Source: a virus. Taken from it: 64,000 bases of DNA. The stretch covers positions 62,001-126,000 of IMG/VR virus record IMGVR_UViG_3300025133_000037, one strand, 5' to 3'. Below the pieces are notes generated by a model. That model ran no database searches. It worked only from the letters and a program-made list of their open reading frames with translations, and was not told where the DNA came from. Every line of letters starts with the position of its first letter. Positions within the stretch are counted from its first letter, which is position 1. The translations under genes and the position numbers were made by a program. Positions 1 through 64,000 of the stretch are shown one piece after another.

Positions 1-177
1 TATCTTTTCTTGACATAAGTTTTGCCCCTCAAGAGTGAACAGAAGACCTTTTTCGGCTATATTTGAATCAACAATTCCGCTAGATGGCAGAAGGTTTACT
101 ATATTTTCTATAGAAGAAATATCAATGCTTTCCATCGAAAAATTATCTATACAAATCTTTTCATGTAATTTCGACAT
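1..177 (-). CDS. Hypothetical protein, 3' part outside the window
   Basis: An open frame starts at an ATG at position 177 and runs without a stop to the left edge, giving 59 codons. The protein begins MSKLHEKICI and is rich in Ile, Ser and Glu; no motif is recognisable. It overlaps the end of the next upstream gene by 17 bases, which fits the tight packing of this strand. I cannot suggest a function. Confidence 0.6.
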   Translation of the reverse strand, partial: MSKLHEKICIDNFSMESIDISSIENIVNLLPSSGIVDSNIAEKGLLFTLEGQNLCQEKI

Positions 178-517
178 CAGATTCCCCCAAGACCCTCTGC
201 TCAAGGAGGGCGAGTCGCTCAAGTATATTATCCACAGAATATTCTGCGACAACTTTTTCTTCAAATTTCATTACTTTATTTATTTTTTCGTCCAAAAGAC
301 GAACCCTCTGATTCATCATTATATTTAATATAAAATATACAACTCCAACATTAACCGTATTATCAAGGGGCGGAGTAACAGACTTTATTATTCCATTTTT
401 ATCCGTAGAGAAAAGGCCTATAAATCCAGACTCACCAAACTTGTCTCTCAAAGAGCAGTAGTAAGAATACTCGCTATCACTTAAGTCTAATCGTTTATTT
501 GCAACGGCCCTAATCAC
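161..517 (-). CDS. Hypothetical protein, coiled-coil C-terminus
   Basis: This is a 118-residue protein starting at a GTG whose last bases overlap the stop of the upstream zinc-ribbon gene (GTGA), so the two are probably translationally coupled. The N-terminal half contains a segment that looks like a small globular domain (residues about 15-50). The last 45 residues (LLDEKINKV onward) are Glu/Lys/Leu-rich and likely form a coiled coil. No family was recognised. Confidence 0.7.
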   Translation of the reverse strand: MIRAVANKRLDLSDSEYSYYCSLRDKFGESGFIGLFSTDKNGIIKSVTPPLDNTVNVGVVYFILNIMMNQRVRLLDEKINKVMKFEEKVVAEYSVDNILERLALLEQRVLGESDVEIT

Positions 518-971
518 GAGAAAGCCTCCTCACTGCAGGTCCAGTATTTTTTACCGACTTTTCTTTGGCAAGACGCTTAAGTCTAGCAACTTTTAGATCT
601 AAATCAAGCGCCTCGGGATCGTCGTCCAAGTCGGATAGCGCCTCCGACCTAACTTCGCTCCTAATATCTTCATAAGAAACCTCTTTGAAATCCTCACCAT
701 TCTCCGCCGGGTCGGCCGGGTCACCCTCTTTCTCCTCATCATTAGACACGGGGAAAAATTCTGTTAGCATAAATAATGCTACATCAAAAATTTTATCATC
801 ATCTAATCCATGAGAAAATTCTTGCTCTAAAACCCTCTGTTTAAATAGGTCAAGCCTTCTGGCGTAAACATCTCCCAATAAAGCCGAGCCACATGATGGG
901 CAGCAATTCTTTACTAAGGAATGCCTCATACCTGCATCAACAACAAATGAACACTTTCTACAATTAATCAT
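510..971 (-). CDS. Small zinc-ribbon protein with acidic C-terminus
   Basis: A 153-residue protein. The N-terminus has two Cys pairs, C4-x2-C7 and C23-C24-x2-C27, which would make a zinc ribbon. A very acidic stretch (residues about 70-110, rich in Asp/Glu) and a basic tail follow. The start ATG overlaps the dnaE stop (ATGA) and has a GGGAGAGAAG ribosome site, so it is translated with dnaE. The zinc ribbon followed by charged segments suggests nucleic-acid or polymerase contact, but this is inference; no family was identified. Confidence 0.75.
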   Translation of the reverse strand: MINCRKCSFVVDAGMRHSLVKNCCPSCGSALLGDVYARRLDLFKQRVLEQEFSHGLDDDKIFDVALFMLTEFFPVSNDEEKEGDPADPAENGEDFKEVSYEDIRSEVRSEALSDLDDDPEALDLDLKVARLKRLAKEKSVKNTGPAVRRLSRD

Positions 972-3900
972 ACTTCTCTCCCATAAACTCTCTCTAGATT
1001 AGATAATGCTAAATCTTTTTGATCAAGATAATTATTTACTCTGCAAATAGCCTTAATTGGCAATCCATCCTTTAGGATGGCCCTGTACCTTTCGTAATCA
1101 TCTGCCCACAAAGTGAGGCCGCATGTATCTCCGTTTATATCTTCTATCAAATATTTCGCAAATTTCTTCCCTACATTTTTGCCATTTTTGATTTTAAACT
1201 CTTTAATTTTCGTTTTTATTATAGCCTCAACCTTGACTCTGGCACCATCATTTTGAGCCTGAACGTTAGAAAGAGGGGTTATTAATGGGCCGCCACTAAA
1301 AAAACTTCTAAATATTTCATGCAAACTGCCGCTTAATGACCTGCCCATAACCTCTCTTTCGTAAAGCAAAATTTCTTTTCGATCCCACTCTTCTTCGGAA
1401 TTAGAGAAGTCTATTTCGGAAACAATATCTTTAAACCGAACCGAACCTTGGGCAATAGAATATTGCAACAACAATGCTGTCCTTTCTTCTTTTGGAATCT
1501 TTTTCCAACCAGTATTTGCCGCCAGGATATCAGATTCAACCTCCTTTTTAACAGCATTTTTAGCTTTAGATCTATACTTCTGATAGTTATCATGCATATC
1601 CATTCTAGTTCTGCCCAGACAATCTAAGGCCCCCGCTTTAGATAAAGACTGAATAGCTGTTTTGCCAACAGTTCTACTGTCATTCCTTGCCAAGAAGTCT
1701 GGGAACCCGTTGTATGGCTGATTTCTTATTATACTCTCTACCGCCTTTTCTCCAACACCCTTGATGGCAGACAAGCCGGTTGCAACAGACCCGTCGTCCA
1801 AGACCCGATACTCCCCAACACTATTGTTGACATTTGGGTTCTCTATATCTATAAGCATCTTTTTGCATTCATCAAGATATTCTTGAACCTTATCACTATT
1901 GGGGTCTTCTGAGTTTATTAATGCGCACATAAATTCAGAGGGATAATGACACTTTAACCATGCTGTATAAAAAGATATTATCGAATAAGATATAGAATGG
2001 GACTTGTTAAACGCATAGCCGCCTAGAGGCTCAATATAAGTCTTCCAAATTTTACATGCAACCTCATATGTCATAGCGCTATGTGACATGCAATCTTTAA
2101 CAAAATTAGTTTCAGTTCTCAGGACAAGCCTTGGGTCCTTGCCTTTTAGCTTGCTTATCTTTCTTAAGGCGTCTGCTTGATTTAAGTTCCACCCTGCACA
2201 ATCCTGCGCAATAATCATAGCCTGCTCCTCATAGACTAATACACCATATGTCTTCTCCAAAGCCCTCTTTAGGTTGGGGTGCTCATATGTGGTGCCTTCA
2301 AACCCAAGCCTTCTTTTCGCATATCTTTTTCTTTCGGCAGGCTTACATGAGGGCCTTCCTATCGCGTTAATAGCGGATATATCCTCTATGCTTTTCGGCT
2401 TAAGCCTTATACAAAATGGTGTCAAAGAGGACTCTAGCTGAAATAATCCAATGGTCTTACCCTTCCCTATCATGGTATAGGTGTTTTCATCTTTCATGTC
2501 TATATCTTCTACAGTAAGCGTTTTGCCCGTAGTTTCTTCAATTAATTTAAACGCATTATCTATAACCGTAAGGGTCTTAAGCCCCAGAAGATCCATTTTT
2601 ATAAGCCCATTCTCTTCGCACCTAGTCTTTTCCCACTGAGTTATAATGATTCCTTCTTTATCAATTCTCAAAGGAATAGTCTCATATAATGAATTTTCAC
2701 CAATAACTATACCGGCAGCATGCATAGACCAATTTCGTGTAAGATTTTGTAACTTAGACGCGTACTCATGCAGGTCTGGATATTCATTCATATAAGCAGA
2801 TAGTTGCGCACTCTCCCGCATTGCTTCGTCAAGAGTACTCGCGTCAGGCATAATTGCCGTAATATTATTGGCAATTTTAAACGCAGAAGACTTATCGCCG
2901 CCAAGGCGAAGGCTTCTTGCTACATCTTTTATGACTACACGCGGAGATAAAGTGCTCCAATTGGATATTGACGCCACACGATCTCTGCCATATTTATCTT
3001 TGATATATTCTTTAACTAACCCTGGATTTGAAAAATCAGAATCAATATCTGGGAAAGATTTCTTTTGATTATTATGGAACCTCTCAAAGATAAGGTCGTA
3101 TTCAATTGGATCGACATTTGTTATGCCTGTCAAATACGCAACAAGCGATCCAGCCGCCGAGCCTCGTGCGGGGCCGACTGGCATCCTTTCTTTTGCCCAA
3201 TTAACATAATCTGCAACAATAAGCATATACGAAGAAAAGTTTTTGTCCTCAAGAACAGATAGCTCAGTCTTTACCCTCTCCCAATATTCATCCCTATCTT
3301 CTCTATCTAAGTGAGAAAGCTTATTCTTAAAGCCCTCTATGCACTTGTATCTGAGATAGGCCTTATCATCCGGCACTCTTGTCTCCGCCTTTTCCTTCCA
3401 TTCTAAAAAGACTTTATAATCAGGCTCTTCTTTTACAGAAAACGAAGGAAGCTTAGCGCCGGTTGGCCTAATATAGTGAGGCTCTTCACATGCGTTCATT
3501 ATATCAATTGAATTTTTCATCCCAATGGTTGCAACCTTATCCCCAAAGAAATCCAGGATTTCTTCATGAGTCTTTAGGTACATATCCTGAACTCCATAAC
3601 GAAATCTGTCTGGATCATCAACGGCTTTTTTATCCTTTATTGCCAACATAAAGTCATGATATTTCGCATGCTCCTTATCCCTATAATGGGCATCGCAAGT
3701 TATTACATAAGGAATATCCATCTCCTTAGACAGCCTCAGAAGGCTTGAATTAAGTTTTTCTTGATTTACTTCTTTGCCATTCTTTCCCACCGCAAGTAAT
3801 GCGTGCGGTTGCAACTCTAAAAAGAATCTATCTTTAAATATAGATGAAAATCTTTTGATATAGCAAACAGCAAGCTCTTCATCCTGCTCTGTCACCAGGG

Positions 3901-4339
3901 TCTTTGCAACGAGCCCATTGCAACAGGCCGTAAGGGCGATTACTCCCTCGTTGTAATTTTCAAGATGATTCCAAGAAATTCTTGGAGTCATTTTTCCCAT
4001 ATACCCAGACACCTGGTTTTGATAGGCTAAATAATTTAACCTTAATATATTCTTATATCCAACTTCATTTTGAGCCAATAAAACTAGGTGATAATTCTTT
4101 CTAACCTCTAAATCATCAGCGAAATAAGCCTCTATTCCTGGGATTAATTTTACCCCAGTCTCCTGACTGGCTTGATACGCATCATATAGAGCCGTCAGTG
4201 TTCCATGATCAGTAACCGCCACTGCCGGGTGATCAATCTCTTTAGCTCGTTTAAATAAATCAAGGGTGTCATTCATGCCGTCCAAAGGGCTTCCTAATTC
4301 GGTATGATTATGCAATGATATAAATGGTCCAGACGACAT
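968..4339 (-). CDS. dnaE: DNA polymerase III alpha subunit (DnaE-type replicative polymerase)
   Basis: A C-family replicative polymerase of 1123 residues. An N-terminal PHP domain begins with the HNHTELGSP motif near residue 12. The palm carries the GPARGSAAGS motif near residue 390 and the catalytic PDIDSDF motif near residue 431. HAAGIVIG-type finger motifs follow, and the C-terminus has an OB-fold-like segment. Length is close to bacterial DnaE, and no separate 3'-5' exonuclease insertion is visible. The start used is the ATG at 4339, preceded by GAGGT at good spacing; a TTG seven codons upstream lacks such a site. The gene is coupled to the following zinc-ribbon gene and separated from upstream genes by a GC hairpin. 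Tailed phages more often use PolA or PolB enzymes, so a DnaE is typical of only some large phages. Confidence 0.96.
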   Translation of the reverse strand: MSSGPFISLHNHTELGSPLDGMNDTLDLFKRAKEIDHPAVAVTDHGTLTALYDAYQASQETGVKLIPGIEAYFADDLEVRKNYHLVLLAQNEVGYKNILRLNYLAYQNQVSGYMGKMTPRISWNHLENYNEGVIALTACCNGLVAKTLVTEQDEELAVCYIKRFSSIFKDRFFLELQPHALLAVGKNGKEVNQEKLNSSLLRLSKEMDIPYVITCDAHYRDKEHAKYHDFMLAIKDKKAVDDPDRFRYGVQDMYLKTHEEILDFFGDKVATIGMKNSIDIMNACEEPHYIRPTGAKLPSFSVKEEPDYKVFLEWKEKAETRVPDDKAYLRYKCIEGFKNKLSHLDREDRDEYWERVKTELSVLEDKNFSSYMLIVADYVNWAKERMPVGPARGSAAGSLVAYLTGITNVDPIEYDLIFERFHNNQKKSFPDIDSDFSNPGLVKEYIKDKYGRDRVASISNWSTLSPRVVIKDVARSLRLGGDKSSAFKIANNITAIMPDASTLDEAMRESAQLSAYMNEYPDLHEYASKLQNLTRNWSMHAAGIVIGENSLYETIPLRIDKEGIIITQWEKTRCEENGLIKMDLLGLKTLTVIDNAFKLIEETTGKTLTVEDIDMKDENTYTMIGKGKTIGLFQLESSLTPFCIRLKPKSIEDISAINAIGRPSCKPAERKRYAKRRLGFEGTTYEHPNLKRALEKTYGVLVYEEQAMIIAQDCAGWNLNQADALRKISKLKGKDPRLVLRTETNFVKDCMSHSAMTYEVACKIWKTYIEPLGGYAFNKSHSISYSIISFYTAWLKCHYPSEFMCALINSEDPNSDKVQEYLDECKKMLIDIENPNVNNSVGEYRVLDDGSVATGLSAIKGVGEKAVESIIRNQPYNGFPDFLARNDSRTVGKTAIQSLSKAGALDCLGRTRMDMHDNYQKYRSKAKNAVKKEVESDILAANTGWKKIPKEERTALLLQYSIAQGSVRFKDIVSEIDFSNSEEEWDRKEILLYEREVMGRSLSGSLHEIFRSFFSGGPLITPLSNVQAQNDGARVKVEAIIKTKIKEFKIKNGKNVGKKFAKYLIEDINGDTCGLTLWADDYERYRAILKDGLPIKAICRVNNYLDQKDLALSNLERVYGREV

Positions 4340-4362
4340 GTGTACCTCAGTATGTTTCAAAA

Positions 4363-4377
4363 GGGGCCCGAGGCCCC
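4363..4377 (-). terminator. GC-rich hairpin before dnaE, possible weak terminator
   Basis: On the minus strand GGGGCC and GGCCCC form a 6-bp GC-only stem with a 3-base loop, followed by only four T residues. It lies between the stop of the small acidic gene and the dnaE ribosome site. It could attenuate read-through into dnaE; the short T run makes termination uncertain. Confidence 0.5.
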
Positions 4378-4423
4378 CTCAAGAATAATTTAATCACAAA
4401 GTTACTATCAGCAACAATAGTTT

Positions 4424-4708
4424 TTATTCAGATATCATCGGGGATATATTCTCATATATCTCGTTTACAATATCCATATCTAATTCCTTTTTTGCTGCGC
4501 CCAAAGCTTGAGCTAACTCTTTTTTAGGAAGACTTTTTTGGTCAAGAAAATCGGCAGACCACTCCCGCCTAGAGGCTTGCAGATCTTTTATCTGCAACTC
4601 ATATACCAGATATTGCTTGACATACTCTTTTACATCATCCATAGACCATGTAGTGTTTTGGTCATCACTTCCCTCGGCTTCATTAAAAATTCTTACTACT
4701 CCAGACAT
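4424..4708 (-). CDS. Hypothetical acidic protein
   Basis: A 94-residue acidic protein beginning MSGVVRIFNE. The start is chosen because GAAGGAG sits six bases before the ATG at 4708; an upstream in-frame GTG would overlap the preceding gene. Helical, Glu/Lys/Leu-rich segments dominate. No motif was recognised. It follows the 2205-residue gene closely and ends just before a hairpin, so the two are probably one transcription unit. Confidence 0.7.
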   Translation of the reverse strand: MSGVVRIFNEAEGSDDQNTTWSMDDVKEYVKQYLVYELQIKDLQASRREWSADFLDQKSLPKKELAQALGAAKKELDMDIVNEIYENISPMISE

Positions 4709-4722
4709 ATCGACTCCTTCTT

Positions 4723-7700
4723 CTATTTTGTTATTAGGTTCCACAGAGCATAAAGCTTTGCGTCCATAATTATACCCCCACGATACAAATCTGTCTTTAA
4801 TTTCTTAGAATATTTTATATGCCCGATCATCTGCACGCCACCCTTTTTATACGCGCCGAATCTATCCTTAATATCGACAAGATCCTCTTCCATTCTGGAT
4901 CTAAGATATTCCCCTATAGCTCCAGCATATAAGTATGCCCCGATTACGCCGCCGGTCTTTTTAGCCTTAACTCCGCCCCCGGGATAAAATCGTGATGTAC
5001 TTGGAAAGCCTCGCATTATCTTGGTTGTGTAATCATACATATCATCCGTCGTCATCACGCCATCTTCTGCGGGGTCCTGAACAAGTGCAATCCTATCTTT
5101 ATCCTTTGGTCGCGGAAAGATTATATTCATAACATTAATATAACAATCAGACTCTTCCTCGGCAGCATCTTTTTGCCCTATAAAATAAAATTGTCCAGGC
5201 GAATATGCCCAATCTCTAAAGTGTTTAATCATATTTACTGTAGCATTGTTATTAAAGCCTACTACATATCCAAACTCATCTATATTTTCTAGCTTTAATC
5301 CAAAATATTTAAGAGCTTCTTTCTCAGAAACTTTCCCAGTTCTAATAAGCCTATTGTATGGGTCTAGCATATCTGTTACATGAATATTTCTAATATTCAT
5401 TCCGGGCTGGTCACCGGCCGCATCTAGAATCTTTATAAGCTGTGCGGCCAGAGTATTTAGCCCATGAGCATTAATGACAAACTGTTCTATTGCATCTCTT
5501 TTTTCATTTACTTGCTCAAGATTTTCCTCAGGGGACCATAGCTGATGGCCGCCCCACTCTGGAGAAAAACACTCTCTTGTTAAAAATCTATGCATAAGTA
5601 CAAAGTCAACAAAGGGAATGTAATAAGAATTTCTTACGGAATATCTCGACGCTCTTGACGGGGCCTTCCCTCCTGTTTCTAACATAATTTTCCGCTCAGC
5701 ATTAGTATGAGAGGTCTTTGTTCCACATCCGGTCTTTACTACATTATATGGCATACCCCTATACTGATCGAAGAGTGCTCTTATTATCTTTCTATACCTT
5801 AATCTTACCTTCTCTTTTTCAGATTCAATCAGGCCGCCGCCCCAAGGCTTAACGTGTTGATTTACCTCTGGATCTCCCACATCCGGCCTGCCTATATTAA
5901 CAATCTTTTGCTCTCGCAACTCAGCCTCATAAGCCACATAGACTCGCTCAATCTCCCTTAGGATCTCAAAGGCCTCATCCTTCGGGCTGCGCTGCAAAAG
6001 GTCTGACATTTCTATATCAATCATTGGGCCGGGGCTGCTTCCCAGCAATGAAACCGGGATTCTGGCCGAAGCAATAGGTATATCAGTAGCATTTTTAGTT
6101 ACATCTTCGCCACGATAATCTAACGGAATTGGCACCCCAACCGAGTTGACGCCAAACCCCATCTGCGTTGGAGGAAAAGATAAGTCGGCCCCGCTCCTTG
6201 TAGACATCGAGCCAACATAAAACCCTCTTGTTGTATCAAACCCAAGCTCTTCATTCACGTATCCAATAACTACTCCATCTGATTCGACAGATTTTGTTGC
6301 CGGATGATTTATCAGGCTTATGCCTTCTTTTATTCCCTTATTTTTAACCAACTTTACACTCTTTCTGGAAGACGCCTCAAAAATAAACCTCTTATCTCTT
6401 CTGTCTACACTTAGGACCATCCATCCAGATTCAGAATAAGAGTCTGGCAATACAACGTCTTCAAGCTCTATTGAGCCTGGAATATTTGACTTACAGAGTA
6501 CATATACGAAGTTGTTGGATGGAGGCTCTGGAACATTAATATCAAATTGATGATAAATAGCTCCACGTTCAGTTAAAACATAAATTGGAAAATAATCTTC
6601 TGGCCCATTAAAATCGGCAATAACTGCTGCAAACGGCGGAATTAACTCAAAAGATACATCCTCATCGGATGTCTGATAATTAAACCTCTTGCCCCGCTCT
6701 CCTCGACCTTTAGAGCCAGATGTACGCTGGCGCACTCCCTGGTGAAATCTTGCATATTTTCCATCATGACTCATGCCAATTGAGGTAAACGGAATGTTAG
6801 TAAGAACATTGTCTATAATGGCGCGAGCTTTCGATGAACTTTCAGTTGCCTCTCCGGCCTCCTCTTCTGCATCAACAACTTCTGTTAAAGAAGATCTAAT
6901 ATAATCGACGGCTTTTAACTGATACGGCCTGGACGTGCATGCTGCCATAACATGAGCAGCTTGGGCTCGCAGTGCCATAAGACATTTGTTTATATTATCG
7001 TAATGCCTCTGGTACCATGCTGATTCAAAATCAACTTCCTGCGATTCATCCTTTATCTTATACCTTTCCTTTTGACGCCTTTCTGAATCTATTTTTTTAG
7101 CTATATCGCTAGAAACGCCAACAACAACGGCCTGTATATCGCTGTCGCTTAGCGCGATGATCTTATCCGGACTTGACAAGTCGACCCCTATATCGTATCC
7201 GACATAGGCCATGGCCCTGGGATCTTTCATATACATGTTATATATTCTGGAAATCACGTCTGCCAAATAAAATGCACTGGCAGCATGAATAACTCTTCCC
7301 ATATATTCTTGCCCACGCATCTTAACTACCTTGTCCGTCGTTGCTCCTGGATCTACAATTTTTTTAGATTCGGACCCGCCTAACGAAATAGTCAAAGCAT
7401 TTGTTATTCTTGTTAAAACATCAGAAACAGAAGCATCCTCCATCATTATCCCGCGAATACTTTGAACATCCAAAGAGGACCCGCCTGTACCTCTGCTGAA
7501 CAAAGTCCTCCTATATCTCTCAACCGCTTCGGCTCCATGCCTATTTCTTGCCGCAATAAGAACGGCCTTTGACATCTCAACAATTAACTCTTTATGAAAA
7601 GCCCGCCCCAGATATGCCAAAAACCTATGATCAACATCATATAGAGCCTCCAGAAGTCCGCCTCTGACTATTGCAAATGCGTCATCAACTATATCCTCTT

Positions 7701-10700
7701 TATCCTCAACCGCCTTAGCCGTATTTACTAGCGCCCTTATGATCAAATAAATATTAGCCTCAATTTCATCATCATATCTTTCTCTGAATAAAATCGGCTC
7801 ACCAACCAGTCTTCCCTCTATATCAAGGGTTGTTGCCATCCTCAAAAAATCTCTGCACGAAATCAGAAGAGACTTCAATACCTCTCCTACGGGAGTTGTT
7901 ATTCTCAGCACCCCTGCCGCTTGATCTTTTAGGTATTCATTTTCTCGACCTAATATAAAGAAGTCTTCGTTATCATTCTGGACGGCCAGACTAGCCCTAC
8001 CCTGAGCCCCAAGGCCTCGACCATCTTCTTGGTCATCCATTGAATCTTCTAACCCAGTATTAGATTCTATAAACACTGTAGTCTTAGGATCCTTAGTCTC
8101 CCTTGGCCTTGCAGTACTCCACCTAGCCCTCTGTTCAGAGCCCCAAATATAATCTCTTGATATTGCCCCAAATGTATATAGCCTCTTGGATCCAGGAACG
8201 CCAAAGGCTACTCGCTTTACCTTATCGACCCTATCCACCCACTCTGAATATTCAAAAAACCGTTCTGAATCTGAGCCCAAAAGATCCTCTGGAGATAGTT
8301 CAACAATATAATGATCTCCTTGGTTTGAGAATAATCTTGTAGATATATCAAAATTATCTAAACCCTCTGACGAAAGGAGGCCCGAACGAGCGATCTGGCG
8401 CTTGTTATAAACAGAGCCGCGTCTATTAGATAGGCTAATTCCAGTATGTGTTCTTCCAAAGTAAAGGGAATCCTTAACGGAGAATTTGTGGCCATGTCTG
8501 CACACTAAAACTAAATCTTGCAATATTTCCATACGGCTCTTGCCTGTATGTCTGACCTTTTTATCCAAATCTACCGGACTAGCCATAGCTAGGGAAAGTA
8601 AACCTGAAAGCTTGTCTAGACGACCAGCAGACTCTAATTCATCAATTGCCGCCTCTGGACTTGAGGCATTGGAAAGGAAGGGAATAATGTCGCTAACCTC
8701 CACTCCCATAGATATCAAGGCCTCAATAAAGTCCTTCATATTATCCATAGACTCTGACACAATAGATTTTAATAATTCCGAAAATAAGCTCCTGTCGAAG
8801 GATGACAGACTTACATGGGCTCCGCAGACAAGATATGACAAGGTCCCTTCTTCTGGAAGAGAATACCCGCCAAGACCATCACTGGGCGGATGCAATTGTG
8901 ATGAGTCATGATCTATGACTATACTTTTGTCGCCAGCCTCTATAAGGGCTAATTTATCCGCAGATATTGGGCCAGATATTGGGCTTGCAATAAACGAAAA
9001 CTGATTTAATAATTCTTCATGATCACTTATCGTACCACCTTCTTCCCCCAATATCCTGGTGGGACAATTGAAGTATTTGTTAGAGAACTTCCATCCTCCA
9101 GCCCTTCTTTTCTCTAGCTCGGACAAAATATCTTGCGCGACCTCCGTTGTTATGAGCCCCTCTTCTACCGCTTGGTCTAAATGACCCTCGATGTCACCAG
9201 CTGAACCGCCTGCAGTCTGCAACTCCCATGCTGACGGAACTCCTGCGGAAGAATCAAAAATTGGAGATAAATCTATATCCAAACCACAGGTCTGGTCTTT
9301 AACAGACAGCTTGTCTGCCCTTAGTTCTGGCGGTCTATCACTTGCATTTGAATAAGGGCATCTAAATCTTTTGTCTGAAATCTGCACCTCGCCACCAGGG
9401 ATTCTCGCGGCTCCCATCGTCTTTAGGGCCCAAGCCTGCCTCCGGACACCCTCGGCATGTACATCTCTAGAGCCAGACGAAACCATCTGCCCTATCTCCG
9501 CCCAAGTCTTTGAACCCGCCCCCACTTGCGCGAGAGTTGGCGGCGGCTCAAACCTGATGTGGTTTCCGTCCTCGTCTACTTGCTGCAGCATATCTGTAGT
9601 TATTAATTGCCCATCTGCATGCCTTACTAGGCTATACATTTGAGTTTTATATTCCGAATATGCCTCTGGACTAATAGATCCAGACTTTCTGCTCTGCCCA
9701 TATGACTCTTTACTCTTTCTTGTGTAAATACTCTTTCCACAAACAGAGCAATCTGCATAATTCCAGCTAGTAGTTACTCTTTCCGAAACAACATTAACAA
9801 CTCCTTCTCTGATTTTATCTCTTGATATTTGGCTTGTCATATATCTACAAAATGATTTAGATACCCAAGCGGCTCTCGACTGTCTCGTGAAGAAATTACG
9901 AATTTTTCTTTTTATTTCAGCTTGAATCTTTTCTTCAAACGGCTCTTCATATGTGGTCCAGCTCTCTCTAAACTTAACCTTTGACGCATTTTTATCTCCA
10001 CCCTTTAGATGATATACTTGAGCCTCTAGGTCTATGAAAACAATTTGGTTGACCACCTCTAACAGCAGCTTAAAAACCTCAGACCTACTGTCTCTTATTA
10101 TTTTGGAAACAGAAAATGCCTGAGTTCTTAGAAGGTCCCCTGTATTAACCTCCCCCGATCTACCCATCTCATATAACTCATGAGAAATATACTCGTCTCT
10201 CTTTTTTATAGCAGAGACAAGGTCGTCTAATTGATCTGAAATTATCTGTCTTTTTATTTCAGCCGTTTCGACCAACCTCTTTGCCGAAATAGTAAATCCA
10301 TCCTCCGAAAAAACTAAAGAAGCAGAATTCAAATCCTTCTTAGCGTCTTGTGATCTTTCTCTTATCTGGGCCAGCCTATTAAGTATGGCCTGACGAATTG
10401 CCTGTATCTTTCCGATTGACATGACAGCATGAGGCTTGCCATTGACATCCTCTATCATATAGCCAGCTGCATCATCGCCTAGTTCAGAAAAAATATCATA
10501 AAAATTCAAAGCTGTAACGGAATTTTCTTCCGCGCTTTCTATTGCACCGTTTAGCCTTGCCTCATAAGTCTCTGGAGAATCTTCTTGCCTATAAAACTTT
10601 GTATCAATAGCAACATTAAGATATATATTTTTAGTAGGAGTTGCGTCATATAGGTGCATATATTGCTTTCTAGTTATTTCACGTATCGGCTCAAGGCTCT

Positions 10701-11340
10701 CCCATTCAAGGCGACCTGTGTCTGGAACCTCATCCTTTGGGGCAAGCTCTTCTTCTAATTCGATATTTTCCCAGGCATCATTAATTATGTCCCAAGAATC
10801 CCTCAGAAAAGCTGGCAGTCCATATTCTTTTATAAAAAACTCAATGGCTAACATAAGATTTTTATTTTTATCATATGCCTGATATGCATTATAACCAGCC
10901 GCCGAATTCATCATGGACCCAAGGCTGACCTCTAATCCGTTAATGCCCCCGTCAATAAGCCCCTTGGACAAAGCTGCCGTAACATCAACCTCTTCCCTTA
11001 CCCTTTCCTCGCCTGGCATAAAGGATTCGCCTTGAATTTCATCTGGTCGGGAGTCTTCAAACCAGCCACTTTCAGGATCATAATCGGTGTCTGACCGTCC
11101 GCCATAAGTAAGATCACGATCAACCCCGGCCTCCTCTGGGACAAACCCCTCCTCTTGTTCTTCATCAGGCTCCTGATGGCTTAACAAGCTATTCAAGATG
11201 TCTACATTGCTCTTCAGATGTCCGTGATAATCTTCTAAGGCAATCTTAAAATCCTGCTCATTAGCCTCGCCATCTATACCGTGGCTCGTTTTAAGCGCAG
11301 CCTTTATATCATTAACCTTCCTAATTACATTAACGCTCAT
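4723..11340 (-). CDS. Giant protein (2205 aa) of unknown function with Cys pairs
   Basis: One continuous frame of 2205 codons with an AGAGGGA ribosome site. I could not assign a family. An acidic N-terminal 120 residues is followed by helical segments. Several possible metal-binding Cys groups lie between residues about 530 and 950: CSVCGK near 530, RCPYSN near 660, NCPTR near 760, VCGAH near 840 and VCRHGHKF near 945. Long regions rich in beta-type sequence follow (about 1500-1800). The C-terminus contains WGGHQLW and PGGGVKAKKTGG-like motifs. I checked by eye for the DxDGD motif of multisubunit RNA polymerase, for Walker motifs and for tape-measure-like coiled coil, and saw none. It is followed by a small acidic gene and then dnaE, and preceded by an unknown gene and a sigma factor. 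A virion or injected protein is possible; that is inference only. Confidence 0.85.
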   Translation of the reverse strand: MSVNVIRKVNDIKAALKTSHGIDGEANEQDFKIALEDYHGHLKSNVDILNSLLSHQEPDEEQEEGFVPEEAGVDRDLTYGGRSDTDYDPESGWFEDSRPDEIQGESFMPGEERVREEVDVTAALSKGLIDGGINGLEVSLGSMMNSAAGYNAYQAYDKNKNLMLAIEFFIKEYGLPAFLRDSWDIINDAWENIELEEELAPKDEVPDTGRLEWESLEPIREITRKQYMHLYDATPTKNIYLNVAIDTKFYRQEDSPETYEARLNGAIESAEENSVTALNFYDIFSELGDDAAGYMIEDVNGKPHAVMSIGKIQAIRQAILNRLAQIRERSQDAKKDLNSASLVFSEDGFTISAKRLVETAEIKRQIISDQLDDLVSAIKKRDEYISHELYEMGRSGEVNTGDLLRTQAFSVSKIIRDSRSEVFKLLLEVVNQIVFIDLEAQVYHLKGGDKNASKVKFRESWTTYEEPFEEKIQAEIKRKIRNFFTRQSRAAWVSKSFCRYMTSQISRDKIREGVVNVVSERVTTSWNYADCSVCGKSIYTRKSKESYGQSRKSGSISPEAYSEYKTQMYSLVRHADGQLITTDMLQQVDEDGNHIRFEPPPTLAQVGAGSKTWAEIGQMVSSGSRDVHAEGVRRQAWALKTMGAARIPGGEVQISDKRFRCPYSNASDRPPELRADKLSVKDQTCGLDIDLSPIFDSSAGVPSAWELQTAGGSAGDIEGHLDQAVEEGLITTEVAQDILSELEKRRAGGWKFSNKYFNCPTRILGEEGGTISDHEELLNQFSFIASPISGPISADKLALIEAGDKSIVIDHDSSQLHPPSDGLGGYSLPEEGTLSYLVCGAHVSLSSFDRSLFSELLKSIVSESMDNMKDFIEALISMGVEVSDIIPFLSNASSPEAAIDELESAGRLDKLSGLLSLAMASPVDLDKKVRHTGKSRMEILQDLVLVCRHGHKFSVKDSLYFGRTHTGISLSNRRGSVYNKRQIARSGLLSSEGLDNFDISTRLFSNQGDHYIVELSPEDLLGSDSERFFEYSEWVDRVDKVKRVAFGVPGSKRLYTFGAISRDYIWGSEQRARWSTARPRETKDPKTTVFIESNTGLEDSMDDQEDGRGLGAQGRASLAVQNDNEDFFILGRENEYLKDQAAGVLRITTPVGEVLKSLLISCRDFLRMATTLDIEGRLVGEPILFRERYDDEIEANIYLIIRALVNTAKAVEDKEDIVDDAFAIVRGGLLEALYDVDHRFLAYLGRAFHKELIVEMSKAVLIAARNRHGAEAVERYRRTLFSRGTGGSSLDVQSIRGIMMEDASVSDVLTRITNALTISLGGSESKKIVDPGATTDKVVKMRGQEYMGRVIHAASAFYLADVISRIYNMYMKDPRAMAYVGYDIGVDLSSPDKIIALSDSDIQAVVVGVSSDIAKKIDSERRQKERYKIKDESQEVDFESAWYQRHYDNINKCLMALRAQAAHVMAACTSRPYQLKAVDYIRSSLTEVVDAEEEAGEATESSSKARAIIDNVLTNIPFTSIGMSHDGKYARFHQGVRQRTSGSKGRGERGKRFNYQTSDEDVSFELIPPFAAVIADFNGPEDYFPIYVLTERGAIYHQFDINVPEPPSNNFVYVLCKSNIPGSIELEDVVLPDSYSESGWMVLSVDRRDKRFIFEASSRKSVKLVKNKGIKEGISLINHPATKSVESDGVVIGYVNEELGFDTTRGFYVGSMSTRSGADLSFPPTQMGFGVNSVGVPIPLDYRGEDVTKNATDIPIASARIPVSLLGSSPGPMIDIEMSDLLQRSPKDEAFEILREIERVYVAYEAELREQKIVNIGRPDVGDPEVNQHVKPWGGGLIESEKEKVRLRYRKIIRALFDQYRGMPYNVVKTGCGTKTSHTNAERKIMLETGGKAPSRASRYSVRNSYYIPFVDFVLMHRFLTRECFSPEWGGHQLWSPEENLEQVNEKRDAIEQFVINAHGLNTLAAQLIKILDAAGDQPGMNIRNIHVTDMLDPYNRLIRTGKVSEKEALKYFGLKLENIDEFGYVVGFNNNATVNMIKHFRDWAYSPGQFYFIGQKDAAEEESDCYINVMNIIFPRPKDKDRIALVQDPAEDGVMTTDDMYDYTTKIMRGFPSTSRFYPGGGVKAKKTGGVIGAYLYAGAIGEYLRSRMEEDLVDIKDRFGAYKKGGVQMIGHIKYSKKLKTDLYRGGIIMDAKLYALWNLITK

Positions 11341-11349
11341 GTCTTCCCT

Positions 11350-12696
11350 CTATTCTCCAAAGCCTGTTACTCGGACTACCCTATCTGCGGCACTCATCCC
11401 CCGGCTCGCCAGAGGATTAAAAAGAGTTTTATAATCATTCTTTATTTGTTTTATTAGTAAGTCTACCCAAGAACATGCCTGCTTAATGTGGTCTGATTCC
11501 GATCTAGTTGCTGCAACTAATATTTTACTAAATTTTGAACATATAATAATCTCTCCATTTGATGTTTTGTTTATCCTTTCCGTCAAGGCCTTATCGGAAA
11601 AGTCTATTGACCCGACGAGAGGCTCTTTATCTAAGGATAATAGTGCCAAAACCTCTCTTAAAAGAAATGGATTATCTATATGATTATTCATACTCCATAT
11701 GGGCTTGGTTGATATTGCCTTATAATATTCTTTATTTTTATTATAATTATAAAAACTTTTTTCAACGATTGGAGTCAGCAGAGTTCCCGACTCACTCCAT
11801 AACTCTATGTGCAATAAGCTTATAGCCTCATTCCCAACCCTATTAATTGGGGTGATAATCGAAAACCCCCTCTCTACAAAGCGCTTTCTAATTGGCCTTC
11901 CAGATTCTTTAAAAAATGACATATCTATAGGTAGAACTCTTTCTATCTTATAAGAATTAGAGTGTTTATTTATCAAATTAACCAACGGATATACTGAGTG
12001 TACAAAGTTATTATGGCCCAGAGTCCCATTTATCAATAACGGAACCTCTTTTATTCCATCATTATAATATTTAAAAATATTAAACTTTATATTTTCAAGA
12101 ATAGAGTTAAGCTTATATCTTGCTGAGTCATATATGGTGGCGGATATTTCTTTGTTAGAATCTAATATATCTTTTGCAGACTGCACTTCGTGATATATAT
12201 ACCTGCCCAAAGCATAAATTAAAATTTGTATTCTGGCTCGCTCCTTAGATATGGCGGCCCCCTCTGCTTCCAGCAAGCTGTCAACACCCTCTGATCTAAG
12301 CTCTTTGCTTACCTTTGATTTTATATATTCATTTTGAATAATATTAACTTCTTGAAGAGTTTTTTCCAACAAGGTCTTATGTAGCTTTTCATAAAAAGCG
12401 ATTTTATCTCGCAGGTTATCTAATTGACTCGCTGATATTACCCTCGTTTTATCCAAACTCTCAGATGAATAGGCTTTATTAAATTCCGCCCTATCTAGGC
12501 GAAATAGATTTAAAGCATCTTTTAATTCATTAATGTTTTCGGCTTTAATCTTGTGAAATGGATATGAAATAAAATCCGACTCAATCGAAAGAAGTCTTGT
12601 CTTATAAGGCTTCTCTGGCCCTTTTCTTAATAGAGTTATTTTATATTTAGATATAGATTTCTCTTCATCTATATATTTTAATAATTCTTTCTTCAT
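11350..12696 (-). CDS. Hypothetical protein between sigma factor and giant gene
   Basis: A 448-residue protein starting MKKELLKYID. The ATG directly follows the sigma-factor stop (TAATG), so translation is probably coupled. The first 160 residues are strongly helical and charged; the middle and C-terminal parts look globular. The C-terminus ends in a conserved-looking LASRGMSAADRVVRV segment. Position between a sigma factor and the 2205-residue gene suggests co-expression with both. No known domain was recognised. Confidence 0.75.
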   Translation of the reverse strand: MKKELLKYIDEEKSISKYKITLLRKGPEKPYKTRLLSIESDFISYPFHKIKAENINELKDALNLFRLDRAEFNKAYSSESLDKTRVISASQLDNLRDKIAFYEKLHKTLLEKTLQEVNIIQNEYIKSKVSKELRSEGVDSLLEAEGAAISKERARIQILIYALGRYIYHEVQSAKDILDSNKEISATIYDSARYKLNSILENIKFNIFKYYNDGIKEVPLLINGTLGHNNFVHSVYPLVNLINKHSNSYKIERVLPIDMSFFKESGRPIRKRFVERGFSIITPINRVGNEAISLLHIELWSESGTLLTPIVEKSFYNYNKNKEYYKAISTKPIWSMNNHIDNPFLLREVLALLSLDKEPLVGSIDFSDKALTERINKTSNGEIIICSKFSKILVAATRSESDHIKQACSWVDLLIKQIKNDYKTLFNPLASRGMSAADRVVRVTGFGE

Positions 12697-13466
12697 TATT
12701 TATCAAGATATTCAGATAATAGATCGTTTATTATCTTATAACGACTTAATTTCTTAAGCCTCATGCTGGCAGCCCATCCCGTAAGGCCAACTTCGTTTGC
12801 AGCATCTTTTATAGAATATCCCTCCAAGCAAACCATCTTTAATATTAAGAATGTTTTCTCGTCAATTGTTTTTGACAATTTATTTATCGCCATTTCTAAC
12901 TCAACATCGTCATATGATGATGTGCCGCCCGAGTAAAGACTGTCTGAATTAGACAGAGAGTTTTGAAACTCCCCATATTCCTCTCCACTCCCAGGATCTG
13001 TCTTTGGCATTGCGCTAAAAATAAGCTCCTCTCTTGATCTGCGATATACCTGCTTATGTTGAGCCCCGCAAACATTGCATGTATAACAAGACTTCCCCTT
13101 GGCAATCACTCCTCCGCAGGAGCACATCTCTACCTTCCCCTTCTCTGAAAGACCATAGGCATCATTAGATAATTTGTTTACACTCTTGAGCTTTGAGACC
13201 AACTTATTTCTTAAGTGCGTATGTAAAAATGTACTTAATTTTACTTTTTTACTAGGGTCATATGCATTAACTCCTTCAATTATAATCAAAGATAGCTCTT
13301 GCTTTATATCCTCAAAAGTATATCCTGACATATATGTCTTTGATGCCCATTTGCACAAAAGAGGATCAATCCTTTCGAGCACACGTGCATACCCCTCTTT
13401 TGTACGAGTGTTTATCCACACCTCCTCTTCATACATTTTAACAATGCCTTCAAATTCTTTTTTCAT
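12696..13466 (-). CDS. Sigma-70-family RNA polymerase sigma factor with zinc-ribbon insert
   Basis: A 256-residue protein with a region-2-like segment (FEDIKQELSLIIIEGVNAYD, then KLSTFLHTHLRNKL) that matches the core-binding and -10 recognition helices. The C-terminus has a region-4-like helix-turn-helix (KTFLILKMVCLEGYSIKDAA). Between them lies a four-Cys group (CSCGG near residue 115, then CYTCNVCG), a zinc ribbon unusual in host sigma factors. It resembles phage-encoded sigma proteins that redirect host polymerase to middle or late promoters. The start is taken as ATG 13466 behind a GGGGGG site, because the upstream in-frame start would lie inside the nuclease gene. The repeated 25-bp intergenic motif in this window is a candidate target (inference). 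Confidence 0.82.
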   Translation of the reverse strand: MKKEFEGIVKMYEEEVWINTRTKEGYARVLERIDPLLCKWASKTYMSGYTFEDIKQELSLIIIEGVNAYDPSKKVKLSTFLHTHLRNKLVSKLKSVNKLSNDAYGLSEKGKVEMCSCGGVIAKGKSCYTCNVCGAQHKQVYRRSREELIFSAMPKTDPGSGEEYGEFQNSLSNSDSLYSGGTSSYDDVELEMAINKLSKTIDEKTFLILKMVCLEGYSIKDAANEVGLTGWAASMRLKKLSRYKIINDLLSEYLDK

Positions 13467-13474
13467 ATGCCCCC

Positions 13475-14239
13475 CTATTCGGCCCATGCATCTTGACATA
13501 TAGCCCTGTAATCACACCACCGACATAATATAGAAGGCTTTTTAACCCAGGTAGAATCTGTATCTATATAGCCGGCCTTTTTTAGAATTGTTTTTCTACA
13601 CGCCCCAAGGTCATCCAGAGTAAATGTGTAATCTTTGGTCGAGCAATTATGCTTCAACATTAAATAAGATCCATGAACAACCTCTACATCCTTGAACCTT
13701 CTTCTTAAAGCCTCCGCATATACCAGAAGTTGAAATCCAGTTAAATACTTCATATTCTTACTGGTCTTATAGTCGAGTACTCGATATTCCCCAGGCCCAA
13801 CTCTGTCCACCCTGTCAATAAATCCTCTTACGGTTGTGTCATCATTTATCTTGAAATTAAAAGGCATCTCTATACCTATTACGTCCGGCAAGCCTTCCGA
13901 CCTCACCTTGTCTAGGTAAGTTTGCATTATTTCTCTTAACGCAATTAAGCCAGATTGGTCGCCGTTAGGCATCCAGACTGGCTCCTCTAGTATGGATAGA
14001 TCAAACTCTTTCACCCCCTTCTTAAAGCATTCTTTTAGCAAAATAGAATACTGACTTGGGTCTGTATTACTCTCCTTTACCTCCTTGTGAAATAGCTCTA
14101 AGATCAGATGGGCACATGATCCAAACTCTGTGAATCCCCACTTTGCCTGCGGAACATCTGGCTTTTCAATATATCTATAATGATATTTCTTTGGGCACTT
14201 TGTATAGGTGTCCATTGACGATACTGATAACTTTAACAA
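13475..14239 (-). CDS. PD-(D/E)XK nuclease, Cas4/RecB-like, with Fe-S-type cysteines
   Basis: A 254-residue protein of the RecB/Cas4 nuclease fold. The N-terminus has the SSMDTYTKCPKKYHYRY signature, then GSCAHLILE, the FIDRVDRV motif with a catalytic Asp, and VLDYKTSK (D-x-K). The C-terminus carries CRWCDYRAIC, which with the N-terminal Cys would bind a 4Fe-4S cluster as in Cas4 and AddB-type nucleases. It starts at a TTG preceded by GGAG. No Cas genes or CRISPR array are present, so a DNA end-processing role in recombination beside the SbcCD genes is more likely than a CRISPR role. Confidence 0.87.
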   Translation of the reverse strand: MLKLSVSSMDTYTKCPKKYHYRYIEKPDVPQAKWGFTEFGSCAHLILELFHKEVKESNTDPSQYSILLKECFKKGVKEFDLSILEEPVWMPNGDQSGLIALREIMQTYLDKVRSEGLPDVIGIEMPFNFKINDDTTVRGFIDRVDRVGPGEYRVLDYKTSKNMKYLTGFQLLVYAEALRRRFKDVEVVHGSYLMLKHNCSTKDYTFTLDDLGACRKTILKKAGYIDTDSTWVKKPSILCRWCDYRAICQDAWAE

Positions 14240-14256
14240 AACAACTCCTAAATTTT

Positions 14257-15132
14257 CTAAAAAATCTGGCTTAACGACCTATCTTGAACCCACCTATATA
14301 CAAAGGAATTCGAAGCTTTATTCGAGCCCTTTACCTTTGTCCTTTCAACTCTTTGAATAGACTTTATCCACCTTGATTCAAGACTCTCCCAGTAGTAAGA
14401 TACATAAATTCCTGTTTTCTGATTATAAAAACTATTTACATAGTTCCCAGTTACAATCGGCTCCTTTTCCCCTAACCTCTCATCATAAAACTTTGTCGTC
14501 GGTCCAAATGTACTATAAGTACGGTTTACAATTTTGACAACTTGATTTTCCGCTAACTCATCAGTGGAGCCGTCCATTATAATAAACTTTGCCTTCGGAT
14601 CGAACTCCGCATTGTCATTCACGTAAGAGACTGAAAAGCTATCATCTGATGATAAAACCGAAGGAAAGTTTATAAAAGATACAGAGGTTTTCCCGCCCTC
14701 AGTCTGAACTCCATCTGAATCAACAGAAGATGCCTTTATGTCCAAATCTTCAAACGAGATAGCAGATGTCTGTGAGGGACCTCCATCTGAATCAACAGAT
14801 AACGTTTCAACGGCATCTTCTCCGTATGGCAAAATTATAATGCCTTCGTCGCCAATGTGTCTTGGGCCAGATAAATCTGTAGAGTCTGTGCTGTATTCCT
14901 CTTCTAAAATTGCAGAAGAATCTTCCGAAGATATAGCCATAGCCTTGAGCGACACTGACCCCCCGTCTGTTGGCAGATAAACTCGACCCACAGCTATCAA
15001 AGAGCTTGCATCAGGAGTTGTGCCATCTAAAGTGTAAAAAACCGTAGCTGGTTTGCTTGTAGAAAACTCTACATACGCTGGCACGCCAGAAATATATTCT
15101 TCTACACTCTCTTCTAAAGTTAAAACAATCAT
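14257..15132 (-). CDS. Beta-rich protein with chitobiase-type N-terminal domain
   Basis: A 291-residue protein. Residues 10-55 (VEFSTSKPATVFYTLDGTTPD and surroundings) match the CHB_HEX_C_1 pattern, a small beta-sandwich often found in surface or carbohydrate-binding proteins. Two related Ser/Asp-rich stretches (around SVDSDG) follow, then a C-terminal domain with many aromatic residues (YYWESLESRWIKS). No catalytic domain is visible. Sitting between a nuclease and SbcC it is out of functional context; a minor virion or fibre-accessory protein is the best guess. Confidence 0.7.
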   Translation of the reverse strand: MIVLTLEESVEEYISGVPAYVEFSTSKPATVFYTLDGTTPDASSLIAVGRVYLPTDGGSVSLKAMAISSEDSSAILEEEYSTDSTDLSGPRHIGDEGIIILPYGEDAVETLSVDSDGGPSQTSAISFEDLDIKASSVDSDGVQTEGGKTSVSFINFPSVLSSDDSFSVSYVNDNAEFDPKAKFIIMDGSTDELAENQVVKIVNRTYSTFGPTTKFYDERLGEKEPIVTGNYVNSFYNQKTGIYVSYYWESLESRWIKSIQRVERTKVKGSNKASNSFVYRWVQDRSLSQIF

Positions 15133-15168
15133 AAGTTACCTCGCAGAATATGTGATAAAATTAGCATA

Positions 15169-17274
15169 CTATCTGGTAGTAAACTCCAGCTCACTTTCTC
15201 CATTAACCTTTGTTATATTAATTACATTATCAAACTTTTCCTTCAAAGATTCGTCGTGAGTTATAACTAGTATCTTATATTTATCCTCAAGAGATCTTAT
15301 AACGCTCACAAACAAAGTCTCTACGCCATATCTGTCCAGTGGCGAATTTACTTCATCTAATAGAAGAAACTCTAAGCTTGAACCTCCGTAGCGGCTAGAC
15401 ATGTCGCTTAAGGCAATCCTTAGCGCCAAAGATATCCTGAACTGCTCCCCTCCACTAAGCGACTTAAAGTTCTGCAAATGTCCGTCTTTACGAACTTTAA
15501 GATCCAGAGTTTCAATCACCGAGGACCCATCTGCACCGAGCCGTTGTGTCTCAAGGACTATAACGGCAGGTTCATTGCATATAGATGCAAGAATAGAATT
15601 TGCAGTCTTCTCCAGGTCCTCTATTACCGTATCAAGAAGTATCGCCTGGATTCCATTCTTTCCGAACATCTTTGATAGCTTTTCAAAAAGAGAGGCTCGT
15701 TTCATCTTTTCAGATATGCTTTTTTTATCCTTAAGCATCTTTGTCTCCCGCTCTACGAGCAAAGACTCTCTCTCCATAAGCCTTCCCATCTCCTTATCTT
15801 CATCAGAGATATTTTCAATCAACTCTTCACGCTCTGTCTTTAAAGCCTTTAATTTTTTACGAATACTTTGAAAGTCTTCATTTTTAATAGACTCAAGAAG
15901 CTCTTTGTTATTATTTACTTTAAAGTCTATATTTTCCAGCCTTATCTTTAGGCCACTCAAAGCCTCTGTGTGTTTTTGGAGATTTTCACCAACCAAACTT
16001 ATTTTATATTCTTCTGCCTCAACTTTATTCCTAATAAGCCTAAGGCCCTCGTTTTCTTTTTTTATTTTTAATAGGCTATCTATCTCTCCCTCTAAGATTA
16101 AGATCTCCTTATTAGACTCGCTCAGCCCAGCTTTATACTCTGCCTCGTTAGATTCGTAATCATTCTTAAGCTCTTTGTATAATGCATTGCCAATCGATTG
16201 CCTGCACACATAGCAATGATCTGGAGAGATATCCAGATCGCGCAAATTTTTAAGCATCTCTTCTGAGGAAGATTTTTGAGACTTATAGTGAGTAAGCTGC
16301 ACTCTTACGTCCTCTATTTTTCCGTCCGGTATGATCACCTCCTCCTTTCCGAGCAGAGAGGCCAAAAGGCTATCCCGTTCCTTTTTTAAAGTATCTTTTT
16401 CATTAGAATATTTTTGAACAAAAATATTTTGCTTTGACAATTGTTCTTGAACTATTTTGCGCTCGTCATTTAATGACGAGAGATGGTCAACAGCTCGATC
16501 ATAGGTATCGGTATCAAGAGACTTCTTAATTGTGACGTATTTCTTGCTCAACTCCTCTGCCTCTTTTGATATGACCTTCTTCTTAGCCTGAGCTACAGCA
16601 GACTTGCCCTTTGAAGCCTCTATCTCAACCCTGACTCCGGCAAGCCTTTCTGTAACTTGATCATAATCTTCTATAGACTTCTTTAAAACCTTGCATTCCA
16701 AACCTATGTCTCTAGCTACTTTCTTTGCGCTTTTCTCATAAGAATCCCACCTGGAGATATCAACTATAGATTTAAGTATCTCCTTCTTTCTAGAGGGCTC
16801 TGCATCTGCGAATTCAGATATATCATTTTGCCTAAAGTAAATAGAGTTTACAAAGGTTTTGTAGTCAAGCTTAATTATCGATTCTATCTTTGCATTTGTA
16901 TCACCAGAAGTAGAGCAAGATATATCGTTCCAATCCCCAGCCTTATCAAGATAAGAAAACTCAATAGTAGAGGTCGAATTCATTCTATTTCTATTTCTCT
17001 TAACTCTATAAATCTGAGAATTGTGCTTAAACTCTAATGTTACAGAGCACGTTGTCTCTCCCCACCTGATTATATCGTCCATCATTGAGGCTCTAGACTT
17101 GTTAAACAAGCACCACAAAACGGATTCAAAAATAGCGCTCTTTCCCGATCCGTTAGATTTGTCGTAATCACCTTCGGTATTTCCAATTAAGAGGGCTGAA
17201 TTAAATTTTGTAAAATCTACTTCACTATCTTTGTGAGAAAAGAAATTTTCCATTTTTAGCTTAATAGGTATCAT
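15169..17274 (-). CDS. sbcC: SbcC/Rad50-like recombination ATPase (T4 gp46-like)
   Basis: A 701-residue SMC-like ATPase. The N-terminus has FFSHKDSEVDF and a Walker A ending NGSGKSAIFE near residue 45. Long coiled-coil arms flank a zinc hook, CYVC, near residue 355. The C-terminus has the ABC signature LSGGEQFRISLALR near 605 and Walker B FLLLDEVNSPLD near 637. Length is shorter than E. coli SbcC and close to phage gp46. With the adjacent SbcD nuclease it would form the Mre11-Rad50-type complex that processes DNA ends for recombination-dependent replication. The sbcD stop and sbcC start share bases at 17274, indicating coupled synthesis. Confidence 0.95.
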   Translation of the reverse strand: MIPIKLKMENFFSHKDSEVDFTKFNSALLIGNTEGDYDKSNGSGKSAIFESVLWCLFNKSRASMMDDIIRWGETTCSVTLEFKHNSQIYRVKRNRNRMNSTSTIEFSYLDKAGDWNDISCSTSGDTNAKIESIIKLDYKTFVNSIYFRQNDISEFADAEPSRKKEILKSIVDISRWDSYEKSAKKVARDIGLECKVLKKSIEDYDQVTERLAGVRVEIEASKGKSAVAQAKKKVISKEAEELSKKYVTIKKSLDTDTYDRAVDHLSSLNDERKIVQEQLSKQNIFVQKYSNEKDTLKKERDSLLASLLGKEEVIIPDGKIEDVRVQLTHYKSQKSSSEEMLKNLRDLDISPDHCYVCRQSIGNALYKELKNDYESNEAEYKAGLSESNKEILILEGEIDSLLKIKKENEGLRLIRNKVEAEEYKISLVGENLQKHTEALSGLKIRLENIDFKVNNNKELLESIKNEDFQSIRKKLKALKTEREELIENISDEDKEMGRLMERESLLVERETKMLKDKKSISEKMKRASLFEKLSKMFGKNGIQAILLDTVIEDLEKTANSILASICNEPAVIVLETQRLGADGSSVIETLDLKVRKDGHLQNFKSLSGGEQFRISLALRIALSDMSSRYGGSSLEFLLLDEVNSPLDRYGVETLFVSVIRSLEDKYKILVITHDESLKEKFDNVINITKVNGESELEFTTR

Positions 17275-18440
17275 TATTCTCCCATTATTATTTTTGTTTC
17301 TTCTAAAAGAATCTTTCCATATTCTTCGTCAATATCCTGTGACTCAATAAATGCCTTAAACATTGAGAAGTCATCCTTATGATTAAGGACAGAGTTATCT
17401 CTTACAACTCTTTTTGAGATTACCTCTATGATAACCTTAGAAACGTGGAATGCTCCATTATCATACAGTCTGGATTGTATGTACGATTTGTCTACAGCCG
17501 GGAGAACCTTCTCGTCTACTATTAGTTTGAACCTAATTATCTTTTCCGACACATCGTGAGCGTCGATAACATCGTTTAGCCCCGGCAAGATGTCTGCGAA
17601 ATCAAGTCCAGACAAATCCTCTGTGGCATCGATAAGCCCTCTGACCGGAATCTTATAAAACTTTGCCTTCTTTCGATTTATGCTGTAATCTATAAAATAC
17701 TTATCTACCTCTGCATCCCCAAAGTTTGATCGCTCCATAGAGCCGGTGTATATACATACCGGAGACCTTTTTCTAAGCACTCTGAATTGATGCAAGTGTC
17801 CCATCATAGCAACATCACACCCACGAAAAGATGCTGGCTTTACCATCAATTCTGCACCACCATAATCATTATAACTTCCTTCATAAAAAAAGTTATGCCC
17901 AACTGCGATTATTGGAAATTCGTTATCTATCGAGCCCACCTCGCTCTTTATATACTCATCATATGCCGCAGATTGCTCTCTCGAATCTGCCCCGGCATAC
18001 ATCCTCCTATCCCTATAAGGCAGCAATAAGATATTAACCTTTTCATTATCAACATTGCACACCTGTACAACTTCTGGCTCCAAAAGCATTCTTACATTTG
18101 GGTACTCACAGGATGACAGTGATGTTATTGAGCTAGTAAAACTTTCTCCATTTCTCTTGTAATCATGATTCCCCATTATTACAAATGTTGCAATATTTGC
18201 ATTCGACAATCTCTTAAGAGCTTTGTCTACAATAGCCATATGCTCAACACTTGGATCTCTATGCTCGAATATATCTCCAGTCTGTATAAAGATATCCGCC
18301 TTAGTATCGATTGCGTGATCGATCACATAATTAAGACTATCACTATAGTCGTCTACCCTGGTATTTCCGCCATTCCCATTTGGCCTGCCAAGACCAAATA
18401 CGGCTCCAATATGAGTATCTCCACATACAATTACTCTCAT
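17274..18440 (-). CDS. sbcD: SbcD/Mre11-like nuclease (T4 gp47-like)
   Basis: A 388-residue metallophosphoesterase with the ordered Mre11 motifs: CGDTHIG near residue 7, QTGDIFEHRDP near 53, MGNHDY near 89, VGHNFF near 180 and MGHLHQF near 215. These residues bind two Mn ions for 3'-5' exonuclease and endonuclease action. The C-terminal third is a capping region. It overlaps the primase-type gene upstream by four bases and abuts sbcC downstream, so all three are expressed together. Confidence 0.95.
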   Translation of the reverse strand: MRVIVCGDTHIGAVFGLGRPNGNGGNTRVDDYSDSLNYVIDHAIDTKADIFIQTGDIFEHRDPSVEHMAIVDKALKRLSNANIATFVIMGNHDYKRNGESFTSSITSLSSCEYPNVRMLLEPEVVQVCNVDNEKVNILLLPYRDRRMYAGADSREQSAAYDEYIKSEVGSIDNEFPIIAVGHNFFYEGSYNDYGGAELMVKPASFRGCDVAMMGHLHQFRVLRKRSPVCIYTGSMERSNFGDAEVDKYFIDYSINRKKAKFYKIPVRGLIDATEDLSGLDFADILPGLNDVIDAHDVSEKIIRFKLIVDEKVLPAVDKSYIQSRLYDNGAFHVSKVIIEVISKRVVRDNSVLNHKDDFSMFKAFIESQDIDEEYGKILLEETKIIMGE

Positions 18441-18976
18441 TTTTTAGAGTACCTCCGATTCAAGGCGCGTCTTACGCCCTTAAATATATTGCTTGCTTTA
18501 TGTATATCATATCTGTCTATTGACAGAATGTAAGCATCAGTCTTTTTCATCAGCCTCTCTATCCATTCTAAATCACTAGGATGAGCCTTTTGGGCGACAC
18601 GAAATAATCCAGATATTTCTAATATCTTTGAAAAATTAGTTTGGCGCTTTGCTCGCGGAACAGACGTGACATCTTTTGGATCTATCATTTCAGATAAATC
18701 TCTGATCGCCGTTAAAAAGTCAGTATCAACACATAAGATGTAAAAATCTATAACATTATTTGATGCACCACATCCGAAGCAATAAAAATTGTTATTATCA
18801 TTATCTATATATAATGATCCAGTTCTTTCTAGCCCGCTCTTGTGATCCTTTCCTGGACACTTGCATCTATGCGTAAAATTCCCGCTATTAACCTGCTCAT
18901 AAGCAACTCCTTTGCGAGTGGCTATCTCAACTATTTTAATTGAGTTTAATATTTCTTCTTTATTAAGAGTTCTCAA
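18437..18976 (-). CDS. DnaG-type primase zinc-finger protein lacking TOPRIM
   Basis: A protein of about 179 residues. The first half carries the CHC2 zinc-finger pattern of DnaG primases: CPGKDH, then SLYIDND, then FYCFGCGASNNVIDF. The remaining 100 residues contain no recognisable TOPRIM or polymerase motif, so it is either a stand-alone template-recognition subunit of a split primase or a regulator. I take the TTG at 18976, which overlaps the ftsK stop (TTGA) and has GGGGCAGG upstream. Confidence 0.75.
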   Translation of the reverse strand: MRTLNKEEILNSIKIVEIATRKGVAYEQVNSGNFTHRCKCPGKDHKSGLERTGSLYIDNDNNNFYCFGCGASNNVIDFYILCVDTDFLTAIRDLSEMIDPKDVTSVPRAKRQTNFSKILEISGLFRVAQKAHPSDLEWIERLMKKTDAYILSIDRYDIHKASNIFKGVRRALNRRYSKK

Positions 18977-20067
18977 GATAAAAACCTGCCCCAAAACGAT
19001 GGCTTCTTTTTAGCAATTGGGTTTATTTTAGCCAATTCCCCTTGAATGTCAACTATATTTGGGGCTCGGAAAAGCTTGGGCTTTGACAATCCACCGTCAA
19101 GGTATAGCCCCGTCCCTATATCAGAAATTTTTTCAGCACCACCCTGATCTAATATAACCCTACTGTCAACAGCGGATGCAACCTTAAGGGCAATTCTTCC
19201 GGGAAAGTTCGCTTTAATTAACCCAGAGACAACCCTGCATGATGGTCTTTGTGTGGCCAAAATAATAGATATACCTGCAGCCCGTCCTTTTTGAGCAACA
19301 AGGCATAGTGTTTTCTGCACCTCTTTATCCTGCAGAACTATATCCGCCCACTCATCAACAACTATAACTATAGGTCTCAACCTAGTCTTTGGACTTGCTC
19401 CTCGATTATATTCGGCAGCACTTCTAACTTTAAACTTATGAAGCAATGAAAACCTAACCTCCATAATACTCCTAACCTCATCTATTAAAAAAGCCGCATC
19501 TTCAGCAGAATGCACAATCTTTTTAACCGAATTTAAATCTCGATAAATACCAAACTCAACCATTTTTGGGTCTATCAAGTAGAGGTCTGTATCCGACCCC
19601 AATAGGGATAGAATAAAGCTGTGAAGCAAAACGCTCTTCCCAGAGCCAGTAGTGCCCCCCACTAATAGGTTCGGAATAGAATTAATGTCTGTATGCATAA
19701 GTTCTCCAAAAGAGTCTATACCCAAAGCGATGGGGGCATAATAATTCTTTGGAAAGGCATTATATACCTGCATAAAAGTAGGGGACTCAATCTCTTCTCT
19801 TTGTACCTCGATCTTATATACCCCGTCCTTCATAACGGGGTACCCATTGGGGTGAGAGTGAGACGACATAGCCATACCTACATCTACAAGAACTCGGTCT
19901 AACCTTGAGGACCTAGTCCCGTTAGCCAACTTTATGCTATAAATATCAAAAAATCTTTTCTTATCTAACTCAACATACTCTGTTTTTATTCCAAAAGATT
20001 TTAATAACGAAAATAATTTTTCTTCCTTTTTTTGCTCAAAGATTTCAATTATATCATTCGACTTCAT
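18973..20067 (-). CDS. FtsK/SpoIIIE-like DNA translocase motor
   Basis: A 364-residue protein dominated by an FtsK-type RecA-fold motor. Walker A is GGTTGSGKS near residue 140, Walker B VIVVDEWAD near 235, and the typical KGRAAGISIILATQRP and SRVILDQGGAE motifs follow. A 120-residue alpha-type region precedes the motor. There is no membrane domain and no DNA-reading gamma domain. It could pump DNA during segregation, packaging or recombination; FtsK-type motors are unusual in tailed phages, which normally package with a terminase. Confidence 0.9.
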   Translation of the reverse strand: MKSNDIIEIFEQKKEEKLFSLLKSFGIKTEYVELDKKRFFDIYSIKLANGTRSSRLDRVLVDVGMAMSSHSHPNGYPVMKDGVYKIEVQREEIESPTFMQVYNAFPKNYYAPIALGIDSFGELMHTDINSIPNLLVGGTTGSGKSVLLHSFILSLLGSDTDLYLIDPKMVEFGIYRDLNSVKKIVHSAEDAAFLIDEVRSIMEVRFSLLHKFKVRSAAEYNRGASPKTRLRPIVIVVDEWADIVLQDKEVQKTLCLVAQKGRAAGISIILATQRPSCRVVSGLIKANFPGRIALKVASAVDSRVILDQGGAEKISDIGTGLYLDGGLSKPKLFRAPNIVDIQGELAKINPIAKKKPSFWGRFLS

Positions 20068-20254
20068 TAATGCTCCTTATCTCGGAAAGAATATCCTGCA
20101 GGGCCTCTCGATACCCTACCCGAGCAATATACACACTATTATCAGTTGGAGCAACAGAAAATTTACTACTGTCATTCTCCAGCTGCCGAACATGCTTGCT
20201 TGCCTCCGATATTCTTTCCAAAATAAGGTTTACAACTTTATCTTTAAAAGTCAT
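20054..20254 (-). CDS. Small helical protein
   Basis: A 66-residue protein with AGAGAG before the ATG, overlapping the FtsK-like gene by 14 bases. Sequence suggests two helices (LILERISEASKHVRQL and REALQDILSEI). No family recognised. Coupling to the motor gene suggests a possible accessory role. Confidence 0.65.
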   Translation of the reverse strand: MTFKDKVVNLILERISEASKHVRQLENDSSKFSVAPTDNSVYIARVGYREALQDILSEIRSINEVE

Positions 20255-20604
20255 TTTACTCTCTGGTTCTTTTTAATCCTGCCTATCTCGCGCTTAAGCT
20301 CTCGAACCTCTACTTCTAACTTTGTATTATCGTCCCGAAGCTTTAGACACGACCTTAGGGATAAAACTATAAGCCCGAAGATGCCCTCGCCCGGGTTTAC
20401 TCCGTCTAATTCATCCGCCGCAATTAAAAGACGATTTAAAGCTGCTACAACATTGTTGTGGTAAGCAGGAGTTTGATTATCAGGATGAGTCTTATCTGCG
20501 AGAAGCTTTTTATAATCATTAAAAGCGCTCTCTATATTATTCTGTACCTCACCCTTTTTTGAATCCATATACTTTGTGTTCTTCGGAACCTTTATATCAG
20601 ACAC
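20251..20604 (-). CDS. Hypothetical coiled-coil protein
   Basis: A 117-residue protein starting at GTG with a GGAGG site six bases upstream. Residues 35-55 look like an amphipathic helix and the last 30 (NTKLEVEVRELKREIGRIKK) form an obvious leucine-rich coiled coil. It overlaps its downstream neighbour by four bases. Function unknown. Confidence 0.7.
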   Translation of the reverse strand: MSDIKVPKNTKYMDSKKGEVQNNIESAFNDYKKLLADKTHPDNQTPAYHNNVVAALNRLLIAADELDGVNPGEGIFGLIVLSLRSCLKLRDDNTKLEVEVRELKREIGRIKKNQRVK

Positions 20605-20926
20605 TATAATCCTCCTTTAATATTAACATTACATAAATACCGCATCTCTTGTGCATTTTTAAAAAAGCCTGTATTTTATGCAGCCCATCTTCGTCTATAA
20701 TACCATATTGACGATATAAAAAATTTACTATATTGATGCACTTGTTGTAGTCATAACAGGCCGCATCAAAAAGGCCGCATGCCTTATCCAGAAAGTTAAT
20801 CACCCTTTCTTTTTCGTCATATTTTATTTTAGATAAATCAACTATATGGTTTGTAATGGAGTTACAAAACAAAAAACCCTCTGTATCCGTAAATCCATTG
20901 CAGCCCAATAAAACATAAGCATTCAT
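20597..20926 (-). CDS. Hypothetical protein
   Basis: A 109-residue protein beginning MNAYVLLGCNGF. The ATG at 20926 is preferred because GGGAG lies five bases upstream; a longer frame would overlap the fibre gene. It contains five Cys residues without a clear metal-binding pattern. No family recognised. Confidence 0.65.
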   Translation of the reverse strand: MNAYVLLGCNGFTDTEGFLFCNSITNHIVDLSKIKYDEKERVINFLDKACGLFDAACYDYNKCINIVNFLYRQYGIIDEDGLHKIQAFLKMHKRCGIYVMLILKEDYSV

Positions 20927-20939
20927 CGACGCTCCCTTT

Positions 20940-23900
20940 TTATCCAACCGCTTTAAATCTTACCACGAATTGAGACACTGCATTATTAGAATCTTTCAAT
21001 TCAAATTTTATTGCATAAACCCCTCCCTTATCGGGCTGTATCTGAATAGAGGTATAGTGGCCTCCATCATTTACTGGATTATTTATCGGAGGATCTCCAT
21101 CTCCTGCGACTGGATTTGGCTTATTAAAGATCCCTGCGTTATTATACCCCGAACCCTCTGCGGCCTCTATTATCTTCCAGGTATAATTGAGATTCACAAC
21201 CCCATCTTCTACGTCCATTGCCCCGCCGGTATCCTCTGTGTCTGCTGATCTTCCTCCATAAAAAGATATATATGAACCAAGTTGAACATCTGGATAATTA
21301 AACCCACCATCGACTGCAGTATTCTCCGGACCAGTTGGCCACAAGTAACCGCCTTCACCTTGGGCAAGTGCCCCTGGCGTCCCCTGCTCTTGTCCTACAT
21401 ATGTTGCCATAATAATGCTTGGAGGATTATTTTCTGCAACAGGAACGACTGTAACGGTTCTCGTGATAGTATCTGCGGCAAGGCCTCCGGAGTCAGTTAC
21501 ATTATAAGTAACCGTGTAAACTCCTGGCACATTTATATTAACATTACTTTCCGTGACGATATTTGCCGTCAATGCATCATTATCATCCTCTGCATCTGTT
21601 GCGGTAGCTCCTGCGTCAGCATAATCGTCGCCTTGGTTGATAGATATACTGTCAGTACCAGGGCCGCCGACTAAGTGCAATACAGGCTGCTGATTAGCTG
21701 CAGCAGCAAATACGCTTGCCGAAGCTTGAGGGCTAGCATAACCATGCACATCCGTAACTATAAGGTTGATGGTATACAGCCCTGTCACATCTGGAGTGAA
21801 TGTTTGAATTGATACATCGTTTGGATCTAAATCACTATCATCAGATATATTGCTTCCGTCCGGAACTACACTAAATGTCCAAGCATATGTAAGTGCATCA
21901 TCATCTGGATCGCTGCTGCCAGTTCCATCTGCCGTCACAAGAACTCCGACCTCTCCTACGTTTCCTGCAAAAGACGCCACTATTGAGGCGGCGGGCTGCT
22001 GATTTGGATCAACAAGTGTAAAGCTATGCTCAGCATATGCTGTCCCTCCATCATCGTCTGTTACAGTCAATCTAAGAGTATAGTCTCCTGCTGTCGCTGC
22101 AGTAAACTCTGGATCTTCTATTGCATCATTTACAAAGCTTGCGGTATCTCCAGGCTGACTCTCCACAGTCCAAGCATAAGTCTCAATTATCCCATCTGCA
22201 TCACCCGCTGTAGCAACCATAATAATGCTTTCGCCCGTCTCAAGGGTTCCTTCGGTGCCCTCGATAGATACAGTAGGCGCCTGATTAGCCGCAACAAACT
22301 CTACTGTGACTACAGCACTCGCCTGCCCTCCGTTGCCATCAGTAACACTAAGCTCCAAAGTGTACTCTCCGAACATATCGGTAGTAAAATCTGGATCCTG
22401 AGCCGAAGTAGAGCTAAAGCTATATGTTGGGTCGCCATCTGCGGTGTGAGTCTGAACAGTCCAGTCATAAGTTAGCTCATCTCCATCAATATCTGTTGCG
22501 GTTGCATTTAGTGACACATTTGCATCAACCTCTGTGGTTCCGTCTACTGAGTCAATAACAACTACTGGATCAGAGTTAAGAACCTCAAATGTTAATTGCG
22601 CAGTGTTGCCCGGAAGACCCTGAGCGTCGATAACTTTAACCTGCCATGAATAAGTGTCTCTTGCTAATGACCCGATATTTAGTAGGTCTATTAGTGGAGT
22701 CTGATCATCGGCGGAAACATCGTGAGTAACCGTCTGGACAACTATATTTTGGTCATTAAGTCTTTCCCAAATATACACAAACCCTTCCGGCTCGGGATCA
22801 GGATCAATAGCTGTCGCTTTCAAATAGATCCAGTCATCGGCAAGAAACACCGTCTGACTAGGATTCGCTTCACTGCCAGAGTGAGCAGTTATTGTCACTA
22901 TTGTCGCTGTATTTGCCGCAGAAATATCTATTGCATTAATTTTTTCAACGCTATATGATCCCTCGTCATCTACGACGACGAGGCTTACCGCATAAAAGCC
23001 TTCTACGTCAGGGGTGAATGAGGCAGTAACTGCATCTGCATTCTGAATATCAGCATTAGTTAATAATGATCCATTCGGAACAGAAGAAAAGGTCCATGCC
23101 TGACCAGCGACAGATCCATCGTCTGTAGATGTGGAAGCACAAGTCACTAAGTCTCCAGTTACATCACTTCCTGATACAATTGTAAAGTTCGCTATAGGCA
23201 ATTGATTAACTCTTAACGTATTAATCGCAGGATCACTATTGTCCATGCCATCATTAACAATTAATTGAACATCATAATTTCCTGCAGAAGCAGGGAGTGT
23301 AACGGAAAACTCAGAACCATCTGTAGCCCAACCATCTGTGCTCACCTCTACAGGGCCGGATACGGCCCAAGAGCATGTCAAAACATCTCCTGCATCATCG
23401 TCGTCAATCTCCGGCTTAATATTGACTGGCTGAACAGTATCCGATAGAGTGTTTAGCTCAACCATAAGAACTTCTGTATCACCAATTGTAAAGCTAAAGT
23501 CTGCAGTTGGCCTAACATTCGCTATCTCTATAGAAAAGGATTTACTTACAGTATTTCCAAGATCAATCCCGTCGCTAGTTTGTAGCGACATTGTTACGCC
23601 CGATCCTGCCATACCTTCTGTAACGAGATATTCTACAACAGACCCATGGTCGTCCAAGACAACCTGTTCTCCTGCCATCATTACCGTCCAATTACAGCTC
23701 AATGGATCGCCATCGGAATCCGTGCTTAATGAGCCGTCGAGAGTTAACGTTACTCCAACTGGAACGGACGCTCCATCCTCAACCTCTACGGCCTCTGCAT
23801 TACCCCCTTCTGCCCCGGCGGGAATAAAGCTAAGCTTAAAGTTTGTATTCGGTGGAGAGTTGGCCTGCTCAGGCTCCTCTTCTTCATCCTCCCATATCCA

Positions 23901-26876
23901 AAGAAGGTTTGCGCCGATAAACCCCAGGCCCCTGTATTCTCCTTCATTTTCCTCTCCAGGCCAATAGCCACCAACAAAGTCTGCAACCTTAACTCTGAAA
24001 GTACACAACCCTCCAAAGTCTTGTGTCAAATCAATTTTCATTGGCGAAAAATCACTTACAACGACTTTACCTCTCCGTGGAATAGCATATGAATGTGAGT
24101 TGAGCATAAAACTCTGCGGATCACCGGGAGGAACAGCCGACCATTCCCCCTGATTAATAAGGTCTACGTCAGAAAGAACCTCCAAATCTCCCGCTAAAGA
24201 ATTAGAATCTTTTCCACAGCTTAATTGAACATTAAAATCTGCAGTTCCAACCGCAGGCGTTAAAAAGACAAAATAACAAGTTATTCGGCAAGATGTTGGA
24301 GCGTCCTCTGGAAACCCCGGGATACTATCGGGATAACTGCCCAAAGCCGACTGATGCGATCCATCTATTGACTGGCCTATCCCTCCGGATAAAGCTCCGC
24401 ACGATGGGATCGGAACCGTCAAATAATAAACTGACTGTATTTCGTTATTAGCTCCGGCAAGAGTTTTGTCAAGAAGCACCTTTGTTACTACATCTCTATT
24501 TGCAGGGAACGCCCCACTAGTAAAGGCTACAGGCTGAGCCTGCCTCTGCATCCACTCTATAACATCTACTGGAGCACCATCCCAAGCATCTAAATCTGGA
24601 TTGCCATTTTTTTGAACCCAATCATTTGCGGAAGTCCAATGCGATTCAAACTCTACCTTAGATTCCCCGCCACCCTCTATTGGGGCCCAATGAGGATTCC
24701 CATCTTCCTTTATTACCAGGCCGTCTCCGGGGTCTCCATTGGGAATGTAGTAAACATCTCCTTCATCTGGGTAACCGGCATTGGGAGTCTGCACTTCTTT
24801 ATTCCACAAAACAACATGTCCAGGGCCATCTGTTAAATCGTTTATTCTTAATGGAGAGTACCCTTGTGGCGGATCATCCGCAGCCTCTTTGATATGCAGC
24901 CTTCTTGCCGGAGTTGAGAATCCCTTTGGAGATTGATAAGAAGCATCTGTAGCTCCGATTCCAACATACCCTAGTCCATCGCTCAAAGATCTTGTTCCAC
25001 CATCTATAAGAATAGCTCTAGTTAAACCCGGGACTGCCGGATTAAAAGTCTCTACAGAAAAAGCTCCTTGGTTAGGATTAATGGCATCATAAAACTCATG
25101 ATGAAACCCAGACACTCTAGACGTAGTTTTCGTGCCAGTGCCATCCTCTCCATTGAATACTAATCCGGCATATCTATCATAATCACTGGGCCCGGTTGTC
25201 ATATTATGAATTATAACTTCCGGCCCTACACCAAACCCTGTGCCTCCAGAGACATCATTGTATGAAAGACCGTCATTTCCAGCGAACCCTGCGGGCGATG
25301 CTCCATCGTGAAACTGAATATTTTTATAAGCACCGCCAGGAGTAACTGTCGCTGTAGAAGTTATTGTTATAGTGTCTGTTCCTGCGGCGCCGGCGAGATC
25401 TATTCCATCCCCGGCCTCTAAAGTTAAAGTATCTGATGTGGCGTCTGTCTCAATCGGGCCTCCAGATGCAGTACCAGTTCCTGTGCTTGTTAGAACTATA
25501 TTATCAAATACATTTTGATCTGACCCAATAGATGCATCAGAATATATATCTCCAGCACCATCTATAACAAGGACTGTCCCGGTTCCGGACGGGACACTCT
25601 CTAATCTTAAGGGGGAGTTCCCGCTATCATCAAAGACATGCAGCGTTCTTTCGGGGTGTGTTGTTCCATCCCATCCTGCATCCGAACCAATCCCAACCTT
25701 TCCATCGCCTGTTGCTTGAATTATATTTCCACCGCCACCTGTGCCGTCATTATCTCCATACCAAACATGGAGTATAGCATTTGCCTGATCACCCTCTGCT
25801 CTGGGCCTTCCAAACATTGACCATTCGTGACTACCTCCAGTGACTCCATTCGTATCTGAAGTATTTGTAAAAGAAATTCTTCCACCGGCATCAATAGCGG
25901 ATTCATGAATCAAAAGGTTTGGAGCAGCCGCCGTACTATCGCTACTTATTGTTAACTTACCGGCAGGAGAAAGGGTTCCTACCCCGACGTTTCCATCGCT
26001 CTTTATTATCATCCTAACATGGTCTGTGTAATGTAAGGATGGTTCACCCGATGGCCGTGTTGACAGCCTTATTTCTCCGGGCATATCCTCAGCCAGTGGA
26101 GTCCCGTCTACTCTAAATTGAATGGCAGCAGCAGTCTCAAACGAATTAACACCCCCTCCGTCATTACCAAGGCCTTGTATTGAGCCAAGACTGTCACCAT
26201 CTTGGACAATATCATTCAGCCTAGACTTTCTAAGCCTTAAATCTGAACCAGATGTTCCATCTATATTTTCTTGAATACCTATAATTGCATTGTTAAAATC
26301 ACTATCTACATGAAACTTGTAATGAGGATCGGGTCTGCCTATTCCAACTCTCTCCTCATCATACAGGTAAACAAATCCATCATCCCCGCCGAAGGCTCCG
26401 TTTTTATTGTATTGAACATTTGTGTCAACACCACCTGCGGACATAGAGAGGTCTAAATAATAACACTTATCTACCACGCCAGTGTCCGGGTCTTCGACCT
26501 CTATAAACTCAGGGATAGAAAGCGGAACATAATCTTCTCCAGCAGCCTCCCTTTGGTCAACTGGTGTTCCGTATATATCCTCCGAATAACACTGTATATT
26601 TATATATTGAACCGCCGGAGTTGTTCCGTCATATCCTCCTAGGTTTTTATGAGCAAGCTGCCCTCTGACGTGAGCGCCTTCTGTTAAAAATACTTTAGAC
26701 GAATGTCCATCCGCATGAATTCCATCATGCTTGTGCCCCGCTACTACCGGATGAAACTCGTCAACATTGTCGTTAAATCCATGGTCTCCACCAAACAAAG
26801 AATTCATAACCTCTGCCGTAACTACAGTTACCGCCGAAGTATATCTTGTTAATTTTCTATCTGAATCTGTTGACAT
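20940..26876 (-). CDS. Fibre-like protein with phage-fibre repeats and about nine Ig/PKD-type domains
   Basis: A 1978-residue protein. Residues 1-80 form an anchor that is clearly similar to the start of the neighbouring 1120-residue protein (DSDRKLT..., VTVVTAE..NS.FGG, GH.HDG...DGH). Residues about 150-680 hold four VGIG-x-P...KLHV type repeats that are common in tail-fibre shafts. From about residue 1040 a series of about nine Ig-like segments follows, each starting N-x-x-P and containing a D-x-D-G-D...TW pattern of PKD-like domains; the eighth (DYADAGATATDAEDDN) is of the DUF5011/HYR type. No peptidase S74 chaperone is seen at the end. It probably acts outside the virion in host binding. 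Confidence 0.85.
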   Translation of the reverse strand: MSTDSDRKLTRYTSAVTVVTAEVMNSLFGGDHGFNDNVDEFHPVVAGHKHDGIHADGHSSKVFLTEGAHVRGQLAHKNLGGYDGTTPAVQYINIQCYSEDIYGTPVDQREAAGEDYVPLSIPEFIEVEDPDTGVVDKCYYLDLSMSAGGVDTNVQYNKNGAFGGDDGFVYLYDEERVGIGRPDPHYKFHVDSDFNNAIIGIQENIDGTSGSDLRLRKSRLNDIVQDGDSLGSIQGLGNDGGGVNSFETAAAIQFRVDGTPLAEDMPGEIRLSTRPSGEPSLHYTDHVRMIIKSDGNVGVGTLSPAGKLTISSDSTAAAPNLLIHESAIDAGGRISFTNTSDTNGVTGGSHEWSMFGRPRAEGDQANAILHVWYGDNDGTGGGGNIIQATGDGKVGIGSDAGWDGTTHPERTLHVFDDSGNSPLRLESVPSGTGTVLVIDGAGDIYSDASIGSDQNVFDNIVLTSTGTGTASGGPIETDATSDTLTLEAGDGIDLAGAAGTDTITITSTATVTPGGAYKNIQFHDGASPAGFAGNDGLSYNDVSGGTGFGVGPEVIIHNMTTGPSDYDRYAGLVFNGEDGTGTKTTSRVSGFHHEFYDAINPNQGAFSVETFNPAVPGLTRAILIDGGTRSLSDGLGYVGIGATDASYQSPKGFSTPARRLHIKEAADDPPQGYSPLRINDLTDGPGHVVLWNKEVQTPNAGYPDEGDVYYIPNGDPGDGLVIKEDGNPHWAPIEGGGESKVEFESHWTSANDWVQKNGNPDLDAWDGAPVDVIEWMQRQAQPVAFTSGAFPANRDVVTKVLLDKTLAGANNEIQSVYYLTVPIPSCGALSGGIGQSIDGSHQSALGSYPDSIPGFPEDAPTSCRITCYFVFLTPAVGTADFNVQLSCGKDSNSLAGDLEVLSDVDLINQGEWSAVPPGDPQSFMLNSHSYAIPRRGKVVVSDFSPMKIDLTQDFGGLCTFRVKVADFVGGYWPGEENEGEYRGLGFIGANLLWIWEDEEEEPEQANSPPNTNFKLSFIPAGAEGGNAEAVEVEDGASVPVGVTLTLDGSLSTDSDGDPLSCNWTVMMAGEQVVLDDHGSVVEYLVTEGMAGSGVTMSLQTSDGIDLGNTVSKSFSIEIANVRPTADFSFTIGDTEVLMVELNTLSDTVQPVNIKPEIDDDDAGDVLTCSWAVSGPVEVSTDGWATDGSEFSVTLPASAGNYDVQLIVNDGMDNSDPAINTLRVNQLPIANFTIVSGSDVTGDLVTCASTSTDDGSVAGQAWTFSSVPNGSLLTNADIQNADAVTASFTPDVEGFYAVSLVVVDDEGSYSVEKINAIDISAANTATIVTITAHSGSEANPSQTVFLADDWIYLKATAIDPDPEPEGFVYIWERLNDQNIVVQTVTHDVSADDQTPLIDLLNIGSLARDTYSWQVKVIDAQGLPGNTAQLTFEVLNSDPVVVIDSVDGTTEVDANVSLNATATDIDGDELTYDWTVQTHTADGDPTYSFSSTSAQDPDFTTDMFGEYTLELSVTDGNGGQASAVVTVEFVAANQAPTVSIEGTEGTLETGESIIMVATAGDADGIIETYAWTVESQPGDTASFVNDAIEDPEFTAATAGDYTLRLTVTDDDGGTAYAEHSFTLVDPNQQPAASIVASFAGNVGEVGVLVTADGTGSSDPDDDALTYAWTFSVVPDGSNISDDSDLDPNDVSIQTFTPDVTGLYTINLIVTDVHGYASPQASASVFAAAANQQPVLHLVGGPGTDSISINQGDDYADAGATATDAEDDNDALTANIVTESNVNINVPGVYTVTYNVTDSGGLAADTITRTVTVVPVAENNPPSIIMATYVGQEQGTPGALAQGEGGYLWPTGPENTAVDGGFNYPDVQLGSYISFYGGRSADTEDTGGAMDVEDGVVNLNYTWKIIEAAEGSGYNNAGIFNKPNPVAGDGDPPINNPVNDGGHYTSIQIQPDKGGVYAIKFELKDSNNAVSQFVVRFKAVG

Positions 26877-26889
26877 GTTATATTAAGCC

Positions 26890-29800
26890 TTATTGATATT
26901 CAAACCAAAGATTGTTCTCTGTTACTTCTACCCTACATACACACGATGCATTTATATAATCGGGAGCATTTCCAACATGCATTTGAACATTTTCAACCAT
27001 ACCCGTCAGTGGTCCGTATGCTACTGCGCCAGAGCTATTTCTGCTTAATGGACCATTCGTAAAGTAAATAGCAAAATCAGATGTTATGCCTCCACCCCAT
27101 CCAGATGCATCAGTATTAATTAAGACTGGGCCTGTTGTCCACACCATATTAACGGGGGCTGCACCAAACTGCATAGTGGCCCCTGTATGAGAGCAATTAA
27201 GCCCTCCTTCGTAAGTGAAGTGAACAGACTCTTTTGTTACGCCCCCTGCGGCCTCTGTGCAATTTAATACGCCTTGAATTTTAAAAGTATAAGACGACCC
27301 CATTTTGGGTTCAAAAGCTCTTCCGTGATTAATTTTATCAATGTCTCCATCTAATAATAATTTAAAGCCTGTATTTCCAATTCCACCAATATCATAATCC
27401 CAGTGTCCAAACATTGTGAATACAAATGTTTGAGCGCCCCCGGGCTTAGACTCTCCGTGATCCGAAGCATAAAGTCCACTTATCGGATCTCCAGAACCGT
27501 CCGTAAAGCCATTGGCCGCAAAGGATCCGTCTCTTAAATCCCATGTTCCAGCGGCTTGTGATTTTTGTCCATAATTATAAGAAGAAGCCTCTCTTCCAAA
27601 TGCTCCAGCAAACGCATTTGCCTTATTGCTAAACGGTTGAGATTCTATTTTATTTTTTATACCATATGCAACAGAGCTTGCAAAAGCACCATTTATATGA
27701 TTATTCGCTCCAGCTATAATGGACGACAAGTCAGCTATGCCATCAGAAACTTCTATGACATTGTTTATTCCAGTTAAAATTCCAGCATAATGGCAATTCT
27801 CTATCATATTGCCAACATAGCCTGCTGCTGGATTATGAGAATGAGGATTAAGATCAAGAAGTGTTGATGCAGGAACTAACCCGATAGGCTCGCCTGTTCC
27901 CGGATTAAACCAAACATCCTCGCTTGATGTAGACCCCGGCCAGTAAGTCATTGGATCAACTATTGCTCCGCCACCACAAATAACTGCTCCACGCGAATCT
28001 GTTACGGAATTATAGAACCCCCCTAATATTGTAGAGAAGCATGATGTCTCACTTTGTAGGCCAGTACTCGGGAAGCCTGCTCCTGCAAATGTGCTTGTAG
28101 AAGTTAATATCTTATTATTACTTCCGCCGCCGACAGTACATAACACTCCACCTTTATTATTTGGATTAAATCCGATCTCATTATGCCAACCTCCCAGTAT
28201 GTTGCAGTGAGTTATGATTGCACCTGCGGCCTGTGCTGTTTCCATGCAGTTTGCTGACCCACCCAATATAACGCAATTGTCAATGCCAGCCTCTCCAGAC
28301 TTCATTTTGTTAAACGACCCAAACCCTATTGCGTTATGCTTAAAGCTTCCAGCTGTACATGCTATTATATTTTCATTACCGCCTAATATATATTGGTTAT
28401 AAACCGATTGGCCGCCACCACTTGGAGTCCATGCAGCTATCTTGTTATGTGTTCCGCCAAATACAAAGTTAACTCCACCCAAAGGCACTCCTGATAGATC
28501 TATATCGCCTCCTGCTATCCAGTTTCCACTCCCTCCAAATACTCCAGATCTCGGGGATGGGCCTCCAGCGGTAAAGTCCCATAATCCAGGGTTAGTACTC
28601 CATGGAGGGGGCCCTATTGAGTCAAAGGCAAAGTCAATTCCAATGACATTCTCTTCCATAGGCTGCGAGCCACCGGGCATCCCGCCGCCGCCGCCGACAA
28701 TAGAATATTCACTTACTGAACCAATCTTATTCTCTTGTCCTGCTCCAATAAAAGAGAAGGGACTATTTGCATAAATATTGTTTCTTACACCACCAACAAT
28801 TGCAGAAGATGTGGTGGCCACAATATTGGTATCACCTCCGACTACTACAGATTGAGGATGCGCCTGATTGTTCAAGCCCCCTAAAATCGAAGCATATTCA
28901 TACGCCCAATTTCCTATGCCTCCACCGATTGTTGCATATTCTGAACCAATAATAACCTTATTATTGCGCCCACCAGATATAGCAGAGTATTCTGAGTTAT
29001 CGTCTATAATATTATTGCGCCCCCCAGATATAGCAGAGTGCGACGAAGATAACTCTATGCGATTTTGCCTCCCGCCTGATATAGCGGCATAATTTGATTT
29101 GGCCCTATTATCCATACCTCCTGATATCGTAGAGTGACTGCTATTTAATTGGTTATCAATACCTCCTGATATAGTAGAATAATCATTAGAGTTTGTAATT
29201 AAATTATCACTACCTCCTGATATAGCAGAGTGGTCCGAGCCGGATTCAATTTCATTATTTTGCCCTCCAGAAACCGTAGACCAATTGCCCTGAACCTGAT
29301 TCGCCTGACCTCCAGATAGCGTTCCGTACATGGAACTATCTACATGGTTTCCTCCGCCACCGGAGATTACGCTACCAACATCTCCCGGAATTGCGCTACC
29401 AATTACATTAGCTTGCCCACCAGATATGGTATTTATACTTTGAGCACAAGAATTGCCTATGCCACCGGCAATAACTGAACCATTCCCCGTATCGGTAATT
29501 AAGTTATTCTCACCGCCAGCTACAACAGAGAAGCTTGCCTCTGCTTTAGTGTTGCTTCCAAATGCAACCGAATAAGGACCTCGATTATCTTCGTCCCACT
29601 GTGGGCCTGTGACGCCACCTGCCCTAAAGGCTCCTTTGCTCTTGTCAAACAAGAATCTATTGTCGCCATCAATATGCGTTGGCTCTCCTGGGTCATTGAT
29701 ATCTTCAAGAGAAGATGATCCAAAGACAAAGTCCAGCCCCGTACTAGGGGCCCACACTCCAGCTATATCTACATATGCTGACCCATCCCAATACTGGTGT

Positions 29801-30252
29801 CTTTGCCTGACAACAGGATGCTCAGGGCCTCCTGAGTATGCGGTATATTCTGGAGGAAAACCATCAAAGTCTTCCTCTACAAATACAAGATCTGCCCTAA
29901 TGCCTCTGAGGTCTAAGTAATAATAAGTAGATCCACCTGACTCATAAGACTCAGGAATTGCCTCATTTACATTTACTGTTTCACGAACATTATTTCTATG
30001 AACAGCTTGATCTGCAAGGTTTTCATGCAGAAGCTTATCTTCAACATGTTCGACCAAATTAACCAACGGAGCATGTCCATCAATGTTCTGACCATCATGC
30101 ACGTGTCCACGTATACGCGGATCTTCTGGGTCCATAGAAGAAGCCTCACCAGATCCGTACAGTCCTCCGAAAATGGAGTTTGCGAAATCTGCTGTGACTA
30201 CTGTAACTGTCGACTCAAATTTTGTAAGCTTTCCGTCGCTATCTGCGGCCAT
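26890..30252 (-). CDS. Fibre-like protein with YadA/left-handed beta-roll type SGG-x-x-N repeats
   Basis: A 1120-residue protein. Its first 80 residues match the anchor of the adjacent 1978-residue protein. Residues about 240-900 contain more than 25 repeats of roughly 14-17 residues built on S-x-I-S-G-G-x-x-N-x-I, the pattern of trimeric autotransporter head domains that wind into left-handed beta-rolls. The last 250 residues form a different, probably receptor-binding, region. Such repeats would make a long trimeric fibre. The ribosome site is AAAGGATTT. It sits directly upstream of its paralogue with a 13-base gap, so both are made together. Confidence 0.87.
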   Translation of the reverse strand: MAADSDGKLTKFESTVTVVTADFANSIFGGLYGSGEASSMDPEDPRIRGHVHDGQNIDGHAPLVNLVEHVEDKLLHENLADQAVHRNNVRETVNVNEAIPESYESGGSTYYYLDLRGIRADLVFVEEDFDGFPPEYTAYSGGPEHPVVRQRHQYWDGSAYVDIAGVWAPSTGLDFVFGSSSLEDINDPGEPTHIDGDNRFLFDKSKGAFRAGGVTGPQWDEDNRGPYSVAFGSNTKAEASFSVVAGGENNLITDTGNGSVIAGGIGNSCAQSINTISGGQANVIGSAIPGDVGSVISGGGGNHVDSSMYGTLSGGQANQVQGNWSTVSGGQNNEIESGSDHSAISGGSDNLITNSNDYSTISGGIDNQLNSSHSTISGGMDNRAKSNYAAISGGRQNRIELSSSHSAISGGRNNIIDDNSEYSAISGGRNNKVIIGSEYATIGGGIGNWAYEYASILGGLNNQAHPQSVVVGGDTNIVATTSSAIVGGVRNNIYANSPFSFIGAGQENKIGSVSEYSIVGGGGGMPGGSQPMEENVIGIDFAFDSIGPPPWSTNPGLWDFTAGGPSPRSGVFGGSGNWIAGGDIDLSGVPLGGVNFVFGGTHNKIAAWTPSGGGQSVYNQYILGGNENIIACTAGSFKHNAIGFGSFNKMKSGEAGIDNCVILGGSANCMETAQAAGAIITHCNILGGWHNEIGFNPNNKGGVLCTVGGGSNNKILTSTSTFAGAGFPSTGLQSETSCFSTILGGFYNSVTDSRGAVICGGGAIVDPMTYWPGSTSSEDVWFNPGTGEPIGLVPASTLLDLNPHSHNPAAGYVGNMIENCHYAGILTGINNVIEVSDGIADLSSIIAGANNHINGAFASSVAYGIKNKIESQPFSNKANAFAGAFGREASSYNYGQKSQAAGTWDLRDGSFAANGFTDGSGDPISGLYASDHGESKPGGAQTFVFTMFGHWDYDIGGIGNTGFKLLLDGDIDKINHGRAFEPKMGSSYTFKIQGVLNCTEAAGGVTKESVHFTYEGGLNCSHTGATMQFGAAPVNMVWTTGPVLINTDASGWGGGITSDFAIYFTNGPLSRNSSGAVAYGPLTGMVENVQMHVGNAPDYINASCVCRVEVTENNLWFEYQ
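28780..29530 (-). repeat. Degenerate DNA repeats encoding the beta-roll
   Basis: On the plus strand the phrase cctcctgatatagta/cagag recurs roughly every 40-60 bases, for example near 28974, 29024, 29119, 29162 and 29216. The units are coding repeats of the SGG-x-x-N protein motif and vary in length, so they are not a CRISPR array. Near-identical units could recombine and change fibre length. Confidence 0.7.
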
Positions 30253-30262
30253 TGCAAATCCT

Positions 30263-30547
30263 TTACTCTATATTTTTAAAGTGTTTCTTTATCTTGTCAC
30301 TCACTTTAAACTTTACGGACTTGTATGACTTTAAGATCATTTCTTCTTGAGTTTTCGGGTTTCTTACAGGACGTGGAGAGTGAGTGTATAAATAGTATTT
30401 TCCAAAGCCTACCAAAGAAACCTCCCCCTCCTCCTCTAAAGATTCAATTATCGAGTCTATTAAGGCATCAATAGCCTGCAAAGCCTCTTTCTGAGACAAA
30501 AGAGTTTTTGAAGCAACCTTTTTCGCTAAATCTTTTTTATTTACCAT
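30263..30547 (-). CDS. HU/IHF-family DNA-binding protein
   Basis: A 94-residue HU-like protein. It has the helical N-terminus (NKKDLAKKVASKTLLSQKEALQAIDALID), the core EGEVSLVGFGKYYLY, and the DNA-contacting arm with RPVRNPKTQEE, then a basic C-terminus. HU proteins bend and compact DNA; phage versions act in replication, packaging or gene control. It lies ten bases upstream of the fibre gene. Confidence 0.93.
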   Translation of the reverse strand: MVNKKDLAKKVASKTLLSQKEALQAIDALIDSIIESLEEEGEVSLVGFGKYYLYTHSPRPVRNPKTQEEMILKSYKSVKFKVSDKIKKHFKNIE

Positions 30548-30609
30548 CTTTATTCATCCCTACAAGTGCGTGCGCGCGTGACGATACAATCTTAAATATT
30601 AATAGTAGC

Positions 30610-30831
30610 CTAAATGATATCATCATCATCAAATTTATCAGCATATAATTGCGATTCTTTATAGTCTGATTCTAACTCATCTTGCCTTTCTAAATAATAT
30701 CTATATACCGTAGAGAGATCCCCATCGTCCATGCCGCTGGAGTCAATACCATAATTCTCATATATACGATTAACCTTTTTTTTAAGCCTCTCTATTTTTT
30801 CGGTATCGCTTATCCTCTCCTTGTTTGACAC
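30610..30831 (-). CDS. Small acidic hypothetical protein
   Basis: A 73-residue acidic protein (MSNKERISDT start, DDDDII end). The GTG at 30831 is preferred because GGAG lies six bases upstream; an in-frame TTG four codons earlier has no site. Helical and charged throughout. Function unknown. Confidence 0.65.
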   Translation of the reverse strand: MSNKERISDTEKIERLKKKVNRIYENYGIDSSGMDDGDLSTVYRYYLERQDELESDYKESQLYADKFDDDDII

Positions 30832-30852
30832 GTTGATCTCCAAACATCAAGC

Positions 30853-31227
30853 CTAAACTTGATCTGCCTTCTTAACTATCTCGCGGCATACATCGACCAT
30901 GCTCTCTACTGTCATTTTTAACTTCAAAGCATTAACGCAATACGCACACCATACAACATTCCCCTCAACATATCCTAACTCCGGATCAATACAATCCAAT
31001 GACATCTTAAACGGGTCATGTGTTCTTTCTTTATTTTCTTTAACAATATTTAATTGAATATCAGAGTAAAAGCATCTTCCGCTTTGCTCCTCAAATAGAG
31101 TTACGATAAAATCTTTTGTTATATCAAAAGGAATACCTTTTTTAGACGCTCTACTCCTAGCATTTGAAACAGCTCTTCCAAACATTATACTAGGATATTC
31201 TAAACATTTTTCTCTCCACGTATACAA
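30853..31227 (-). CDS. HNH-endonuclease-like protein with altered active site
   Basis: A 124-residue protein that matches the phage HNH-like pattern: SRASKKGIPFDIT, then GRCFYSDIQL, SLDCIDPELGYVEGNVVW and CVNALKLKM. In typical members the core reads (L)DRIDSSKGYV..NV and uses nearby His residues; here the canonical first His is not evident, so activity is uncertain. It starts at TTG behind GAGGAG, next to the KH gene stop. It could be a small nicking or homing enzyme or a non-catalytic DNA-binding derivative. Confidence 0.72.
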   Translation of the reverse strand: MYTWREKCLEYPSIMFGRAVSNARSRASKKGIPFDITKDFIVTLFEEQSGRCFYSDIQLNIVKENKERTHDPFKMSLDCIDPELGYVEGNVVWCAYCVNALKLKMTVESMVDVCREIVKKADQV

Positions 31228-31228
31228 C

Positions 31229-31498
31229 TTAGCTCTCCTCTGCCTCTTCTACAGGCTTGTTAAAAACATTAACCATAAGTCTAAGCCCAGCCTTTGCGCC
31301 AGAAGCTTTCGCAACTGTTCGTATCGCATTAGCAATTCGGCCCTGCTTCCCTATAACCTTTCCAACATCATCTTTGCCTACTCTGATTTCAAACAGGAGG
31401 CCCTTCTCTGGATCATTGGATTCGGTCACAATCACTGCTGATTCATCATCGACTATACTTGTCACCATAACGGTGAGCAATTCTTTTACACTACTCAT
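31229..31498 (-). CDS. KH-domain RNA-binding protein (KhpA/YlqC-like)
   Basis: An 89-residue single KH domain. The GxxG loop is seen in GKVIGKQGRIANAIRTV, with the preceding beta strand LLFEIRVGKDDV and following AKASGAKAGLRLMVNV. KhpA-type proteins bind RNA and affect translation and cell division in bacteria. A phage-borne copy could modulate host or viral RNA. GAGGAG precedes the ATG; it lies between Hsp20-like and HNH-like genes. Confidence 0.9.
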   Translation of the reverse strand: MSSVKELLTVMVTSIVDDESAVIVTESNDPEKGLLFEIRVGKDDVGKVIGKQGRIANAIRTVAKASGAKAGLRLMVNVFNKPVEEAEES

Positions 31499-31499
31499 T

Positions 31500-32003
31500 T
31501 CAAATCTCCTCTATATTAATTTTGGTCAACTCAACTTCAGATTTTCTCGGAATAACAACCTCAAGCAATCCATCTTTCATAGAAGCTTTGGCTAAAGTTA
31601 GGTTAAATAATGGATTTATAAAATACTTTGCCTTAAAATTTCTTCTGGCAATACCCCTAACTATCATGCCGTTCTGTACGCCAATTACCGGGACTTTAGC
31701 GGGGTACTCACCCTCTGGTGTCTCGATACTATTGTCGCTTTCCACAGGCGAAATCTTATTGCCCAAGCCCTCTATATAAAGCTCATTGTTTTTAGTGTTA
31801 ACTGATACGTCTGATGGAGAATATCCCGCTAAGGCAAACGCCATATGGAACCCTCCTTCATCACACCACTGGTCACACCTTGGAAACTTTCCAGCAGAAG
31901 TGGCCTTTTTATGCGTAGCTACATCTCTAAAGAATTCATCATCAGCCCATAATAAGTCTAAGACCCTGCCAGGGATAGACACTCTACTCATCGTATCTTT
32001 CAT
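31500..32003 (-). CDS. Small heat-shock protein (Hsp20/alpha-crystallin-like)
   Basis: About 167 residues. An alpha-crystallin-type domain is seen in the GFHMAFALAGYSPSDVSV strand pattern, NELYIEGLG, and the C-terminal FNLTLAKASMKDGLLEVVIP, which is the family signature (A-x-x-x-D-G-x-L). The middle insert (about residues 75-110) is unusual. The ATG at 32003 has GGAG upstream, and translation overlaps the end of the membrane-protein gene. Many cyanophages carry Hsp20; it would help protect virion or host proteins from aggregation. Confidence 0.8.
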   Translation of the reverse strand: MKDTMSRVSIPGRVLDLLWADDEFFRDVATHKKATSAGKFPRCDQWCDEGGFHMAFALAGYSPSDVSVNTKNNELYIEGLGNKISPVESDNSIETPEGEYPAKVPVIGVQNGMIVRGIARRNFKAKYFINPLFNLTLAKASMKDGLLEVVIPRKSEVELTKINIEEI

Positions 32004-32316
32004 TGCTTTCATCTCCATTTTCAAAAGCTGTATCAAAATATATTCCAACCGAATCAACTGCCCCAACAATGCTGTGAGTGGACCAACTAAAAAGGCTGGT
32101 TATTGTCGCTGCCCATAAAGGATTTATATCATAAAAACCAGAGGCAATAAGTCCAACCCAAAAGCCAGAGCACATTGTGCAGTTAATTAGTTCTCCTAAA
32201 TAAGCTGATCTATTTTCTATAAACTTCCTAATAGGCTCTAAGAGGGCGCTTGCTACCAGGATAATAGTAAGGCCAGAAGAACCTAATGAAAATATTAAAA
32301 ACTCAACTATACTCAC
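31984..32316 (-). CDS. DUF1360-like small membrane protein
   Basis: A 110-residue protein with three likely membrane segments. The LINCTMCSGFWVGLI motif (Cys-x-x-Cys) is characteristic of DUF1360 proteins found in phages and Bacillus. GTG at 32316 has GGAG six bases before it. It is the first gene behind a good sigma-70-like promoter. Function of the family is unknown; spore-coat and phage members exist. Confidence 0.75.
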   Translation of the reverse strand: MSIVEFLIFSLGSSGLTIILVASALLEPIRKFIENRSAYLGELINCTMCSGFWVGLIASGFYDINPLWAATITSLFSWSTHSIVGAVDSVGIYFDTAFENGDESNERYDE

Positions 32317-32336
32317 AAACAACTCCAACTAAGTTA

Positions 32337-32365
32337 TATATACTTAATATATCCATTATTATCAA
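32337..32365 (-). promoter_or_regulatory. Sigma-70-like promoter for the DUF1360/Hsp20/KH genes
   Basis: On the minus strand TTGATA and TATATA are separated by exactly 17 bases in AT-rich DNA, ending about 20 bases before the GTG at 32316. The spacing and hexamers match host housekeeping promoters. The position after a terminator-like hairpin supports it. Confidence 0.55.
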
Positions 32366-32436
32366 TAATATTTTACTAACTCCAACCTACATCTAAATAA
32401 ATTTTGCTGCTAAATTTTGTAAAACTTTTGCCCGAG

Positions 32437-32459
32437 AAAGCAGGGATCGTTCCTGCTTT
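32437..32459 (-). terminator. Terminator-like hairpin after thyX
   Basis: AAAGCAGG and CCTGCTTT form an 8-bp stem with a 7-base loop just after the thyX stop. T residues follow on both strands, so it could work in either direction; the T run in the thyX direction is short. Confidence 0.55.
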
Positions 32460-32464
32460 TATGT

Positions 32465-33163
32465 TTATTTGCGGTTTGCCTCTTTATACTTAGAGATAGC
32501 AACGGGCCATAAGCCCTCGGCTATTTCAAGGCAAGCTTCCGCGACTCTTTGTATCTCCAGTTGAGCACCAGCATGTGTTCTTAGCTCAATAAACTTTAAT
32601 AAATTGTTCAAATTAACTGTTCCGTAATATTCTGTATACATATTTTGAGGCAATACACCCCTTGCCTGCTCACGACACACCCCTGCTTCAATCATTCTAT
32701 TGAAGAGATCGAGAGACATTTGATGATGTAGACCAACCATTTCATCACAATCACTGCCACAAGAAAGAACTGGGTTAATTAACTCTTCAGCGTTGCTTGC
32801 CTGTCTGTTAGCTTCGTGTTGTGTTCTGAACTCTGGTGTCTCATAAAACTTAATATCTACATCTGTATACCGCCTTGATATTTCATTATAACTCCAAGTG
32901 CGATGCCTGTGATGTTGGCTTCTAACATACAATGGAACTACAAAGCAAAGGGTAATAACATTATGTTCAAAAGTGCTAGTATGACGATGTTTCGCTAAAT
33001 ATGAAATAAGCTTTTCATCTTGCTTATCTAGCTCATTCTTCCGTCGTCCAAAGCTAACACGTGCGCTATTAACTATAGTCAAGTCTGTCCCCATATGGTC
33101 CACGTACTCAACTCGGCCTATGCCATCTGAATACAGATAAATAGCGTTTTTAACCTGCCCCAT
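32465..33163 (-). CDS. thyX: Flavin-dependent thymidylate synthase
   Basis: A 232-residue ThyX, making dTMP from dUMP with methylene-tetrahydrofolate and FAD/NADPH. The ThyX motif RHRTWSYNEISRRY lies near residues 85-98, and the N-terminal HTSTFEH motif and C-terminal LRTHAGAQLEIQ substrate-binding motif are intact. The ATG at 33163 is chosen for its GGGGAG site; it overlaps the end of the M16 peptidase gene by 14 bases. ThyX is common in large phages and supplies dTTP for viral DNA synthesis. Confidence 0.96.
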   Translation of the reverse strand: MGQVKNAIYLYSDGIGRVEYVDHMGTDLTIVNSARVSFGRRKNELDKQDEKLISYLAKHRHTSTFEHNVITLCFVVPLYVRSQHHRHRTWSYNEISRRYTDVDIKFYETPEFRTQHEANRQASNAEELINPVLSCGSDCDEMVGLHHQMSLDLFNRMIEAGVCREQARGVLPQNMYTEYYGTVNLNNLLKFIELRTHAGAQLEIQRVAEACLEIAEGLWPVAISKYKEANRK

Positions 33164-34379
33164 CAGACTCCCCTCTGCATACAAGGAGCAACTGCCTATC
33201 TTGATCAAAGACTATATTCGCAGCCTCCGTTACATCACTGGTCGTTACCGCATCAATGTTGTTCATGTAATCCTCTATAGTCGGAATGTTCTGCAGCCTT
33301 CTTTTGATGGCCCAATATGCAAGGCTATAACTATCTTCTATTGCAGAATAGAATGAAGATCGAATCTTATTCTTGGCCCTCTGGACCTCTTCCTCTGTTG
33401 GCATTTCTAGTTTAATCACATTCAGCTGCTCGTCCACTACTTCTACTGCCTCTGGTAAGTTAGCCTCTCTTGTGGAGAACTCAACCAAACTAACCCCTCC
33501 ATGCTGCCAATCTGTATTCCCGCTCGATATACCATATACCAAGCCTCGCTTCTCTCTAACCTCTGCGAACAAACGACAGTCCATGCCCCTGCCCAAGATT
33601 GTCATTAAAACCTGCACAGCACCATCTATCTCTGATGCAACATTTACAGATGGCATACCCATCCATACATATGAATGCTCCAAGCCACCCTTAGTTATCT
33701 CCATATATCTTCCTCCAGAATAATCTGAATTGTATACAGGATAATCTGAATCAAAAAACTCATAATTACTTGTAATCTTTCCGGTTGCCGGACCAAAATA
33801 CTTATTAAGCAAAGCCTTAGAATCCTTCTTGCTTAAGTTGCTACATATCGAAACAACGGCATTCTTTCGATTACAAAACTCTTTATGGAATCTTTTTAAC
33901 TCATCTGTTGTAAATTTAGATATACTGTCTTGTGTTCCGAGAACAGGAAGCGCCAAGTAGTTATTAAAAAAGGTTTCAGAAAAAGCTCTCCATATATAAT
34001 GAGAAGGGTCGTCAGTGGAGGACAGTTCCTCCTCCTTGACGACCTCTATCTCCCGCATTATTTCTTCTTCTGGGAAGATGGGATTAAACACCATATCAGA
34101 AAGAATCTCTATACATGGCTCTAAATTTTCATATGGAACGGATACATAATATGCTACTGATTCGTGAGAAGTAAAGGCATTTGAGTGCCCTCCTAAAAAC
34201 GCAATCTCCCTCTGTATTTGAAGGCTGTTTCTTTTGTTCGTACCCTTGAACAAAGAATGTTCAAGCATATGGGCAATTCCAGGGTTATACTCTCCAGGCT
34301 CTTCAACTCTGGAGCCAGCATCAAAAGAGACTATTATTGTCGCTAATCTGCTATGTGTTTTGGATATTTCATGAATCAT
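33150..34379 (-). CDS. M16-family zinc metallopeptidase
   Basis: A 409-residue protein with the inverted zinc motif HMLEH at residues 37-41 and a downstream EIEVVKEE that supplies the distal zinc-binding Glu. A central G-GLVYG-type segment (EKRGLVYGISSGN) matches the C-terminal half of the family. Size fits the single-unit bacterial M16B type, related to mitochondrial processing peptidase. The ATG at 34379 is used because GGAAGG precedes it and the longer reading would start inside a terminator. M16 enzymes cut short peptides or presequences; target in a phage is unknown. Confidence 0.93.
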   Translation of the reverse strand: MIHEISKTHSRLATIIVSFDAGSRVEEPGEYNPGIAHMLEHSLFKGTNKRNSLQIQREIAFLGGHSNAFTSHESVAYYVSVPYENLEPCIEILSDMVFNPIFPEEEIMREIEVVKEEELSSTDDPSHYIWRAFSETFFNNYLALPVLGTQDSISKFTTDELKRFHKEFCNRKNAVVSICSNLSKKDSKALLNKYFGPATGKITSNYEFFDSDYPVYNSDYSGGRYMEITKGGLEHSYVWMGMPSVNVASEIDGAVQVLMTILGRGMDCRLFAEVREKRGLVYGISSGNTDWQHGGVSLVEFSTREANLPEAVEVVDEQLNVIKLEMPTEEEVQRAKNKIRSSFYSAIEDSYSLAYWAIKRRLQNIPTIEDYMNNIDAVTTSDVTEAANIVFDQDRQLLLVCRGESDGAG

Positions 34380-34401
34380 AAGGCCTTCCACATTAAATAA
34401 A

Positions 34402-34432
34402 AAAGGGTGGGAGCATTTTGCTCCCACCCTTT
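34402..34432 (-). terminator. Strong rho-independent terminator
   Basis: AAAGGGTGGGAGC and GCTCCCACCCTTT form a 13-bp stem with a 5-base loop, followed on the minus strand by TTTTTTATTT. It lies four bases after the VWA gene stop and ends the MoxR/VWA operon. Confidence 0.9.
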
Positions 34433-34435
34433 ATG

Positions 34436-35578
34436 CTACCGAGTCTTTTGTTCAATAACTACCTTTTTTCCATAAGGGAACTCTACGTCCTTATCTTGCT
34501 CGCAGACTGCCCATAAAACCCTAGTCTTTGGCTTACTTGGGAATGGAGCATAACCATCTGTGAAGATGGCTAATCCATCATATTTTAATTCATCTGCCAA
34601 CTCAATTACCGGACTAAAACAAGTTCCTCCTCGACCCACTATGTCAATTTTGCTTGACTTTTTGCTGAAAGGCTTTGGGTCGTCATAGATTTGGGTATCA
34701 AACTGAATGAAATCGACTTCCACATGGTCAATCATTCCATTCAACTCCGCAGCAAAATATTCTAACTGTGAATTAGACACTGAACCAGAAGTATCAAAGG
34801 CAACTAACAACCTGCTTGTATAGTTTCTCTTTGTGCCGGGAGAGACAAAGCCATACCTTCTATTGGGCCTCATACGAGTATTCTTTCGTCCCATTAGAAT
34901 GAGCTTATTAATGAACCACCTAACTTCTTTCTTCCAGTTTACAACCGGCTTATTGGCAGCTATAATCTGCGCTGCAAGGTTTCCATTAATATTCCCCCAA
35001 CCTTTCTTCTCCTGCTCTTTAATTGCCTTTTCTGCAATATTACGAATCTTCTCTTCTACAATATCATCATCAAATTCATCCCACATAGAGTGGTCGTCAA
35101 CAGTGTCGCCCTTTCCTTCAATGAGTTGGTCAAAGTCCTTACCTTGACCCTCGCATTCTTTCTTTAGCTTCTCATAATACCACTCAGAAGACTCATTGTT
35201 ACTAAGTCCAAACTGATGAGGATAAAGTGCTCCCTCTGGAAGCCCCTCAATATGACAATTAATAGCGCAATCTGCCGCAATATTATATCCTCGCGGATTA
35301 TAAGCAAAATGCTTTGCGCGAGTCAAATGATGCAATAGTATATGCAGAGCCTCATGCTTTAGAACGCTTCTCAATTCAGTCGATGAAAGCTTTTGAATAA
35401 AGTCTGGATTATAATACAGAGCCAAATCCACTCGCCTAATAACTCCGACCGCAAGAGTAGGCATCTTTGTGGTTTCCTTTTTATTCAGATGAAGGAAAAC
35501 CTCTCCGTATAAAGGCTGAAAAGTTACGAGTTTAGAAATCGCTGACTCAAGCCTGTTTTTTATTTGTGCGTTTGCCAT
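34436..35578 (-). CDS. VWA-domain protein with N-terminal HExxH metallopeptidase-like domain (DUF2201 type)
   Basis: A 380-residue protein. The N-terminal half holds HEALH at residues 75-79, the zincin motif of the DUF2201 family, followed by the AADCAINCHI helix typical of the family. The C-terminal half is a VWA domain with MIDAS residues FDTSGSVS near 260, GRGGTCF, and FTDGY. GGAGG precedes the ATG. The upstream gene encodes a MoxR-type AAA+ ATPase; such pairs act as metal-insertion or protein-remodelling chaperones. A single terminator closes the two-gene unit. Confidence 0.9.
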   Translation of the reverse strand: MANAQIKNRLESAISKLVTFQPLYGEVFLHLNKKETTKMPTLAVGVIRRVDLALYYNPDFIQKLSSTELRSVLKHEALHILLHHLTRAKHFAYNPRGYNIAADCAINCHIEGLPEGALYPHQFGLSNNESSEWYYEKLKKECEGQGKDFDQLIEGKGDTVDDHSMWDEFDDDIVEEKIRNIAEKAIKEQEKKGWGNINGNLAAQIIAANKPVVNWKKEVRWFINKLILMGRKNTRMRPNRRYGFVSPGTKRNYTSRLLVAFDTSGSVSNSQLEYFAAELNGMIDHVEVDFIQFDTQIYDDPKPFSKKSSKIDIVGRGGTCFSPVIELADELKYDGLAIFTDGYAPFPSKPKTRVLWAVCEQDKDVEFPYGKKVVIEQKTR

Positions 35579-35648
35579 ATTATAAGCCTCCTAAAGCTAA
35601 GGCACCTGTTGTCCCTGTGCCTTCCCGTGGGTGATGAAAAACCTAAGA

Positions 35649-36725
35649 TTAAGAAGTAAGATAAATCTGCTTCAAATGCTCTCGGAAATCCTCATCATTC
35701 TGCCAGTCCATAACAATCTTCTTACTCTTTTGTCCACCGAGAAGTCCAACCCATGCTTGGGATGCAACATCATTTGGAAGCATCATAAAGAAGTCTCTCA
35801 AATTCTTACGCTGCGGCTCCTTAGTCTTAGTCAAAGAGCGGTCATTAACCTCTGCTACCACTGACCGCGAAAGGGCTGCGATAACCTCAATGTCATTACA
35901 TGCAGCCTCGACCTTATCCTTGACCTTCCCAAAGTTATCGAGAATATCAGATGGACGAAGTTGAGAAAACTCGTTTGTAAGAAACTTCTGAAACATAACA
36001 GCGATCTCTCGTCCAACCCAACCTTTTGTTACCTGGGTAAGCATACCATCGTCTGTTCGTTTATCTAGCCCCATTCCCATAAGGGTATCCGAAAAAGCAA
36101 CCCAACTTCTGCGAGAAGGATAAACCCTTCCTGCTTCAAGGTTTCCAACCGGAGGGTCTAGCAGGTTTTGATTCCTGTTAATAAACTCAACAACAGCCTC
36201 GTGGACTCCGCTTTCTCTGGCCCAATCCATCCACTCCAAAGCAGATGGGTCAAAGTCGATATGAAACCACCTATCATGCAGGGCTGGGTCAAGCTCAACT
36301 ACGTCGTAATCATCATCAGAGTTTACAGCAGAAACAACCCTCCATCCATCAGGAAGCTTTTCCCCGTCCAATCTTCGGTCCAAACAAATCTCAAAGACTG
36401 CCTGAAGAACATCTTTCGATGCACGATTAAGTTCGTCAAAGAACAAGATTCCCTTAGAGTCTTGTGCCCGAGGCCACCATTCCTGCTTCAAAAAGCGGAT
36501 AATGTCTCGTTCAACATCCTTCTCTGGAAGTCCCTTAATATCTCCGACCTCACATTGTGAAAGCCTAACGTCAAAGAACCCATAGGTTTCTCCAGAATCA
36601 GCTTCCAACTCTTCTGCCACCTGCCTTACAACAGACGACTTTCCAACCCCATGCTTTGCATGAAGCATAACAGATTTATCCCAAGGCATAGTCTTGAGAA
36701 TTTCCTTAGTTTGATTAATATTCAC
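35649..36725 (-). CDS. MoxR-type AAA+ ATPase
   Basis: A 358-residue AAA+ ATPase. Walker A is GVGKS at residues 26-30, Walker B is ILFFDELNRA near 95, and the sensor region contains VVSAVNSDDDY followed by ALHDRWF. The C-terminus is helical. It starts at GTG with AGGAG upstream and is preceded by one copy of the 25-bp intergenic motif 58 bases before the start. Together with the downstream VWA/HExxH protein it would form a MoxR-VWA chaperone pair. Confidence 0.92.
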   Translation of the reverse strand: MNINQTKEILKTMPWDKSVMLHAKHGVGKSSVVRQVAEELEADSGETYGFFDVRLSQCEVGDIKGLPEKDVERDIIRFLKQEWWPRAQDSKGILFFDELNRASKDVLQAVFEICLDRRLDGEKLPDGWRVVSAVNSDDDYDVVELDPALHDRWFHIDFDPSALEWMDWARESGVHEAVVEFINRNQNLLDPPVGNLEAGRVYPSRRSWVAFSDTLMGMGLDKRTDDGMLTQVTKGWVGREIAVMFQKFLTNEFSQLRPSDILDNFGKVKDKVEAACNDIEVIAALSRSVVAEVNDRSLTKTKEPQRKNLRDFFMMLPNDVASQAWVGLLGGQKSKKIVMDWQNDEDFREHLKQIYLTS

Positions 36726-36783
36726 TTTTTTCTCCTTTCAGCAAAAAAACAATAACAATGGAGAATATCTCCACAAAGGTATA

Positions 36784-36808
36784 TAGCTGGTGTAGAAATA
36801 GAAATAGA
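36784..36808 (-). promoter_or_regulatory. 25-bp intergenic motif, copy 1
   Basis: Plus-strand sequence reads tagctggtg then tagaaatagaaataga. It matches the three other copies over their full 25 bases with few changes, lies four bases after one stop codon and 58 bases before the MoxR-type start. A promoter or operator is likely; see the findings. Confidence 0.6.
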
Positions 36809-36812
36809 TTTT

Positions 36813-37166
36813 CTACTCTTCTGCTATTAGATCAGAGTCGTCAGGGGGCTCTGGAATATCTGATATAGCCTCCTTTATTCCAACTAATCTGGACCTAAAG
36901 TCCTGCAAGGAGCCAACCAACTCTTGCAGAGAAGATGAATCTATTTTATCAGAACCACTTAATGCCTCAGCAGTAGGTGTTACAAAGGCAGATAGAGTCT
37001 CCTTAAGAGCCCCCATTCCATCTTCGCCTAAAAACCCTCCACCTTCGCTAAGTACACTGTCAGCAAATCCGGTAGCCTCCTCCAGCTTCTCCTCTATAAG
37101 AGAAAGGCGAGCATCTATTGTGGTCAGCCTTCCTAAAACTTCATTTTGAAAATCAATATCTTCCAT
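36813..37166 (-). CDS. Hypothetical coiled-coil protein
   Basis: A 117-residue protein with strong GGAGG site. Residues 10-35 form a heptad-rich helix (LTTIDARLSLIEEKLEEA). A Gly-rich middle and a second helical part with LVGSLQDFRSRLVGIKEA follow, ending in acidic PDDSDLIAEE. Function unknown; next to IMPDH-like enzyme. Confidence 0.7.
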   Translation of the reverse strand: MEDIDFQNEVLGRLTTIDARLSLIEEKLEEATGFADSVLSEGGGFLGEDGMGALKETLSAFVTPTAEALSGSDKIDSSSLQELVGSLQDFRSRLVGIKEAISDIPEPPDDSDLIAEE

Positions 37167-37174
37167 ATGTCCTC

Positions 37175-38284
37175 CTATTTTCTGGTTCCAAAAGCATGTG
37201 ACTCCTCCAAAGAAGAGGCAGTTAGTCTCATGAATAACGCATTATCTTTTAACTCATCAATATTATTGGCATTAAGGTATGTCATAGCCGACCTCAATCC
37301 TCCGCAAAATTCGTCTATTATATAGTAAGCCTTGCCCTTCAACGGGATATATGTAGACACCCCTTCGGCACAAGTTCCCGGTCTTAATCCGCCCCTCTTA
37401 TCGTCCTGCACTTCCTTTGAAGCCATGCCTCGGTAAGCTTTCATGGACTCTCCATTTATACTAACAACCTCTCCGGGAGACTCTACTGTTCCTGCAAATA
37501 TTCTTCCCGCCATTATAGCATCGGCACCTGCCGCTAGACTTTTAACTAAATCTGCTGGATACCTAATCCCTCCATCAGCAATAATGGCAGTATCATTATA
37601 CAGTTTTATATCTTTTCTCTTCACAGCATAAGCATCTGCTACTGATGCTAATGTTGGAACGCCAACTCCGGTCATAATCCTTGTCTTACAAATAGACCCG
37701 CCGCCTATCCCAACCCTTACTGCATCTGCTCCAGATTCAGATAAAAATGCAAAGCCAGAGCCAGTAGCTACATTGCCTGCTATTACATGCAGGTCGCCAT
37801 TGGAAATATCCTTAACCCACTTAATCATTTCTCTCATATAATTAGAGTGTCCATTGGCAACATCAATTGCAACAGATGTAAGGTGCAAGCCATATTCTTT
37901 ATGCAACTTAAAAAACCTATCTCTTTCATCATCACCAACTCCAATGGCGGCGACTACTGGCGCAGGCCCAGCCCCCGTTGGTGCATTTTGATTATACTCA
38001 ATAATGCTTTTGATATGACCCATCTGTTCCTCTATGGGCATAAACCTATGTACGATTCCCATTGCCCCATGAGATCCAATGGAAATCGCCATTGTAGAAT
38101 CAGTTACAGTATCCATAGGAGAGGACACAATCGGAGTTTGTATATATAAGTTTGAGCCCAACGAAGTTTGAGTACAAGGCTTTAGCCTTGATCTAACCTC
38201 CGTATATCTTGGCACAAGTAAGACATCATCAAATGATGGAGGCTTCCCGGATTCAATAAGCTCTGACGCAGTATAGTATTTCAC
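37175..38284 (-). CDS. IMP dehydrogenase-like enzyme without CBS domains
   Basis: A 369-residue TIM-barrel enzyme of the IMPDH/GMP reductase family. The catalytic loop [17 protein letters not shown] with its Cys lies near residue 200. Further motifs are [43 protein letters not shown] and GGLRSAMTY. The AEG and [10 protein letters not shown] ends are closer to bacterial GuaB than to GMP reductase. The CBS pair found in most IMPDH is missing. IMPDH makes XMP, the first step from IMP to GMP. GTG start with GGGAGG. It overlaps the peptidase gene upstream by four bases. Confidence 0.88.
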
Positions 38285-38904
38285 TTATGCCTCCCGTAAT
38301 AAGCCTCAAATTCAACAGCAAAAGCCTCACCATTTGAGCTATAATGATTTGCAACACAGACTCTATCCCACCAGTAATGAGCTAATTCATGTGATAACGA
38401 ATTATCATTTTGACTGCGACCAAAATTTGATAAGATTATTGCAGAATCAGCATAATCATTTGGGGTTGTATCATAAAAGGCATACAAAAGACTTGGCCTT
38501 AGATTATTGGCGCGAAAAAAGGGCGCAAACCTTTCTTGTTTTAACATTTCATTCGGACTAATGATAAAGATATTTAAGTTATAATTAGTTCTACAGTCCG
38601 AAGTCGGAATTCTCTTCTCTCTCAAGAAGCTTGTCATAACCGACCATACATTTACCATTGTATTTTGCAGATACTCTACGCTATACGCGCCAATAAGCTC
38701 TGAATTAGGGCTTGAGCCATTTGATTGATAGGAAATTGAATATGTCATTCTCTTTCCGTCCAACTCAAGGACTCCTGCATTATATTCTACAGTCCTTATA
38801 TCACTTATTAGGTCTGGCTTTAATGCTTCGGCAAAGCTTACCGAAGATAAAAGCAACAAACAAGCTGCTATACTAGCGGTTATCTTCCCTGTCTTTGTAT
38901 TCAT
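38281..38904 (-). CDS. Secreted HExxH zinc-peptidase-like protein
   Basis: A 207-residue protein. The N-terminal 26 residues form a signal peptide (KTGKITASIAACLLLLSSVSFAEA), so it should be exported. Near residue 170 lies HELAHYWW, the zincin HExxH motif, and a downstream EAFAVEFEAYY could supply the third ligand. No known family was recognised. A phage-coded exported peptidase could act on the envelope or on extracellular proteins; this is inference. Confidence 0.75.
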   Translation of the reverse strand: MNTKTGKITASIAACLLLLSSVSFAEALKPDLISDIRTVEYNAGVLELDGKRMTYSISYQSNGSSPNSELIGAYSVEYLQNTMVNVWSVMTSFLREKRIPTSDCRTNYNLNIFIISPNEMLKQERFAPFFRANNLRPSLLYAFYDTTPNDYADSAIILSNFGRSQNDNSLSHELAHYWWDRVCVANHYSSNGEAFAVEFEAYYGRHK

Positions 38905-39064
38905 ATCTCGCTCCCCTAGAGCGACCTAATACCTCAATCTTAAGATTGGGATTAAGCCGTAACATTTCTACATGCTCTAAGGGAACTCTATGATGAACAT
39001 AAACAGCTTTAGTATCGGCGTTAGTAACTTTAATCTTCAAAAAAATATTCTTAATAGCTTCCAT
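38873..39064 (-). CDS. Hypothetical basic protein
   Basis: A 63-residue protein with a GGAG site and ATG at 39064. It contains VTNADTKAVYVHHRVPLEHVEML and a basic C-terminus. It overlaps the following signal-peptide gene by 32 bases. No family recognised. Confidence 0.6.
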   Translation of the reverse strand: MEAIKNIFLKIKVTNADTKAVYVHHRVPLEHVEMLRLNPNLKIEVLGRSRGARYEYKDREDNR

Positions 39065-39098
39065 ATTATCTCCAAACCATACTAATTTTTTCTACCAA

Positions 39099-40019
39099 TC
39101 AGTCGTCAATCATCTGCTGCAATCTCTTTGAAAGATAATAATGCTTAGATGCTGACGGCATTAACCATGGAAGATTCTCCTTAGACAAACAATCTAGCAG
39201 ATTGGACACAACCTCTCTGTCGGTGCAATCTACAAACAACATAATCTTTGCCTCGATTCCGTCAACCACTTTTTCAATATGATCAATCAATACCTGATTC
39301 TCCGCAGCTCCATTCCGAAGCTTCCTCTCAAGCTTTTCAAGCCTGTATCTCTCATTTCTAATCTTGCCCGAAAGCTCATCTGTAATCTTTCTTTTGATTC
39401 TTTTGGGCGAAGACTTCGCAATCTTCTTAATCAAAGAGTCTGAAAGAGCGTCATTTTGAGAGGCCGCTGTTAAGATGCTTAACTTTGAATCAACAGACCC
39501 CGGCTCCCTCTTGACCTTTGACCATAGATAGTCATAAAAAGATGGGTCAAGAGAGCTGTTCATACCAGCTCTTTCCCACATATGAAACATATCACTCTTA
39601 GATTCGTCTAGAGAATACTTGCAAAGCTCTGCAAGATAATCGAATGATTTATCAACAAAAGGAAGAAGCCTTACTCTAAGGGCGTTATCTTCTTTGTCCT
39701 CATTCACATCAATCAATGAGTAAAGATTATTGATAAATGATGTGCAAAACTCATGAGACAAAGACTTTATCCTTGAATTATTATCATTTGCCACTGTGAT
39801 TGCAACATTTAAAAGATCCTCTCTATTCTCTTGGAATGAACTCCAAATGTAAGGGAATGTTTCTTCAGAAACAATCTTCTCAGCCTCCTTGCTTCTCCAA
39901 TAGCTGCCCAAATCGCCAACAGCATGTGGTATTGCATATGCCAAAAGATCTTTCATAAAATCATTTGAAACTTCAAAGTCATCAAGAAATTCAACTTTAT
40001 CAAAAACTTTATTACTCAT
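39099..40019 (-). CDS. HEAT-like helical repeat protein A
   Basis: A 306-residue, all-helical protein with a repeating hydrophobic pattern suggesting HEAT/ARM-type repeats. Residues 215-250 form a charged coiled coil. Its last 35 residues (VVSNLLDCLSKENLPWLMP...SKRL) resemble the ends of the proteins at 40031-40753 and 49844-50764. No function is known. Confidence 0.7.
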   Translation of the reverse strand: MSNKVFDKVEFLDDFEVSNDFMKDLLAYAIPHAVGDLGSYWRSKEAEKIVSEETFPYIWSSFQENREDLLNVAITVANDNNSRIKSLSHEFCTSFINNLYSLIDVNEDKEDNALRVRLLPFVDKSFDYLAELCKYSLDESKSDMFHMWERAGMNSSLDPSFYDYLWSKVKREPGSVDSKLSILTAASQNDALSDSLIKKIAKSSPKRIKRKITDELSGKIRNERYRLEKLERKLRNGAAENQVLIDHIEKVVDGIEAKIMLFVDCTDREVVSNLLDCLSKENLPWLMPSASKHYYLSKRLQQMIDD

Positions 40020-40030
40020 AATATTATCCT

Positions 40031-40753
40031 TTAACTTTTACTAAGTCTTTTTTCAATCTTTCTAGCTATCCAATTATTTTTAACATTTCTATTCGCGAGC
40101 AACATAGGCAGATAGTCAGATGGAATTTTGTCTACAAGCTGAGAAAATGGATAACGAGCAATCTCTTTAGTCAAGTTCTTTAGCTTATCGTAGAAATATG
40201 GCGAATGACTAATTCCCTGCGCTCTAATATCAGCAATCTTATCCTCAAGCATTTCGTCCAAACACTCAACCGCACCGAGCCTCTCAAAATATATCTTTCG
40301 AATTTTAGAGTTCTTATGACCCTTTAGCTTTCTTAAGGTTTTTATATCACAACTTTTTGTCGCCATAACCTGAGTCTGTCCAGAGCTGGTCAGTGCGACT
40401 TTATTGAGGATAGATATATCCTTATACAAGCCTAATTCTAATACAGCAACCTTTACCTGCTCAACCTCTGATTTACGAAGCAATGCTTCCCCCAAATCAG
40501 GGTACATTGGCAACACTTCTGACAGAACCCTCTTAGCTACCCAGCTTCCACGGCTCCATCTTCCGCTAGAAGATTCTCTAAAGAATGAGTTGTTAAACAA
40601 ATTTGTTTTTGTACAAATTTTCTCAAAATCATCTTCATTCATTCTTTTGGACAACTCAATAACTCGCTCATCAAACTCGTTCCATCCCTGCTTCTCTAGG
40701 GCGGCGAATTCATCCATTAAAAGTTGTAGGCTATCATTATTACTCTTCGGCAT
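40031..40753 (-). CDS. HEAT-like helical repeat protein B
   Basis: A 240-residue helical protein. Short helical pairs repeat (for example VAKRVLSEVLPMYPDLGEALL, then VAVLELGLYKDISIL, then SKIRKIYFERL), which fits HEAT-like repeats. The C-terminus FSQLVDKIPSDYLPML...NWIARKIEKRL is similar to protein A and to the protein at 49844. ATG at 40753 has GGGG nine bases before it. It overlaps the DHH gene by 14 bases. Confidence 0.7.
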   Translation of the reverse strand: MPKSNNDSLQLLMDEFAALEKQGWNEFDERVIELSKRMNEDDFEKICTKTNLFNNSFFRESSSGRWSRGSWVAKRVLSEVLPMYPDLGEALLRKSEVEQVKVAVLELGLYKDISILNKVALTSSGQTQVMATKSCDIKTLRKLKGHKNSKIRKIYFERLGAVECLDEMLEDKIADIRAQGISHSPYFYDKLKNLTKEIARYPFSQLVDKIPSDYLPMLLANRNVKNNWIARKIEKRLSKS

Positions 40754-41588
40754 TATTATCAACCCCTGTGTTTAGTTCAACTAATCTAGCGACTTTAAAT
40801 CCAGATGCAGCCTTGTGTCCACCGCCGCCGAACTTAGAGGCTATTTCTGATACGTCTTTTCCGCTTTCTCTTGACCTCAAAGAGAACTTATATCCAGTTC
40901 CATCGAAGTAATAAGCCGCAGCATATGGAGCACTCTTTGCTAACTCAGCAGCAATCTCTGACTGGAAGAATGGAATATTAATAGCTGGAATTTTTTCTCC
41001 AAGGATAGTTAGGAAATGAACATTTTGCAACAAAGACTTTATCAAGTTATTCTTATATTGCAGGATACCCTCCCCCATGCTCCTAACTTTATTCCACTTC
41101 AAAGAATCTAGTTTATCCAGATAATCATTTAACATATCCCAAACTTCAAAGGTTTTATCGAAAGCATCAACAGCAGACAATATCTGCTCTGTACTTTGCA
41201 GTTCCCACTTCCATAAATCTCTATCTTCAACGTACTGTATCAGAAGTGGGACTTCATCATCCCCAAACAAATGTTGCCAAGCTAAGTACGCTCCAGAGTG
41301 GTTCATATCAAAATGACAAAAATCTAAATCATCACACTGTTCTTGCGCCGACTTATGATGATCTAATACCACAAGCTTATTCGACTCTCGTTCTAACCTC
41401 TTCATTATAACCCTGTCATAACAAAAGTCAACAATAAATACATTACTGCCTTTAACGTCGGGAGGTTCCTCCCCATGAGTAACGGGAATATATTTTGCTG
41501 TAGAGCCATACTTCCTATAGAAAGACCATGCTGCACCGAATCCATCTGGACAGTTTGCATGATACAAAACCAATACATTATCTAACAC
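40740..41588 (-). CDS. DHH/DHHA1-family phosphoesterase
   Basis: A 282-residue protein of the DHH superfamily. An N-terminal HANCPDGFGAAW carries the first metal-binding Asp, VDF the second, DHH lies at residues 76-78, and the C-terminal DHHA1 motif FGGGGHKAASGF near 265. Relatives include NrnA oligoribonuclease/pAp phosphatase and RecJ-like nucleases. The size and lack of RecJ extras favour an NrnA-like enzyme that recycles short oligonucleotides. GTG start with AGGAG. Confidence 0.9.
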   Translation of the reverse strand: MLDNVLVLYHANCPDGFGAAWSFYRKYGSTAKYIPVTHGEEPPDVKGSNVFIVDFCYDRVIMKRLERESNKLVVLDHHKSAQEQCDDLDFCHFDMNHSGAYLAWQHLFGDDEVPLLIQYVEDRDLWKWELQSTEQILSAVDAFDKTFEVWDMLNDYLDKLDSLKWNKVRSMGEGILQYKNNLIKSLLQNVHFLTILGEKIPAINIPFFQSEIAAELAKSAPYAAAYYFDGTGYKFSLRSRESGKDVSEIASKFGGGGHKAASGFKVARLVELNTGVDNNAEE

Positions 41589-41590
41589 TT

Positions 41591-42607
41591 TTAAATCTCC
41601 TTGGGAGAGTAAGAGAACTTTATAGACTCCAGAAGAGGAGCCTTCTCTCTTACCTTGCTATTGATAAAATCAATCATTTCTTTCAAAGATGAAAAAGATT
41701 CTAGGCTATTATTAAAATAGATTTTGAATTGGCCTAGTTTATCAATAATATCACACTTGCTAATTACAAGATGCGTTGTTCCAGTTATATTTATAGCTCT
41801 AATTAAAAGATTTAAATTAAGCCAATTAACCTTTCTTCTACGACCAGTTGTAACTCCAAACTCTTCCCCTAAGTCTGCAAGCCTTCTGAGGGTCGGATTG
41901 CTCAATAACTCTGGCGGAAACCTTGGATCTTCACCACTCTTTGTATCATAAATCTTTGCGGCTCCCCATACTTTCTCTATCTTTTGAGGAGGGAAGCCAA
42001 TGCTGCAAGCTCCATAGGGAAGCGTAATACTTGATGTTACATACGGATAAAGGCCATGATCAATATCTAACCAAACGCCTTGCGCTCCTTCACACAAAAT
42101 ATTCCCCTCTAACTTACCGTCCCAAATGTAATTATCATCCAAAACTTCCGATGCCAACACCCCAACTCTCGCTGCTTTATCAGCATAACACGGTGCTATT
42201 CCACGACCTGTTGTACCCAGCCTTTTCGCCAAATGCTTTTTATCAAAAGCAATCTGCTTCTCTGTTACGATATGACAATTTGGAGCAACCTTAACCAGCG
42301 AGGTATCGAATCCGTTTTCAGCTAAGTAGTCCAATTCTTTATAAAAAGATTCTGGATGCAAAATACATCCAGGACCAATAAGGGATTTGACTCCATAAAA
42401 AACTCCCGAGGGAATAAGGTGCGTCTTGTGCTTATTGTCATTTACATATACTGTATGTCCGGCGTTATTGCCACCTGCCCATCGCGCCACCATATCATAG
42501 TATGACTCGCCATTAGAGCATACTGTAGATGCCAGTTGGCTTGTAATCTTACCCTTTGCTTCATCGCCCCAAGCCAAGCCCACTACAACGTCTGCTTTAT
42601 CAATCAT
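41591..42607 (-). CDS. Adenylosuccinate synthetase-like enzyme, short archaeal-type
   Basis: A 338-residue protein of the PurA family. The P-loop reads GLAWGDEAKGK near residues 10-20, keeping the catalytic Asp of PurA. Other motifs are GGNNAGHT, GTTGRGIAPCYADK, ILCEGAQGVWLDIDHG..PYVTSS and TTGRRRKVNWL. Length is near 340 rather than about 430, as in the short archaeal forms and in phage PurZ. PurA adds Asp to IMP on the way to AMP. PurZ instead acts on dGMP on the path to 2-aminoadenine DNA and has Ser at the Asp position in classic members, so PurA activity is favoured; a PurZ0-like role is not excluded. Confidence 0.85.
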   Translation of the reverse strand: MIDKADVVVGLAWGDEAKGKITSQLASTVCSNGESYYDMVARWAGGNNAGHTVYVNDNKHKTHLIPSGVFYGVKSLIGPGCILHPESFYKELDYLAENGFDTSLVKVAPNCHIVTEKQIAFDKKHLAKRLGTTGRGIAPCYADKAARVGVLASEVLDDNYIWDGKLEGNILCEGAQGVWLDIDHGLYPYVTSSITLPYGACSIGFPPQKIEKVWGAAKIYDTKSGEDPRFPPELLSNPTLRRLADLGEEFGVTTGRRRKVNWLNLNLLIRAINITGTTHLVISKCDIIDKLGQFKIYFNNSLESFSSLKEMIDFINSKVREKAPLLESIKFSYSPKEI

Positions 42608-43178
42608 CTGCACTCTCTTCCTTGTGGTCTATACAGTTTAGATTTAAACTTATAACCTTTTTAATTTTACTGGGGCGACGAAGAAAAGTAATACCTTCTT
42701 TGTGACCAGATACAGTTGCTGTAAATGTTATCGAATCACCCTGTTTAAAGTCATAAGCCTTAGAGGTTTTGAAGTACCACGACCACCCTCTTTCATCAAC
42801 ACTTATTAGTGCTGGCATAGGATACTCCGCTGTTTCTTTTGGATCTACAACTCTGGCTATAACAAATGGGCCAAAGTCATTCCTTTCACCCTCATCTACA
42901 TCGGGTGGGTCTAGCATAACCTTTTTAACAAGATCGTCAACCCAACGGTTTAATGAATTAATCCACTTTTCCGACAACTTATGTGGTCGCTCTGTAATGA
43001 CAGATACGCTGGACTTTAAGAATTCATTATTCGGGCTTTCTTTAAGCTGAACTGCGAGCATAGGAATGACCATAGGATTAAGCAGGTTAAGCCTTTCCTT
43101 GCCCAAACTCTCAATGCGTTCTGCACTTAGTTTAGTTTTTCTTTTTCTTCTCTTATTGTCTGATAGAATCTTTATCAA
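42600..43178 (-). CDS. Hypothetical OB-fold-like protein
   Basis: A 192-residue protein with a basic N-terminus and a C-terminal beta-rich half (GDSITFTATVSGHKEGITFLRRPSKIKK), which resembles an OB-type fold. It starts at TTG, and its Shine-Dalgarno GGAG is the 3' arm of the preceding terminator hairpin. Its end overlaps the PurA-like start. Nucleic-acid binding is possible but not shown. Confidence 0.65.
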   Translation of the reverse strand: MIKILSDNKRRKRKTKLSAERIESLGKERLNLLNPMVIPMLAVQLKESPNNEFLKSSVSVITERPHKLSEKWINSLNRWVDDLVKKVMLDPPDVDEGERNDFGPFVIARVVDPKETAEYPMPALISVDERGWSWYFKTSKAYDFKQGDSITFTATVSGHKEGITFLRRPSKIKKVISLNLNCIDHKEESADD

Positions 43179-43185
43179 AACAAAA

Positions 43186-43212
43186 ACTCCTATACCTGTC
43201 CGGTATAGGAGT
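43186..43212 (-). terminator. Rho-independent terminator that contains the next gene's Shine-Dalgarno
   Basis: ACTCCTATACC and GGTATAGGAGT form an 11-bp stem with a 5-base loop, followed on the minus strand by TTTTTGTTTTG. The 3' arm includes the GGAG used by the TTG start at 43178, so folding would both stop transcription and hide that ribosome site. Confidence 0.85.
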
Positions 43213-43250
43213 AGATGATGCAGAAACGAAACAATAAATTATTTATTCAA

Positions 43251-44822
43251 TTATTCTTGAGCCTCTTCTCCGGGGCCCATTGCCTGTAATCTTTCACGAT
43301 TTCTTCGGACTCTGCCTCTTCCTCTTCTTCTTCTGGCTTCTGGTCTGAAGATATTTCTTCTTCCAGTCTCCTGTTGTCTAGTCCCAATTATCATTCTCTT
43401 TAAAGCCTTTCTTCTGTCCCGAGTCATGCCTGGAGCCTGACGTATAGTTCTCATTAATATTCTTTGTTCCCTTGGGCTTAAGAAATCATCTCCTCTAGCC
43501 CTATCGTCTCGGGTTCTATTTGCCAAAGGCAAAAGCTCCATAGCTCCGCCCTCTCCGGCCACTTGATAGAATAATTCTCCATCACTCTTTCTCATATAAA
43601 CAGAAGTTCCATCGCCATGATAATAATCATTTAAATTGGCCTCTTCTCCAGTTCCTTCAGTTTCGCCAGTTTCGCCTTCAGCACCGTCATTCTTAGCCCA
43701 ATGATCAACTTGCATAGCTAAGTCTGGGTTACTCTCCTTATCGGAGTTAAAGGCCTCAAGCACTTGGGGCTTTCCTCTGGACATAAGAGTTGTGGCTATA
43801 GCTTCTGTGGCTGGACCTGGATCTCCAAACTTTCCTACCAAAGCATCTCTTGCTGGCAATGTGAGTCTTTCTCCAGAATACTTCAGATAATTAGTCAAAT
43901 CCTCGTCACTTACCTCTGTAGAGTCAGCTTGATCGCCGCCCGCTCCAGCTTCTCCGCCGGACTTATAAGCCTTGTATTGCTCACCCAAAGCAGCCCAGGC
44001 TCTCTTCATATAAGAGTTATTCCACTTACCTGTTCTGTCTAAGTCAAGTTGTCTTGCCTTAACCTCATGGTTATCATTAACCCATTTTCTAAATTCATTT
44101 CCAGAAGCAGCATCTGTTATTAGACCGCCGGATATATCGGCCATTGACTCCGCAGCACTTCCGCCTCCAGAACGTCGTCTTCTCGCCGGAGTTGGGCCTG
44201 GAGCCCGCGACTTGTTCGCCGCAGCTTTAGCGGCCATCACTCTGTTCATTGCATTCCACGCGATTGGAACATACTTAAAATTATCAACCACGCCACTGGA
44301 AAAGCCATCAGCCCAATGAGGTGACTCCTCTATACCTGTGAAGTCCTTAAGCGCAGGGTCAGCCTTAATTACCTGAATAATAGAGCCAGTATCAATAGAG
44401 GTTCCCTTTAACGACATCATTCCTGCTGCAAAGCCTGTAAGCTTACTCATTACTCCCGCATCATGAGAAAATGGGATCGGATTATTATCACTGTAAATGT
44501 CTTTGCTAGTCATAAATTCAATTATTTTTTGATAGCCCAAATCACCATGCAGGGTTCTGGCCTCTTCCTCCTCGATACCAAGCTGCTTGAAAGCCGGGAG
44601 AGCCTGTTGTATTAACTGCTCTAAAGCGGGATTAGGCGCTGCAGGAGTAGCAGGTGTCTCTGGAGTTTCGGGCGTCTCACCCCCACCAGTTAGTGCGTTA
44701 CCAGCCATCATGACCGCGCCGATGGGACTCGCCATCTTAATAATTACATTTGATTGCTCATCATACCCATATGCTTTAAGGGCCTTTGCTAGCTTAGTTA
44801 ATTCTCTTTGTTCTGTATTCAT
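43251..44822 (-). CDS. Modular tag-family protein A
   Basis: A 523-residue protein. It begins with the helical tag (ELTKLAKALKAYGYDEQSNVIIKMA) shared by six proteins of this window. The middle has SGGLITDAASGNEFRKWVND...KWNNSYMKRAWAALG, a module also in the 46964 protein. The C-terminus has DGTSVYMRKSDGELFY, LPLANRTRDD, GDDFLSPREQR and a very basic Arg-rich tail; it is shared with the 44850 protein. Low-complexity Pro/Thr linkers separate modules. A virion or peptidoglycan-related role is inferred. Confidence 0.75.
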   Translation of the reverse strand: MNTEQRELTKLAKALKAYGYDEQSNVIIKMASPIGAVMMAGNALTGGGETPETPETPATPAAPNPALEQLIQQALPAFKQLGIEEEEARTLHGDLGYQKIIEFMTSKDIYSDNNPIPFSHDAGVMSKLTGFAAGMMSLKGTSIDTGSIIQVIKADPALKDFTGIEESPHWADGFSSGVVDNFKYVPIAWNAMNRVMAAKAAANKSRAPGPTPARRRRSGGGSAAESMADISGGLITDAASGNEFRKWVNDNHEVKARQLDLDRTGKWNNSYMKRAWAALGEQYKAYKSGGEAGAGGDQADSTEVSDEDLTNYLKYSGERLTLPARDALVGKFGDPGPATEAIATTLMSRGKPQVLEAFNSDKESNPDLAMQVDHWAKNDGAEGETGETEGTGEEANLNDYYHGDGTSVYMRKSDGELFYQVAGEGGAMELLPLANRTRDDRARGDDFLSPREQRILMRTIRQAPGMTRDRRKALKRMIIGTRQQETGRRNIFRPEARRRRGRGRVRRNRERLQAMGPGEEAQE

Positions 44823-44849
44823 TTTAAATTCCTTTTAATTAAATCACTA

Positions 44850-46961
44850 TTACGGGCCAGGCAACGGAATTGCCTCACCGACCTGACCTGTCAGCGCAGA
44901 TTGTCCTTCTGAAACAGCCTCACGACCCCTTCTTCTTCTAGCCTCTGGAGCAGGAGATCTCCTACCAGTTTCCATCTTTCTAGTTCCAACTATAATCCTT
45001 TTAAACGCTTTTCTTTGTTCGGAAGTTATTTCTCCCGCTCTTTCTGCGCCCCTTATTTGGGACATCATTCTTCTTTGCTCTCTCGGGCTTAAGAAATCAT
45101 CACCCCTAACACTATCATCCTGAGTCCTATTTGCCAAAGGCATTAATTCAATGCCATCAGCAGTGGGCTTACCATAAAATAGCTCGCCATCGCTCTTTCT
45201 CATATAAGTAGATGTTCCGTCTCCGTTATAATAATCATTTAGGTTAACCTCTGGAGTTGCATCTTCTGAATCTTGAGTGTCAGCCAGATAGCTTAGGATC
45301 ATAGCCATATCTTCATTGTTTTCCTTATCTGCATTAAATGCCTCAAGCACCTTAGGCTTATGTCTGCCCATTAAAAAGTCTGCATCAGCAGTTGTGGCCG
45401 GTCCGGAATCCCCAATTCTATCGACTAACTTATCCCTTTCTGTCAAAGTAAGGTTAGTCCCATCATATGTTAAGTAAGTTCTTAAAATCTTATCGCTAAT
45501 ACCTGTAGGTTGAGTCCTATCTTCCTCTCTAGTCAAGCCGCTGAGTCTCTCTAATGCTGCTGCTGGACTAGCAGGCTTTGCAGCCCCGTCAGTAGCGCTT
45601 CTCCAGGCATGTGCTGTTTGTGGTCCCCACAAGCCATCTGCGACTAAAGGCTCTCCATTTGCCCCTTTGTGACCCAACGCATTAAGTCTGTTCTGCAATA
45701 TAGCCCAATCTTGTCTACCTATCGGCGTTGGACCCGGCGTTGGACCCGGCGTTGGACCCGGCGTTGGACCCGGCGTTGGACTCGGCGGAGTACTCGCCTC
45801 TTTCTCAAATTCATAAAGAGCGTTCCATGCTGCAATATATGGCCCGATACTTCCGACAATACCGTTCCATGTCTCGTCCCCTCCAAAGCGGTTATAATCT
45901 GAATCTGCTGAAACAACAGCCTTTACCGCATTTGAATCTATCCGCTTTCCTTTAAGGGCTTGCATACCTGTCGTAAATGTTGATATATTACTAAAGTCTC
46001 CAGCATCGTCGCCTGCAAACCCCCAGTGCCAATCCCAATCAAAGTCTTGATCTTTCCACACTCTTATTATCTCTTCATATAGTGCAGAAAAATCCGGGGG
46101 AGTTGATTCATCCGCGCCTAGAGCAGACAGTACAGAATTTGAATTAACACTATCTCCAAAGAAAGATCCGATTCCTTTAAGGGATTCTACAAAAGCCTGT
46201 GCTTTCTGGCCTAATCTTGCAGCCGCTTCTTGCTGATTGCCACGGGCATCATATACGTTCCACCAACCTATTCCAGCGCCAATTACTGCGCCAATTGCTG
46301 CTCCGGGTAGCCCTCCAATTGCACCGCCTATAGCTGCGCCACCAGTTCCCCATTCAGCCATGTTTTCTCCATAACCTTCTTGGGCTAGTTTTACAATTTC
46401 ATCAGCCTGCCTTACATGGCCTGACATATGCAGGGCTTTTGCCAGCTTTAATAGCTCTTGTTGCTCTGTGTTCATAGCTCTTGTTACTCCAGAAATTCGC
46501 CTTCGCCTAAGTCTTCCGGTCTCTAGAAAACTAAAGTAATCTTTTGACTCAGTTTTATTCCTAATATTAATAGGTTTATTATACTCTCTTCTTTGAATAT
46601 TTGATGGAGGCTTATCTTCTTGAACGTCAATGACAGAGGGGCCTCCAAAGCCTCCTCTATGAGATGCCTCAAAATCTTGCTGTTCATAAGCAGATCTTGG
46701 TCTATAACCCTGTGCTCCTCCGGGACTACCACCAGGAACGTCCGTTAGTCCCAGAGCTTTCTTATATAAGTTTGCAAGCTTTACTCTTTTTGTCAAGCTT
46801 TTGCCCTCATCGCAATCGCTTATTTTATTACTATATGATAATTCCTCTGGATGGGAAGGAGTCCTTACTATATCGGGAGTCCTCTCTTTTAAGACAGGCC
46901 CAGATTCATAATAAGAGATTAAGTCAAGAAGAGACAAATCTTCATCAGCCTCTTCCTTCAT
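44850..46961 (-). CDS. Modular tag-family protein B with peptidoglycan-binding-like domain
   Basis: A 703-residue frame. A 162-residue Ser/Pro-rich N-terminal region precedes an internal copy of the tag (MNTEQQELLKLAKALHMSG, ATG at 46475, itself preceded by GGAG). A Gly-rich hydrophobic segment (AAIGGAIGGLPGAAIGAVIGAG) follows. A Pro-Thr-Gly repeat near residue 400 then leads to LQNRLNALGH...DGLWGPQTAHAW, the PG_binding_1 pattern. The C-terminus is shared with protein A. Either a fusion or two overlapping products from internal initiation is possible. Confidence 0.75.
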   Translation of the reverse strand: MKEEADEDLSLLDLISYYESGPVLKERTPDIVRTPSHPEELSYSNKISDCDEGKSLTKRVKLANLYKKALGLTDVPGGSPGGAQGYRPRSAYEQQDFEASHRGGFGGPSVIDVQEDKPPSNIQRREYNKPINIRNKTESKDYFSFLETGRLRRRRISGVTRAMNTEQQELLKLAKALHMSGHVRQADEIVKLAQEGYGENMAEWGTGGAAIGGAIGGLPGAAIGAVIGAGIGWWNVYDARGNQQEAAARLGQKAQAFVESLKGIGSFFGDSVNSNSVLSALGADESTPPDFSALYEEIIRVWKDQDFDWDWHWGFAGDDAGDFSNISTFTTGMQALKGKRIDSNAVKAVVSADSDYNRFGGDETWNGIVGSIGPYIAAWNALYEFEKEASTPPSPTPGPTPGPTPGPTPGPTPIGRQDWAILQNRLNALGHKGANGEPLVADGLWGPQTAHAWRSATDGAAKPASPAAALERLSGLTREEDRTQPTGISDKILRTYLTYDGTNLTLTERDKLVDRIGDSGPATTADADFLMGRHKPKVLEAFNADKENNEDMAMILSYLADTQDSEDATPEVNLNDYYNGDGTSTYMRKSDGELFYGKPTADGIELMPLANRTQDDSVRGDDFLSPREQRRMMSQIRGAERAGEITSEQRKAFKRIIVGTRKMETGRRSPAPEARRRRGREAVSEGQSALTGQVGEAIPLPGP
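45724..45783 (-). repeat. 12-bp tandem repeat, five units
   Basis: The unit ggcgttggaccc occurs four times exactly and a fifth time with one change. It encodes the Pro-Thr-Pro-Gly linker before the peptidoglycan-binding-like module. Being in-frame triplets (12 bp), unit changes would alter linker length without a frameshift. Confidence 0.95.
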
Positions 46962-46963
46962 TT

Positions 46964-48094
46964 TTATCTCCTAACTAAACCACTATTCCGTGTAGTAAAC
47001 TCTCCCCCTAACAAGCTTGCTGCCTTCATCAGCCTATCTTGGCGGGTGGTTGCTTCTGCATCTAATGAAAATCCATCTTCTGCATTGCTACCAGCCTCTG
47101 CCCTTAACTCTTGCAACATTTCATCAACTATCCCTTCGGCCTGCTCCTGTCCCATTTCAAGCCCCATCAGATGTCGAACAGCCCATGCTTTTCTTGCAGT
47201 CAATGTTGGGCCTATCCAAAATCTTGCGCCCTCTGCTCTAAGGCCCTTCTTAAGTCTTACTAAGATCTGTTGAGTTAGCTCTTGAACCGCAGGATCAGAA
47301 AGGTTTAATTCTGTTGCGCCAGAAGAAGATTCTCTATGAGTCTGACCCTCCTCCCATTCTGCCGGAGCAGAAGGAGCAGCTCCACCGGACTTATGAGCCT
47401 TGTATTGCTCTCCCAAAGCAGCCCAAGCTTTTCTCATATAAGAGTTATTCCAGTTGCCAGATGGGTCTAAGTCATAATCTGCTTTAGCATTATGGTTTTC
47501 ATTGGCCCATGCCCTAAACTCATTTCCTGTTGCCTCATCATGAATGAGGCCTCCAGACAAATCCTTCATACTTTGCCCTTGACGGCGGGCTCTACTACGC
47601 TCAGGAGGAACACCTAAGTCGGCTCCCTTGCTAGCTAAATAACCCTGCTTTCCAGCGCCACCAGTAAGATCCACCCCTTCCATGCCTTGAGTCTCATCAA
47701 TTAGCCAGCCAATCATCTCAAGTCTTTTGGCTTCATCCAAGCTGCCAGACATTTCTCCAGAAGCCTTCATTACCTCACCCAATACAGCGTCAGCCAATAG
47801 TTGCGGTTGCTTCTTCAGAATATGCTCTAAATCCGCAAGGGGATAGGGCAGATTGACGGATATAAAGTTTGTTTGATCTTGAGGCAAACCCTGTTCCTCG
47901 CCACCTGATGCTGGAGTTTCTGGCGGCTCCGAACGAGCCTCCTCCTCTTTATCACCACCAAAACCGAACGCCTGCCCAATATCTGACAGGCTTGGTAAAG
48001 CCGTCTTTTGTATAACGGTATCCAATCTATCAGCCAAGTCTCTATGGCCGAGGCTATCTAAATGATTAGCCAATTTTACTAATTCTTTATTCAT
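46964..48094 (-). CDS. Modular tag-family protein C
   Basis: A 376-residue protein starting with the tag MNKELVKLANHLDSLGHRDL. An acidic linker and a helical region follow. Residues about 180-240 have SGGLIHDEATGNEFRAWANE...NWNNSYMRKAWAALGEQYKA, nearly the same module as in protein A. The C-terminus has TRQDRLMKAASLLGGEFTTR, similar in pattern to the end of protein D (SAQDRINKMAELMAGEFTV). AAGGAAG precedes the ATG. Confidence 0.75.
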   Translation of the reverse strand: MNKELVKLANHLDSLGHRDLADRLDTVIQKTALPSLSDIGQAFGFGGDKEEEARSEPPETPASGGEEQGLPQDQTNFISVNLPYPLADLEHILKKQPQLLADAVLGEVMKASGEMSGSLDEAKRLEMIGWLIDETQGMEGVDLTGGAGKQGYLASKGADLGVPPERSRARRQGQSMKDLSGGLIHDEATGNEFRAWANENHNAKADYDLDPSGNWNNSYMRKAWAALGEQYKAHKSGGAAPSAPAEWEEGQTHRESSSGATELNLSDPAVQELTQQILVRLKKGLRAEGARFWIGPTLTARKAWAVRHLMGLEMGQEQAEGIVDEMLQELRAEAGSNAEDGFSLDAEATTRQDRLMKAASLLGGEFTTRNSGLVRR

Positions 48095-48106
48095 TTTATC
48101 TTCCTT

Positions 48107-48970
48107 TTAATATTTCCGATAATGTTCTGGAACATTAACTGTAAATTCACCAGCCATTAACTCGGCCATTTTGTTTATTCTATCTTGAGCAGACATTGCT
48201 TCAATTTCAAAATCGTTTGCTTCATCACCAGACTCTGCGGCAGTTTCACTTGACTCCTCTACAGCTTCACTTTCTTGCGACAATCTCTGGGAATCTTCCC
48301 CGGCCATTGCCTCCGACTTCTCGGCAAGGCGGCCAACCTCTTTTCTAAGTTTTGAAATATCCCTTGATTCAGAAGCGGCCTTAAGTATTCTATCCAGCCT
48401 ATCAGCCAAATCTCTATGTCCGAGGCTATCTAAATGATTGGACAATTTAATTAATTCTTTTTGCATATTATAGTCTCCAGCAAAGGTGATCTCCGCATTA
48501 TTATCAATACCTATTTTTTTATTAGTAGTAGTTTCAGCAAATATAGGCTCAAAAGATCGCTCTTTTGACTCCGCCACAGCCTCTCCTCCTGGGAACCCAT
48601 GCTCTGGATTATAATCATCTAAATGAGCGACTTCATGTATTAAAGTTTTAGCTATATTACTCAAGACGCTTTGAAGAGCAGGATCGGATAACTCCATCTG
48701 ATTTATCTTCGACAAAACATCAGGAGGAATCTCCTTCTCTATATTCGTAATAACCATATGAACAGAATCTAGCTTGCCATCATCATCTGTATCTTCCGTT
48801 GTAACAAATGCTTTTGCATTTGGAGCAACACCCGGCGGGGGAGTTGAGTCATAAATAACCTTCCCGGCAGCTAACAAGTTTCTTATGTTTGCCGGTAGAT
48901 TAGAAATGCCTCTCAATCCAGACTCGATCTTAGGCCACCAAGGTGGGGTATGTGCTTCTTTTTTAATCAT
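48107..48970 (-). CDS. Tag-family protein D with N-terminal HEVAH peptidase-like part
   Basis: A 287-residue frame in two parts. Residues 1-168 contain LIHEVAHLDDYNPEHGFPGGEAVAE near residue 115, an HExxH motif with a downstream Glu, so a gluzincin-like fold is likely. Residues 169-287 begin with the tag MQKELIKLSNHLDSLGHRDL and end like protein C (AQDRINKMAELMAGEFTV). An ATG at 48466 with GGAG eight bases upstream could start the second part separately. The outer ATG at 48970 has a weak ribosome site. Confidence 0.75.
   Translation of the reverse strand: MIKKEAHTPPWWPKIESGLRGISNLPANIRNLLAAGKVIYDSTPPPGVAPNAKAFVTTEDTDDDGKLDSVHMVITNIEKEIPPDVLSKINQMELSDPALQSVLSNIAKTLIHEVAHLDDYNPEHGFPGGEAVAESKERSFEPIFAETTTNKKIGIDNNAEITFAGDYNMQKELIKLSNHLDSLGHRDLADRLDRILKAASESRDISKLRKEVGRLAEKSEAMAGEDSQRLSQESEAVEESSETAAESGDEANDFEIEAMSAQDRINKMAELMAGEFTVNVPEHYRKY
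48464..48480 (-). promoter_or_regulatory. Internal ribosome site and start inside protein D
   Basis: On the minus strand CTGGAGACTATAAT precedes ATG at 48466. Spacing from GGAG to ATG is eight bases. This would give a 119-residue tag protein in addition to, or in place of, the 287-residue form. Confidence 0.5.
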
Positions 48971-49058
48971 AATTCATTTAAACTTAATAATAGAACTAAA
49001 TATCTCAAGACTTTATTGTTTGTATAATACTCTATTAGTATATAATAATTACTACACC

Positions 49059-49481
49059 CTACGGAACAAACAGCCTTGGCTTTCTCGGTTTATTATACCT
49101 TGTTGATGTGGTAATTATATCTATACCATCCGGCCTAATAACTGAGAAGAAAAAATTAAAAGCACCGCGACCCTTAACCTTTCTCACTTCTATCCAACTT
49201 CGTTTTTGAGAATCGATGCTCGATGTGTTTGACAGAAACATATGAACCGCATCATTATGACTTACTGCAAAGTCCTGGGCTATAACTTCATTTAGCTGCT
49301 TATTTCCAAGGTCATACAAAACCTCTCTCTTTCCTGCCCAAAACTCATCAAAATACTTTCTGTACTTCAGCCTAACAGTTGTGGAGACTCGTATTGGCAG
49401 CCCTGTTCTGGGGTCAGTCAGTCCCGCCTCTTCTAGCCCAGCCTCTTTTAATAATCCACTTTTTAATAATCCACTATTCAT
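49059..49481 (-). CDS. Hypothetical protein with short N-terminal repeats
   Basis: A 140-residue protein. The start MNSGLLKSGLLKEAGLEEAGL contains short Leu/Gly repeats encoded by two near-identical 13-bp segments. Residues 30-140 are globular (VRKVKGRGAFNFFFSVIRPDG). AGAGG precedes the ATG. It follows a strong terminator, so it should have its own promoter. No family recognised. Confidence 0.65.
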   Translation of the reverse strand: MNSGLLKSGLLKEAGLEEAGLTDPRTGLPIRVSTTVRLKYRKYFDEFWAGKREVLYDLGNKQLNEVIAQDFAVSHNDAVHMFLSNTSSIDSQKRSWIEVRKVKGRGAFNFFFSVIRPDGIDIITTSTRYNKPRKPRLFVP

Positions 49482-49527
49482 TTGTAGCCTCTATTCTGTA
49501 GATAAACATATTATTAGCATATAAAAA

Positions 49528-49553
49528 AACCCAGCCTATTGCTAGGCTGGGTT
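49528..49553 (-). terminator. Strong rho-independent terminator
   Basis: AACCCAGCCTA and TAGGCTGGGTT form an 11-bp stem with a 4-base loop, followed by TTTTTTT on the minus strand. It lies about 20 bases after the stop at 49573 and ends the GroEL-region operon. Confidence 0.9.
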
Positions 49554-49572
49554 GTGAAAAAGCAATCTTGTT

Positions 49573-49842
49573 TTATTCTAAAACAATATGATATGCTATA
49601 TATTTATAAAAAGACTCTTCATCCTCTATCTTAAACTTACCGGGAGGCTTTTTGTACCCCAGCCTAACCATAGGAACCTCTAACTCCTCATATAGAGTTT
49701 CGACCTTATCTCTTCTTACCGCCATAATAGAGCCATCAAAACTTGTTTTCAAAGACTCTAAGATCTCCGGCTTTTCACCCAACTTGAAAGATGCAAACAC
49801 ATTCTTATGAATTGGGGCTTCAAGCCAAACATATTCAGACAT
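49573..49842 (-). CDS. Hypothetical protein
   Basis: An 89-residue protein with a GGAGGG site. Residues form a compact mixed pattern (VWLEAPIHKNVFASFKLGEKPEILE). It ends before a strong terminator and starts two bases after the gene upstream, so it is the last cistron of the operon. I looked for GroES similarity because of the GroEL gene upstream but saw none. Confidence 0.65.
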   Translation of the reverse strand: MSEYVWLEAPIHKNVFASFKLGEKPEILESLKTSFDGSIMAVRRDKVETLYEELEVPMVRLGYKKPPGKFKIEDEESFYKYIAYHIVLE

Positions 49843-49843
49843 T

Positions 49844-50764
49844 TTAACCCTCCTCTGTAGATTCTAAAAAAAGATTATTTTGAGCCTCTTCCTTCGCCCT
49901 CTCAATAGCCTCAAGTCTATGTTCCAACTTTCTTTTTGCCCAATAAAATTGAGTACCCATTATTGAAGTCAATAGATATTCTGGCAAAAAGTCTGCCAGA
50001 TGTGCCACGACTCCCTCATATTTTGAATCAGAGAACTGAAGCAATAACTCGTCTGAATTAGGATAAAGTTCGCTATGCTTAATCAAAGCTCTAACTCCGG
50101 TTAAGGATGAATCCTCTGCTCCATCGCTCCTGATTTTTCTAGCAGTCTTTTTTGTTAACAATCCATTCTCAATATATAGAGAATAAAGTATTCCCCTAAC
50201 TGCATATCCTGGCCTCTTTATGTCCTTATTGGGATAAAAGACCGTATTATCTACATGGCCCTTAAACTCCTGCAAATCTGCTTCCGCTAAGCCTCTGGCC
50301 GCAGTAATATATGAGCGTCTAATATATCCGCATTTAACTTGGTGAGCACCCAATAGCTTAAGCAAAGGAGCCCAATCAAATCCCGGAACCATTCTCGCTG
50401 CCGATAAAAGGTAATCCTTCCTGTCTGCCCAGATATCCCAAGACATATCTTCTATGCTAGCCTCTGTTGTTATGCTGTCTATCTTGGACTTCCAAAATGG
50501 AATAGAGTATAGGTCAATATCAAATTCTTTTGCCGTAGCAAAAACTGTATCTAAGTGAGTTTCGGTATCTATACTTTTGTAAAAGTCCTTTAATATGTCT
50601 GGGCACAGAATGATGTTCCTGCGGATCTCTTTAAGCTCCTTATCTTCAAAGCCAGTTCTGGACCTATAATTAGTGTCAAAAACAGAACTCAAGCCTAAAG
50701 AAATCAGCTTATCTGACGGAGAATCATTTTTAAACAAGCCTCCCAAAAGGTCTGGAATAGACAT
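49844..50764 (-). CDS. HEAT-like helical repeat protein C
   Basis: A 306-residue helical protein. The start is the ATG at 50764, with GGAGG six bases upstream. The C-terminal 45 residues (VVAHLADFLPEYLLTSIMG...AKRKLEHRL) resemble proteins at 39099 and 40031. Trp-rich segment EDMSWDIWADRKD near residue 110. Function unknown; lies in the same operon as GroEL. Confidence 0.7.
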   Translation of the reverse strand: MSIPDLLGGLFKNDSPSDKLISLGLSSVFDTNYRSRTGFEDKELKEIRRNIILCPDILKDFYKSIDTETHLDTVFATAKEFDIDLYSIPFWKSKIDSITTEASIEDMSWDIWADRKDYLLSAARMVPGFDWAPLLKLLGAHQVKCGYIRRSYITAARGLAEADLQEFKGHVDNTVFYPNKDIKRPGYAVRGILYSLYIENGLLTKKTARKIRSDGAEDSSLTGVRALIKHSELYPNSDELLLQFSDSKYEGVVAHLADFLPEYLLTSIMGTQFYWAKRKLEHRLEAIERAKEEAQNNLFLESTEEG

Positions 50765-50765
50765 A

Positions 50766-51038
50766 TTATTCCTCCCCACTAACCCACGCCTTAAACTCTT
50801 CTGCGTGATTATTGATTATAGAAATCTTTACCGCATCTTCCAAATGATCCCATGACTTCGATATCTCTTTTAAAGACATTTCTAAAAAAGAATTCTTAAG
50901 ATCCTTGTGAACAGTATCGTAACTGCGATTACAAGTATTAACCCCAATCGCAATCAGTATATTAATAACCTCATCTTTGGTCAAAGATGGCTCTTCCTCA
51001 ACAACCTCTAAATGAGGCGCTTCAACATTATTGGACAT
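50766..51038 (-). CDS. Hypothetical acidic helical protein
   Basis: A 90-residue acidic protein with GGAG before its ATG. Helical pattern DEVINILIAIGVNTCNRSYD, then SWDHLEDAVKISIINNHAEEF. It starts 47 bases after one copy of the 25-bp motif, which may be its promoter. No family recognised. Confidence 0.65.
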   Translation of the reverse strand: MSNNVEAPHLEVVEEEPSLTKDEVINILIAIGVNTCNRSYDTVHKDLKNSFLEMSLKEISKSWDHLEDAVKISIINNHAEEFKAWVSGEE

Positions 51039-51085
51039 AACAATACTCCTATTGTTTCTTTTAGGTAAACTTCTCTACATGAGAG

Positions 51086-51110
51086 TAGTCGGTGTAGAAA
51101 TGGAAATAGA
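51086..51110 (-). promoter_or_regulatory. 25-bp intergenic motif, copy 2
   Basis: Plus-strand sequence reads tagtcggtg then tagaaatggaaataga. It lies six bases after the GroEL stop and 47 bases before the next start codon. It matches the copies at 36784, 55442 and 60894. Confidence 0.6.
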
Positions 51111-51116
51111 CTTTAT

Positions 51117-52721
51117 CTATTCCGCATCAGTTTCGGATGTATACACTATAACTTCAGTTGTTAACAGAGTTCCGCTAGAAGATGCTGCATTTTCCAAAGC
51201 AGACCTAACAACCTTTACCGGATCAATTATCCCATCTTTAATCATATTTTTTGAGAAAGATCCCCTATAAGCATCAAATCCATTAGTCATATTTGTTGAG
51301 CTAGAAATGCTTTCCATATGCAAATGATGTTCAAATCCAGCATTGATTAAAATCTGAATAAACGGCGCTCTTATTGCCTTTGATATTACATCAACTCCAA
51401 CCAACTCTTCCGTTATAAGGGTTGCTTCTGACTTAAACTTCTTTAAGGCTGGTAAGCAATGGAGCAAAGCAGATCCTCCTCCCGGAACAATACCCTCTTC
51501 TATCGCCGCCTTTACAGCGTTTATAGCGTCCTCCACTCTGTCTTTCCGCTCCTTTACCTCTGACTCAGAAACGCCACCAACTTTCAATACAGCAATCGAG
51601 CCAGAGAGCGATGACAATCTTTGCTTTAGAGCGGCAATCTCATAGCCTTCTAAGTTATCTTGCTCAAGCCGTATCTTTATTGAGTTCACCCTACTCTCTA
51701 CGTCACTCGACGTACCTGCGCCATCTATGATAGAAGTAGAGGATCTTGTCACCAAAGCTCTTCTTGTAGTCCCTAAGTCAAGAAGAGTAGCTTCTCTAAG
51801 CGGAGAGCCAGCTTCGTCTGTAAACAATGTAGCTCCACAAACCGCAGATATATCGCCCAGCATATCCGCCCTTATATCTCCAAACCCAGGAGCCCTTACT
51901 GCACAAGAGGCTAACGTGCCTCTTGCTTTGTTTAGAACCAAGGTCTGCAAAGCTTCTGACTCTACAGTTTGTGCGATAATCAACAATGGCCTATTCTGCT
52001 CTGATACTGCCTCTAAAATAGGCATAATCTCATATGTTGAACTTATCCTTCCATTATAAACTAATACAAACGGGTTATCAAACTCAACAGTTAACTTGTC
52101 TAAATTTGTAGCAAAAGTCGGCGTTATATACCCTCTCTCAAAGTTCACCCCTTCCGTATAAGCAACAGAGGTTTCTGACCCAGCCGACTGTTCTACCGAG
52201 ATCATTCCATCATTCCCTATCGCAGAAATGACCTCCCCTATTATTGGGCCTAATTCTAAATCATTGTTTGTAGAAATAATAGCTACATTATTTATTATCT
52301 CTTCACTGTCAACAGGTTTAGAAATTTCTTTCAGCCTATCAGAAACAACCTCTACGGCTTTATCTATTCCTCTTTTTATTAAAACAGGGTTATGTCCTGC
52401 CGCCACCATCTTTGAACCCTCTGTATAAATAGCTTGAGCTAAAACAGTAGCAGTAGTAGTTCCATCCCCAGCTAAAGAATTCGTTGCAGAAGCTACACTC
52501 TTTATAAGAGAAGCCCCCATATTTTGAACCCTATCATCAAGCGTTATGGCCCTCGCTACCGTAACACCATCCTTTGTAACTAAGGGCGGTCCAAAATCTC
52601 TTTCTATAGCGGCATTACGCCCTCTTGGTCCTAAAGTTACCTTTACAGCATCAGCCAGTATATCCAGGCCCTCTTGAAGACCGTTTCTTGCATCCAAACT
52701 AAACTTTACACTTTTTCCCAT
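51117..52721 (-). CDS. groEL: GroEL-type chaperonin (Hsp60)
   Basis: A 534-residue group I chaperonin. N-terminal KVTLGPRGRNAAIE and GDGTTTATVLAQ (ATP-binding and catalytic Asp) are intact. The apical domain keeps RGYITPTFATN, and EGIVPGGGSALL is present in the C-terminal equatorial part. The C-terminal GGM tail of bacterial GroEL is missing; the protein ends TSETDAE. No GroES is visible in the window, so it may use a host or distant co-chaperonin, or work without one as described for some phage chaperonins. Confidence 0.96.
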   Translation of the reverse strand: MGKSVKFSLDARNGLQEGLDILADAVKVTLGPRGRNAAIERDFGPPLVTKDGVTVARAITLDDRVQNMGASLIKSVASATNSLAGDGTTTATVLAQAIYTEGSKMVAAGHNPVLIKRGIDKAVEVVSDRLKEISKPVDSEEIINNVAIISTNNDLELGPIIGEVISAIGNDGMISVEQSAGSETSVAYTEGVNFERGYITPTFATNLDKLTVEFDNPFVLVYNGRISSTYEIMPILEAVSEQNRPLLIIAQTVESEALQTLVLNKARGTLASCAVRAPGFGDIRADMLGDISAVCGATLFTDEAGSPLREATLLDLGTTRRALVTRSSTSIIDGAGTSSDVESRVNSIKIRLEQDNLEGYEIAALKQRLSSLSGSIAVLKVGGVSESEVKERKDRVEDAINAVKAAIEEGIVPGGGSALLHCLPALKKFKSEATLITEELVGVDVISKAIRAPFIQILINAGFEHHLHMESISSSTNMTNGFDAYRGSFSKNMIKDGIIDPVKVVRSALENAASSSGTLLTTEVIVYTSETDAE

Positions 52722-52731
52722 CTATCAACCC

Positions 52732-52893
52732 CTACTCGTCTGTATTGACAATAACTTCGGCGTTTAATCCATCCATCAATTTCGATGAAGTAGAAGTCGC
52801 CATACTTGATATGAAATATACTATTAAAAATAATGCCACTAAGTTTAAAAAACTCATTTGCAATATTAAAAAACCTTCAATTTTCTTGCTCAA
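52732..52893 (-). CDS. Small single-span membrane protein upstream of groEL
   Basis: A 53-residue protein starting at TTG, with GAGGGA a few bases upstream. Residues 8-30 (FLILQMSFLNLVALFLIVYF) are strongly hydrophobic and should span the membrane once. A short Ser/Asp-rich tail follows. It ends ten bases before the GroEL start. The same strand and strong site support it over the overlapping plus-strand frame. Confidence 0.6.
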   Translation of the reverse strand: MSKKIEGFLILQMSFLNLVALFLIVYFISSMATSTSSKLMDGLNAEVIVNTDE

Positions 52894-52947
52894 ACTTCCC
52901 TCTGATTATTTTACTAATACTAAGAAAAGTATTCAAAATACATCTAT

Positions 52948-53607
52948 CTAATTATTCTCAGAATTAAGTCTAACGATTCCATTTTCTATAGATACCCACG
53001 TTGCATGGCTAACCCAATCCCCGCAATTAACATAGGTCTTTATAACTTGCTTGTTATCGACCCAGATTATAGCCTCTGGATGGTGTGAGTGTCCCATTAT
53101 AATCACATCAACATCGTCATTCCACTTTAATATATCCCAAATCCTTCTAAGCTTTCTCTTCTTTAGCTTATAGTCTACCCACCATGTAGCCAAATCCACA
53201 TCAAAAGTTCTTTCTAACCAGTCGTGAATTATAGATACAAGCTTCATAAGGAAGTCTGCCCTCACAATCCCTTCTTCATATCTGTCTCCATGCTCTATTC
53301 TTATAGAGCGGCCACAGTCTATAAACTCATACTTATCAACAAACCTTACATTATATATCCCTGTGCCCACCAGCCTTTTAAGAGAAGTCTCATGGTTGCC
53401 AACTACATATATAATTTCTTTAGAAAAATCTATTGCCTCTATTATTCTTAAAAACCTTGTAGTGAATGACGGAATTTTAATAAAGTCTATTATATCACCT
53501 GCCAAAATTAATTGGTCATATTTTGCTTTCTCCAAAAAAGCTATTAACTTATCGGCGTTATAATTTTTACTGCCAATATGTATATCTGATATTACAATTC
53601 TTTTCAT
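52948..53607 (-). CDS. Calcineurin-like metallophosphoesterase
   Basis: A 219-residue enzyme with all metal motifs: SDIHIGS near residue 7, LAGDIIDF near 37, VGNHET near 71, and MGHSHHPE near 170. The pattern resembles LpxH/UDP-diacylglucosamine-type phosphoesterases and phage Ser/Thr phosphatases. Substrate cannot be told from sequence. It sits between a small charged gene and the tiny membrane gene before GroEL. Confidence 0.9.
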   Translation of the reverse strand: MKRIVISDIHIGSKNYNADKLIAFLEKAKYDQLILAGDIIDFIKIPSFTTRFLRIIEAIDFSKEIIYVVGNHETSLKRLVGTGIYNVRFVDKYEFIDCGRSIRIEHGDRYEEGIVRADFLMKLVSIIHDWLERTFDVDLATWWVDYKLKKRKLRRIWDILKWNDDVDVIIMGHSHHPEAIIWVDNKQVIKTYVNCGDWVSHATWVSIENGIVRLNSENN

Positions 53608-53610
53608 AAA

Positions 53611-53925
53611 TCATTCTTCGCCCTTATCTTTGTCCGACTCGGCCTTCTCCTTTTCTTTCTTATTTTTTTCTTCTTTCTTATCCAACCTTCTTATCCTACC
53701 TGTGATTCTTTCTGCTGCAAAAACAATCTCATCTTCGTTCAATTCTTCTGCAAAAAAATAAAAGATAGCCTTCCCGCCATCAGTAAGTCCAGCCTCTAAT
53801 GAGGCAAGACGCTCCTTCAGGGAAACTATTTCAATCATTTCTCGCAAAAGTGTTTGTCCAGACTCCAATACTGTCTTATCGTCTGTTCCGTCAATCATTT
53901 CTCTAAAATCATTTAGCCTAGGCAT
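53611..53925 (-). CDS. Hypothetical protein with highly charged C-terminus
   Basis: A 104-residue protein with GGAG before its ATG. Residues 1-75 are helical; the last 30 are almost only Lys, Glu and Asp. It is divergent from the plus-strand gene at 54004, and the 78 bases between must hold promoters for both directions. Function unknown. Confidence 0.65.
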   Translation of the reverse strand: MPRLNDFREMIDGTDDKTVLESGQTLLREMIEIVSLKERLASLEAGLTDGGKAIFYFFAEELNEDEIVFAAERITGRIRRLDKKEEKNKKEKEKAESDKDKGEE

Positions 53926-54003
53926 ATCTACTCCATTATATGGTACTACTAATATAGTATTAATTATTGATGAAATATAATCATCTTTGGTAGGATTGTT
54001 ATT

Positions 54004-55227
54004 ATGAACAAAAAATTAAACAACTTATATTTCAGCCTAAACAAACTCGGCACCCCAAATGCTGCCGATGAAGTTGAGGCGTTAATGAGTGAATTAGCAT
54101 CTATTAAGACTTCAATAATTTCTAAAGCAAATTTGCAAACAAGTTTATTTGGAGACTCTTCAAATGCCCCTCAATCTTCGGATGCTGCTGCATGGCAAAA
54201 GTTAATAGATGAATACGATACTCCAGCATATAGGGTAGAGGCCTTTCACACAATAGCAGAAGGAATTGCATCTGCCGTAGTTGTCCCTATTATGAATAAA
54301 ATAAGAGCTACAAAACAAGACTCTGGAGTTAACCCCACTGTAGATGATAGAAATCAAATGATAGCAACTCTAGAGGCTACTGCTAATTATAATATTTGCT
54401 CCACGAATGGCCTTTCAAAAATTGCATCTAATTTAAATTACTCAAAAGCATTTGATAATGCCATTGAAGATAGTATTGATAAAATATTAAATAATCTGCC
54501 GAACAAATATGCGGCCCCCGGTGACATTCGTTATATTGAAAGTGAATTATCTCTAATTAAATCATCATCTGCCGCTAGTGGTGCCGCCCATGCAGGAGGA
54601 ATTTTTAGCAGAGCACTTCCAGCTATAGGTTTAGCTATCTCTTTGCCATTGGCTATAAAGAATATAGTGGAAGCATGGAAAAATGGCGTAGCTATATTCA
54701 CTGAACTTCCGCTTAGCGAGTACGGTGTAAGCAAAGCGGCTATAGCTGGTGGCCCAGCGACTATACTGTTCTTAGTAAGCCAATTAAAATCCGCAATAGA
54801 AGAAAATAAAGAAAATCCAGAGGCTTTATATGATCTGTTAGTTATATGCAAAACAATATCTGCCTTTTGGTTAGATTTGATTTTTGCAGCTACAAACGGA
54901 GTAATGGCCATAATAGATGGAATTACTGTTTTAGCAATGATATTCCCATTAGACGGACCAATATTAGATGCAATAACCGGAGTTGTTGGAGCCGTATTAA
55001 CCTTTGGACTCATTGGCCTAGAGTGGGGTTCCGAATGGCTTTCTCATAAGTTTTGGGAAAGCATAAAGGGAAGGATAAAAGAGATTGCAGAGCAAAAGCT
55101 ACAAATAGAAAGCACACCTGTCGAATCTCCAGAACAAATAACTTCGCCCCCGATAGCGGCAGCAACTCCTGTTGAACAAACCGGAATAGAAACCAGTCTG
55201 TTTGGCCCAGCCCTTGCTCTTGTTTAA
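54004..55227 (+). CDS. Plus-strand membrane protein of the tag family (E)
   Basis: A 407-residue protein on the opposite strand to nearly all others. Its start LNNLYFSLNKLGTPNAADEVEALM matches the helical tag pattern. Hydrophobic segments lie near residues 200-220, 240-260, 285-310 and 320-345 (AIIDGITVLAMIFPLDGPILDAITGVVGAVLTF in pieces), so it probably sits in a membrane. TSLFG occurs near both ends. Function unknown; a membrane-active or virion-associated role is possible. Confidence 0.72.
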   Translation: MNKKLNNLYFSLNKLGTPNAADEVEALMSELASIKTSIISKANLQTSLFGDSSNAPQSSDAAAWQKLIDEYDTPAYRVEAFHTIAEGIASAVVVPIMNKIRATKQDSGVNPTVDDRNQMIATLEATANYNICSTNGLSKIASNLNYSKAFDNAIEDSIDKILNNLPNKYAAPGDIRYIESELSLIKSSSAASGAAHAGGIFSRALPAIGLAISLPLAIKNIVEAWKNGVAIFTELPLSEYGVSKAAIAGGPATILFLVSQLKSAIEENKENPEALYDLLVICKTISAFWLDLIFAATNGVMAIIDGITVLAMIFPLDGPILDAITGVVGAVLTFGLIGLEWGSEWLSHKFWESIKGRIKEIAEQKLQIESTPVESPEQITSPPIAAATPVEQTGIETSLFGPALALV

Positions 55228-55397
55228 TAAGATTTCTCAGAAGCTTTAGAAGAATTATTCTTCCTCCACCATCGGAGCCATTCTAGCTCCCACTCTTCTC
55301 TGGAAACCTGCCTCTGTCGGCCTCCTCTTATGGTAAAATAAATATGGGTATCTTCTTCACTCATTTTATCTCCATTAACATTAATTACTTTTGACAT
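55224..55397 (-). CDS. Small Trp/Arg-rich protein
   Basis: A 57-residue protein with GAGGGA before the ATG at 55397. It contains REEWELEWLRWWRKNN, a Trp/Arg-rich helix, and EDTHIYFTIRGGRQRQ. The stop overlaps the convergent plus-strand gene by four bases. One copy of the 25-bp motif lies 44 bases before the start. No family recognised. Confidence 0.55.
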   Translation of the reverse strand: MSKVINVNGDKMSEEDTHIYFTIRGGRQRQVSREEWELEWLRWWRKNNSSKASEKSY

Positions 55398-55441
55398 ACT
55401 TCCCTCTTATTAATAAGAACAAACTGCTTCATACGTTGAAA

Positions 55442-55466
55442 TAGTCGGTGCAAAAATAGAGATAGA
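55442..55466 (-). promoter_or_regulatory. 25-bp intergenic motif, copy 3
   Basis: Plus-strand sequence reads tagtcggtg then caaaaatagagataga. It precedes the start at 55397 by 44 bases, as in the other copies. Confidence 0.6.
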
Positions 55467-55699
55467 AATTAAAAACAATCTCTACACTCCTGATAAGCAT
55501 TGCTTACAATACTCGCTCATAGCGGCGATCCCAGCCTGACTGACATTCAAACAATAGCCGCTCCCTATCATTGGAATATATATTCGTTCCCTAATACCAT
55601 TAGGGCAGAAGTTTTTTTATCGTCATACCTCTGCCTTCTCGTCCTGCTTCTTGTTGTATCCGTATACATAAAACAAGCCTACCATAAGAATGGTATTTT
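55467..55699 (-). other. Gap with only micro-frames
   Basis: Between copy 3 of the motif and the gene ending at 55700 there is no ORF of normal size. A chain of very short minus-strand frames is present: 26 codons from a TTG at 55703 (overlaps the preceding stop as TTGA), then 8, 10 and 29 codons, the last with a CKQC motif. None has a convincing ribosome site. I treat the region as probably non-coding or a decayed gene. Confidence 0.4.
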
Positions 55700-56146
55700 T
55701 CAAGTTTTTAAATCAATTACCTTATATATTCTTCCGAATCTCACAAACTTCTTTCCATCCCTAATCAGGAGTGCGAGGTCCATAAGGAACGCTCCCTCAT
55801 CCTCTCTATAAGAGGAGTTTTCAGATTTCCTATGGCGCTCTAAAGCACCTATATCTTTTGTCCATTTATTTAAAAAATCAGATGGAGAAAGACCTGTTAA
55901 AGCTTCAAAGTATAACTTATAGTCTCCAAGAGAAGTTGCGGTGTTACCTTCGGAAGCCGACCACTCCCGGTCTTTGCCAGATACCTTTTTGGACTTAGAT
56001 GAAGAAGATAAAATAACTAATTCATTCAAATCAATTGTCTCTGCCAACCTCCAACCGAACATTACGGTTTCCTTATCTGCTTGATGCTGCTTATAAGCGT
56101 AAAGCTTGCTGACCTTATACTTCTTTACGAAGTCAGATAGATTCAT
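55700..56146 (-). CDS. Hypothetical protein following glutamine synthetase
   Basis: A 148-residue protein. The ATG at 56146 is favoured, with GGGGAG 7-9 bases upstream, and overlaps the glnA end by 14 bases. The first 25 residues (DFVKKYKVSKLYAYKQ) could form a helix-turn-helix; the rest is charged and helical with SPSDFLNKWTKDIGALER. Coupling to the glutamine synthetase gene suggests possible functional link. No family recognised. Confidence 0.65.
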   Translation of the reverse strand: MNLSDFVKKYKVSKLYAYKQHQADKETVMFGWRLAETIDLNELVILSSSSKSKKVSGKDREWSASEGNTATSLGDYKLYFEALTGLSPSDFLNKWTKDIGALERHRKSENSSYREDEGAFLMDLALLIRDGKKFVRFGRIYKVIDLKT

Positions 56147-57200
56147 CTTCACTCTCCCCGTCCAAAGGAGATACTATGCTAATCAGTGTAGCAGCCACTC
56201 TGTATGGGTCGGCATTACTATTGGGCCTTCTATCCTCTAAGTATCCCCCACCCTGTCTCTCTACATGCCAAGGGATTCTAACGGAAGCACCTCTGTCAGA
56301 AACTCCGTACCTAAACTCCGTAATGCCGCATGTTTCATGCTCTCCGGTAAGCCGCCTATCAAGACCTTCTCCATAATTATTTAAGGCAACCGCTAAAGCA
56401 TCCTTTTCAGACAATGCTTCGCAAGCGGCAGTAATCATTTTCATTCCACCATCTGCCCTCATACCTTTTGTGCTAAAGTTAGAATGTAGCCCGCTACCAT
56501 TCCAGTCCAAGTACGGCTTAGGGTCAAAACTAACACTAATATCTGCCGACTCTGCTACCCTTTGCAAGATATATCGAGAAACCCATAAGTGGTCACAGGC
56601 TGCAACGGCATTTACGCCGGGTCCACCAACCTGATACTCCCACTGTCCCAAGGCGACCTCTGCATTAACACCAACCATTGAAATGCCAGAGTTAATACAT
56701 GAATTCAAATGAAGCTCTGATATGTTTCTTCCCGCAACATTGTCTGATCCAACTCCGCAATAATATGGACCCTGCGGTGCGGGGTCAGAAGCCGAATCCC
56801 AGCCCAAAGGTCTACCTTCAGAATAAAGAAAATACTCTTGCTCAAAACCAATGATTGGCTCAGACTTATGATGCTGAATCATCTGATCTATAAGCTTAGC
56901 CCTAGTATTGCTCCTATGAGGCGTTAAGTCCGTATTCAATACATCGCAGAGTACCAAAACTCCGCTAACCCTATTGGCGTCTAAACAAGCAAAGACCGGA
57001 CGCAATACACAATCAGATGATTCTGTAGCCGCCTGATTTGTGCTTGAGCCATCAAAACTCCAAACTGGTATGTCTTTCAGATTTAATGTCCACTCTTCTT
57101 CTTCCGAATTAATCGTAAGAACTCTTGTTTTAGACCTAAGCTGCGGAGTAACTCCACCGTCTAGCCAAATATATTCACATCTAAGTGTTGCCGTTGCCAT
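56133..57200 (-). CDS. Type II glutamine synthetase
   Basis: A 355-residue GSII, the short eukaryotic-like type. DGSST lies at residues 50-54, GFEQEYF near 120, GPYYCGVGSDN near 143, NAEVALGQWEYQVGG near 180, and SFDPKPYLDWNGSGLHSNFST near 225. RLTGEHET, RGASVRIPW and YLEDRRPNSNADPY complete the active site. It joins ammonia to glutamate using ATP. GSII is found in eukaryotes and some bacteria and is rarely seen in phages. AAGGAG precedes the ATG. A phage-coded copy could raise glutamine for nucleotide and Asn synthesis. Confidence 0.93.
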   Translation of the reverse strand: MATATLRCEYIWLDGGVTPQLRSKTRVLTINSEEEEWTLNLKDIPVWSFDGSSTNQAATESSDCVLRPVFACLDANRVSGVLVLCDVLNTDLTPHRSNTRAKLIDQMIQHHKSEPIIGFEQEYFLYSEGRPLGWDSASDPAPQGPYYCGVGSDNVAGRNISELHLNSCINSGISMVGVNAEVALGQWEYQVGGPGVNAVAACDHLWVSRYILQRVAESADISVSFDPKPYLDWNGSGLHSNFSTKGMRADGGMKMITAACEALSEKDALAVALNNYGEGLDRRLTGEHETCGITEFRYGVSDRGASVRIPWHVERQGGGYLEDRRPNSNADPYRVAATLISIVSPLDGESEDESI

Positions 57201-57233
57201 AAAAAACTCCTTTTATCTATAGTATTTTACCAT

Positions 57234-58145
57234 TTATCTTAAAGTATTGAATGTATTAAAATACTTTTTTAAATATTTTTCTCCAAGCATACTCTTGAAA
57301 TCCATTCTCTCAAATTCTTGAGTTATATTTTCAACATCAAGATCAGCTTGAGTGTAAATAATATCATTCTGATCTTCCGTTAAATCCAAAAATTTAATCA
57401 AATCATAACTCATTTCATAACTATGCTTAAAAGCTTCATCTTCAAGCCTTTTTTCTAATTCACCCTCTTTTGTTAGAATCTTAATTGCCGTCTTTTTTCC
57501 AATGCCCCGTACTCCAGGTATATTATCCGACTTATCACCCACCATAGCCTTCCACGAAATATAATCATAATCCGTATTTTGTCTATACGATTTTGCTATT
57601 GGGTTATAAAGTCTTACATTATCCGGATAGGTATTTAACAATTGAATAAAGTCTGTATCAGACGAGGCCACAATTATATTATCGGCGGGATGATACTTGC
57701 TTATCAAGTGTGGCACAAGGTCATCGCACTCATGCTGTGGATGATAAGCGGTTCGTATTGGATAGTCCCTCTGAAGGGCGTCGATGATAATTCTCTTTTG
57801 CCTGTGAAAAGAATCCCAATAAGCCAGCTCCTCTGGATCGTCTGTAACAATCTTTCTATTAGCCTTATAAGCCGCAAAGCTTTCAATGCGCTTTGCAGGC
57901 TTACCGTCCAATGGAAAGTATACAACATCTGGGCTGAATTCATCCAACAAAGAGCGCAATGTTCGGAAGAAATTAAATACTATCTGATACTCACCAGTGG
58001 CAACGCCGCCTCCCCATTGAAAGCGGCACCTGTGAATCATATTATACCCGTCAATAATAAGAACATTTTGGCGAGAATTATCTTCGTAATGTGTTAATGT
58101 CAACTGACTTCTCCGTAGCTTCTTTCTTTGTTTTGGCTGGGCCAT
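57234..58145 (-). CDS. 5'-3' exonuclease / flap endonuclease
   Basis: About 303 residues, of the FEN/PolA-exonuclease family. Motifs are IIDGYNMIHR (first metal Asp), FPLDGKPAKR, HECDDLV, SSDTDFIQLL, KAMVGDKSDNIPGVRGIGKKTA (helix-hairpin-helix). It would remove RNA primers and flaps in lagging-strand synthesis, needed because DnaE polymerases lack this activity. The ATG at 58145 is my choice, though the ribosome site is weak; the gene overlaps the upstream Cys-rich gene by 68 bases. Confidence 0.93.
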   Translation of the reverse strand: MAQPKQRKKLRRSQLTLTHYEDNSRQNVLIIDGYNMIHRCRFQWGGGVATGEYQIVFNFFRTLRSLLDEFSPDVVYFPLDGKPAKRIESFAAYKANRKIVTDDPEELAYWDSFHRQKRIIIDALQRDYPIRTAYHPQHECDDLVPHLISKYHPADNIIVASSDTDFIQLLNTYPDNVRLYNPIAKSYRQNTDYDYISWKAMVGDKSDNIPGVRGIGKKTAIKILTKEGELEKRLEDEAFKHSYEMSYDLIKFLDLTEDQNDIIYTQADLDVENITQEFERMDFKSMLGEKYLKKYFNTFNTLR

Positions 58146-58758
58146 GTACTTCAAACATAACTACCATATCCTTAGTCTTATCCGTAACCTTACATAGCGT
58201 ACAAGTGTTGCATGTTATATCTTTTTTACCTGGAACATCATGACGCGCTGGACATAATACTCCTTTTTGACCATGAATATCTATAGATTTGGGAATATTA
58301 TCTCCATGAACAGCAAGAGTAGTTGCCCACCCCATAGACTTTGCCTTTACGATTTCCTCTACAGTATTGCACGATGCTCTAAACCACTTCTTCAATGGTT
58401 GAGTCACTTCTGTCTGCCAATCATGGGTATAGCCGATGTTTATCAACCCTTCCTGCTCAACTGTTCTGCACTCTTCTAAAGTTCCGTCCACATCACCAAC
58501 AACATCGCCTGCAACCCTGTGTCGAACAACCTTACAATCCTTATGTCTTGCAGACAAAGCTGTCTTTAAAGACTTAGCTTTGATCGTTCCATTTTCAATT
58601 TTTTTACCCAAGATTCTCAAATAAAAGAGTCCCCAAGCATAGCATCCTCCGTCCTTAAAAACACAAGAATCAGGACAAGTCTCTAGGGGAGAATAAGATG
58701 CAACAATTTTCCCTATCTTAGAATCAGAAGATTTAGATACCCAATGTACTAAACGCAT
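58078..58758 (-). CDS. Gp88-like (DUF7227-type) Cys-rich protein
   Basis: A 226-residue protein. Features are ETCPDSC...GGCYAWG near the N-terminus, a VRHRVAGDVVGD motif, GYTHDWQ, ASCNTVEE and a C-terminal CPARHD...CNTCTLCK cluster. The pattern matches the phage Gp88 family, of unknown function; Cys positions suggest a metal or Fe-S site. The start at 58758 has AAAGG upstream. Behind it lies a likely sigma-70-type promoter. Confidence 0.6.
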   Translation of the reverse strand: MRLVHWVSKSSDSKIGKIVASYSPLETCPDSCVFKDGGCYAWGLFYLRILGKKIENGTIKAKSLKTALSARHKDCKVVRHRVAGDVVGDVDGTLEECRTVEQEGLINIGYTHDWQTEVTQPLKKWFRASCNTVEEIVKAKSMGWATTLAVHGDNIPKSIDIHGQKGVLCPARHDVPGKKDITCNTCTLCKVTDKTKDMVVMFEVHGPAKTKKEATEKSVDINTLRR

Positions 58759-58790
58759 AGTTAATATACCTTTGTTGCTCTCGATAAGAA

Positions 58791-58818
58791 AATATACCGA
58801 GAAGTTTAGAATTTCCAA
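58791..58818 (-). promoter_or_regulatory. Sigma-70-like promoter upstream of the Gp88-like gene
   Basis: On the minus strand TTGGAA and TATATT are separated by 16 bases, ending 32 bases before ATG 58758. It lies just after the terminator at 58850-58878, which supports a new transcription start. Confidence 0.45.
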
Positions 58819-58849
58819 ATATTTTTTGGATTTTTTTTAAAAAATAAAA

Positions 58850-58878
58850 AAGGCCGCAAGGATGCCCCCTGCGGCCTT
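58850..58878 (-). terminator. Strong rho-independent terminator
   Basis: AAGGCCGCA and TGCGGCCTT form a 9-bp stem with a loop of 11 bases, followed by TTTTTTATTTTTT on the minus strand. It lies after the gene ending at 58901. Confidence 0.9.
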
Positions 58879-58900
58879 AGTTATAAGGTTGACTAAGCCC

Positions 58901-59095
58901 TTAGCCAAGATGCTGATTAAGGAAGCTACGGAGCGCCTGTGCGTCCCGTATGGTCATGCTAACACTCTGGTCTGCAATCCGCCAATCTTCTGACGGCACT
59001 GTGATTTGTAGGCGGTTGCTACCAGCCTGCTTCTTAGGATCTCCATTACGAAGATTCATTTTTACTGCCTTAGTTTTGCGAGTTCGATTTACCAT
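58901..59095 (-). CDS. Small basic protein
   Basis: A 64-residue protein starting MVNRTRKTKAVKMNLR. AGGAG lies seven bases before the ATG at 59095. The N-terminus is strongly basic, then RLQITVPSEDWRIADQSVSMTI forms beta-like segments. It overlaps or abuts the previous gene. Last in its operon. Confidence 0.65.
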   Translation of the reverse strand: MVNRTRKTKAVKMNLRNGDPKKQAGSNRLQITVPSEDWRIADQSVSMTIRDAQALRSFLNQHLG

Positions 59096-59096
59096 T

Positions 59097-59261
59097 CTAG
59101 TTCTCCTTTTCAAAAATCATAACACGGTTTAAAGTTTTCGTTGAACGACTCTTGCGAGCCTGTTTCTGCGATGCAGAGAGAGTAGTATCCCCGGATACCT
59201 CCTCTGTCTCTACGTTACTATCTATAGCTTCATCTACACTATCATCTGGGCTATTTGCCAT
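59097..59261 (-). CDS. Small acidic then basic protein
   Basis: A 54-residue protein beginning MANSPDDSVDEA with AGGAG five bases before the ATG at 59261. The first half is acidic, the second basic (SQKQARKSRSTKTLNR). Probably disordered. Function unknown. Confidence 0.6.
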   Translation of the reverse strand: MANSPDDSVDEAIDSNVETEEVSGDTTLSASQKQARKSRSTKTLNRVMIFEKEN

Positions 59262-59281
59262 ATGTTCTCCTTTCTCTGTTG

Positions 59282-59548
59282 TTAATTCTCTTCGGAAAGA
59301 AGAGAGGGGTCCAATCCCCACCTTTCTGGTGGGAAGGGGGAATAAGCTGATAATCCGCTTTGTCTAAAGAAAACAGGATTATCCATATCAAGAATTTCAT
59401 TGTTTGACAAAGAGTTTTTTGAAAGCTCAACAGAGCTTGCGAGCAAATTTGCAGAAAGAAAAATGCCATCTTCGGCAGATATATCAAACTCTTCAAATAC
59501 TTCTAACAAAGATTGAAATACCAATTTTAACTTGGTTTCTTGATTCAT
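59282..59548 (-). CDS. Hypothetical helical protein
   Basis: An 88-residue acidic protein with GAGG before the ATG. The ATG overlaps the previous stop (TAATG). The helical stretch LKLVFQSLLEVFEEFDISAED is the main feature. No family. Confidence 0.65.
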   Translation of the reverse strand: MNQETKLKLVFQSLLEVFEEFDISAEDGIFLSANLLASSVELSKNSLSNNEILDMDNPVFFRQSGLSAYSPFPPERWGLDPSLLSEEN

Positions 59549-59823
59549 TATTTTTCCTCAAGCCAGTCGCGCTTATAGTCCGCTAGGGATACAATCTTGT
59601 TGATTGTGGTTTGATTCTTTTCAGAAGCTGCTGTCTTATAAGAAATGACATTTGTATCCAAATCAACAGAGGTGACAACACCTCGGATTGTTTCGCCATG
59701 CTTAGTCAATTTGATTCTAATAGAATCTCCATTTCTAAAATCCTTGATGTAAAAACATCGGTATTCATCGAAGGGGTATCCTTTTAATTTTTCCATTTTT
59801 TCTAACCTAATGTTATCAGACAT
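59548..59823 (-). CDS. Hypothetical protein, small beta-barrel-like
   Basis: A 91-residue protein. The ATG at 59823 has AAGGAAA upstream. The middle (GDSIRIKLTKHGETIRGVVTSVDLDTNVISYK) looks like an Sm/Tudor-like small barrel. Function unknown. Confidence 0.65.
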   Translation of the reverse strand: MSDNIRLEKMEKLKGYPFDEYRCFYIKDFRNGDSIRIKLTKHGETIRGVVTSVDLDTNVISYKTAASEKNQTTINKIVSLADYKRDWLEEK

Positions 59824-59840
59824 AATTTCCTTTAATAAAA

Positions 59841-60050
59841 TTAATTCTGTAGTTGAATTTCTTTCCAATTCCCATTTTTCTTTAAGAAAACATCGTGATT
59901 TCCAGGTATAATGGCAATTATATTTAGCTTAAGATTTGACGTAATATAATCCCAAGCATCTTGCTTTCCGTGTGGAGCATTTACTGTCTCAAAAAGCAGG
60001 TTATTATCTTCGCCCATATACAATGCAGTCCATGTCATTTCAACATCCAT
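59841..60050 (-). CDS. Hypothetical small protein
   Basis: A 69-residue protein starting MDVEMTWTALYMGEDNN. It lies 23 bases from the tRNA 3' end. Segment IIAIIPGNHDVFLKK recalls a phosphoesterase motif but the rest of that fold is absent. No family assigned. Confidence 0.6.
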   Translation of the reverse strand: MDVEMTWTALYMGEDNNLLFETVNAPHGKQDAWDYITSNLKLNIIAIIPGNHDVFLKKNGNWKEIQLQN

Positions 60051-60072
60051 AAGTTATATCATTCAAAGTAAA

Positions 60073-60158
60073 TGGTAGGGACGATGGGACTCGAACCCAC
60101 AAGGTCTTTGACCGACAGATTTTAAGTCTGTTGCGTATACCAATTCCGCCACATCCCC
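60073..60158 (-). tRNA. tRNA-Leu(UAA)
   Basis: An 86-base tRNA with a CCA end encoded. Acceptor GGGGATG pairs with CGTCCCT (one G-U at the end and a T-G). The anticodon stem ACAGA/TCTGT holds loop CTTAAAA, giving anticodon TAA, so it reads UUA codons. A long variable arm (about CGGTCAAAGACCTT) is typical of leucine tRNAs, and the T arm has GTGGG-TTCGAGT-CCCAT. AT-rich phages often carry such a tRNA to help read UUA. Confidence 0.95.
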
Positions 60159-60172
60159 ATGATAATCATAGA

Positions 60173-60862
60173 TCAAATAATGTCCACATTTTTATTATAC
60201 TCTTGTAATACTTTTTTCTTAACAACTTTATGAAGCCCAGGATTTACAGTTAGGGCATCAGGCATTAGGCTGTGCCTAATGAAATTTCGCATGTAAGAGG
60301 TGTCAAAATTGCTTTGGTCAAGTACAAATGGCACTTTTTTTCTTTCGGACCATTCAGCAAGGTCTGATTTTCTTGTAAGCAGAAATGGTCTTATGAAGTT
60401 ATCTCGCTTATAAGGGATTAGCATAGGGTTGCCATGCAGCGCGGTAAAGATCCATGTTTCAACCGCATCATCTAAGTGATGGCATGTAATGATAGGGGCA
60501 TTGTTAAATTCTGCCAATTCATTTTCTTTCTTTAATTGTAAGGCGGCATAGTTATATGACCCTTGGTAAAGCCAGTTTTTAAAAAAACCATAACGCTCTT
60601 CTCTCCAATATGCTTCCTTCGACTCTCCCGGCTCCATAGCTCTCTGGAGATCTCCGATTACCAGCGGAATACCCCTGTCTCCACAGTAATGTTTCACAAA
60701 AGTTTCAGCATCATTGCCATGATCAGTTCCGTGATTAAAGTACAAAACAACCGCTTCACGCCTAGCGTTATTATTTAGAAAGTCCAAAGCGGCCATACTG
60801 TCCTGTCCTCCAGAAACAGCCATTACAATTTTACTCGGAACAGTACCAAGTAACTTGATCAT
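60173..60862 (-). CDS. tilS: tRNA(Ile)-lysidine synthetase-like enzyme
   Basis: A 229-residue PP-loop enzyme. The SGGQDS motif lies at residues 17-22, then YFNHGTDHGNDAE, CHHLDDAVETWIFTALHG and FDTSYMRNFIRH, all TilS signatures. The size equals the catalytic N-terminal domain; the C-terminal tRNA-binding domains of long TilS are missing. TilS makes lysidine at C34 of tRNA-Ile(CAU). Only a tRNA-Leu gene lies next to it. A 25-bp motif lies 31 bases before the start, with GGAG at six bases. Confidence 0.9.
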   Translation of the reverse strand: MIKLLGTVPSKIVMAVSGGQDSMAALDFLNNNARREAVVLYFNHGTDHGNDAETFVKHYCGDRGIPLVIGDLQRAMEPGESKEAYWREERYGFFKNWLYQGSYNYAALQLKKENELAEFNNAPIITCHHLDDAVETWIFTALHGNPMLIPYKRDNFIRPFLLTRKSDLAEWSERKKVPFVLDQSNFDTSYMRNFIRHSLMPDALTVNPGLHKVVKKKVLQEYNKNVDII

Positions 60863-60893
60863 CTAATTCTCCGATTAGTTATCTAAGTGATAA

Positions 60894-60918
60894 TAGTCGG
60901 TGCAGAAACAAAGGTAGA
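60894..60918 (-). promoter_or_regulatory. 25-bp intergenic motif, copy 4
   Basis: Plus-strand sequence reads tagtcggtg then cagaaacaaaggtaga. It lies nine bases after one stop and 31 bases before the tilS start. Confidence 0.6.
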
Positions 60919-60927
60919 AAAAATAAT

Positions 60928-61212
60928 TTAGTGCATGGTATCATCGAACCCAGATCCTCCAGGCCCGACTATAATGGCGGATAATATCCGCTCCACATTC
61001 TCTATCCTTACCGAATTGGCCTTGATTTCAGAAGCTAGAGTTAAGTGTTGTCGATTTAAAAATACATATCGATCTTTATTTAGCTCTATATTCTTGTCTA
61101 ATAAATCTCTTTTTAATTTAGATACAATATAAAACATTATGCTCAAATTCGCGACTGAGGTTATAAATGATATGAATATAAATGACCAAAACAAAAAGTC
61201 TGACCCGTCCAT
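60928..61212 (-). CDS. Small membrane protein with coiled-coil tail
   Basis: A 94-residue protein. Residues 5-30 (FLFWSFIFISFITSVANLSIMFYIV) span the membrane once. The remainder is helical and charged (LKRDLLDKNIELNKD...). The overall plan resembles small phage membrane proteins such as spanin or holin accessory parts, but no specific family matched. Confidence 0.65.
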   Translation of the reverse strand: MDGSDFLFWSFIFISFITSVANLSIMFYIVSKLKRDLLDKNIELNKDRYVFLNRQHLTLASEIKANSVRIENVERILSAIIVGPGGSGFDDTMH

Positions 61213-61213
61213 G

Positions 61214-61525
61214 CTACTCTACAACCTCGCTGATAGAATCTCTAATATGTTCTAGCTCTTCTTCGGCCAGCAAAGATATTAAGGTTTCTGCAATATTATA
61301 CACAAAGTCTTCATTGTGCATATTGTCTTGAATCAAAAGACTAAGCTCTTCAATCGGGATAGCAGCAACGGCCTCATCCTCTTCTCCGGAGGCAAAGATG
61401 GACTCTGATGCGTCAGTGGCACCATTACTGTATAGTCTTTCTATCATATCTTTTATCTCCAAAGCCTCGCTGGTCAAGTCCAGCCTCGAAAGTTCTTCTG
61501 ATAATTTTATTAAGCTCTCTAGCAA
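61214..61525 (-). CDS. Acidic tag-family protein F
   Basis: A 103-residue acidic protein. The TTG at 61525 has GGAG six bases upstream. It begins LESLIKLSEELSRLDLTSEALEIKDMIERL, the same helical tag plan as proteins A-E. Residues 60-103 are acidic. No other domain. Confidence 0.65.
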   Translation of the reverse strand: MLESLIKLSEELSRLDLTSEALEIKDMIERLYSNGATDASESIFASGEEDEAVAAIPIEELSLLIQDNMHNEDFVYNIAETLISLLAEEELEHIRDSISEVVE

Positions 61526-61629
61526 TTTAAGCTCCAATTCTACTATTAAATTACATCAATCTACAAGATGTTCTAGCTTTATATAAAAGAATAAATAGTA
61601 TCATATTTCTGTGTAAATCGGAGAGCTAA

Positions 61630-61875
61630 GTGAAGAAAAAGCATATTTTATATTCTATCCCCATAATCATGTTACTCACATTAGGAGTGGGGATCAACAG
61701 CCCTACTCCTAATAGCAATGAGCCTATGAATCTTATGGATATTAATATTGATGAAATCAGCCCTAAGCATCGTAATGGAATTACGATATCTCCATATATT
61801 ACCTCGGAAGATATACAGACTAACGAGAATATAGTGCAACCAATATTTAGAGTTACAATAAAATACGTAGACTAA
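61630..61875 (+). CDS. Plus-strand small exported protein
   Basis: An 81-residue protein starting at GTG with GGAG six bases before it. Residues 1-23 (KKKHILYSIPIIMLLTLGVG) are a signal peptide or anchor. The rest is short and polar. It is divergent from the gene starting at 61525 and converges with the one ending at 61872, overlapping it by four bases. Function unknown. Confidence 0.6.
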   Translation: MKKKHILYSIPIIMLLTLGVGINSPTPNSNEPMNLMDINIDEISPKHRNGITISPYITSEDIQTNENIVQPIFRVTIKYVD

Positions 61876-62195
61876 TTTTCAATAAGAGCTACACTTCTTT
61901 CAAAAGATGAATATGCGTCACAGTGTAAGCTGTCTACAAAATCAATATATAAGTCAGAGGTAGGAAACACTATGGTTGACACTATCGCTCCACCTATAGG
62001 CTTTCCTACGCATAAAGTTAAGACAGGGAACGGGGCAACTTCATAATCATTTTTGCCTATGACCGAAATAAACCCCTGCATTTCTTCAACAGACACTCCG
62101 AATGGTATCGTCAATAATATACGACCCCCCAGAGCCTCTTGTTCTTCCCATACAGTTTGCGGAGTATCTTCATTTAATTTAGATGCAAAAGTCAT
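61872..62195 (-). CDS. Hypothetical protein
   Basis: A 107-residue protein with GGAGG before the ATG. It contains GGRILLTIPFGVSVEEMQGFISVIGKN, a beta-alpha pattern. No family recognised. Confidence 0.65.
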   Translation of the reverse strand: MTFASKLNEDTPQTVWEEQEALGGRILLTIPFGVSVEEMQGFISVIGKNDYEVAPFPVLTLCVGKPIGGAIVSTIVFPTSDLYIDFVDSLHCDAYSSFERSVALIEN

Positions 62196-62480
62196 TTATC
62201 CTCCAACTTTTATTTTATCTATCAAATAGAGTACGGAATATTCATTAGCTTCCTTAAGCTCTATAAGATTCCAATTTGCAATATCATCAACTATACCTTC
62301 ATAAGAAGCATAGCGAGTAGAGCCTCGATTCTTTAATCCTATATTTATAGCCCGAATAGCGTCACACTTTCTAGGCCAAGTCTTACCTATCTTTGTCCAC
62401 TTGTTTTTAGAAACAGAGGATAGATATAATTTGGTTATAGAGTGCCTGATCTTATAACCTAAAATCTTTTCTTTTGACAT
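62196..62480 (-). CDS. Hypothetical protein
   Basis: A 94-residue protein (ILGYKIRHSITKLYLSSVSKNKW). It looks like small conserved phage proteins with aromatic/basic N-terminus, but no name can be given. Its ribosome site overlaps a perfect palindrome at 62484-62501. Confidence 0.65.
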   Translation of the reverse strand: MSKEKILGYKIRHSITKLYLSSVSKNKWTKIGKTWPRKCDAIRAINIGLKNRGSTRYASYEGIVDDIANWNLIELKEANEYSVLYLIDKIKVGG

Positions 62481-62483
62481 AAA

Positions 62484-62501
62484 AATCTCTCTAGAGAGAT
62501 T
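62484..62501 (-). promoter_or_regulatory. Perfect 18-bp palindrome over a ribosome site
   Basis: aatctctct followed by agagagatt reads the same on both strands. On the minus strand it includes the GAGAG before ATG 62480 and is followed by TTTTT. It could be an operator, a weak terminator, or a hairpin that hides the ribosome site. Confidence 0.5.
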
Positions 62502-62523
62502 CTACTTTATAAGAAAAGTATAT

Positions 62524-62763
62524 CTACTGTTCTTCTGAAACTATTTCTCCCACAATACCATCAAACTTATCGTCCATCTTTGAATAGTTCGAAATAGCCT
62601 CTTGTACGAAAGAGTTAAATCGCTTATGAGAGAACCTTTTTAGTCCTTCGCGTTTCTTAAACCAGCTTATAAAATCATCATCTAAATCAAATATCAATGT
62701 TGTTGTTCCATCATCATTATGATTTATATCTGTAATTCTTAATCTTTTAATTTTAGAGTTCAT
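62524..62763 (-). CDS. Hypothetical protein
   Basis: A 79-residue protein with ATG at 62763 after GGAT. It has TDINHNDDGTTTLIFDLDDDFISWF and FSHKRFNSFVQEAISNY. No motif was assigned. Overlaps the gene before by no bases after start correction. Confidence 0.6.
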   Translation of the reverse strand: MNSKIKRLRITDINHNDDGTTTLIFDLDDDFISWFKKREGLKRFSHKRFNSFVQEAISNYSKMDDKFDGIVGEIVSEEQ

Positions 62764-62767
62764 TTTT

Positions 62768-63052
62768 TTATCCAAATAATTTTTTTATCCAACTTGTTTT
62801 TTTTACAGGAAGATTTTTTTGAGCCGAACAATCAGATATGCCATCTTTATTTATCTTCCAAATTGATCCATTAAAAGTTGGATTTTCGTCTAAAGCCTCT
62901 ACGCTTCCCTTGTCTGGATATGGTATCATATTTCCCTTTAGGGTTAAATATATGTTTTGATCTTTTTCATCGTAGTCAACATAAGCTATGTTTGATGAGA
63001 TACTATCTCTCAAGCTTCTGTATATTAATACTAAAACCTCTTCCTCAAACAT
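62768..63052 (-). CDS. Hypothetical protein
   Basis: A 94-residue protein starting MFEEEVLVLIYRSLRD. ATG 63052 follows AAGG and overlaps the CYTH gene by eight bases. Middle segment DEKDQNIYLTLKGNMIPYPDKG is beta-like; C-terminus is basic. Unknown. Confidence 0.6.
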   Translation of the reverse strand: MFEEEVLVLIYRSLRDSISSNIAYVDYDEKDQNIYLTLKGNMIPYPDKGSVEALDENPTFNGSIWKINKDGISDCSAQKNLPVKKTSWIKKLFG

Positions 63053-63620
63053 ATTGGGAACCTTCTTCTGAAAAGATTTCATATAAAGATCTAGATTCTT
63101 TACTTAACTCAGCCAGACCCAATAGTAGTTCATACTTATTTATAATTCTAACTCCATCTTTTACAGAAGAATACTTAACTGCCTCTAGCTCTATCACATT
63201 CCTTCCGTCTGACAAAGTATAGTATGATACGTCGCAGTCTTCAAAGTTCCAAATCCAAGCCTCCTTGTAAACCTGGAAAGACTTTTGATAACCGCTAAGG
63301 GTTAGGAATTCAACAATTGCCGAATCCTCATTGTTTGTAACATTAAGATTTATTTCTTTTCTGACGACGTTCTCCTTCTCTTTTCTCTTTAAGGTAAGCT
63401 CGTATCTGCCGCCACCTTTTCTGAATCTAACAAAATCATTGCCATTACCATTTGGCTTTGTATAGTAATCATCACAAGACACAACATACACAGTTTCTGG
63501 CATGTAGTATTCCGCAGCCATAGACTCTCTCTTGGCCACAAGAGCCTCTACTCTTTTTAAGAAGTCTTCTTTGGACAAATCTTTGGCCCAATATTTGTAC
63601 TCTATTTCTTTATATTCCAT
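63045..63620 (-). CDS. CYTH-family triphosphate tunnel enzyme
   Basis: A 191-residue protein with the defining E-x-E-x-K at residues 5-9 (EIEYK), then FVRFRKGGGRYELTLKRK, VRKEINLNV, and IELEAV near 145. These alternating charged strands line the triphosphate tunnel of CYTH enzymes (thiamine triphosphatase, CyaB, polyphosphate or RNA 5'-triphosphatase). Which triphosphate it acts on is not clear. GGAG precedes the ATG. Confidence 0.82.
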   Translation of the reverse strand: MEYKEIEYKYWAKDLSKEDFLKRVEALVAKRESMAAEYYMPETVYVVSCDDYYTKPNGNGNDFVRFRKGGGRYELTLKRKEKENVVRKEINLNVTNNEDSAIVEFLTLSGYQKSFQVYKEAWIWNFEDCDVSYYTLSDGRNVIELEAVKYSSVKDGVRIINKYELLLGLAELSKESRSLYEIFSEEGSQYV

Positions 63621-63654
63621 AATAGTCTCCTTGATTATTTCAAAATATCAATGT

Positions 63655-64000
63655 TTATTCCTGATAATTCGACAACTCTCTTGCCGAAGGATCGTTAGAA
63701 TTAGACCAATTCGGCATCCAAAAATAGGGGATTAAATTTAAGCAATTAGGAAAATAGCTTAGGAAAAGCTTTCTGTAATAAAAGCTTTCTTTCAATACTG
63801 GTTTGCAATGAATCATCTGTTTGCCTTCTAAAGCAAATTCTTCATCAGTAATCTTTCTATCAACAAATTCTTTTATTATTTCATGCCAGGACTTTTTAAT
63901 ATCACTAACTCCATCAGAGAAGGCACATTTATGCCTCCACAAAATGTCATGTGGCAAAAGTTTATCTTTCTCAAACGCTTTTCTAAGTAAATGTTTTTCT
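63655..64000 (-). CDS. asnB: Asparagine synthetase B, C-terminal part
   Basis: The last 114 or so residues of a protein that continues past the window. Signatures are HLLRKAF, LPHDILWRHKCAFSDGVSD, YFWMPNW and DPSAREL, all typical of the synthetase C-terminus of AsnB. AsnB moves the amide nitrogen of glutamine to aspartate. The N-terminal glutaminase part would lie to the right of 64000. Confidence 0.9.
   Translation of the reverse strand, partial: EKHLLRKAFEKDKLLPHDILWRHKCAFSDGVSDIKKSWHEIIKEFVDRKITDEEFALEGKQMIHCKPVLKESFYYRKLFLSYFPNCLNLIPYFWMPNWSNSNDPSARELSNYQE

Follow-up and report, generated by a model that had tools for sequence, protein, structure and literature searches.

M16 peptidases and MoxR-VWA pairs

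Zinc metallopeptidases of the M16 family are best known from mitochondria and bacteria; they typically clear short unfolded peptides, and some, MPP among them, cleave N-terminal presequences off large proteins. An Arg/Tyr pair in the C-domain is required for M16 catalysis. The zinc site has the pattern HXXEHX74-76E, and virions of vaccinia virus cannot mature without its M16-like protease G1L (PMC1420270). In the archaeal virus ATV, tail development is supported by a MoxR/VWA pair (PMC3466262) and, for the jumbo-phage MoxR-vWA with a fused metallopeptidase domain, participation in virion assembly and peptide processing has been proposed, without experiment (PMC7824862). The literature searched, which covered few subscription papers and is weak evidence of absence, held no description of phage M16 peptidases.

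The phage protein considered here shares with the Bacillus halodurans M16B processing protease 3hdi and with MPP-beta a two-domain chain of ~410 aa, the HXXEHX74-76E pattern and the C-domain Arg/Tyr pair. A Foldseek search with its predicted structure gave 3hdi as the best PDB match (TM-score 0.88 for the whole chain), yet the two are only ~25% identical. The N-terminus of the phage protein is shorter (the first His is residue 37; the median for cellular relatives is 51) and, unlike 3hdi and MPP-beta, it is linked to a MoxR-VWA pair. It resembles gp2 of Bacillus phage G, a 27% identical 'zinc-dependent peptidase', in being an M16 protein of a giant phage, but gp2 adjoins TerL and a sigma factor in a head-gene region and not MoxR-VWA. 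The two genes upstream of M16 are the same as those of the jumbo-phage pair and have the same domain architecture (PMC7824862); the papers describing such pairs mention no M16 partner (PMC7824862, PMC3466262), whereas here M16 is a fixed third gene. Vaccinia G1L, likewise from a virus, has an HXXEH site of the M16 type and a related fold; poxvirus G1-type proteins are very distant from the phage protein (TM-score 0.33–0.47, 10–14% identity) and belong to eukaryotic viruses, so they offer an analogy only.

The phage record and the M16 gene

The window is a stretch of 64,000 nucleotides, bases 62001–126000 of the 131,661-base IMG/VR virus record IMGVR_UViG_3300025133_000037. Besides M16, the record contains genes for tail sheath, portal, TerL, major head protein, a phage-type DNA polymerase, GroEL and Hsp20; close to the major head protein it encodes a head-maturation-protease-like domain (phrog_18299, E 4e-13). 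Contigs bearing relatives of the M16 gene reach 317 and 335 kb. The gene belongs to a genuine tailed phage from a so far uncharacterised large-myophage lineage; the initial annotation had spoken of a phage-like genome, and the host-chromosome origin that it named as a refutation is contradicted by the phage hallmark genes and by synteny.

Table 1. Features of the M16 locus (window coordinates).
Feature	Position	Strand	Basis and remarks
thyX, flavin-dependent thymidylate synthase, downstream of M16	32465..33208	minus	PF02511; ORF overlaps the M16 end
M16B zinc metallopeptidase gene, 409 aa, ATG start	33150..34379	minus	PF00675+PF05193, AlphaFold, catalytic residues 27/27
Intrinsic terminator hairpin, 14-bp stem and U-run	34402..34432	minus	Ends ~20 nt upstream of the M16 start codon
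VWA (DUF2201), N-terminal HEALH putative metallopeptidase domain, DTSGS MIDAS motif	34436..35578	minus	PF13203+PF09967
MoxR-type AAA+ ATPase	35649..36725	minus	PF07728; adjoins VWA and M16 in relatives
Exported HExxH protein, same conserved block, possible extra metallopeptidase	38281..38904	minus	Invariant residues 25/25

A mechanical ORF listing gives M16 a longer version on the minus strand, from GTG 34427 to the stop at 33150. The ATG at 34379, the start chosen in the initial annotation, is the correct one, since the 16 upstream codons overlap the terminator hairpin and are not conserved. It is the single M16 gene of the record, which is possibly incomplete. Pfam searches found PF00675 (107.6 bits, cut-off 22.3, E 7e-31) and PF05193 (98.9 bits, cut-off 23, E 4e-28), which together cover the protein; a PDB sequence search gave 3hdi as the top match (E 4e-40), followed by MPP-beta chains. 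AlphaFold modelling with a 34-sequence alignment yielded a mean pLDDT of 93 and a pTM of 0.89. With both domains along the whole chain, HXXEH with a distal Glu, the Arg/Tyr pair and a fold of two homologous domains, the protein has the features of family M16 (M16B type), and by sequence and predicted fold it is an ordinary M16B member. The nearest NCBIfam models are YfmF and YfmH, M16 proteins associated with EF-P modification (E 1e-23), but its scores (83.8 bits against 285 and 82.5 against 250) lie under the cut-offs, and equivalog membership was rejected. No PHROG family, known prohead proteases included, was matched at E 0.001, and no signal peptide is evident.

The zinc motif HMLEH supplies H37, E40 and H41, and the distal ligand is E117, 75 residues past H41. 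Profile searches of viral contigs yielded M16 relatives of 38–74% identity; H37, E40, H41 and E117 are invariant in all 27 non-redundant phage relatives, as is the C-domain pair R275/Y282. Close pairs have a dN/dS of 0.055–0.08, a sign of strong purifying selection. Together with this, the invariant catalytic residues argue strongly for a protein that is selected and catalytically competent, and the phage M16 is probably active as a zinc peptidase. The earlier reading of an intact HMLEH motif and distal Glu, and of a probably active enzyme, thus holds at the sequence level; the loss of active-site residues in relatives that would have spoken against it was looked for, and every relative keeps them.

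Conservation of the MoxR-VWA-M16 block

The gene order MoxR-VWA/DUF2201-M16 recurs in 27/27 non-redundant relatives; one contig has six small ORFs inserted before M16, and another a gap of ~0.8 kb. The converse also holds: contigs retrieved via VWA alone carry M16 in 32 of 32 cases, within the flank in 31, the remaining one being the contig with six inserted ORFs. M16 is therefore a core gene of the lineage and the fixed third member of a MoxR-VWA-M16 module, which is apparently a new observation. As in the phage MoxR-vWA(metallopeptidase) pairs, an AAA+ ATPase adjoins a VWA protein with a MIDAS motif and an N-terminal HExxH; the HE-x-LH (HExxH...HH) and DTSGS motifs are kept in all relatives. 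A wider block, PurA-DHH-HEAT-like-IMPDH-MoxR-VWA-M16, is largely kept too. M16 was not found beside MoxR-VWA at 18 viral loci outside the clade (phage G included) or in the further phage records examined, and DUF2201 is absent from a small sample of 13 cellular genomes holding M16 relatives.

On the other side, thyX, often a divergent version, follows M16 directly in 16 of the 25 judgeable relatives. The neighbours named in the initial annotation, MoxR/VWA upstream and thyX downstream, are thus right for this genome, but the thyX adjacency is not general, and an M16-thyX operon was rejected.

A conserved terminator between VWA and M16

The hairpin at the VWA-M16 junction has a folding energy of −25.5 kcal/mol (z −6.8). 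Its conservation was assessed with a strict home-made scan of gene 3′ ends and by eye: the scan found a terminator at the VWA 3′ end in 22/27 relatives, and inspection raised this to 26/27, imperfect hairpins being present in four of the five strict-scan misses. The same strict scan returned 8/27 at the MoxR 3′ end and 0–1 in 19–27 at each of the 3′ ends of PurA, DHH, HEAT-like, the 39099 gene, the exported HExxH protein, IMPDH and M16. The hairpin sequence varies among the phages while the hairpin itself persists. A conserved intrinsic terminator at this junction is the second apparently new feature of the locus.

Given so strong a terminator after VWA, M16 cannot be taken as a mere extension of a MoxR-VWA operon; the linkage to that operon noted in the initial annotation is real and general. 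M16 is probably expressed separately from MoxR-VWA or at a lower level. An ordinary promoter would hardly fit between the U-run and the start codon of M16, which often follows only ~15–25 nt later; read-through or a promoter overlapping VWA is thus the likely route of its expression.

Origin of the phage M16 genes

M16 genes are common in bacteria (control genomes), which would suit a recently acquired host gene, or host DNA mis-binned as phage. The best cellular M16 proteins are 28–33% identical (query L015) and scattered over many phyla, and a stricter scan for cellular M16 homologues found none; no cellular homologue was found above ~33% identity. Phylogenetically, the phage M16 proteins form their own, separate clade (SH-aLRT 97 and 100). 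With M16 present in 32/32 contigs, synteny in 27 contigs and the hallmark genes of a phage alongside it, recent cargo or mis-binning is extremely improbable. What the initial annotation called unusual phage cargo is indeed uncommon in phages, but it is a core syntenic gene of a deep lineage of phages; no close cellular donor was found for it, and it is not cargo.

M16 is uncommon rather than unheard of in phages, since in other large phages gp2 of phage G and a separate group of ~385-aa proteins are M16 peptidases as well. The gp2 gene lies beside TerL and is kept in two related contigs (L199, L202); in phage G, gp14 (portal) and gp27 (major capsid) are encoded downstream of it. The ~385-aa group (L203, L205-L214, from other viral contigs) has a shortened N-terminus like the M16 of the window, and in L209 it has an SbcC-like neighbour. 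The three phage groups cluster with a support of 92, which is below the strict mark and involves long branches; their single origin is possible but unproven. The peptidase adds a phage branch to the M16 family.

Some M16 matches labelled as phage were set aside as probable bacterial DNA, namely that in 'Microcystis phage MaAM05' and several from faecal 'phages', on short unannotated scaffolds. The MaAM05 stretch (L008; MW495066.1, 134724-151779) carries smc-scpA-scpB, uvrA and cardiolipin synthase along with an M16 pair; it resembles bacterial chromosome, and the record may be contaminated or mislabelled.

Possible role of the M16 peptidase

The MoxR-VWA partners, the roles reported or proposed for such pairs and vaccinia G1L favour the processing of phage proteins during assembly. 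We tentatively suggest, with somewhat less than even confidence, that this M16B endopeptidase, fixed in the MoxR-VWA-M16 block, trims or clears phage proteins together with MoxR-VWA while virions are assembled. With an M16B-type fold and no evident signal peptide, the protein would be cytoplasmic and would form a two-chain clamshell chamber, as is usual for M16B enzymes. It is probably a homodimer, the simplest form given that the zinc site and the Arg/Tyr pair occur on one chain and that a single M16 gene is present in the possibly incomplete record. The MoxR-VWA chaperone would remodel phage structural proteins, so that short extended segments are exposed or released, and M16 would cut these segments, perhaps N-terminal propeptides, scaffold or tail peptides; the terminator may hold the dose of M16 under the level of MoxR-VWA or separate the two in time.

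The position of M16 beside or near TerL in phage G and its two relatives agrees with such an assembly role. Against it, the block itself (PurA, DHH, IMPDH, MoxR, VWA, M16, ThyX) belongs mostly to nucleotide metabolism rather than to head or tail formation, the terminator makes simple co-expression with MoxR-VWA less likely, and the M16 and MoxR/VWA genes of phage G are far apart, so the partnership is not universal. Moreover, the record encodes a head-maturation-protease-like protein of its own, so classical head maturation does not require M16. That M16 is itself the head maturation protease of the lineage appears very improbable: its universality in the lineage and the MPP-type removal of presequences from large proteins would fit, but the phrog_18299 domain is encoded near the major head protein and the M16 gene stands outside the head cluster.

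The metabolic takeover genes that mostly surround M16, and the clearance of short unfolded peptides typical of the family, could instead point to a host-directed early or middle peptidase, which would degrade host peptides (defence, signal, toxin/antitoxin) or recycle amino acids for phage translation. Host-directed phage proteases are argued to be patchy and variable (PMC7824862), whereas M16 is a constant presence in 32/32 contigs, linked to MoxR-VWA, and we consider this explanation unlikely, though of some weight. The constant linkage would also suit an oligopeptidase that disposes of peptides from the VWA HEALH domain and contributes to proteostasis alongside phage GroEL/Hsp20, both encoded in the same record, all the more as the HExxH...HH motif of VWA is kept in all relatives; the peptidase activity of DUF2201_N is itself putative, however, and the terminator suggests separate transcription of M16, so such housekeeping seems rather doubtful.

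Assembly-linked processing remains the preferred reading. A broader version of it, which we offer as speculation and regard as improbable, is that this lineage, the phage G group and the third group share an ancient M16 family of the phages' own that serves as a virion-assembly processing peptidase, here hard-wired to MoxR-VWA and dosed by the terminator, and a functional counterpart of poxvirus G1. MoxR-VWA pairs are widespread in large phages; with a peptidase locked to the pair in every contig retrieved, the substrate of M16 should reveal the client of the pair.

Other genes of the lineage and of related phages

Annotated proteases of other types occur near the MoxR-VWA pairs of other phages (L163 and L166): Moorella phage MTATph1 encodes an HslV family protease, and Erwinia phage phiEaP8 encodes FtsH and ClpX. 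Possibly, the pairing of MoxR-VWA with peptidases is general.

The exported protein of the block (207 aa, HELAH) has H172, E173, H176, E193 and two Cys invariant in 25/25 relatives and lacks a Pfam or PDB sequence match. Its model (pLDDT 91) has no significant PDB fold match and shows a weak, non-significant resemblance to M1-type zincins; it is a possible new family of exported zincins. The IMPDH gene (window 37175-38284) is conserved in the lineage, but in L012:1552-4915 and L041/L042 it is apparently split by extra coding sequence (ORFs of ~280–550 aa), which suggests an intron or intein. A short adenylosuccinate-synthetase-like gene (window 41591-42613, 340 aa), which may be PurA or PurZ-like, is also conserved in the lineage, and many relatives keep, downstream of M16/thyX, a series of HU-like, HNH-like, KhpA-type KH-domain and Hsp20-like genes (window 30263-32069).

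The record contains two GroEL-like genes, one in the window at 51117-52721 (534 aa) and one of partial length at L159:18672-19964 (430 aa). The phrog_18299 head-maturation-protease-like domain is the N-terminal part of a fused 1113-aa protein (L158:13725-17066). Two adjacent paralogues at window 43251-46961 have a common C-terminal region (STYMRKSDGELFY...DDFLSPREQR), and the longer of them shows weak similarity to tape-measure proteins and endolysins.
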